22,006 bases of DNA from a virus. The position numbers were made by a program, and so were the translations under genes. How positions within the stretch are numbered: the stretch's first letter is position 1; each line of letters begins with the position of its first letter. Under the pieces are notes generated by a model that saw only the letters and a list, made by a program, of their open reading frames with translations, did not search any database and was not told the origin of the DNA. Positions 1 through 22,006 of the stretch are shown here, piece by piece. The stretch lies in IMG/VR virus record IMGVR_UViG_3300048672_000215, positions 1 through 22,006 of that record. One strand, given 5' to 3'.

Positions 1-939
1 AGACAAGTTATTCTGTTGTGTTTGTGTCAGTACGTTACCATCTACGTTTTGTGACGGAGATAAAGCTACTACGTTGTTAGTCCAGATTACTGAACCAGCA
101 TCAAACGGCGCGTTGTGACCTACGTAATTTAATTCTACGAATTTTTCGTCTGCGTCTTGGTGATACAAACCGAATGTACGGAAGTAACCTGCATCAGATA
201 ACTTACCTAAGATGTCCCCAGAGATGGCAGCACCTTTAACATATGAACCATAGTTAGAAGCACCTTCCACTGCAACAGCATATAACTTAGTACGGGCTTC
301 TACGTCAGCAGCCATAGCCAGTACCCAAGCTTCGGAGTGGTCTTCCGAAGTAATGAAGTAACAATCTGAATCTGCGTCCAGAACACGCTGTAACGCAGCA
401 GAAGCTGTTGCTGTAGATGTATAAGAGTCAGTCAGGTTAACCAAAGCTGTTACTGCGAATTTGTTAGTGCCAGTAGGAGCAATTGTCACAACACTTGTGG
501 CTGAAGTTGCAGCAACTAATGCGCCAACAGCGGAGGCTTCTACGGCGGCGGCAATTGCAGTGGCTATTGTAGTTGTGGTGTCTGAACCAGTAGCCGTTAC
601 AGAAATATTAGCTGATACAGCACCTGAAGCGATAGTGAAACTAAATACTTTACCGTTTGCTACAGAATCGACCGTAAGCTTTAAATCAGCTTCAATCTGA
701 CCAACTTTAAATGACTTACCAACAGGAGTGTTAGCGAAGAACTGTGTTGCTGCTTTGTATACACTGTGAGTGGTAGGGAATACTTGACCAACAGATAAAA
801 GATTAGAATAAGCGGTAACTACTTCTTGTGTGAAGCGGTGTTTCGCTAAGAATACCGGAGTACCATAACCCTGACGGCTAACAGTAACACCTTGTAAAGA
901 GATGGTGACATTTGCAATGTCGGTAATAGCACCAGCCAT
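1..939 (-). CDS. tail sheath protein, DUF3383-like (C-terminus outside window)
   Basis: An open frame of 313 codons runs without a stop from an ATG at 939 to the window edge, so the C-terminal part is missing. The protein starts MAGAITDIANVTISLQGVTV and soon reads QGYGTPVFLA, the N-terminal pattern of DUF3383-type contractile tail sheath subunits. The stretch near the edge (DGNVLTQTQQNNLS) also fits that family. A low-complexity Ala/Thr/Val-rich domain lies at about residues 90-150, probably an exposed insertion. The sheath polymerises around the tail tube and contracts at infection. The gene follows the neck protein gene closely and is the last visible member of the head-to-tail operon. Its presence is the main evidence for a myovirus-type particle. 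Family assignment is from recalled sequence character, not a search. Confidence 0.82.
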   Translation of the reverse strand, partial: MAGAITDIANVTISLQGVTVSRQGYGTPVFLAKHRFTQEVVTAYSNLLSVGQVFPTTHSVYKAATQFFANTPVGKSFKVGQIEADLKLTVDSVANGKVFSFTIASGAVSANISVTATGSDTTTTIATAIAAAVEASAVGALVAATSATSVVTIAPTGTNKFAVTALVNLTDSYTSTATASAALQRVLDADSDCYFITSEDHSEAWVLAMAADVEARTKLYAVAVEGASNYGSYVKGAAISGDILGKLSDAGYFRTFGLYHQDADEKFVELNYVGHNAPFDAGSVIWTNNVVALSPSQNVDGNVLTQTQQNNLS

Positions 940-941
940 TA

Positions 942-1583
942 TTAAACCTCGTTAGTGTTTATGTTTATTAAAATAGGATCAGGGTCAATGAAGTGATCAT
1001 GTAGTTCCCCGTTGAGAATGATTTGTACGATATTACCTTCAGAATCAATTTCAAGAACATCTCTGAATGTAATGTCAATAACTATTGTGGATAAATCAAC
1101 CCACTCTGTTTGACGCTGTATCATCCCTCGTTTTACTTCATTAGAAATTTTAAACAATCTACCTCCTGTGAGGTCAGATACTTTATTTCTGAAGTAAGAT
1201 GTTGTGAGGGCTTTATGAAGACTTAACGCTATACTATGAACATCATCTGTTTGTCTTCCGACAAAATCTATTACGAACTTGACAATGTAATCTGTTTCAT
1301 ATAATCTGTTACCATTATCTGCGTACTTCTCGTTGACTAATTCAGCACCACCCCAGAAGGAAGCGTTTAAGAAGTCAACCATACAATAAGGGTAAGGTAA
1401 ATCAACGGCTGGTTGATTCGTAGATGTTCTATCTGTTGTGCGTTTCTTTATTACTGCTGGAACTAACTGCCCAGCATTAGAAGATGATTTTACTTGAGCT
1501 AGTTTAGTACCAACAACTTGTTTTACTAAGTTGATTATACCATCTTGTTGCGTATTGATATTAAGACTATTTGTATAACTCAT
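942..1583 (-). CDS. neck / tail terminator protein, gp12-like
   Basis: 213 aa starting MSYTNSLNINTQQDGIINLV. Its size, its place between a head-closure protein and the sheath, and its make-up (central YCMVDFLN strand, conserved Trp/Gly segment, acidic C-terminus) fit the phage neck terminator family often found directly before DUF3383 sheath genes. Such proteins cap the tail tube and sheath at the head-proximal end. The ATG overlaps the stop of the upstream gene by 4 nt (ATGA), indicating translational coupling. No catalytic motif is seen or expected. The role is inferred mainly from gene order. Confidence 0.65.
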   Translation of the reverse strand: MSYTNSLNINTQQDGIINLVKQVVGTKLAQVKSSSNAGQLVPAVIKKRTTDRTSTNQPAVDLPYPYCMVDFLNASFWGGAELVNEKYADNGNRLYETDYIVKFVIDFVGRQTDDVHSIALSLHKALTTSYFRNKVSDLTGGRLFKISNEVKRGMIQRQTEWVDLSTIVIDITFRDVLEIDSEGNIVQIILNGELHDHFIDPDPILININTNEV

Positions 1584-1945
1584 AACTTAGTCTTCCTTAC
1601 CAACAAGAACTCTCTGTGTCGAATTCTGGGAAGTTGTACAGACCAGTTACGTTCTTGAATAACTTTGTATCGCCAACCGTCTAACTCTACTTCATCACCA
1701 GTGAATCCAGTCTTTTCGTTATCTGGTTTTAGTTCTGATTTAGTGAAGAATACGAGGACATCTTCAATCTTAACACCGTCAGGTAGTATCTTAGCTACTT
1801 CACCTTTCTGTACGTTTGGTACTGGTTGCCAGTTACCGGTAACATTGAATGTTTGTTTCTGTGTCACTACAACATTACCGTTGTCATCAATGGCTTGTTC
1901 ACCGTATCTCGTAACTTTAACTGAGCTTGTACTAATTAGTCTCAT
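1580..1945 (-). CDS. head-closure / neck protein
   Basis: 121 aa from the ATG at 1945 (MRLISTSSVKVTRYGEQAID). The frame stays open eight codons upstream to a TTG at 1969. I prefer the ATG because it overlaps the stop of the upstream gene as ATGA, the same junction used by the next gene. The protein is beta-rich, with NVTGNWQPVPNVQKGE and GWRYKVIQERNW segments. This is typical of small head-completion proteins that bind the connector and prepare it for tail joining. No enzyme motif is seen. The position between the HK97 gp10-like protein and the neck terminator supports a neck role, but I did not recognise the exact family. Confidence 0.6.
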   Translation of the reverse strand: MRLISTSSVKVTRYGEQAIDDNGNVVVTQKQTFNVTGNWQPVPNVQKGEVAKILPDGVKIEDVLVFFTKSELKPDNEKTGFTGDEVELDGWRYKVIQERNWSVQLPRIRHREFLLVRKTKL

Positions 1946-2430
1946 AGTGTATGTACCGTCCCTCTCCAACTAACTTTCCAAGCGAAGTTATCAGCTAACT
2001 CAGATGTATCAATCAATGGTGTTTCATTAGTAGTTACCCAGAGGACATCTGGATTACCGAAGATTTCATTAGTAGAATGAACAGCCCACATACCAAACTT
2101 GTCAGCTAAGTGGTCATTAGTGAAATTAGGATTCTTCACATAATCACACAACCAGCTATTTAATAATTTCTTAAAGCTTCCTGCTTCCATTTGACCTACT
2201 ATTGTGTCTGAGTAGTTATATGATTTCTCAGCACCAAGTACAGGTCGAACATACACACCAGTACCGTGTTCGTGTATACGCATTAATTCTGTGTAATGTA
2301 ATTTAGCTGAAGTATGTATTCCCTGAGATTGGAAATAACCTACTTCAATCTTCTGTCTGTTCAGTTTCTGGAGTTTTGCTACCAGCTTTGCGAGGTTTCC
2401 GTTTCTCTTGAACGTTACTTTGCTCGTCAT
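1942..2430 (-). CDS. HK97 gp10-like head-tail joining protein
   Basis: 162 aa. The N-terminus (MTSKVTFKRNGNLAKLVAKL) is a basic helix followed by KIEVGYFQSQ and the ELMRIHEHGTG segment, the layout of HK97 gp10-like / minor tail-completion proteins in which a short helix and a VGxF strand precede a conserved [AE]xxxExGT region. It likely acts at the head-tail interface. The start is supported by a GGAG site six bases upstream of the ATG. The first 86 nt overlap the 3' end of the 47-aa gene upstream in a different frame, which is long for this phage. Its stop overlaps the next start as ATGA. Confidence 0.6.
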   Translation of the reverse strand: MTSKVTFKRNGNLAKLVAKLQKLNRQKIEVGYFQSQGIHTSAKLHYTELMRIHEHGTGVYVRPVLGAEKSYNYSDTIVGQMEAGSFKKLLNSWLCDYVKNPNFTNDHLADKFGMWAVHSTNEIFGNPDVLWVTTNETPLIDTSELADNFAWKVSWRGTVHTL

Positions 2431-2488
2431 CGGTACTCCATTCTTTCACTTCACCAGTAGTGTTATCCACCACTTTAATAATAGCCAT
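2345..2488 (-). CDS. small basic protein overlapping the head-tail joining gene
   Basis: A 47-aa frame starting MAIIKVVDNTTGEVKEW. Its ATG shares one base with the stop of the upstream connector gene (TAATG). It ends at 2345, inside the next gene, an 86-nt overlap in another frame. The protein has a short beta-like N-terminus and a charged, Lys/Glu/Thr-rich, probably unstructured tail (QEKRKPRKAGSKTPETEQTED). No function can be named. The tight coupling to both neighbours makes translation plausible, though it could instead serve to carry ribosomes to the downstream gene. Confidence 0.5.
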   Translation of the reverse strand: MAIIKVVDNTTGEVKEWSTDDEQSNVQEKRKPRKAGSKTPETEQTED

Positions 2489-2913
2489 TACTTAATCTCC
2501 ACCAGACCTCTGCAAGATTGCATAATGTCTGTCCAATCTTGTTGGTCATAACCTGTGAACACATCTTCATCTGCAATTACACGATTACGCTCACTGAGAG
2601 ACACACCACCAATATAAATACCGGCACTATATCGTGAGGTATTAGCTTTGATGAAGTCGTCTAATAATTGCTTGTAGCGCTCATACAGACGTTTGTATTC
2701 AATTTCCACTTCACCAACTTTCTCTCTATCAGCAAGTGTACTAAAATGTGCCTTGATTGCTTCCATACAAAGGGTGGATGCTTTAATCACATCATTGTTG
2801 TATTTAACCAAAGCAGAAGAAATTGCATTGTCGGTGATATACTCACCAGAAGGGTCGCCTATGTTAACCCTGACTTGAGCTAACTCACAGTTAAAGTCTA
2901 AATCAATTGCCAT
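2488..2913 (-). CDS. head-tail connector / adaptor protein
   Basis: 141 aa starting MAIDLDFNCELAQVRVNIGD. It has the helical plan of the gp6-like / DUF4054-type connector family: an N-terminal 'VR..IGD......ITD..I' segment (start of the family's first helices), a long helix with regularly spaced Lys/Glu (about residues 65-90), and a Gly-rich loop (YSAGIYIGG) near the C-terminus. Proteins of this type form the ring beneath the portal. It is the first gene after the major capsid gene and its hairpin, as in many siphoviruses and myoviruses. The family is inferred from position and pattern. Confidence 0.6.
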   Translation of the reverse strand: MAIDLDFNCELAQVRVNIGDPSGEYITDNAISSALVKYNNDVIKASTLCMEAIKAHFSTLADREKVGEVEIEYKRLYERYKQLLDDFIKANTSRYSAGIYIGGVSLSERNRVIADEDVFTGYDQQDWTDIMQSCRGLVEIK

Positions 2914-2930
2914 CTAATATTGTTCCTGTG

Positions 2931-2957
2931 AGAAAGAAGGGAGGGGCAAGCCCTCCC
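2931..2957 (-). terminator. hairpin after the major capsid gene, partial terminator
   Basis: In the minus-strand transcript, a 7-bp G/C-only stem (GGGAGGG, 5-nt loop, CCCTCCC) is followed by a T-rich tract TTCTTTCT. It sits 8 nt after the capsid stop codon and before the connector gene. The interrupted U tract suggests partial termination, lowering expression of neck and tail genes relative to the capsid protein. Confidence 0.7.
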
Positions 2958-2964
2958 GCCCCAA

Positions 2965-4041
2965 TTAAGACTTGGTAGCCTTGATGATTGTCAATGGAGA
3001 CAACAGGTAATCACCAAAGTTACTTTCGTACATGATGTGAGTACCGTTGAATTCATTGTCTGAACGCCATGCGTATTCAGGCAGAGCTACAGTATTGACA
3101 TACTGCATAGTTTCTGCTGGGGCATAACGACGAGCGAACATGCCGTCTACGTTAGCTGGCATGATGTATGCTACGTCATCTGCGATTAAGGCAGTACCAC
3201 CAATCTTAGCATCGTATTGGATATAAACGATGTCATCAGCACCAACGTACATACGGTATTGTTTTTGGAAGTTAGCCAGACGTTTCAGAAGTGGGTCTTG
3301 ACCCCACATATCTGTACGGTCTACACGAGCTTGTTCTTCTTTAGGGTGATGGATACGTTCTTTGAAGAAGTTACGACCACACAGAGCAACATAACCAGAA
3401 ACGGTTTGACCATCTAACAGGTTTTCGTTGATTAATGCACGAGCATCTTCACCAACTTCTGCTGGGTACTTGGTAGCATCAGACAGAACGAAGTTAACTG
3501 TTGGGCGAGAAGCCGCTGATGTACCAGCATATTCAGTGTAGAAGTCATATACTGGAGCTGAGCCATTAGGAACGTATGAAGTACCAGTAGTGATCAGGTG
3601 AGCCAATGCTTTCTCTTGTAACAGAGCAAATGAGCGGCGAATGTCACGAATGTCATTAGCTACCAGACGATCCATTGAGTCCAGAGTATCTTTGGTGCCC
3701 GGCACACGGCTACGCAGAGCGTCTTGTGGACGAATGTGCGTTTGAATACCGAATGAAGGGATTTTGAACAGGTGAGTTTTTGAAGTCTCACGAGCGTCGT
3801 AGTTATCGCCACGTTCTGAGTACGATTTATCAGTTGGCAGAGTAACACGCATTACTTTAGAATCATGTTCCCAAGTAGAGGTGTTCATATACTCAACATC
3901 TAAGTTAATCAGTTGTGTCAGCAGATTAGGAATGTTTGGGCTGTTCTCTAACAGAGTGCTTGAAAAATCGTGCAGATTGTTTAAGTTACCCAGATCACGA
4001 GTAACAGCCTTTTGAATTTGGAAACGACCGAATTGAGCCAT
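2965..4041 (-). CDS. major capsid protein, lambda gpE-like
   Basis: 358 aa. The protein has the plan of the phage major capsid protein E family (HK97 fold): an N-terminal arm (MAQFGRFQIQKAVTRDLGNL), a central DDVAYIMP strand, and a C-terminal half with PxxTIxKATKS-like ending. It follows a decoration protein and a scaffold gene, as in lambda-like head modules (D-E order). A ribosome site (AAGGATTCTAAATAATG region) is present. The hairpin directly after the stop is typical of the most abundant structural gene. It forms the icosahedral shell, and maturation cleavage by the XkdF-like protease upstream is possible. Confidence 0.85.
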   Translation of the reverse strand: MAQFGRFQIQKAVTRDLGNLNNLHDFSSTLLENSPNIPNLLTQLINLDVEYMNTSTWEHDSKVMRVTLPTDKSYSERGDNYDARETSKTHLFKIPSFGIQTHIRPQDALRSRVPGTKDTLDSMDRLVANDIRDIRRSFALLQEKALAHLITTGTSYVPNGSAPVYDFYTEYAGTSAASRPTVNFVLSDATKYPAEVGEDARALINENLLDGQTVSGYVALCGRNFFKERIHHPKEEQARVDRTDMWGQDPLLKRLANFQKQYRMYVGADDIVYIQYDAKIGGTALIADDVAYIMPANVDGMFARRYAPAETMQYVNTVALPEYAWRSDNEFNGTHIMYESNFGDYLLSPLTIIKATKS

Positions 4042-4076
4042 TATTTAGAATCCTTATTGAGAAATAATAACGGCTA

Positions 4077-4571
4077 TTAAGCGCCGTAGTAAGTAGAAGT
4101 GACAGCGCCAAGAACGTTCTTAACAGCAATGCCTTGTTTTTCTAATTGTGCAGTAACAGAAGCTTTCTTCGCAGTGTTCAGACCAGCATCCCAGAGTAAA
4201 CCAGATTTCTTAACAGATACTGGGCCGCGGAACAGCAGAACTACTTTATCACCAGTAGTAGTAACAGATACGTCACCACGAACATCACCTAAAGCATCGA
4301 ATCCTACAACAACACCAAATTTAGCACCGTTAGCTACAGCCCCGTCTTGAGCTGGGACGTTGATTGCATCAGCAGTAAAGTCACCGGCAACAGGGATACG
4401 GTAGCCCGGCAGAGCGTTATCCCACATAACCACTTGACCAACACGGTAGGTTTTAGTAGAAGCTTCATCAACAGTTACGTTATGCTGGTAGTTAAAGTTT
4501 TCAACGATGTCGAAAGCATCCTGCATCAGAACATCTGACAGAACAGGAGTAGAAGTTGCAATAACAGTCAT
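4077..4571 (-). CDS. head decoration protein, gpD-like
   Basis: 164 aa starting MTVIATSTPVLSDVLMQDAF. Central beta-rich segments (YRVGQVVMWDNA, KFGVVVGFDALG) and a DKVVLLFRGPVSVKKSGLLW block match lambda gpD-like / Hdp decoration proteins, which bind at capsid three-fold positions and stabilise the DNA-filled shell. It lies between scaffold and capsid genes, the expected position. The 35-nt spacing to the capsid gene shows the same operon. Assignment is by recalled family character and synteny. Confidence 0.72.
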   Translation of the reverse strand: MTVIATSTPVLSDVLMQDAFDIVENFNYQHNVTVDEASTKTYRVGQVVMWDNALPGYRIPVAGDFTADAINVPAQDGAVANGAKFGVVVGFDALGDVRGDVSVTTTGDKVVLLFRGPVSVKKSGLLWDAGLNTAKKASVTAQLEKQGIAVKNVLGAVTSTYYGA

Positions 4572-4590
4572 TATTGTTTATCCTTTATAA

Positions 4591-5529
4591 TTAGTAAGGT
4601 TTGTTTAATTCTGCTGCGAATGCAGCTTTCTTGATTTGTTCTGGAGATGCTTCATCACCAGCGGTGGTTTCTTGGAACAGGTCAGATTTTTCTACCAGTT
4701 CTTTTTTAGCTTGCAGAGATTTAATCACTACATCAGCAGCGTCAGGACTGGTAGCTTTCATTACGAATAATGATTTAGCAACAGTAGTCAGTTCTTCAGC
4801 AGATACTAAGTCTTTCAGAGTTTCTTGGAATGCTTCAAATTCAGCAGCTTCTTTTTCTTCTTTAGCTTTCTGTACTTGAGTACGCAGTTCAGCAACTTCC
4901 ACTTCCAGAGCAGATTTCTCAACTTTGAGTTGAGTAGCTTCTGCTACGGCAGCTACATGAGCTTGCTCGACTTGTTCTAATTGCTCGTAGCGAGCTTTTT
5001 CTACTTGGATTTTCAAGGGGTCTTCCTCGTTTTGTTGTTGTAAAGATTTCTCGATTTGAGACTGGATAGTAGTGATAGCAATAAAGTCTTCATCACTAAT
5101 TGTTTGGTTTGGGTTCTCATTGAGAGACTTCATAATAGTGAACTGAGCTACACGCTCTGTGATCCACTTCTCATGTTCTTTCTCCCAATCGTATTCACCA
5201 TCAGAAGATGCACGTTCAGCTTTGTTTGCTTCAAACTCTGTTTCAAAACCTAACAGCTTTGTAATGGTTTCCGCATCAGAACTCCACATATCAAAGAATT
5301 TACGTAAGAATTCTTCCATTGACATTGTTACAGTAATCTGTTCTAATGCTTTCTGTACTTTCACTACGTCGGTTGGTTGGATACCAGAAGCTGTAGATTT
5401 CGTCACCAGCACTTTGTACCCATTTGCAGCATGACCTTGATCTTTAGATACTAGAGCTACATGTGCGCCGTTTGTATCAAAGTCAAAATTGAAAAGCTTA
5501 CGCTTTGCTTTTTGTTTGCTAATTGTCAT
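4591..5529 (-). CDS. capsid scaffold-like coiled-coil protein
   Basis: 312 aa, highly charged. An N-terminal globular region (about 1-80) precedes a long coiled coil at about residues 150-245, rich in Glu, Lys, Ala and Gln (for example VEKARYEQLEQVEQAHVAAV), then an Ala/Lys/Glu-rich C-terminus. The ATG follows immediately after the stop of the XkdF-like protease gene, so the two are translationally coupled. In related phages the protease and scaffold are one polypeptide or adjacent genes. This protein would act as the internal scaffold during prohead assembly and be degraded or expelled. No catalytic motif is seen. Confidence 0.68.
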   Translation of the reverse strand: MTISKQKAKRKLFNFDFDTNGAHVALVSKDQGHAANGYKVLVTKSTASGIQPTDVVKVQKALEQITVTMSMEEFLRKFFDMWSSDAETITKLLGFETEFEANKAERASSDGEYDWEKEHEKWITERVAQFTIMKSLNENPNQTISDEDFIAITTIQSQIEKSLQQQNEEDPLKIQVEKARYEQLEQVEQAHVAAVAEATQLKVEKSALEVEVAELRTQVQKAKEEKEAAEFEAFQETLKDLVSAEELTTVAKSLFVMKATSPDAADVVIKSLQAKKELVEKSDLFQETTAGDEASPEQIKKAAFAAELNKPY

Positions 5530-6054
5530 TTAAATATCCTGCCCGTAAGCTTCACAATAAACGCTCAAGCCTGTGAACGTACCATCCTTCACTTTAGGCC
5601 AAATTACATCTTCAGCTAAATCATCTGGTTCAGGGAAATACCATTCTTGCAACCAAGTGTTCTTGCGAATAGTCACTTGTTCACCTTCTGGATTCTCGAT
5701 AATGAACTCAACCGGAGATGTGTAAGACTGTTCAATGACTGCTAAGTCAGAATCAAGCATTACGCTGTGCATCAGATTAGCTTTCATGCAGTGAACGTTG
5801 AATGAGCGACAAGCTTCGATAACGTCTTGGTCAAAGTAAACATCACCCTGTAAGTCTTCTGTTTCTGTCTCAGACTCTTGTGGAGCTAATACGACGAACA
5901 ATGCTCGACGTTCTTCTACGTCTACAGACTTACGTACTTGAACACCTTCTGGTGTAGTGACATCGCTCTCGATAACTTGTTTATGGTTTTCACTATCACC
6001 AATAGCCATGTCCAACAAGTCAAGGAACATCTTCTTTAATTTTTCTTTGTTCAT
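5530..6054 (-). CDS. XkdF-like prohead protease
   Basis: 174 aa. After a short basic N-terminus it has VEERRALFVVLAPQESETET, a Gly-Asp-Val-Tyr-Phe segment, FNVHCMKANLMHSVMLDSDL, and a C-terminal KDGTFTGLSVYCEAYG. The 'MHS..LD' pattern, the late 'W.....F.G.S' element and the location between portal and scaffold fit the Phage_XkdF serine-protease family. His and Ser in LMHSV are candidate active-site residues. It would cleave scaffold and capsid arms during maturation. The stop (TAA) touches the scaffold ATG, and the start touches the stop of the portal gene. Confidence 0.7.
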   Translation of the reverse strand: MNKEKLKKMFLDLLDMAIGDSENHKQVIESDVTTPEGVQVRKSVDVEERRALFVVLAPQESETETEDLQGDVYFDQDVIEACRSFNVHCMKANLMHSVMLDSDLAVIEQSYTSPVEFIIENPEGEQVTIRKNTWLQEWYFPEPDDLAEDVIWPKVKDGTFTGLSVYCEAYGQDI

Positions 6055-7575
6055 CTACGCTTTATTGTCCATATTTATTGCACTGTTATTACCAGACGCT
6101 GAACCGGTTCCAGATGGTAGGCCGTTTGCCATTCCGTCACCACTACGAGTAGTCATGTCACTAAGCTTCGCAATGATTTCATCTTCGCTAAGTTTCTCAA
6201 CTTCAGTAGTATCGTAACCACACTTACGCCACAGTTGGACAAGCATAGCTTTGTCTCGTGGGAATAAGCCTGTAGCACCTAAGCGTTGACCAGCTTTAGA
6301 AGCTTCTTCAGCGTCGGCCTCATCCAGCTCACCAAACGTCATCACTGGCATATCATCTTCTTCAAGCTTCAGCTCGTTAATGTCTGCAAGAGACTTAACA
6401 AACTCACGCTCAAATACTGTTTTGATATACATCAGCATACGTTCCATGTAGAAAGCATGGACACTTCGAGAACTGTCTGATAAACTATGTGAACCTGTAT
6501 CACCTTGACCAACCAGAAGGAAGGAAGCGCCTAATACGTTAAGAATGTCTTTCTTACGAGCTTCGATTAGTTCAGAGGTTTTATAAGCTTTACTACCACC
6601 ATCAACACCCTTCAGTTCAACATCGTAAACGTATTTACCGTTACCTGTTTCGCCGTGTGTGTCTGAGCCTAATAGGATATATGTTTGATCACCAGCATGA
6701 ATAGCAGCAGCATTCTTTTGTAATGCTTTTAATGTATCAGCTTCGAGACTGTTCGGGTCTTCAGCAGCTTTATTGATGTGATCATTAGGAACACGTAATA
6801 CAAGGACACCACCCAAGTCCTTACTCACCCCAACAACCTCATAGCTTGTAATCATTTCAAGCTCTTTCCAAGATTTAAAGCAGTCGTATAGATCTGATTT
6901 ACCTTGAGGATTGTTGCCTGTACTATTCCAACTGAACAACATAAACTTTTCTCTACGAACAAATTTATCCGTCAAGTTTTGTACAGTGAAATGGTTGATA
7001 TTACTTTGTCCAATAATTGTAGCTGGCATCCATTGGTGTAAACCAACTAATTCTCGTTTCAATACAGCATCATCAAACACCCACTCACGAACACTCTTTT
7101 GTGAACGCGGGGCAAGCTTCGCATATTTGTATTTGTATTTACCAGACCATTTAATACTATCATTCTTTGCAAAGACTTTCTCAAGCCAAGCAAATCCGTA
7201 TTTACGGAATGTGATAATATTTGTGATGGCATCATACCAACTATTACCGACAAAGTTCTTAATGTTCCAGTTGAGGAAGGCAGCGAAGTCTTTTGACTGT
7301 TCACTGCCGGATACACCTGCGATAAACTTTGTAGCAAGTAATGACTTGGTGAGGAATACTTCACCAGCAGTTAAGCCTTGACTAACAGCAGAGGTAGAAG
7401 CCATCTTATCATATGTGACTAAACTATGAGGAAACTGCAACTCTTTCTTAGCAGATTCTTCAATGTAACCACCGATGGCTTTTAGATATGGATTGCCGAT
7501 CTCCCCTAAGCGCAGTCTTGTATCTGAGCTAGAGGGATTAGATTCAGCTTTCTCAATTTGAATTGTTTCTGACAT
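6055..7575 (-). CDS. portal protein, DUF935 / Mu gp29-like
   Basis: 506 aa. Portal features: an N-terminal helical region with VSQGLTAGEVFLTKSLLATK, a stretch AITNIITFRKYGFAWLEKVF, the wing/stem segment HFTVQNLTDKFVRREKFMLF, a 'WNSTGNNPQGKSDLYDCF' motif (P.G...L), and a helix with KKDILNVLGASFLLVG. These match the DUF935-type portals in Mu-like and other contractile phages. It forms the dodecameric DNA channel at one vertex and docks TerL. Its start lies 12 nt downstream of the TerL stop. The C-terminal tail is Gly/Ser/Asn-rich and probably disordered. Confidence 0.85.
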   Translation of the reverse strand: MSETIQIEKAESNPSSSDTRLRLGEIGNPYLKAIGGYIEESAKKELQFPHSLVTYDKMASTSAVSQGLTAGEVFLTKSLLATKFIAGVSGSEQSKDFAAFLNWNIKNFVGNSWYDAITNIITFRKYGFAWLEKVFAKNDSIKWSGKYKYKYAKLAPRSQKSVREWVFDDAVLKRELVGLHQWMPATIIGQSNINHFTVQNLTDKFVRREKFMLFSWNSTGNNPQGKSDLYDCFKSWKELEMITSYEVVGVSKDLGGVLVLRVPNDHINKAAEDPNSLEADTLKALQKNAAAIHAGDQTYILLGSDTHGETGNGKYVYDVELKGVDGGSKAYKTSELIEARKKDILNVLGASFLLVGQGDTGSHSLSDSSRSVHAFYMERMLMYIKTVFEREFVKSLADINELKLEEDDMPVMTFGELDEADAEEASKAGQRLGATGLFPRDKAMLVQLWRKCGYDTTEVEKLSEDEIIAKLSDMTTRSGDGMANGLPSGTGSASGNNSAINMDNKA

Positions 7576-7587
7576 TATCCCCTCAGA

Positions 7588-8691
7588 TTATGAATTAAGG
7601 TCATATTGCGCTTTGATTGTGGGATCGTTGAGAGCGGTTAGTTTTGGGACTGTGTAGGTTTTGATTGTATTCAATGCGTTAAATGCGCTGGCAACACAGT
7701 CAGGTATGTCATCCTTATAATTTTTTGTGCTGCGCTCTCCTGAAAACTTCTCAAGAGATAGCAAATAAAACTCTAATGTAGCTGCGTCAAATGTGCTTGA
7801 TACAATTTTAACTAATCCATTTTCCGCAGCCGAAGCGAACGGTGCGAACTTTGTCATCTTAGATTTATTACTTGGCATAGGGTCTGCTTTAACAACATAA
7901 CCTTTACCTATTAATTTCTTAGATGATTCAATGAATTCGTATTTACCGGAGGCTGACGGATCTTTTGGAAATATGATAGTCATATCTGAGCCATCTTGTT
8001 TAGCCTGAAGCTCTATAAGATTATCTCGCTCACCTACAGTCTTTCTAACTACTCCAAGGACTTTACTATCTGGATCTTTGAAACTGGGGTGGAAGTCACC
8101 AAAGATATAGTAATAACCCTCTTTATCTTTAGCCATACCTATCTGTGCTGTGTAGTCAGGACTCGGTTCCTTATCTGAAGGAGCAGTACCTGCTTTATCA
8201 TAAGCCCTAACGCATTTTGCACCAAGAGGAATCTTGTCAGCAATAGCGCACCACTTTCTATCGAAGTACAAGCTGTTAGAAGGGCGAACTTTCCAGTTAC
8301 CGTCTAATAACCTTGCTTTGTCAATAGGGTTCAAACCTTCCAACCACGCCAAATAATCCGAATTTTGCTCCAACATGCGGGGGTTGTCCCTGATATTGCT
8401 ACCAATAAAGCTGAAGCTAATTGGTTTTACATTATCACCGTATGTGGCTTTTAATTCTTCTGGTGTATCACCCCAAAGATATTGCCCACCTTGCAAAATG
8501 AACCAGCGTATTACACCGGCTCTTTCTTCAATAGGGAAACCATCTTCATCTAACCACCAAGAAATCATTTCTGCTATCTTGTGGTCTGGATCGGGATTGC
8601 AACTTATTACCATTCGTGAAGGATACTTACTCTCAGAGCGCATCCTAGACATGAGATATTCTATTTGGGACCATTCAAACTGCGTGCCTTC
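7588..8691 (-). CDS. terL: large terminase subunit, exon 3 (C-terminal ATPase part and nuclease)
   Basis: The third exon supplies 367 residues (EGTQFEWSQIEYLMSRMRS onward) completing the ATPase and nuclease domains. The first residue is the catalytic Glu of Walker B. RMVISCNPDPDHK carries the ATPase coupling motif, VRAYDKAGTAPSD begins the RNase H-like nuclease with its first Asp, and the C-terminal DDIPDCVASAFNALN carries the last acidic residues. Read alone, the frame continues upstream to an ATG at 8703, but those four codons (MNTS) lie inside the group I intron. Joined to exons 1 and 2 it gives 504 aa, normal for TerL. The enzyme pumps DNA into the prohead and cuts the concatemer. Confidence 0.9.
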   Translation of the reverse strand, partial: EGTQFEWSQIEYLMSRMRSESKYPSRMVISCNPDPDHKIAEMISWWLDEDGFPIEERAGVIRWFILQGGQYLWGDTPEELKATYGDNVKPISFSFIGSNIRDNPRMLEQNSDYLAWLEGLNPIDKARLLDGNWKVRPSNSLYFDRKWCAIADKIPLGAKCVRAYDKAGTAPSDKEPSPDYTAQIGMAKDKEGYYYIFGDFHPSFKDPDSKVLGVVRKTVGERDNLIELQAKQDGSDMTIIFPKDPSASGKYEFIESSKKLIGKGYVVKADPMPSNKSKMTKFAPFASAAENGLVKIVSSTFDAATLEFYLLSLEKFSGERSTKNYKDDIPDCVASAFNALNTIKTYTVPKLTALNDPTIKAQYDLNS

Positions 8692-8941
8692 CGAGGTGTT
8701 CAATAAGGTTCGTTAATCCTTACCAGCAGCACTACCTGCTTCTGCATGTCGCCATGCAGACCTGACTATATCATCACCCTAATAGGGTGTCTCCCGTTTC
8801 CACTCACTTGAGTGTACGCCTTTCGGCTAGTCGATGAACGTTCTCCGTGAGGAGCTTCGCTGCTGATTGTCTCTGTGAGAGTTCCCAGCAATTAGAGAGA
8901 TTATTCGACACATATTACTACGTGAAGCGACTATTTTACAA
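8692..8941 (-). ncRNA. group I intron in terL Walker B (250 nt, no ORF)
   Basis: Core elements read 5' to 3' on the minus strand: AATTGCTGGGA (P/P4), AATCAGCAGCGAAGC (Q/P6 side), CGACTAG (P7 5' strand), and GATGATATAGTC (S, P7 3' strand, pairing GACTA/TAGTC), followed by a perfect P9-type hairpin TCTGCATG-GCGA-CATGCAGA. The 5' exon ends TTCGAT and pairs with GTCGAA 20-30 nt into the intron (six pairs with the required U.G at the splice site). The intron ends in G. Splicing joins codons GAT and GAA, restoring FDEGTQF. No protein is encoded, so mobility would need an endonuclease in trans. Confidence 0.9.
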
Positions 8942-9241
8942 ATCGAACGCAATGAATGTATATTGCAAGCCTTGGTGATTGTACTTGTCTTTCTCTGTCT
9001 CCATGTGAGACCATTTCATTTTAAAACCAGTAGGAAACTTAGCTTCTAATGAATGCTCTGACATACGAGGACGGAGTTCGGTGGGTAGCTGCATGTACAT
9101 GTTACGTGCAGTATCAAATACACCACCAAGACCTTTGATTTGAACTGTCGTTCTGCGGAATACAATTGCGTTTGCTTTTGGGTCATCTACATAAAGCAAA
9201 GGGAGCATTTGTAATAAGAAACTTTTGCCGGAACCGGCTGC
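8942..9241 (-). CDS. terL: large terminase subunit, exon 2 (ATPase core)
   Basis: One hundred codons in one frame from AAGSGKSFLLQMLPLL to YTFIAFD. It contains the second half of the Walker A P-loop (AAGSGKS), the adenine-motif/C-terminal strand AIVFRRTTVQIKG, and the hydrophobic strand with the first Asp of Walker B. Both ends fall on whole codons at the predicted group I splice sites. Unspliced, the frame would begin at a TTG at 9244 and run into TAA at 8936, giving an inactive 102-aa fragment. The middle exon is meaningful only when joined to the flanking exons. Confidence 0.9.
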
Positions 9242-9483
9242 CAAATATTATGTAGTCGCTACACTACTCTGCCTTTTCAAGCAGGATCGGGTCATATCTT
9301 CATCCCAGAGGGAGTCTACCGTTTCGGATAATCAATCGCTTATTACCCTACGCCCTGACTAGGGCTGACCTCCACACACGCCATTACGCTTGGCTCGGTA
9401 TTAGCATAGAGCGTAGCCCCTTAGCTTTCACCGAATTAGATAGATTCTGAGAGACACATTGCTGTGTTCTGTGGCGCAAGTTC
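9242..9483 (-). ncRNA. group I intron in terL Walker A (242 nt, no ORF)
   Basis: Core on the minus strand: an AAGGGGCT segment (P3 5'), TAATACCGAGCCAAGC (Q), GGTCAGCCCT (P7 5' plus P3 3') and GATGAAGATATGACC (S). P7 pairs GGTCA/TGACC and P3 pairs AGGGGCT/AGCCCT. The exon end GTGGT pairs with GCCAC (U.G at the cut), and TTGC just before it can pair with the 3' exon GCAG as P10. The intron ends in G. Splicing joins GGT to GCA and gives MGGAAGSGKS, a complete P-loop. It differs in sequence from the second terL intron, so it is probably an independent insertion. Confidence 0.88.
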
Positions 9484-9594
9484 ACCACCCATGATTAGAA
9501 TTTGAGCCTTACAGTCAACAATCATTTGTTGCTTTTTAGAAGTAGGACCAAACGGTAATCTTATCTCGCGGGGTTGTTTTTGTTTAGTTGTCAT
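9484..9594 (-). CDS. terL: large terminase subunit, exon 1
   Basis: Thirty-seven codons starting at ATG 9594 (MTTKQKQPREIRLPFGPTSK) and ending ...QILIMGG, the first glycine pair of the Walker A loop. The start is set by an AAGAGGAG ribosome site 5 nt upstream. If not spliced, translation continues 15 codons into the intron and stops, giving a 52-aa product without a P-loop lysine. The segment PFGPTSKKQQMIVDC is the usual Q-motif-like region before the ATPase domain of TerL. Confidence 0.88.
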
Positions 9595-9608
9595 AAAACT
9601 CCTCTTAG

Positions 9609-9643
9609 TTATAAATACTCAGGGGAATACTTATAAATAAGAG
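9609..9643 (-). CDS. candidate last exon of the intron-interrupted small gene
   Basis: Directly before terL the minus strand can be read as (S)LIYKYSPEYL-stop or ALIYKYSPEYL-stop, a protein-like C-terminus that begins right after the GIY-YIG stop and ends 14 nt before terL. It has no start codon of its own. Two splice solutions keep frame: after TCTGG with the middle exon at 11318-11369, or after TCTG directly with the first exon at 11545-11616. Both are inference. The exon boundary is uncertain by one base. Confidence 0.4.
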
Positions 9644-9648
9644 CCAGA

Positions 9649-10800
9649 CTAATCTGGCGTAATATACTTTAACAATATGTCTAGTACAAGACTGAAGTCT
9701 TTACGGTGGAATGTCTCTGTATAACCAGAACCCATTTCTTGTTTTGTAATTATACCTCTTTCGATACCAGAAGATATAATCTCACTCTCAAGTTTGCGTA
9801 TAACGTACCCATCAGGGTTCTCAAGATAGTATATTACAGACACTGGGTATTTACATTTCTGTTGTATCTGCTTTAATCTTTTATCCAAATTATTCGTTAT
9901 ACCAAATTTCAGCACATCGTCAGTAACTTTCAATAAATAAAAAGTACCTTTTATAGTGCTTCTATAACCAACCTTTTGATTTGAGCATCTAGGGCAACCA
10001 GCAGCATAAAGGTGACTATTAGGTACTTGAGAAAACACACCATGATCTCTGCATATAATGTCTATCTTAGTCTGTTGATTTTTGTAATCAACCAATGAAT
10101 AATCATATTTATCACCATGTACTTTCTTAGCTGATGTTATATATTCTTCTGTCGTAAACTTAAACATTTCTGCTTTAGCTAGTGAAGCACATTTAGGACA
10201 ACCGATTGTAGTTAAATGGTGGTCAGCCCTTTGAGTGACTACACCGTGTAACTCACATTTATATGTGATATACTTACTCTTACCAACATATTCAGTAATA
10301 GAATAGTCGTATTTGTCACCATGAATTTGTTTTGCCTTTTCTACGTATTGCTCTGTGCTGAACATTTGACGTTTAGAACTATTACTTGCTGCGCAAAGTT
10401 TACAACCAACCTTACCCGCTGTGTGTCCTGACAGTTCTTGTCTAAATGTTCCGTGTTCAGGGCAAATAATATCTACAATGTCTTTAACCTTTACGCTGTC
10501 TGGTATAAGACTATAATCATATTTACCATTATGTGCAGATGTTGCTTTGTCAATATAATACTGCCTAGGTTTTCGAGTAGCTTCTGCAATTCTTTCTTTT
10601 GCACAAAGCTTGCAACCTTGTCTAGCTGATGTATGACTGTTTGGGCTAACCTCAAATACAAAGTCGTGCTCAATACACCGAACTTTTACCTTATTACAAG
10701 CTTTAGTGTAAACAGACAAAGAATAATCGTACTTATCTCCGTGAACACTTCTAGCTTTAATAATAAACGTTTCTAAATCTTCTATTTCGTGCTTTGCCAA
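9649..10800 (-). CDS. homing endonuclease: four DUF723-type zinc repeats plus GIY-YIG domain
   Basis: 383 aa. Four repeats of about 65 residues (starting near 10, 75, 145 and 215) each carry the signature VHGDKYDYS or a variant, a C..H knuckle (CIEHDF, CPEHGT, CELHGV, CRDHGV) and a closing CxxC (CKLCA, CKLCA, CPKCA, CPRCS), so each can bind one zinc ion and contact DNA. The C-terminal domain (about 285-383) begins GTFYLLKVTDDVLKFGITNN and continues LDKRLKQIQQK, a GIY-YIG/T5orf172-type nuclease. I place the start at TTG 10800, 9 nt after AAGG; the ATG nearby (10805) is out of frame and stops at once. A structured leader precedes it (separate entry). It probably drives spread of the surrounding insertion. 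Confidence 0.85.
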   Translation of the reverse strand: MAKHEIEDLETFIIKARSVHGDKYDYSLSVYTKACNKVKVRCIEHDFVFEVSPNSHTSARQGCKLCAKERIAEATRKPRQYYIDKATSAHNGKYDYSLIPDSVKVKDIVDIICPEHGTFRQELSGHTAGKVGCKLCAASNSSKRQMFSTEQYVEKAKQIHGDKYDYSITEYVGKSKYITYKCELHGVVTQRADHHLTTIGCPKCASLAKAEMFKFTTEEYITSAKKVHGDKYDYSLVDYKNQQTKIDIICRDHGVFSQVPNSHLYAAGCPRCSNQKVGYRSTIKGTFYLLKVTDDVLKFGITNNLDKRLKQIQQKCKYPVSVIYYLENPDGYVIRKLESEIISSGIERGIITKQEMGSGYTETFHRKDFSLVLDILLKYITPD

Positions 10801-10811
10801 TTCATTAAACC

Positions 10812-10903
10812 TTAATAATTATCACCCTACTCTTAGCCTTCGGCGTAAGAAAGAGATGTGTTTCTTAGACTAATGTAAGATGATAATTATTAAAATCTTA
10901 CAT
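10812..10903 (-). promoter_or_regulatory. leader RNA of the GIY-YIG gene: hairpin loop complementary to the pre-start segment
   Basis: A 9-bp stem ATGTAAGAT/ATCTTACAT (10903-10895 with 10881-10873) closes a 13-nt loop. The loop plus one stem base (10881-10893) is a perfect 13-nt complement of TGATAATTATTAA at 10824-10812, which ends at the AAGG ribosome site of the endonuclease. A second hairpin and the octamer GTAGGGTG-like segment lie between. Pairing would mask the ribosome site, either as a pseudoknot or as an alternative fold. The same arrangement, with different loop sequence, precedes the HNH-AP2 gene at 13504-13584. Confidence 0.6.
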
Positions 10904-11317
10904 CTCGAATTGCGAACAATTATTTTTCAGACCTAGGTTTAATTACCTAAGTCTCAGACCACGCCAATAGCCTGTACAACAATGTTTGAACAAACAGCCC
11001 CTGACGGGGCTGCTCATCCTCCCAGACATTTCAAATCGCAATGCTTGAATATGTGTAGGGCTAGCAGCAAATAGGAATACATGAAATAACCAACGTACTT
11101 TCGCAGAGGTTGGCTACATATTATAAGGCTTCTATGAGCCAAACAACTTAAGCGTTTTAAGCAATACTCTGGGTAACTTTGGTTGATAGTTAGTCAACAA
11201 TCTTTCCAGCACCGTACTGCTACATCCTTGTACACCTTTCATCCACTAAAGGACAGCAAGGGAAAAGGTCCGTATTAAACTCACTTACTCTTACTTGGAA
11301 GAACCTTTTTCAGGCGG

Positions 11318-11369
11318 AGATGATAACCTTACTGTTGTCTTCTTCGATTGGATCAACTATAAGGAACGG
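11318..11369 (-). CDS. candidate middle exon inside the intron-rich stretch
   Basis: A 17-codon open segment reading PFLIVDPIEEDNSKVII plus one base. It is preceded two codons upstream by an in-frame stop and has no start, so it can be coding only as an exon. Its ending ATCATCT can pair with GGATGA at 11245-11240 (six pairs, U.G at the cut), which is the P1 arrangement of a group I intron. Joining it to 9643-9609 gives ...NSKVIISLIYKYSPEYL in frame. Chance remains a real possibility for so short a frame. Confidence 0.3.
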
Positions 11370-11544
11370 CTGTCATTTTCTATCCAACAATTAAACTTTT
11401 ACGGAATCGCTCACAACCTTGTTACAGGAAAGTAGGCAACCTTAGAATATCCGAAACCTATTATTTTCGGTGGGCTAAGGGTTTGGTCAGCCTTTTTGTA
11501 TCAGCAAACCACTTACCTGTGAGAATGCTGAATTCTTTCTAGAT

Positions 11545-11616
11545 AGTTTCTTTAGATGAAATACCTAAACCATAACCAACATAAGGGTCTAAACCCCAAT
11601 CTTGTTCTTGCATCAT
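11545..11616 (-). CDS. first exon of an interrupted small gene between terS and terL
   Basis: Starts with ATG ATG overlapping the stop of the upstream 58-aa gene (AATGATG) and reads MMQEQDWGLDPYVGYGLGIS then SKET before ATC TAG. As it stands the product is 25 aa. The gene order, the coupled start and the protein-like sequence suggest the beginning of a longer gene whose remainder lies beyond the insertion. The spliced product would be 35 aa (one intron, SKET joined to ALIYKYSPEYL) or 52 aa (two introns). Function unknown. Confidence 0.5.
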
Positions 11617-11789
11617 TTTGTTGCATCCTCTACGTTCTTAACTACTTTACTAACCGCTGTAGCAGTGTATGGTTCATCTTTGTCTGTAAGTGAACCACCT
11701 AACGTGACAACATCAGCTGCAATTGACAATGGTGTCTCTACCACAGCACCAACTACCGCTTTAGTCAAACTAGATAACATATTAAACAT
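11613..11789 (-). CDS. small phage protein, 58 aa
   Basis: ATG at 11789, 2 nt after AGGAGGG-TAT, ending TGA at 11613. The product begins MFNMLSSLTKAVVGAVVETP, then LSIAADVVTLGGSLTDKDEP and a C-terminal VSKVVKNVEDATK helix. The middle (SIAADVVTLGG) is hydrophobic and could be membrane-associated. Proteins with this 'VETPxxIAADxxTLGGxLTDK' look occur in many tailed phages near structural genes, but I know of no assigned role. It overlaps the next start by 4 nt and follows the Ala/Lys-tailed protein gene by 19 nt. Confidence 0.7.
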   Translation of the reverse strand: MFNMLSSLTKAVVGAVVETPLSIAADVVTLGGSLTDKDEPYTATAVSKVVKNVEDATK

Positions 11790-11808
11790 ATACCCTCCTA
11801 ACTAAATA

Positions 11809-12249
11809 TTATTTCTTAGCTTTGGCCGCTGTCTTCTTAGCAGGCTTAGCTGTTTTAACAGGTGCCTCAACAACTACTTCCTGTTCTGCTTCAATTGTAG
11901 CTGCTTCTACAACATCTGTCAAATCTTTTTCAACAACGACTGGTGTGTCAACAACAGACATCATAAATACATATTTACTATCAAAGATGAATGTTACACG
12001 AAGAAGTGTATTAACAATACTACGAATATCATCTTCTGTCAAATCTTTTGCATTATGTACCACATAATCTACTAATTCATGTAATACATCAAATCGCAGA
12101 GTATTCCCACCAACACTGTAATCGGTGCTAACATTGGTAAACATTTTTCCATTAATTTCTTTCCAGAAATCAGCATATGTTCCATTCTTCACTGCTTCAT
12201 AAATTGCTGGCAAGAAGCTACTCACACCATGATAAGTTAAATTCTTCAT
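11809..12249 (-). CDS. hypothetical protein with Lys/Ala-rich tail
   Basis: 146 aa starting MKNLTYHGVSSFLPAIYEAV. ATG preceded by AGGAAACACA. The first 100 residues are a compact mixed fold (FTNVSTDYSVGGNTLRFDVL, DDIRSIVNTLLRVTFIFDSK). The last 40 are Glu/Val-rich and then a basic APVKTAKPAKKTAAKAKK tail, histone H1-like and likely to bind nucleic acid or acidic surfaces. No family was recognised. It lies just after the transcription terminator downstream of terS and may begin a new transcript. Confidence 0.65.
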   Translation of the reverse strand: MKNLTYHGVSSFLPAIYEAVKNGTYADFWKEINGKMFTNVSTDYSVGGNTLRFDVLHELVDYVVHNAKDLTEDDIRSIVNTLLRVTFIFDSKYVFMMSVVDTPVVVEKDLTDVVEAATIEAEQEVVVEAPVKTAKPAKKTAAKAKK

Positions 12250-12276
12250 TGTGTTTCCTGTGTAAATTACATTCTC

Positions 12277-12342
12277 TATAAAATAAAAGCCCCGCTACGA
12301 CGAGGAGAGGTGTGCAGAGGAGGATGCACCATCGTAACGGGG
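12277..12342 (-). terminator. rho-independent terminator downstream of terS
   Basis: In the minus transcript an 11-bp stem CCCCGTTACGA/TCGTAGCGGGG is followed by CTTTTATTTTAT. Its large loop contains a second hairpin GTGCA-TCCTCCTC-TGCAC. It separates terS (stop at 12446) from the next gene (start at 12249). The apical loop TCCTCCTC resembles an anti-Shine-Dalgarno sequence. Confidence 0.75.
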
Positions 12343-12445
12343 AAGGGGGAACACATCACTGTGTTTTATTTTAATCGCTACCTTATGGTGATAGCTGGAG
12401 GAGAGAACGTAATGAAAATTGATTACTTGTTGGGATGTAATTGAA
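12343..12445 (-). other. gene-free stretch with two further hairpins after terS
   Basis: Between the terS stop and the terminator, the minus transcript has GCTA-TCA-CC/GGTAGC (6 bp with a 3-nt bulge, loop ATAA) at about 12382-12400 and AACACA-GTGA-TGTGTT at about 12350-12365, then CCCCC. Together with the terminator they make three hairpins in series. No gene is seen on the minus strand; a 10-codon plus-strand frame at 12411 is discussed under rejected items. Confidence 0.5.
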
Positions 12446-12820
12446 TTAGCTTACAGCGCCAAATTTAACAACTACACCTTCGTATGTTTCTTCTTGTGTA
12501 TCAGCCATGTCATCGACATCTGACTGTTTAGCTCGTTGAAGCTCCACTTTCTCGTTGTGGATAAGAAGCTCAAACCATTTACCGCTGAGGTAAACGTGAA
12601 TCTTAATAGCTGCTCCAACATCACCACGTTCTTCTAACGTGGCTGCAAGCTCTTGTAATTTCTTTAAGGAAGATGGTCCTGCCAAATTCAAGAGAGACTC
12701 TAATTTAGCTTTGGAGTGCTTACCTTTGGCTCCAACTGGTCTACCATTTCTATTAAGGGTATGACCTTTCTTGATAGTTCCGTCAGGATTCCTAATCTGG
12801 TCTGTATTTTCGGTCTTCAC
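12446..12820 (-). CDS. terS: small terminase subunit (probable)
   Basis: 124 aa starting MKTENTDQIRNPDGTIKKGH and then TLNRNGRPVGAKGKHSKAKL. The 'GTxKKGHTxNxNGRPxGAKxKxS' N-terminus, a helical middle (LKKLQELAATLEERGDVGAA) and an acidic C-terminus (KQSDVDDMADTQEETYEG) are typical of phage small terminase/DNA-packaging proteins with a basic DNA-binding head. TerS recognises the packaging site and loads TerL. The first 29 nt overlap the 3' end of the HNH-AP2 gene, so the endonuclease inserted right at the 5' edge. TerL is about 2.8 kb downstream, separated by three small genes and intron material. Confidence 0.62.
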   Translation of the reverse strand: MKTENTDQIRNPDGTIKKGHTLNRNGRPVGAKGKHSKAKLESLLNLAGPSSLKKLQELAATLEERGDVGAAIKIHVYLSGKWFELLIHNEKVELQRAKQSDVDDMADTQEETYEGVVVKFGAVS

Positions 12821-13490
12821 CGTACCTCTCCTCGATACTTTTTAGTATTTTAGGTAAGTGTTTTTCAAAGAAAACACCGCCAAGTTCGTTTATGTTTAGT
12901 GGTGGTAAAGATGTCTTGTTTTGGTACACATACTCACCGAACACGGCTTTTGCTACACAGTTATATATTTCTGCGGCATACTCTAAGTCATCGTACTGAC
13001 CTAAATAGTAACCTTTACCATCAACTTTCAGATTAACTATCCACTTTTCGTCACGAGGTCTATATCTGACACCTTTATAACCAGATGTGTTGTGAGAGAA
13101 CATACCAGCTTTCGAGGTATTTAATTGGTTATTCAATTCTTGTAGATTCTCTATCCGATTATCCAGATAATCTGCGTTAATATGGTCGATTAACTCAGGA
13201 ACATAACCATGATGGTACATGAAAATTAAACGATGTAGTGGGTAATTCTTTTTCTCACCCTTAAATGAGATGATTACCACCCTAGTATCCCGTCTTTCTT
13301 TACCTTCATTAATTGCTATTTTACCAGCAACTTTTCCAGCTCTTTGAGAGAGATATACTCTATACCCAATCAATGTTGCAAAATGATCTATAGGTCTGTC
13401 AGTTCGCCAGATAAGTTTTCCGGTTGGACAATAAGTGAATGTCTCTTTCAGGAATTCTTGCGTCATCCAAGGTAATTTGTAATAATTCAT
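12792..13490 (-). CDS. HNH homing endonuclease with AP2 DNA-binding domain
   Basis: 232 aa from ATG 13490 (MNYYKLPWMTQEFLKETFTY). The frame is open to a GTG at 13517, but the ATG has GAGAG upstream at the same distance from the leader element as the GIY-YIG start, so I chose it. Residues about 85-120 carry the HNH nuclease motif (YPLHRLIFMYHHGYVPELID then HINADYLDNRIENL). Residues about 135-190 form an AP2-type domain (SGYKGVRYRPRDEKWIVNLK...YLGQYDDLEYAAEIYN). This architecture is common in free-standing phage homing endonucleases. Its 3' end overlaps terS by 29 nt. It has its own promoter and a structured leader. Confidence 0.85.
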   Translation of the reverse strand: MNYYKLPWMTQEFLKETFTYCPTGKLIWRTDRPIDHFATLIGYRVYLSQRAGKVAGKIAINEGKERRDTRVVIISFKGEKKNYPLHRLIFMYHHGYVPELIDHINADYLDNRIENLQELNNQLNTSKAGMFSHNTSGYKGVRYRPRDEKWIVNLKVDGKGYYLGQYDDLEYAAEIYNCVAKAVFGEYVYQNKTSLPPLNINELGGVFFEKHLPKILKSIEERYGEDRKYRPD

Positions 13491-13503
13491 TTTTCTTAAA
13501 CTC

Positions 13504-13584
13504 TCATAATATGCCACCCTACACCTGTGGTGTGAGTGGTGTGTTTACTCTAAGTGTAAGACAGCATATTATGAAATCTTACAC
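13504..13584 (-). promoter_or_regulatory. leader RNA of the HNH-AP2 gene: hairpin loop complementary to the pre-start segment
   Basis: An 8-bp stem GTGTAAGA/TCTTACAC (13584-13577 with 13561-13554) encloses a 15-nt loop that contains TCATAATATGC. This is an exact complement of GCATATTATGA at 13514-13504, which runs into the GAGAG ribosome site of ATG 13490. A middle hairpin ACACC-ACA-GGTGT and GTAGGGTG lie between. The same elements in the same order precede the GIY-YIG gene with a different but equally complementary loop. Confidence 0.65.
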
Positions 13585-13639
13585 ACTCTTTCCTGACACC
13601 ACATCAGGTAGGAACATTTATATTCCTCTTACATCCACT

Positions 13640-13668
13640 AATGTATCATTGACTTCTTGATTTGTCAA
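13640..13668 (-). promoter_or_regulatory. sigma70-like promoter upstream of the HNH-AP2 gene
   Basis: Minus strand TTGACA (13668-13663), 17 bp, TACATT (13645-13640), preceded by AT-rich TTAAATATCTC. Transcription would begin near 13632, pass a small CCTGA/TCAGG hairpin and the leader structure, and enter the HNH-AP2 gene and terS. Confidence 0.6.
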
Positions 13669-13680
13669 GAGATATTTAAT

Positions 13681-13932
13681 TTAATTATCAAAATACGAAT
13701 AATAGAAGTCAGAATGACTTTCGGAATGTAATGATGGACTTGCCCCTTCTGAGCAATTTTCTAATGTAAACGTCGGAGAGTATTGCTTTTCTTTTGAAGC
13801 GTTGATACAGCTATTACAAAGCCCTACAAGCTCATCTGAATTGGGGTATGTGCGTTTCTGTTCGCCTGTATCTAATAAGCGATTACAAGCCATACAGCGG
13901 CTTATAAAGCCTGTGATTGATCTGTTTGTCAT
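13681..13932 (-). CDS. small zinc-finger protein
   Basis: 83 aa starting MTNRSITGFISRCMACNRLL. Two CxxC pairs (CMAC near residue 13 and CNSC near residue 39), spaced 23 residues apart and with basic residues between them (GEQKRTYPNSDELVGL), make a treble-clef-type zinc site. The C-terminal third is Ser/Tyr-rich (SHSDFYYSYFDN) and probably unstructured. Such small proteins are common in phage early/middle regions and may bind DNA or a host protein; no more can be said. The ribosome site is weak (AGAATAAGA). It follows the 92-aa gene by 12 nt. Confidence 0.65.
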   Translation of the reverse strand: MTNRSITGFISRCMACNRLLDTGEQKRTYPNSDELVGLCNSCINASKEKQYSPTFTLENCSEGASPSLHSESHSDFYYSYFDN

Positions 13933-13944
13933 ATTCTTATTCTT

Positions 13945-14223
13945 CTAGCAAATAATTGTTGGGCTTGACCAAGGACGTAAATAATCTGGTGTTGGTATGT
14001 CTGGTTGATAAATAGGAGGTCGCATCTTAGGAATAAACCTATCATTGACAGGGGAGTCTGTCTTTAACCAGTCAGATAGGGTAGGCTTTGCTACCTTAGT
14101 TTCTTTCTTAAACACTAAATTCAAATGTTCTTTAATGATTTCTACTTGTTCTGAATCAAGCTCAGAAGGATCACCAATTTCTAATAACCCTTGTAACCAA
14201 TAACAGAAATTCTCTGGAGTCAT
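13945..14223 (-). CDS. conserved phage protein of unknown function, 92 aa
   Basis: Starts at ATG 14223 (MTPENFCYWLQGLLEIGDPS) with an AAAAGGA ribosome site. The frame is open for 51 further codons upstream but that part runs through tRNA-like sequence and is not coding. The 'MTPExFCYWLQGxLEI....LxxEQxxIIKxHLxLVF' pattern recurs in many tailed phages as a short helical protein without known function. The C-terminus is Pro-rich (KMRPPIYQPDIPTPDYLRPW). Confidence 0.72.
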   Translation of the reverse strand: MTPENFCYWLQGLLEIGDPSELDSEQVEIIKEHLNLVFKKETKVAKPTLSDWLKTDSPVNDRFIPKMRPPIYQPDIPTPDYLRPWSSPTIIC

Positions 14224-14229
14224 AATGTT

Positions 14230-14505
14230 TCCTTTTGTTTGGATGATGTTTACCTTGCCTCGGCGCAATAGAATACAAGTCCTCGGAATTGAACCGTAAA
14301 AGGCAGATATACCGCCCTCGCTGACCACAGCTAACTCGCGTAAACATCTAATTTGTAATGAGCTGGCCGGTGGCACTTGGCTAGTCTCCGGCGTAAGCCG
14401 TTTAATTCAGCTCATTGGTTTTGATGCTTTAAACTCGCTTACAGGCCACCAAGGCTCAGGCGAATCGAACGCTTCCCGTCCACGCATCTAAAACACCAAA
14501 AACAA
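14230..14505 (-). ncRNA. structured tRNA-like non-coding stretch, possibly decayed tRNAs
   Basis: This gene-free stretch follows tRNA-Arg on the same strand. It contains two T-arm-like hairpins, AAGCG-TTCGATT-CGCCT (about 14474-14458) and TACGG-TTCAATT-CCGAG (about 14299-14283). It also contains long complementary arms: TTGG..TTTT.GATGC with GCATCAAAACCAA, AATGAGCTG with CAGCTCATT, GTAAGC with GCTTAC, and GGTGGC with GCCACC. Around the second T-arm a 67-nt cloverleaf can be drawn (acceptor GCGAGT/ACTTGT, D stem GCTG/CAGC, anticodon stem GGGCG/TGCCT), but the D loop is only 4 nt and the anticodon would be AUA, so it is not a normal tRNA. Either two degenerate tRNAs or one larger structured RNA. 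Confidence 0.4.
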
Positions 14506-14520
14506 TAAACTAAAAATATA

Positions 14521-14597
14521 TGGCGCACCATACAGGACTCGAACCTGTAACTCTCCGCTTAGAAGACAGATGCTCTATCCATTTGAACTAATGGTGC
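14521..14597 (-). tRNA. tRNA-Arg (anticodon UCU), CCA encoded
   Basis: A full cloverleaf: acceptor GCACCAT/ATGGTGC (7 bp, no mismatch), D stem GTTC/GAGC, anticodon stem TCTGT/GCGGA with loop CTTCTAA giving anticodon UCU, T-arm ACAGG-TTCGAGT-CCTGT, discriminator G and an encoded CCA. It reads AGA codons, rare in many enterobacterial hosts but usable in AT-rich phage genes. Confidence 0.95.
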
Positions 14598-14610
14598 TTT
14601 ATTAATTAGA

Positions 14611-14684
14611 TGGTCCCAGAGGGATTCGAACCCACCTACCTGCCGATTATGAGTCGGTTGCTCATCCATATGAGCTTTGGGGCC
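14611..14684 (-). tRNA. tRNA with CAU anticodon (Met or lysidine-Ile)
   Basis: Acceptor GGCCCCA/TGGGACC with one C.A mismatch at the third pair, D stem GCTC/GAGC, anticodon arm ACCGA-CTCATAA-TCGGC giving CAU, T-arm GTGGG-TTCGAAT-CCCTC with one U.U mismatch, discriminator A, no encoded CCA. CAU can be elongator Met or, after lysidine modification, Ile for AUA codons. The latter is common in AT-rich phages but cannot be decided here. It lies 6 nt after the 75-aa gene, 13 nt before tRNA-Arg. Confidence 0.88.
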
Positions 14685-14690
14685 ATCTAA

Positions 14691-14918
14691 TTAATCAAAC
14701 TTCACATTCCAATAGCTACCACACTGGTTACGATAGTGCAAATTAAGCACTTCACGTAATTGTTCATAATTGAGAGAACAAACACGAGCGATCATTTCGT
14801 TATGTTCAATCCCCCAATTATGTTCGTTGTAGCGTTGGTACGCTGGATGTGTCAACAACATTCGTATCTTATTCGCAAGCTTACGAATCTGTGTCTTGCT
14901 TAGCTTTTTAACGTTCAT
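14691..14918 (-). CDS. hypothetical small basic protein
   Basis: 75 aa starting MNVKKLSKTQIRKLANKIRM. ATG at 14918 has AAGGA 7 nt upstream. The N-terminal 25 residues are a strongly basic helix, then an aromatic-rich HPAYQRYNEHNWGIEHNEMI segment and YEQLREVLNLHYRNQCGSYW. No family recognised. It is the first gene after a strong promoter and is probably co-transcribed with the tRNAs. Confidence 0.65.
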   Translation of the reverse strand: MNVKKLSKTQIRKLANKIRMLLTHPAYQRYNEHNWGIEHNEMIARVCSLNYEQLREVLNLHYRNQCGSYWNVKFD

Positions 14919-14946
14919 GTGTATTCCTTATTTGAGATATAAACAT

Positions 14947-14974
14947 ATACTACACTATATACTCTATTTGTCAA
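14947..14974 (-). promoter_or_regulatory. sigma70-like early promoter
   Basis: TTGACA (14974-14969), 16 bp, TAGTAT (14952-14947) on the minus strand. It is preceded by AAATAACAC, the same box found upstream of the promoters at 17312 and 17725. It drives the 75-aa gene and the tRNAs. Confidence 0.75.
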
Positions 14975-15018
14975 GTGTTATTTTAAATAAATTTTATTAA
15001 AACACAAGTTAGCCGTGA

Positions 15019-15813
15019 CTATCTTAGGTCATACACAGGTTCATAATTTTTATTATAATTTGGGTCATTGCGATACTTATTGTAAAGTTCAACTTCTTTT
15101 TCCCAACGTCTTCCAGATTTAATGTGGCTCGGTAATGTGTATGAAAGATAGAATTTATCAGATAACTCAGCTAATGATAAGTTATGTACGAATATAGCGT
15201 CTAGATAAGTTATTATAAAATTCCAATTATCTAAAATACAATAAGACCTCAACACTGTAGAACGGATGTCTCTCGGTACGCCAACTTCTAAAAATACTTC
15301 TTCTGGAATTTTGTTTAAAATGCTATAAAAACTCTTATATCCTCGCGAATCTCCGCTTTTTAGCAGGTTGATAAAATCTGAGTTCTCTGAAAAACCTCTG
15401 TTTTGCATAATCTTACTAAGAAAAGTACCTCCTCTAAATTTATAACTTGCGTTAACGTTCTCTGAGTTAGACACCCACTCCAAATTTGAGTAATGATTGT
15501 TTGTTTTATCATGGTCTATGTGATTCACTTGTGGTTTGTCATCTGGGTTAGGCACCCACGCTTTAGCCACTAATCTGTGAATGTATTCCATCACTTGTTT
15601 CTTGCCTACACCATCAATCTGTACAAGACCAACCATAGGGTATGTCACTTCGCATCTTTTGTCGCAGTATCTATTCCGAAAATTCATTTTTTGAGAAAAC
15701 TTAATACTACCTTCTACGTAACTATAAACTTCACCATCACAAGTAACAGCATATCTGCCTTCATAACCAATACACCATCTCTGATTTTCTGGTAAATTAA
15801 TATTATTTTCCAT
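15019..15813 (-). CDS. NUMOD4-HNH homing endonuclease
   Basis: 264 aa from ATG 15813 (MENNINLPENQRWCIGYEGR). An open frame extends upstream to a TTG at 15852, but the ATG has GGGGA 9 nt before it. Residues about 10-50 form a NUMOD4-like motif (WCIGYEGRYAVTCDGEVYSY). Residues about 80-125 are the HNH_3 nuclease (YIHRLVAKAWVPNPDDKPQV, NHIDHDKTNNHYSNLEWVS). The C-terminal half (about 130-264) is a specificity region without a recognised motif. A free-standing homing endonuclease in the early region. Its start region is preceded by an 18-bp perfect palindrome. Confidence 0.85.
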   Translation of the reverse strand: MENNINLPENQRWCIGYEGRYAVTCDGEVYSYVEGSIKFSQKMNFRNRYCDKRCEVTYPMVGLVQIDGVGKKQVMEYIHRLVAKAWVPNPDDKPQVNHIDHDKTNNHYSNLEWVSNSENVNASYKFRGGTFLSKIMQNRGFSENSDFINLLKSGDSRGYKSFYSILNKIPEEVFLEVGVPRDIRSTVLRSYCILDNWNFIITYLDAIFVHNLSLAELSDKFYLSYTLPSHIKSGRRWEKEVELYNKYRNDPNYNKNYEPVYDLR

Positions 15814-15829
15814 CTCTTGTATTTCCCCA

Positions 15830-15847
15830 AAATAGAATATTCTATTT
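15830..15847. promoter_or_regulatory. 18-bp perfect palindrome before the NUMOD4-HNH gene
   Basis: AAATAGAATATTCTATTT, ending one base before the GGGGA ribosome site of the endonuclease. As RNA it forms a hairpin next to the ribosome site; as DNA it could be a dimeric operator. It also overlaps a TTGACA on the minus strand (15853-15848). Confidence 0.5.
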
Positions 15848-15875
15848 GTCAATAACTAATTTGAAATTATTTTAA

Positions 15876-16055
15876 TTAATCTTTTGACCACTCGTAATAT
15901 TTGATTACGTCGAAACTAACTAATGGATGGCCAGAGTATTTATTGCAAATACATACACCGTAGTCCACAGCCTCATCCTCGTTTGTGAAGCCATCACTAT
16001 TCATATTAGATAAGTAGCTATCCATAAAAGCTACACGAAAATACATTTTAATCAT
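15876..16055 (-). CDS. small protein, 59 aa
   Basis: ATG at 16055 overlaps the stop of the upstream gene (TAATG), with AAAGGAG placed 7 nt before it. Product MIKMYFRVAFMDSYLSNMNS, then DGFTNEDEAVDYGVCICNKY and SGHPLVSFDVIKYYEWSKD. It has the look of a small compact alpha/beta protein, with DEAVDYGVCI as a central element. No function recognised. It belongs to the transcript of the nucleotidyltransferase-like gene. Confidence 0.7.
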   Translation of the reverse strand: MIKMYFRVAFMDSYLSNMNSDGFTNEDEAVDYGVCICNKYSGHPLVSFDVIKYYEWSKD

Positions 16056-16960
16056 TATTCATCTCCTTTCTTATGAGGTAAAATCTTACCATCATTCAAC
16101 GCTGTTTGAAACTTATTCCAGAAACCTTGTACACGAGAGTAATACAGCTTACAACACAAACCGTAGTGTTCCCAAGCAAACTCTCTAAACCAACCAGAAG
16201 TGATGCTCGTACACACTTTCATCAAGCTATAACGCCACACTTCATGTTCTTTCACTTCTGGATCATCAATAAGAATTAAGCTACGTTCAATAGCCAACAC
16301 CATAGCTTCTTCCAGAACAGCATTGAGCTTTGTATCAAACGATTGCTGTTCAAACAACTTCTTACAGGTTTTAACTTCTCCGACCAGAAAGCTCTTGTAA
16401 GATGGTTCATTCTCAATTGCTACAGCTTCATGGATACTGTCATGATCATAAATATATTCAACACCTTTTGTGTCGAAGAATTCTTCCTTGCTTTTATTCA
16501 AGCTTGGATGATTGTAGTAATACGTTTCTTTCTCACGCTCTATAAACCACTCAGAAAGCTCTGGTGGGATTTTAGCTCCTACCCTACGTAAGTCTTGAAT
16601 ATCTTTCCAAGTCTTCTCAAAATGCGGGCTATTACGTAAAAACCTATGTGACATCTTTAGTGTGTAAGCTAAGTCAATCTTACGCACCCTATTGTTACTT
16701 AAAATAACAAGTAGTTTCTCTGCTGTACTTCCAGCAGTAGCAACTTCAATCTCATGTACTCCGCCTGTAAGCTTAATATAATAAGATTTCCTTACAGGGT
16801 GATTTCCGTCCTTTATTTCAACATTCGAGTAGTAAGCTTCTTTTCTTTCTTTCCACTCACATTCAGTACAAATAATATCATAATCAGAAAAAGAAGCTGG
16901 TTGTCGAACACCACGTACACCTTGTAATAACCAACTACCTACTACTTGATAATCTAACAT
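16055..16960 (-). CDS. nucleotidyltransferase-superfamily-like phage protein
   Basis: 301 aa starting MLDYQVVGSWLLQGVRGVRQ with AAGGAG upstream. Residues 8-30 have the order G-S-x-L-x-(G)...SDYDIICTE, which matches the first part of the nucleotidyltransferase fold (GS helix, then DxD-like DYD). A later strand GGVHEIEVATAGS could supply the third carboxylate. The rest is helical with RKIDLAYTLKMSHRF and many aromatic residues. Similar genes occur in T4- and T5-like phages under the name 'nucleotidyltransferase' without known substrate. The activity is inference. Confidence 0.55.
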   Translation of the reverse strand: MLDYQVVGSWLLQGVRGVRQPASFSDYDIICTECEWKERKEAYYSNVEIKDGNHPVRKSYYIKLTGGVHEIEVATAGSTAEKLLVILSNNRVRKIDLAYTLKMSHRFLRNSPHFEKTWKDIQDLRRVGAKIPPELSEWFIEREKETYYYNHPSLNKSKEEFFDTKGVEYIYDHDSIHEAVAIENEPSYKSFLVGEVKTCKKLFEQQSFDTKLNAVLEEAMVLAIERSLILIDDPEVKEHEVWRYSLMKVCTSITSGWFREFAWEHYGLCCKLYYSRVQGFWNKFQTALNDGKILPHKKGDE

Positions 16961-16983
16961 CCAACTTCTCCTTCTATTTAAGA

Positions 16984-17241
16984 TTAACAGCTTTGACTAG
17001 AAGCCATCCAAGCATAAGGTGCAGGATTTTCCTCATCGCTAGATGCATCCCAATCTTCTGTGAATGTACCACCCATACCATATGTTAAACTGAAACGTAA
17101 ATCAAAACGATGTGTTTCTGCTAAAACTTCTGCTTCAGCAATAGCTGCTTTAGCTAAATCCATCAAAGCATCAGCTTTCAGCTTCGGGGATACATCTTGG
17201 AAATCCAGAATCTGTTGGATCGTCTGTGTTTTCTTACTCAT
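16984..17241 (-). CDS. hypothetical acidic protein, 85 aa
   Basis: MSKKTQTIQQILDFQDVSPK, then a helical KADALMDLAKAAIAEAEVLA and an acidic, aromatic C-terminus (TEDWDASSDEENPAPYAWMA). ATG with AAAGGAG upstream. It may be a host-interaction or inhibitor-type early protein because of its acidity and its position right after a strong promoter, but that is a guess. No family recognised. Confidence 0.65.
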   Translation of the reverse strand: MSKKTQTIQQILDFQDVSPKLKADALMDLAKAAIAEAEVLAETHRFDLRFSLTYGMGGTFTEDWDASSDEENPAPYAWMASSQSC

Positions 17242-17284
17242 TTACTTTCTCCTTTGAGTTAACAGCGTTATTGCTGTGGTGTAT

Positions 17285-17312
17285 ATTCTACTGATTTAAT
17301 TCTTATTGTCAA
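17285..17312 (-). promoter_or_regulatory. sigma70-like early promoter
   Basis: TTGACA (17312-17307), 16 bp, TAGAAT (17290-17285) on the minus strand, preceded by AATAACTC. It overlaps the end of the membrane-protein gene and drives the 85-aa gene and those after it. Confidence 0.75.
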
Positions 17313-17315
17313 GAG

Positions 17316-17588
17316 TTATTCTGAATAAACTTCTAACATCTTCTTGTTGTATTCCTTCACCCAACCATATGTCAGGAAGAAATCTACAAAGTAAATGATT
17401 GCACTAAACACCACCAAAGGTGGGACGAACAAGCCTAATACGAACACTAATGCTCTAAATACAAAATGTGTTTCTTCTCCAACATACCAGCAGTGTAAGC
17501 CTACCACGCCGAATAGAAAACCTAATACATACGCTACACCAGTAGACTTCTTGTTTAATTCATATAAAGCTAATTGTTTTGTATTCAT
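17316..17588 (-). CDS. small membrane protein, TM2-like
   Basis: 90 aa. After a charged N-terminus (MNTKQLALYELNKKS) it has two hydrophobic helices (about 18-35 VAYVLGFLFGVVGLHCWY and about 45-72 ALVFVLGLFVPPLVVFSAII) joined by the GLHCWYVGE turn. This recalls the 'G.HRFYLG' turn of TM2-domain proteins. The C-terminus is charged (WVKEYNKKMLEVYSE). Inner-membrane location is expected. Possible roles such as superinfection exclusion are speculation. Confidence 0.7.
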   Translation of the reverse strand: MNTKQLALYELNKKSTGVAYVLGFLFGVVGLHCWYVGEETHFVFRALVFVLGLFVPPLVVFSAIIYFVDFFLTYGWVKEYNKKMLEVYSE

Positions 17589-17621
17589 ATTATCCCCTAT
17601 AACGTTATGTATTCAATCCTA

Positions 17622-17675
17622 AGCCACTTTAGACATCATTGTGTCTCAATGTATTCCATAACATCTAAAATGGCT
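17622..17675 (-). promoter_or_regulatory. 12-bp stem-loop in the leader of the membrane-protein gene
   Basis: AGCCATTTTAGA pairs over 12 bp (one U.G) with TCTAAAGTGGCT, enclosing a 30-nt loop that holds a CATTG-AGACA-CAATG hairpin. It lies between the promoter at 17725 and the gene start at 17588. It is not followed by a U run, so it is not a simple terminator. Confidence 0.5.
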
Positions 17676-17696
17676 ATCCGTGTGTCCTATGAGCTA

Positions 17697-17725
17697 ATAT
17701 TAAGCTATGTTTGTGTTGTTGTCAA
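17697..17725 (-). promoter_or_regulatory. sigma70-like early promoter
   Basis: TTGACA (17725-17720), 17 bp, TAATAT (17702-17697) on the minus strand, preceded by AAATAACTC. Near-consensus. It overlaps the 3' end of the polymerase-like gene and serves the membrane-protein gene. Confidence 0.8.
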
Positions 17726-17733
17726 GAGTTATT

Positions 17734-19089
17734 TTAACACTCTGCAACTTTACTTGTAATTCGACAATTATTCCCACCAATTACAAGTTTGTATGCACGT
17801 TCCATATGATACCTCGTGCGTTGCTCTACACTAATCGGAACAATAAACGAATCATGCAGAGGAATAACGATAATGTCATCCATTAACAGAGATTCAAGAA
17901 TGATGTCATTAATCTCACTCTCATAGTTCATATACTTCAACGCATTGCTGGAATCACATTCGTGCATGAGATAACCATTGCGCTCAATAAGCTTTTCAAC
18001 AATAGCATGGACAATCCTCCCTTCAGGCCACATACCTTGTTTCTTTGCCGCTATAATACGTTCTTTCCACTCAGGTTGTGACAGAGTAGAGGCTAGGGCA
18101 TATTGCGCTGACTGCATGTTATCTGTGTTCAGCAACATCAGACAAGCAAGTTTAGCTAAATCCCTGAGCATCTCTTTGTCACAACCATCAATCTCAATTG
18201 CATATGGATCGAAGTTCTCTGGGAACGTAATACCATTCATGTCAGCAATCATGGAAGGGAACATTGACTTATAATCCAATTCAACACATGGTTCTCCATT
18301 AATCGTTATCTTCAGTCTGTTAGTGCGTTTCATCGCCTTACTCGCATCTGAACCAACCATATAATTTCTTCCTCCTAATTCAAATGAACCGTCATTATAT
18401 ATCTTCTTTAACTGGAAATCAAGAAAATCTTCTTCCAAGCAAATGCTACTGGTTTGATATTTGTTATTGATTCTGGTAAGAACAGATACCATGTGTCTCT
18501 GCTTCTCCGTTAATCTCTTACTAACCACCTTACCATCTTTGTTTCTAATCTCAACAACAGACATTGGTCTATCTGTAATAGAGTAGTCAATGTCAAACAT
18601 ATTAACTAAGTCATCAGACAGCTTGTATTGTGTTGTGTGACACTCTCCTTTCAACATAACTACTTCACCTGTCTCGTAGAAATGTTTCTTATCTAACTCC
18701 CAAGAGACACATCCTTTTGACTCATAGCACCAGAAGTAATGTTTGATGAACTCACATAACAGCATAGTATACGTGTAGCTCACTTGTCTCTGAACCTTCT
18801 GTCCGTTATAGATGAGTGGTTGTGAGTATAAGTTCTTATATCTTGGGATAGAGATAGTAGTCTTCTTAAACTTCAACCTAAATGCTACATTAGACACAAA
18901 ACATCCAACAGCGTTAGTAGCTAACTCTCTCTTGTGCTTGGTCAGAGGAACTCTTTCTCTCGTTACCCAGTAACACAAGTCTCCATCCTTTATCTGTTCT
19001 TTAGTCTCTAACCACTCTATGAACTTATCACTAAGCTTATTCCTAATCTTACTTAGTTGTTTATTTACTTTATAATCTAATAAATACAT
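17734..19089 (-). CDS. orphan polymerase-like protein (palm-type motifs A, B and C)
   Basis: 451 aa. The C-terminal half carries three elements in the order of template-dependent polymerases: motif A VELDYKSMFPSMIADMNG (Asp272), a helix RDLAKLACLMLLN (Arg309, Lys313, Asn321) like the fingers motif of family A polymerases, and motif C IVIPLHDSFIVP (His412-Asp413). Spacing A to C is 141 residues. A YESEINDIILESLL helix precedes motif C. The N-terminal 240 residues are basic and have no recognised domain: no 3'-5' exonuclease motifs and no primase zinc site. Proteins with 'VELDYSxLHPxML...HDSF' are scattered in phages and mobile elements. The ATG has GGAGG 12 nt upstream. It could extend or prime DNA; activity is inferred only. 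Confidence 0.6.
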   Translation of the reverse strand: MYLLDYKVNKQLSKIRNKLSDKFIEWLETKEQIKDGDLCYWVTRERVPLTKHKRELATNAVGCFVSNVAFRLKFKKTTISIPRYKNLYSQPLIYNGQKVQRQVSYTYTMLLCEFIKHYFWCYESKGCVSWELDKKHFYETGEVVMLKGECHTTQYKLSDDLVNMFDIDYSITDRPMSVVEIRNKDGKVVSKRLTEKQRHMVSVLTRINNKYQTSSICLEEDFLDFQLKKIYNDGSFELGGRNYMVGSDASKAMKRTNRLKITINGEPCVELDYKSMFPSMIADMNGITFPENFDPYAIEIDGCDKEMLRDLAKLACLMLLNTDNMQSAQYALASTLSQPEWKERIIAAKKQGMWPEGRIVHAIVEKLIERNGYLMHECDSSNALKYMNYESEINDIILESLLMDDIIVIPLHDSFIVPISVEQRTRYHMERAYKLVIGGNNCRITSKVAEC

Positions 19090-19233
19090 CTAAGATAATT
19101 ACCTCCAATAATCAATATAAACACCAAAGTCGCTTCGCTCCAAGTAACACAGGGTGTTAGTATACTTTTTTATAGTAAAACTAAGCTACAAGCCTTGGTA
19201 CATAAGGGTTTCGTAGATAGTTTTCTATGGGAA

Positions 19234-19437
19234 TTATTCCTCCACAGTAAGGGTAAACGTAATCCCTAAAGCAACCAATAATTCAAATAATTTATCCATA
19301 CTCACGCAGTCTGTTTTAAGCCACTTGTGAATAGCCTGCCTTGATACACCAAGCTGTTTAGCTAAAGCTGTCATGGTAATCTTATTACGTATCATATGTA
19401 CAGCCAGAATCGTTTGCAATTGTTCTTTACTTGTCAT
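19234..19437 (-). CDS. Cro/XRE-type helix-turn-helix regulator
   Basis: 67 aa. The helix-turn-helix is at about residues 20-45: ITMTALAKQLGVSRQAIHKW, with the Q.G.S...I..W spacing of Cro/XRE proteins. The C-terminus (LFELLVALGITFTLTVEE) ends in a beta strand likely used for dimerisation. AGGAGGACATT precedes the ATG. It lies next to the divergent promoter region at 19.8 kb and is the natural candidate for its regulator, though promoter 19484-19457 directly upstream may be its own. Confidence 0.82.
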   Translation of the reverse strand: MTSKEQLQTILAVHMIRNKITMTALAKQLGVSRQAIHKWLKTDCVSMDKLFELLVALGITFTLTVEE

Positions 19438-19456
19438 AATGTCCTCCTACTCCATA

Positions 19457-19484
19457 AGTATAACATGGATTGCTATATTGTCAA
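19457..19484 (-). promoter_or_regulatory. sigma70-like promoter of the HTH gene
   Basis: TTGACA (19484-19479), 16 bp, TATACT (19462-19457) on the minus strand, directly upstream of the GGAGGAC ribosome site. A near-consensus promoter. Confidence 0.75.
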
Positions 19485-19497
19485 CCATTAAGTTGCA

Positions 19498-19677
19498 TTA
19501 CACCATCCTATCTTCAATAAATTCCTTCACTCTGTAAGAAAAATAATGATAATCTTTCTCATTAGATTCGCCATAATTCGCACAAGTATAAACTATAACA
19601 CTCCAAATCAAAGCAATTTGCTCAACAGGAAGCTCGTAATACTCAGCAATCTGTTTAATCATTTCATCATCTTTCAT
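19498..19677 (-). CDS. small acidic protein, 59 aa
   Basis: ATG at 19677 with GGAG 7 nt upstream (a TTG two codons earlier is less likely). Product MKDDEMIKQIAEYYELPVEQ followed by IALIWSVIVYTCANYGESNE and KDYHYFSYRVKEFIEDRMV. Mostly helical with a hydrophobic middle. No family recognised. It is the first minus-strand gene left of the divergent promoters, a usual place for an early host-takeover or regulatory factor. Confidence 0.65.
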   Translation of the reverse strand: MKDDEMIKQIAEYYELPVEQIALIWSVIVYTCANYGESNEKDYHYFSYRVKEFIEDRMV

Positions 19678-19771
19678 TGTCAATCTCCTTTGTTAACCTT
19701 TACTCTAATATCTTACCACATCCTTACTGCATGTCCACTCAGATGCGACGAATAACCAACTCCACAAGACC

Positions 19772-19881
19772 AAACGCAAATCTCTAAAATTGCGTTTTCC
19801 TCTACAGCTATACACATTACCACACCAAATCTCCAATGTCAACTTATTTCAATTGACAAAACGCAATATTTATGGTAATCT
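19772..19881. promoter_or_regulatory. divergent promoter region with back-to-back -35 boxes and repeated AAACGCAA sites
   Basis: Plus promoter: TTGACA 19853-19858, 17 bp, TAATCT 19876-19881. Minus promoter: TTGACA 19842-19837, 17 bp, TAATGT 19819-19814. The two -35 boxes form the inverted repeat TGTCAA-N10-TTGACA. The motif AAACGCAA occurs three times: 19772-19779, inverted as ATTGCGTTTT at 19789-19798, and AAAACGCAAT at 19858-19867. The last lies in the spacer of the plus promoter, a normal operator position. It serves the early minus genes and the plus tail-protein pair. No gene lies between 19678 and 19921. Confidence 0.7.
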
Positions 19882-19921
19882 TGTGGATGTTAAATGTATT
19901 AACAATTAAGAGAATATCACA

Positions 19922-20101
19922 ATGAGAGATATTGCGCAAGTGAGTATCACTATCTACAACCCTTTTAGCGGGGCTGTTAGTGGTGGAAGTAAGATAGAAC
20001 CTATCGTGCCTGTAGAGGATACAGACGGGTTTTTAGATATTAGTGGCTATCTGTTTGATGATAGTGAATTATGGGATGATGCTGAGTTATGGAGTGTTTA
20101 A
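19922..20101 (+). CDS. small protein upstream of the SGNH tail protein, 59 aa
   Basis: ATG at 19922 with AAGAG 10 nt upstream. Product MRDIAQVSITIYNPFSGAVS, then GGSKIEPIVPVEDTDGFLDI and SGYLFDDSELWDDAELWSV. A beta-like N-terminus is followed by an acidic, Trp-containing tail with the near repeat ELWDDAELW. It ends directly at the GTG start of the next gene (TAA GTG), so the two are coupled. It may be a chaperone or linker for the tail protein; unknown. Confidence 0.6.
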   Translation: MRDIAQVSITIYNPFSGAVSGGSKIEPIVPVEDTDGFLDISGYLFDDSELWDDAELWSV

Positions 20102-21430
20102 GTGAGTATTAATAAGTTAGTAGCGGAGTATAAAGGAAGTCCTAATAATAGTAAAGGGAAGGATGTTGCTGAAAGTGTGAATGCGCTGATTGACAAACAG
20201 CATGGTTTAAACTTATCCGCATTTGATGCATTGAAGTCTGCATCTTCCCGTGTAATTGACGTTGTTATGTGGGGCGACTCAAACCAATTATTTAACGGAT
20301 TTGGTTTTGATGGCGCATTCAGCGATAAGCTGACAACAACTTATGGCTCATGGGCTTCTCCGATTTACGGCCTAGCTTCAGGCACTCAGCAGCAAGGCGG
20401 CAACGATTACTCCGGCAATGGAGTAATTGGTGCAAACACCGGCGCGCCAACGCAGCTTGCAGGCTTAACTTTGGCGTCCAGAGAGTACGGTTATCTTGCT
20501 TCAGGCACTTTTACCACTGGCGGCAATGGCTTGTCAGTTAAGAATGTGACAGGCGTCAACGTTAACAGCGCATGGCGGTTTCATTACGCATACGGCACGT
20601 TTGATTCTGGCTCTGGCTCATTTAAGGTTGGCATGCGGCGCGGAGATTCTCCATTTAGCACAGTTTTAGACGGCCCAATAATCAATACAAATACTGGTTC
20701 GTTTACTTATCAAGAAACATACCTTGATTTGCCTGCTGCAACTAGAAACTACCCAATAGAAATGAAATGGTATCGGCAAGGTTCAGCCGCCATTACCGCC
20801 CCATTTTTGGGTTACTGGTGTCGTGCTGTGGATATGGAAAAGCTTAGCGGTGTATCTGTTCATACTTTCTATGGCGTTGGTGGCGCGTCTCTCTACGATT
20901 TCTTTTCAACAACAAACGGCTACACACAAGCAGAGCTGACGGCATATTTCGGAAAATTGCGAGAAATGCAAATTGCTAAAGGCTTCACTCCGTTATTTGT
21001 CTGTTACGTAAACAGCGGAATTAACGACAGAAACGAAACATCGGTTCCGAGTTGGGGTTTCCTTGGGTCATCGTCCGCTGATTCTGGCGCTGCGTACTTC
21101 GATAACTTGTGGGCACTGAAAGATCGTATTGAGTCACTATGGATTTCTAATGGGTGGGGCGTAAACGAATTGACTTGGTTGTTTATTCCAAGCCACCCTA
21201 TCACAAACCCTGATGATGCTGAATTAATTACTTACCGTAAAGGCGCTAAAAGGTTATCTAATGACCCTCGTTGTTCATTTGTAAATATCGCAGATCTTAT
21301 TACGTCTAGTCAAATGCTTACTAATGGCTGGTATAATTCCGGAGGCGCTGACACTAACCACCTGACAACCTCTGGATATAATGGCATTACAAACCTAATA
21401 CTCAACTACATAGACTCTCAAGTTAATTAA
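20102..21430 (+). CDS. SGNH/GDSL-hydrolase tail or receptor-binding protein
   Basis: 442 aa from GTG 20102. The N-terminal 50 residues (KDVAESVNALIDKQHGLNLS) look like a phage particle-anchoring helix. The rest is an SGNH hydrolase: block I VVMWGDSN with Ser60, block II glycine in FYGVGGASLYDF (near 261), block III NSGINDRN with Asn308, and block V DTNHLTTSGYNG with Asp417 and His420 as catalytic pair. A beta-sandwich insert (about 120-245) probably binds sugar. Such proteins de-acylate O-antigen or capsule during adsorption. It is on the opposite strand from all other structural genes, has its own promoter and terminator, and is richer in GC (GGCGCGCC at 20441) than its surroundings, suggesting acquisition. 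Confidence 0.75.
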   Translation: MSINKLVAEYKGSPNNSKGKDVAESVNALIDKQHGLNLSAFDALKSASSRVIDVVMWGDSNQLFNGFGFDGAFSDKLTTTYGSWASPIYGLASGTQQQGGNDYSGNGVIGANTGAPTQLAGLTLASREYGYLASGTFTTGGNGLSVKNVTGVNVNSAWRFHYAYGTFDSGSGSFKVGMRRGDSPFSTVLDGPIINTNTGSFTYQETYLDLPAATRNYPIEMKWYRQGSAAITAPFLGYWCRAVDMEKLSGVSVHTFYGVGGASLYDFFSTTNGYTQAELTAYFGKLREMQIAKGFTPLFVCYVNSGINDRNETSVPSWGFLGSSSADSGAAYFDNLWALKDRIESLWISNGWGVNELTWLFIPSHPITNPDDAELITYRKGAKRLSNDPRCSFVNIADLITSSQMLTNGWYNSGGADTNHLTTSGYNGITNLILNYIDSQVN

Positions 21431-21437
21431 ACCAAAC

Positions 21438-21463
21438 AAAGCCCGCCTTCGTGCGGGCTTTTT
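21438..21463 (+). terminator. rho-independent terminator after the SGNH gene
   Basis: AAAGCCCGC-CTTCGT-GCGGGC followed by TTTTT. A strong hairpin of 6 GC pairs, 10 nt after the stop codon. Confidence 0.92.
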
Positions 21464-21497
21464 CATTTCTATAATTTGCTTTTCATCTATCTCCCTA

Positions 21498-21526
21498 TTG
21501 ACAACACCACAACACCAATGTAAGCT
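21498..21526 (+). promoter_or_regulatory. sigma70-like promoter
   Basis: TTGACA (21498-21503), 17 bp, TAAGCT (21521-21526). It lies just after the terminator and before the 79-aa gene. The -10 is imperfect. Confidence 0.6.
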
Positions 21527-21559
21527 ATGCAGACATTAACAAATATGAGGGGAAAATTA

Positions 21560-21799
21560 ATGAAAATTCCAGAACCATTAATCCATGAGCTATTGGAATT
21601 AACAAGACTCTTTGCACATCTTCCATATAACGCAATATTCATGTTTGTGGCATACAAGGATAAACAAACGCTTGACTTCTTCTATGAGAATATTTATATT
21701 CCTATGACTGAGGGTAGAGTGGATTACGGTGCTAAAGTAGACAGCGTTTTACGAGAAATCCGCAATGAGTTGTGGAAGCAAGTAGTACATATTAGCTAA
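21560..21799 (+). CDS. hypothetical helical protein, 79 aa
   Basis: Start at ATG 21560 (MKIPEPLIHELLELTRLFAH) with GAGGGG 7 nt upstream. The frame is open to an ATG at 21527 that falls inside the promoter and has no ribosome site. The product is helical, with a hydrophobic AHLPYNAIFMFVAYKDKQTL centre and a C-terminal KVDSVLREIRNELWKQVVHI helix. No family recognised. Confidence 0.6.
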   Translation: MKIPEPLIHELLELTRLFAHLPYNAIFMFVAYKDKQTLDFFYENIYIPMTEGRVDYGAKVDSVLREIRNELWKQVVHIS

Positions 21800-21863
21800 A
21801 ACGCTCTAGGAACGATTATAAGCGATTATTTTATTTATGGCTACGTATGTATCACTTTACGAA

Positions 21864-21905
21864 TATAATTGATTGTAGGCGATTCCAGAGTGGTTATAAT
21901 TGATT
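21864..21905 (+). promoter_or_regulatory. promoter of the Dam-like gene with a duplicated -10 box
   Basis: TTGTAG (21873-21878), 16 bp, TATAAT (21895-21900). TATAATTGATT occurs twice, at 21864-21874 and 21895-21905, so a consensus -10 is repeated 31 bp apart. Only the second has a fair -35. Confidence 0.55.
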
Positions 21906-21925
21906 TTTAAATAGGAGGATTGAGA

Positions 21926-22006
21926 ATGAGCAAATTCGCAAACAGCCCATTGAAATGGGCTGGTAGTAAGAACAAGGTGTTACCAATTTTACTGCCTGTA
22001 TTGGAG
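21926..22006 (+). CDS. dam: DNA adenine methyltransferase, Dam/D12 class (N-terminus only)
   Basis: Twenty-seven codons up to the window edge: MSKFANSPLKWAGSKNKVLP then ILLPVLE. The 'PLKWAGSK.K.LP.I...L' opening is the SAM-binding motif I region (WAGGK/WAGSK) of N6-adenine methylases of the D12 class, which methylate GATC in many phages. AGGAGG lies 7 nt upstream. It would protect phage DNA from restriction. Only the first motif is visible, so specificity is unknown. Confidence 0.85.
   Translation, partial: MSKFANSPLKWAGSKNKVLPILLPVLE

Follow-up and report, generated by a model that had tools for sequence, protein, structure and literature searches.

A probable minimal family A polymerase of the divPolA2 group in an uncultivated phage, with relatives in exchanged phage cassettes and in recombinase-linked bacterial loci

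The 22,006-nucleotide stretch of viral DNA analysed here (the window) encodes a 451-aa protein that belongs to PHROG 4756 and to divPolA2, a group named in 2024 from barbaviruses (Yutin et al. 2024, PMC11348598). The protein is an ordinary member of this published family and, judging from its sequence and predicted structure, it is probably an accessory, proofreading-free DNA polymerase of the divPolA2/TV-Pol type, and possibly a prim-pol. The comparative data raise the value of the finding above that of a bare re-discovery, since they reveal the exchange of whole polymerase cassettes in some phages and a tie between divPolA2 and recombinase-linked polymerases of bacteria. The features of the window on which the argument depends are as follows.

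17734..19089, minus strand: divPolA2-type minimal family A polymerase, 451 aa (phrog_4756, tblastn, AlphaFold2 model, VIA-align)
18580..18933, minus strand: N-terminal domain, residues 53-170, weakly winged-helix-like (profile matches, low-Z VIA-align rows)
18355..18414, minus strand: beta-hairpin, residues 226-245, with invariant Gly240-Arg241 (87/87; aligned on TGR668 of E. coli Pol I)
18250..18282, minus strand: motif A, residues 270-280, with catalytic Asp272 (86/87 and 20/20) and steric-gate Phe277 (Pol I Asp705/Glu710)
18127..18165, minus strand: fingers helix (motif B), residues 309-321, Arg309-x3-Lys313-x7-Asn321 (Pol I Arg754/Lys758)
17836..17865, minus strand: motif C, residues 409-418, with catalytic Asp413 (20/20; Pol I His881-Asp882)
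19234..19437, minus strand: 67-aa Cro/C1-type HTH regulator, immediately upstream of the polymerase gene (HTH_3 E 2.1e-7, above the cut-off)

The open reading frame at 17734-19089 (minus strand) has an ATG start in the open reading frame listing of the window. Its product matched the phrog_4756 profile over 445 residues (1-445) with an E-value of 4.6e-68, and tblastn with the 451-aa protein returned 237 phage records, 188 of them matching over at least 80% of its length, so that a chance or frameshifted reading frame was rejected. An earlier note, made from the letters of this DNA alone, had called the protein an orphan, which cannot be upheld given hundreds of phage copies and further relatives in bacteria; its remark that the protein is small at 451 aa was correct. 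The best tblastn match was to Barbavirus, whose divPolA2 proteins are of the gp036 type (31.5% identity, 96% of length, E 5e-59), and the protein modelled in the 2024 paper (AUR84708, from MG592441) matched the window protein at E 2e-16. The matches listed were annotated as hypothetical proteins, with one labelled 'DNA polymerase' in BFVD. The likeness to divPolA2 comprises homology over the whole protein, the domain plan, the absence of an exonuclease and the occurrence of paralogs in relatives. The window version differs in two ways: it shares no more than about 32% identity with its counterpart in the closest named phage, and it comes from a 22 kb fragment of an uncultivated phage in which the replicase is not in view.

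General libraries do not recognise the family. Neither the single protein nor a 7-row profile drew more than chance matches in sequence searches of Pfam, NCBIfam and the PDB; for Pfam DNA_pol_A (PF00476) the window protein had no match up to E 10, leaving the cut-off unreached, and none of seven family members searched matched up to E 1. An exonuclease domain was found in none of Pfam, NCBIfam and PHROGs, and the domain searches gave no sign of the exonuclease or primase that the earlier note had reported missing. Direct scans of viral contigs with single proteins recovered few relatives. Loci L027-L157 were fetched by a motif C pattern, which means that the conservation of HDS in them is partly by construction, and motif C was therefore counted only on members found by other means.

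The AlphaFold2 model built from 87 rows had a mean pLDDT of 90.3 and a pTM of 0.84. When it was searched against the PDB with Foldseek, family A DNA polymerases ranked first (best E 7.9e-6, probability 1.00). VIA-align gave Z 15.1 to yeast mitochondrial RNA polymerase (rmsd 3.3, 241 aligned), 14.2 to apicoplast DNA polymerase and 13.1 to T7 DNA polymerase; the matches, Pol I included, lie at Z 13-15, where differences of less than 1 were treated as ties, and span about residues 175-450. Since both methods matched the model to family A polymerases, a palm is present in it, and the palm and fingers of family A type proposed in the earlier note, against which a fold lacking a palm would have counted, are borne out. 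The best structural match in BFVD was the Barba31A protein (E 5.5e-39). A family B polymerase was considered, as motif A somewhat resembles DxxSLYPS, and rejected because HD stands at motif C in place of DTD and the fold match is to family A. In the model one helix (195-213) precedes the hairpin, with further helices at the N-terminus, and a Pol-like thumb is not evident; a homologous thumb has been reported absent from divPolA2 (Yutin et al. 2024, PMC11348598).

The three polymerase motifs, VELDYKSMFPS (Asp272), RDLAKLACLMLLN (Arg309, Lys313, Asn321) and IVIPLHDSF (His412-Asp413), are all present in the 451-aa reading frame. Their conservation was counted in two ways. In a 20-row set, comprising the window protein and 19 relatives gathered by similarity rather than by motif, Asp272, Arg309, Lys313, Asp413 and Arg258 were found in 20/20 and Arg241 in 19/20. 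An 87-row alignment, in which members of that type were joined by bacterial and environmental ones and motif C counts are partly by construction, had Arg241, Arg258, Glu270 and Lys313 invariant, with Asp272 in 86/87, Arg309 in 85/87 and Asn321 in 81/87. When the family profile was compared with that of Pol I (E 2e-4), the aligned columns placed Arg241, Asp272, Arg309 and Lys313 on Arg668, Asp705, Arg754 and Lys758, and Gly240-Arg241 on Gly-Arg668; this comparison is not decisive on its own, since one of 40 column-shuffled controls came near the real score (38.3 against 40.6). In a global profile alignment, Phe277 fell on Glu710, Met387 on Gln849 and Asp413 on Asp882, and the motif A and motif C assignments of the earlier note thus agree with Pol I Asp705 and Asp882. 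That the two acidic residues lie together, the second condition set in the earlier note, is supported indirectly by this alignment and by the structural match across the palm. Its statement that the N-terminal 240 residues are unlike known polymerase domains was wrong in part, as the hairpin at 226-245 with Gly240-Arg241 already belongs to the family A core. E. coli PolA and T7 RNA polymerase share the palm and fingers fold and the catalytic residues, whereas the window protein differs from Pol I in having no exonuclease domain and in having HDS instead of HDE at motif C. Since the family has Asn at the position of Pol I Tyr766, and the window protein has Met387 where Pol I and most relatives have Gln, nucleotide selection may be altered.

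We favour, on known family A enzymology and the conserved residues, the use of dNTPs over rNTPs, since the steric gate is bulky (Phe277) where T7 RNA polymerase has Gly. In the protein the palm and fingers of family A hold the residues of a two-metal active site (Asp272, Asp413) and are not joined to any exonuclease; Arg241 of the hairpin would contact the template, Arg309 and Lys313 of the fingers helix would bind the nucleotide, and a winged-helix-like N-terminal domain would take the place of the usual thumb. The computations establish the family, the fold, the conserved active site and the exchange of cassettes in relatives, whereas catalytic activity, the use of dNTPs and a part in replication or repair are inferred. 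It would add dNTPs on a DNA template beside a separate replicase, and may be able to prime. Proofreading is absent and relatives encode their replicase elsewhere, as Barbavirus does with its own genes for a DNA polymerase and a primase, so that the most likely role is an accessory one, in priming, in repair or in synthesis linked to recombination. The authors of the 2024 paper judged divPolA2 not to be a replicase and left a repair polymerase or an RNA polymerase as options (PMC11348598). Among the three options of the earlier note, the minimal polymerase fits best and is already published for divPolA2 (PMC11348598); nothing points to a terminal transferase.

TV-Pol was defined in 2008 by the same catalytic features together with resolvase or integrase neighbours, and was predicted to be a prim-pol (Iyer et al. 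2008, PMC2579912). The window protein shares with TV-Pol the Arg hairpin, the two palm Asp residues, the RxxxK fingers and an extra N-terminal domain, the last described for a subset of TV-Pols (PMC2579912). A thumb of two antiparallel helices is a TV-Pol feature; the window model has one helix before the hairpin and others at the N-terminus. In Ma-LMM01, the one phage record searched among those named for TV-Pol in 2008, the family profile had no match. No resolvase, integrase or D5 helicase gene was recognised next to the window gene. Stand-alone TV-Pols have also been described, which means that linkage to a recombinase or D5 helicase is typical but not strictly required (PMC2579912). CcPol, a TV-Pol, primes de novo with an OB-fold partner (PMC7581432; Rice 2023, PMC10061031). 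A family A palm on a mobile element and small genes nearby are also seen in the biochemically proven primase CcPol-MP, which belongs to SCC elements (Bebel et al. 2020, PMC7581432). In sequence CcPol lies close to Pol I, and it works together with a helicase and an OB-fold SSB, for which no gene was recognised beside that of the window protein.

The N-terminal domain is likely, though unproven, to be winged-helix-like. Residues 53-170 matched PadR/MarR regulator profiles at E 0.06-1, and the N-terminal 196 residues folded alone with a pLDDT of 83.9. Foldseek with this domain alone found nothing significant, and its VIA-align rows, at Z 5.0 or less, included ribosomal eS10, LmrR, TubR, OhrR, PadR and ORC, with several winged-helix folds among them; the null Foldseek result and the low Z-values keep the assignment weak. 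Such a domain would suit an origin-specific initiator or prim-pol, in which it binds a site in the genome while the palm makes the first DNA primer, thereby setting replicon identity. We consider this role unlikely, though a serious candidate. The prim-pol activity predicted for TV-Pols, the de novo priming by CcPol, the weak winged-helix signal and the swapping of whole cassettes between relatives (see below) speak for it. The surroundings of the gene argue the other way: besides unknowns, its neighbours in the window encode HTH, TM2-like and DUF7275 proteins, with no partner SSB or D5-type helicase recognised next to it, and upstream of it the window has only short, scattered repeats, with no iteron array or strong palindrome. 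Barbaviruses, moreover, carry their own primase. A primase or initiator function, if borne out, would place the enzyme among the few family A primases and make it a small model of how a polymerase can start with no primer.

The adjoining regulator was rightly described as Cro-like in the earlier note (19234-19437, HTH_3 E 2.1e-7). In the window, in both ICP1 versions, in Vibrio phage 249E41-1 and in Aeromonas phage 4L372D, a small HTH gene was observed upstream of divPolA2, at a distance of one or two genes; in several others the gene directly upstream was not recognised as HTH. In ICP1 the two versions occupy the same slot after ORF97. Version one consists of an HTH gene, a small ORF, a 494-aa divPolA2, a 142-aa ORF and a Mom-family protein, and version two of a 147-aa ORF, a HigA-type HTH gene and a 434-aa divPolA2, ICP1 2011_A (L002:7080-9299) and ICP1 2001_A (L022:4119-7219) having different cassettes in this slot. 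The flanking proteins are 95-100% identical, whereas the two polymerases are 28% identical over 240 aa. The downstream flank was found in 82 records, 43 with the first version and 39 with the second, with no overlap. The tree puts the two polymerases into separate supported clades, so one has replaced the other rather than drifted in place. Aeromonas phages 2L372D and 4L372D likewise have polymerases that are 28% identical between matched flanking genes of 84-100% identity. The exchange of whole polymerase cassettes in one fixed slot of some phages is new here, and a testable point is that ICP1 has the enzyme as two distantly related alleles that exclude each other, while their surroundings are nearly identical. 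The ICP1 transcriptome paper contains no named data for the divPolA2 gene. The cassette that encodes the enzyme in relatives can be exchanged, and an HTH regulator is often part of it.

This exchange might reflect counter-defence or exclusion, with the enzyme varying with host defences while the HTH gene and neighbours travel along. It is in keeping with the mutually exclusive ICP1 cassettes, one of which carries a DNA-modification gene (that of the Mom-family protein), with the several divPolA2 copies per genome in relatives, and with the avoidance of defence proposed by the 2024 authors for phage polymerase swapping in general (PMC11348598). We nonetheless regard it as improbable, since neither cassette has a known tie to a defence system and the catalytic residues are kept throughout, so that such a role would add to polymerase activity. 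Were it correct, the ICP1 dimorphism would be a natural experiment. A broader proposal, which we hold to be doubtful, would make divPolA2 the winged-helix-guided prim-pol of swappable 'replicon-identity' cassettes that bring along an HTH regulator and have a common ancestry with recombinase-borne elements of bacteria, and whose mutually exclusive fixed-slot alleles would escape defence or incompatibility.

For the preferred accessory polymerase, the wider family was traced in phages of Vibrio, Aeromonas, Shewanella and Klebsiella, in ICP1 and in at least 80 bacterial loci, the bacteria including Pseudomonadota, Thermodesulfobacteriota, Lentisphaerota and others. Within the one family sampled, that of the Agrobacterium locus L033, 30 of 297 genomes had a divPolA2 relative. 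In the tree the window protein, Barbavirus and one IMG/VR contig form one clade (SH-aLRT 99), all 17 phage-isolate sequences group with four IMG/VR rows in one set (support 96), and the bacterial sequences lie mostly on the other side (support 93, under the starred level). A tyrosine or serine recombinase was present within the fetched flanks of 56/79 bacterial loci and was the adjacent gene in 26/79, the two recombinase clusters having been identified from sequence by eye rather than with a curated model. Recombinase density in these loci was 2.13 per 10 kb within 1.5 kb and 0.40-0.71 beyond. The bacterial relatives in this respect resemble the recombinase-linked subset of TV-Pol, which adjoins integrase or resolvase genes, whereas none of the 48 viral loci had an adjacent recombinase. 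That phage divPolA2 and the bacterial recombinase-linked polymerases make up one sequence family is a further testable point. In the 2024 paper TV-Pol appears once, as background, and neither 'integrase' nor 'recombinase' is used in the main text (PMC11348598); the tie between divPolA2 and recombinase-linked bacterial polymerases therefore looks new within the literature searched.

Phages with as many as three divPolA2 paralogs have been described, and the neighbourhoods of these genes vary (PMC11348598). Two divPolA2/TV-Pol-like genes were found per fetched bacterial or IMG/VR locus in L065 (3686-6606), where they are neighbours, L041, L107 and L136. In Vibrio phage VnaP (L024:1658-5023), HNH endonuclease genes lie on both sides of divPolA2 together with annotated pieces of a DNA methylase, which may hint at a homing-type spread.

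An RNA polymerase or other transcription enzyme, the second option left by the 2024 authors, appears very unlikely. Mitochondrial RNA polymerases were the best VIA-align rows, and motif C is HDS as in T7 RNA polymerase; the Z gaps are under 1 and count as ties, however, and DNA polymerases came first in Foldseek. The steric-gate position also differs, being His, Glu, Phe or Trp in 20/20 members, with the Glu of Pol I in four, while the Gly of T7 RNA polymerase (DGSCSG) was never seen among the 20. No N-terminal domain for promoter binding, as in the T7/N4 enzymes, was detected. Least probable is the inactive relative suggested in the earlier note, a reading in which the protein would be retained for DNA binding or as a decoy, for although the family is divergent and has Asn at the Tyr766 position, Asp272, Asp413, Arg309 and Lys313 are kept in 20/20 members found without the motif, at 20-34% identity.

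Several other features of the window were recorded. Its terminase shares 55% identity with the terminases of Barbavirus and of Proteus phage Mydo, and the gene for the large subunit is split by a group I intron (8742-8974, minus strand; RF00028, 86.6 bits). Just upstream lies a second, weaker group I intron match (9268-9493, minus strand; 37.5 bits, under the cut-off), near an ORF at 9649-10800 that is GIY-YIG-like by eye. Tandem tRNA genes for Arg (TCT) and Met (CAT) occupy 14521-14685 (minus strand). The 301-aa DUF7275 protein (16055-16960, minus strand; E 5e-60, phrog_2141, weak DUF7277) has a start that is nucleotidyltransferase-like by eye. On the opposite strand, where gene direction and GC skew turn, a 442-aa protein with no PHROG or Pfam match (20102-21430, plus strand) has parts that by eye are SGNH-type esterase-like.
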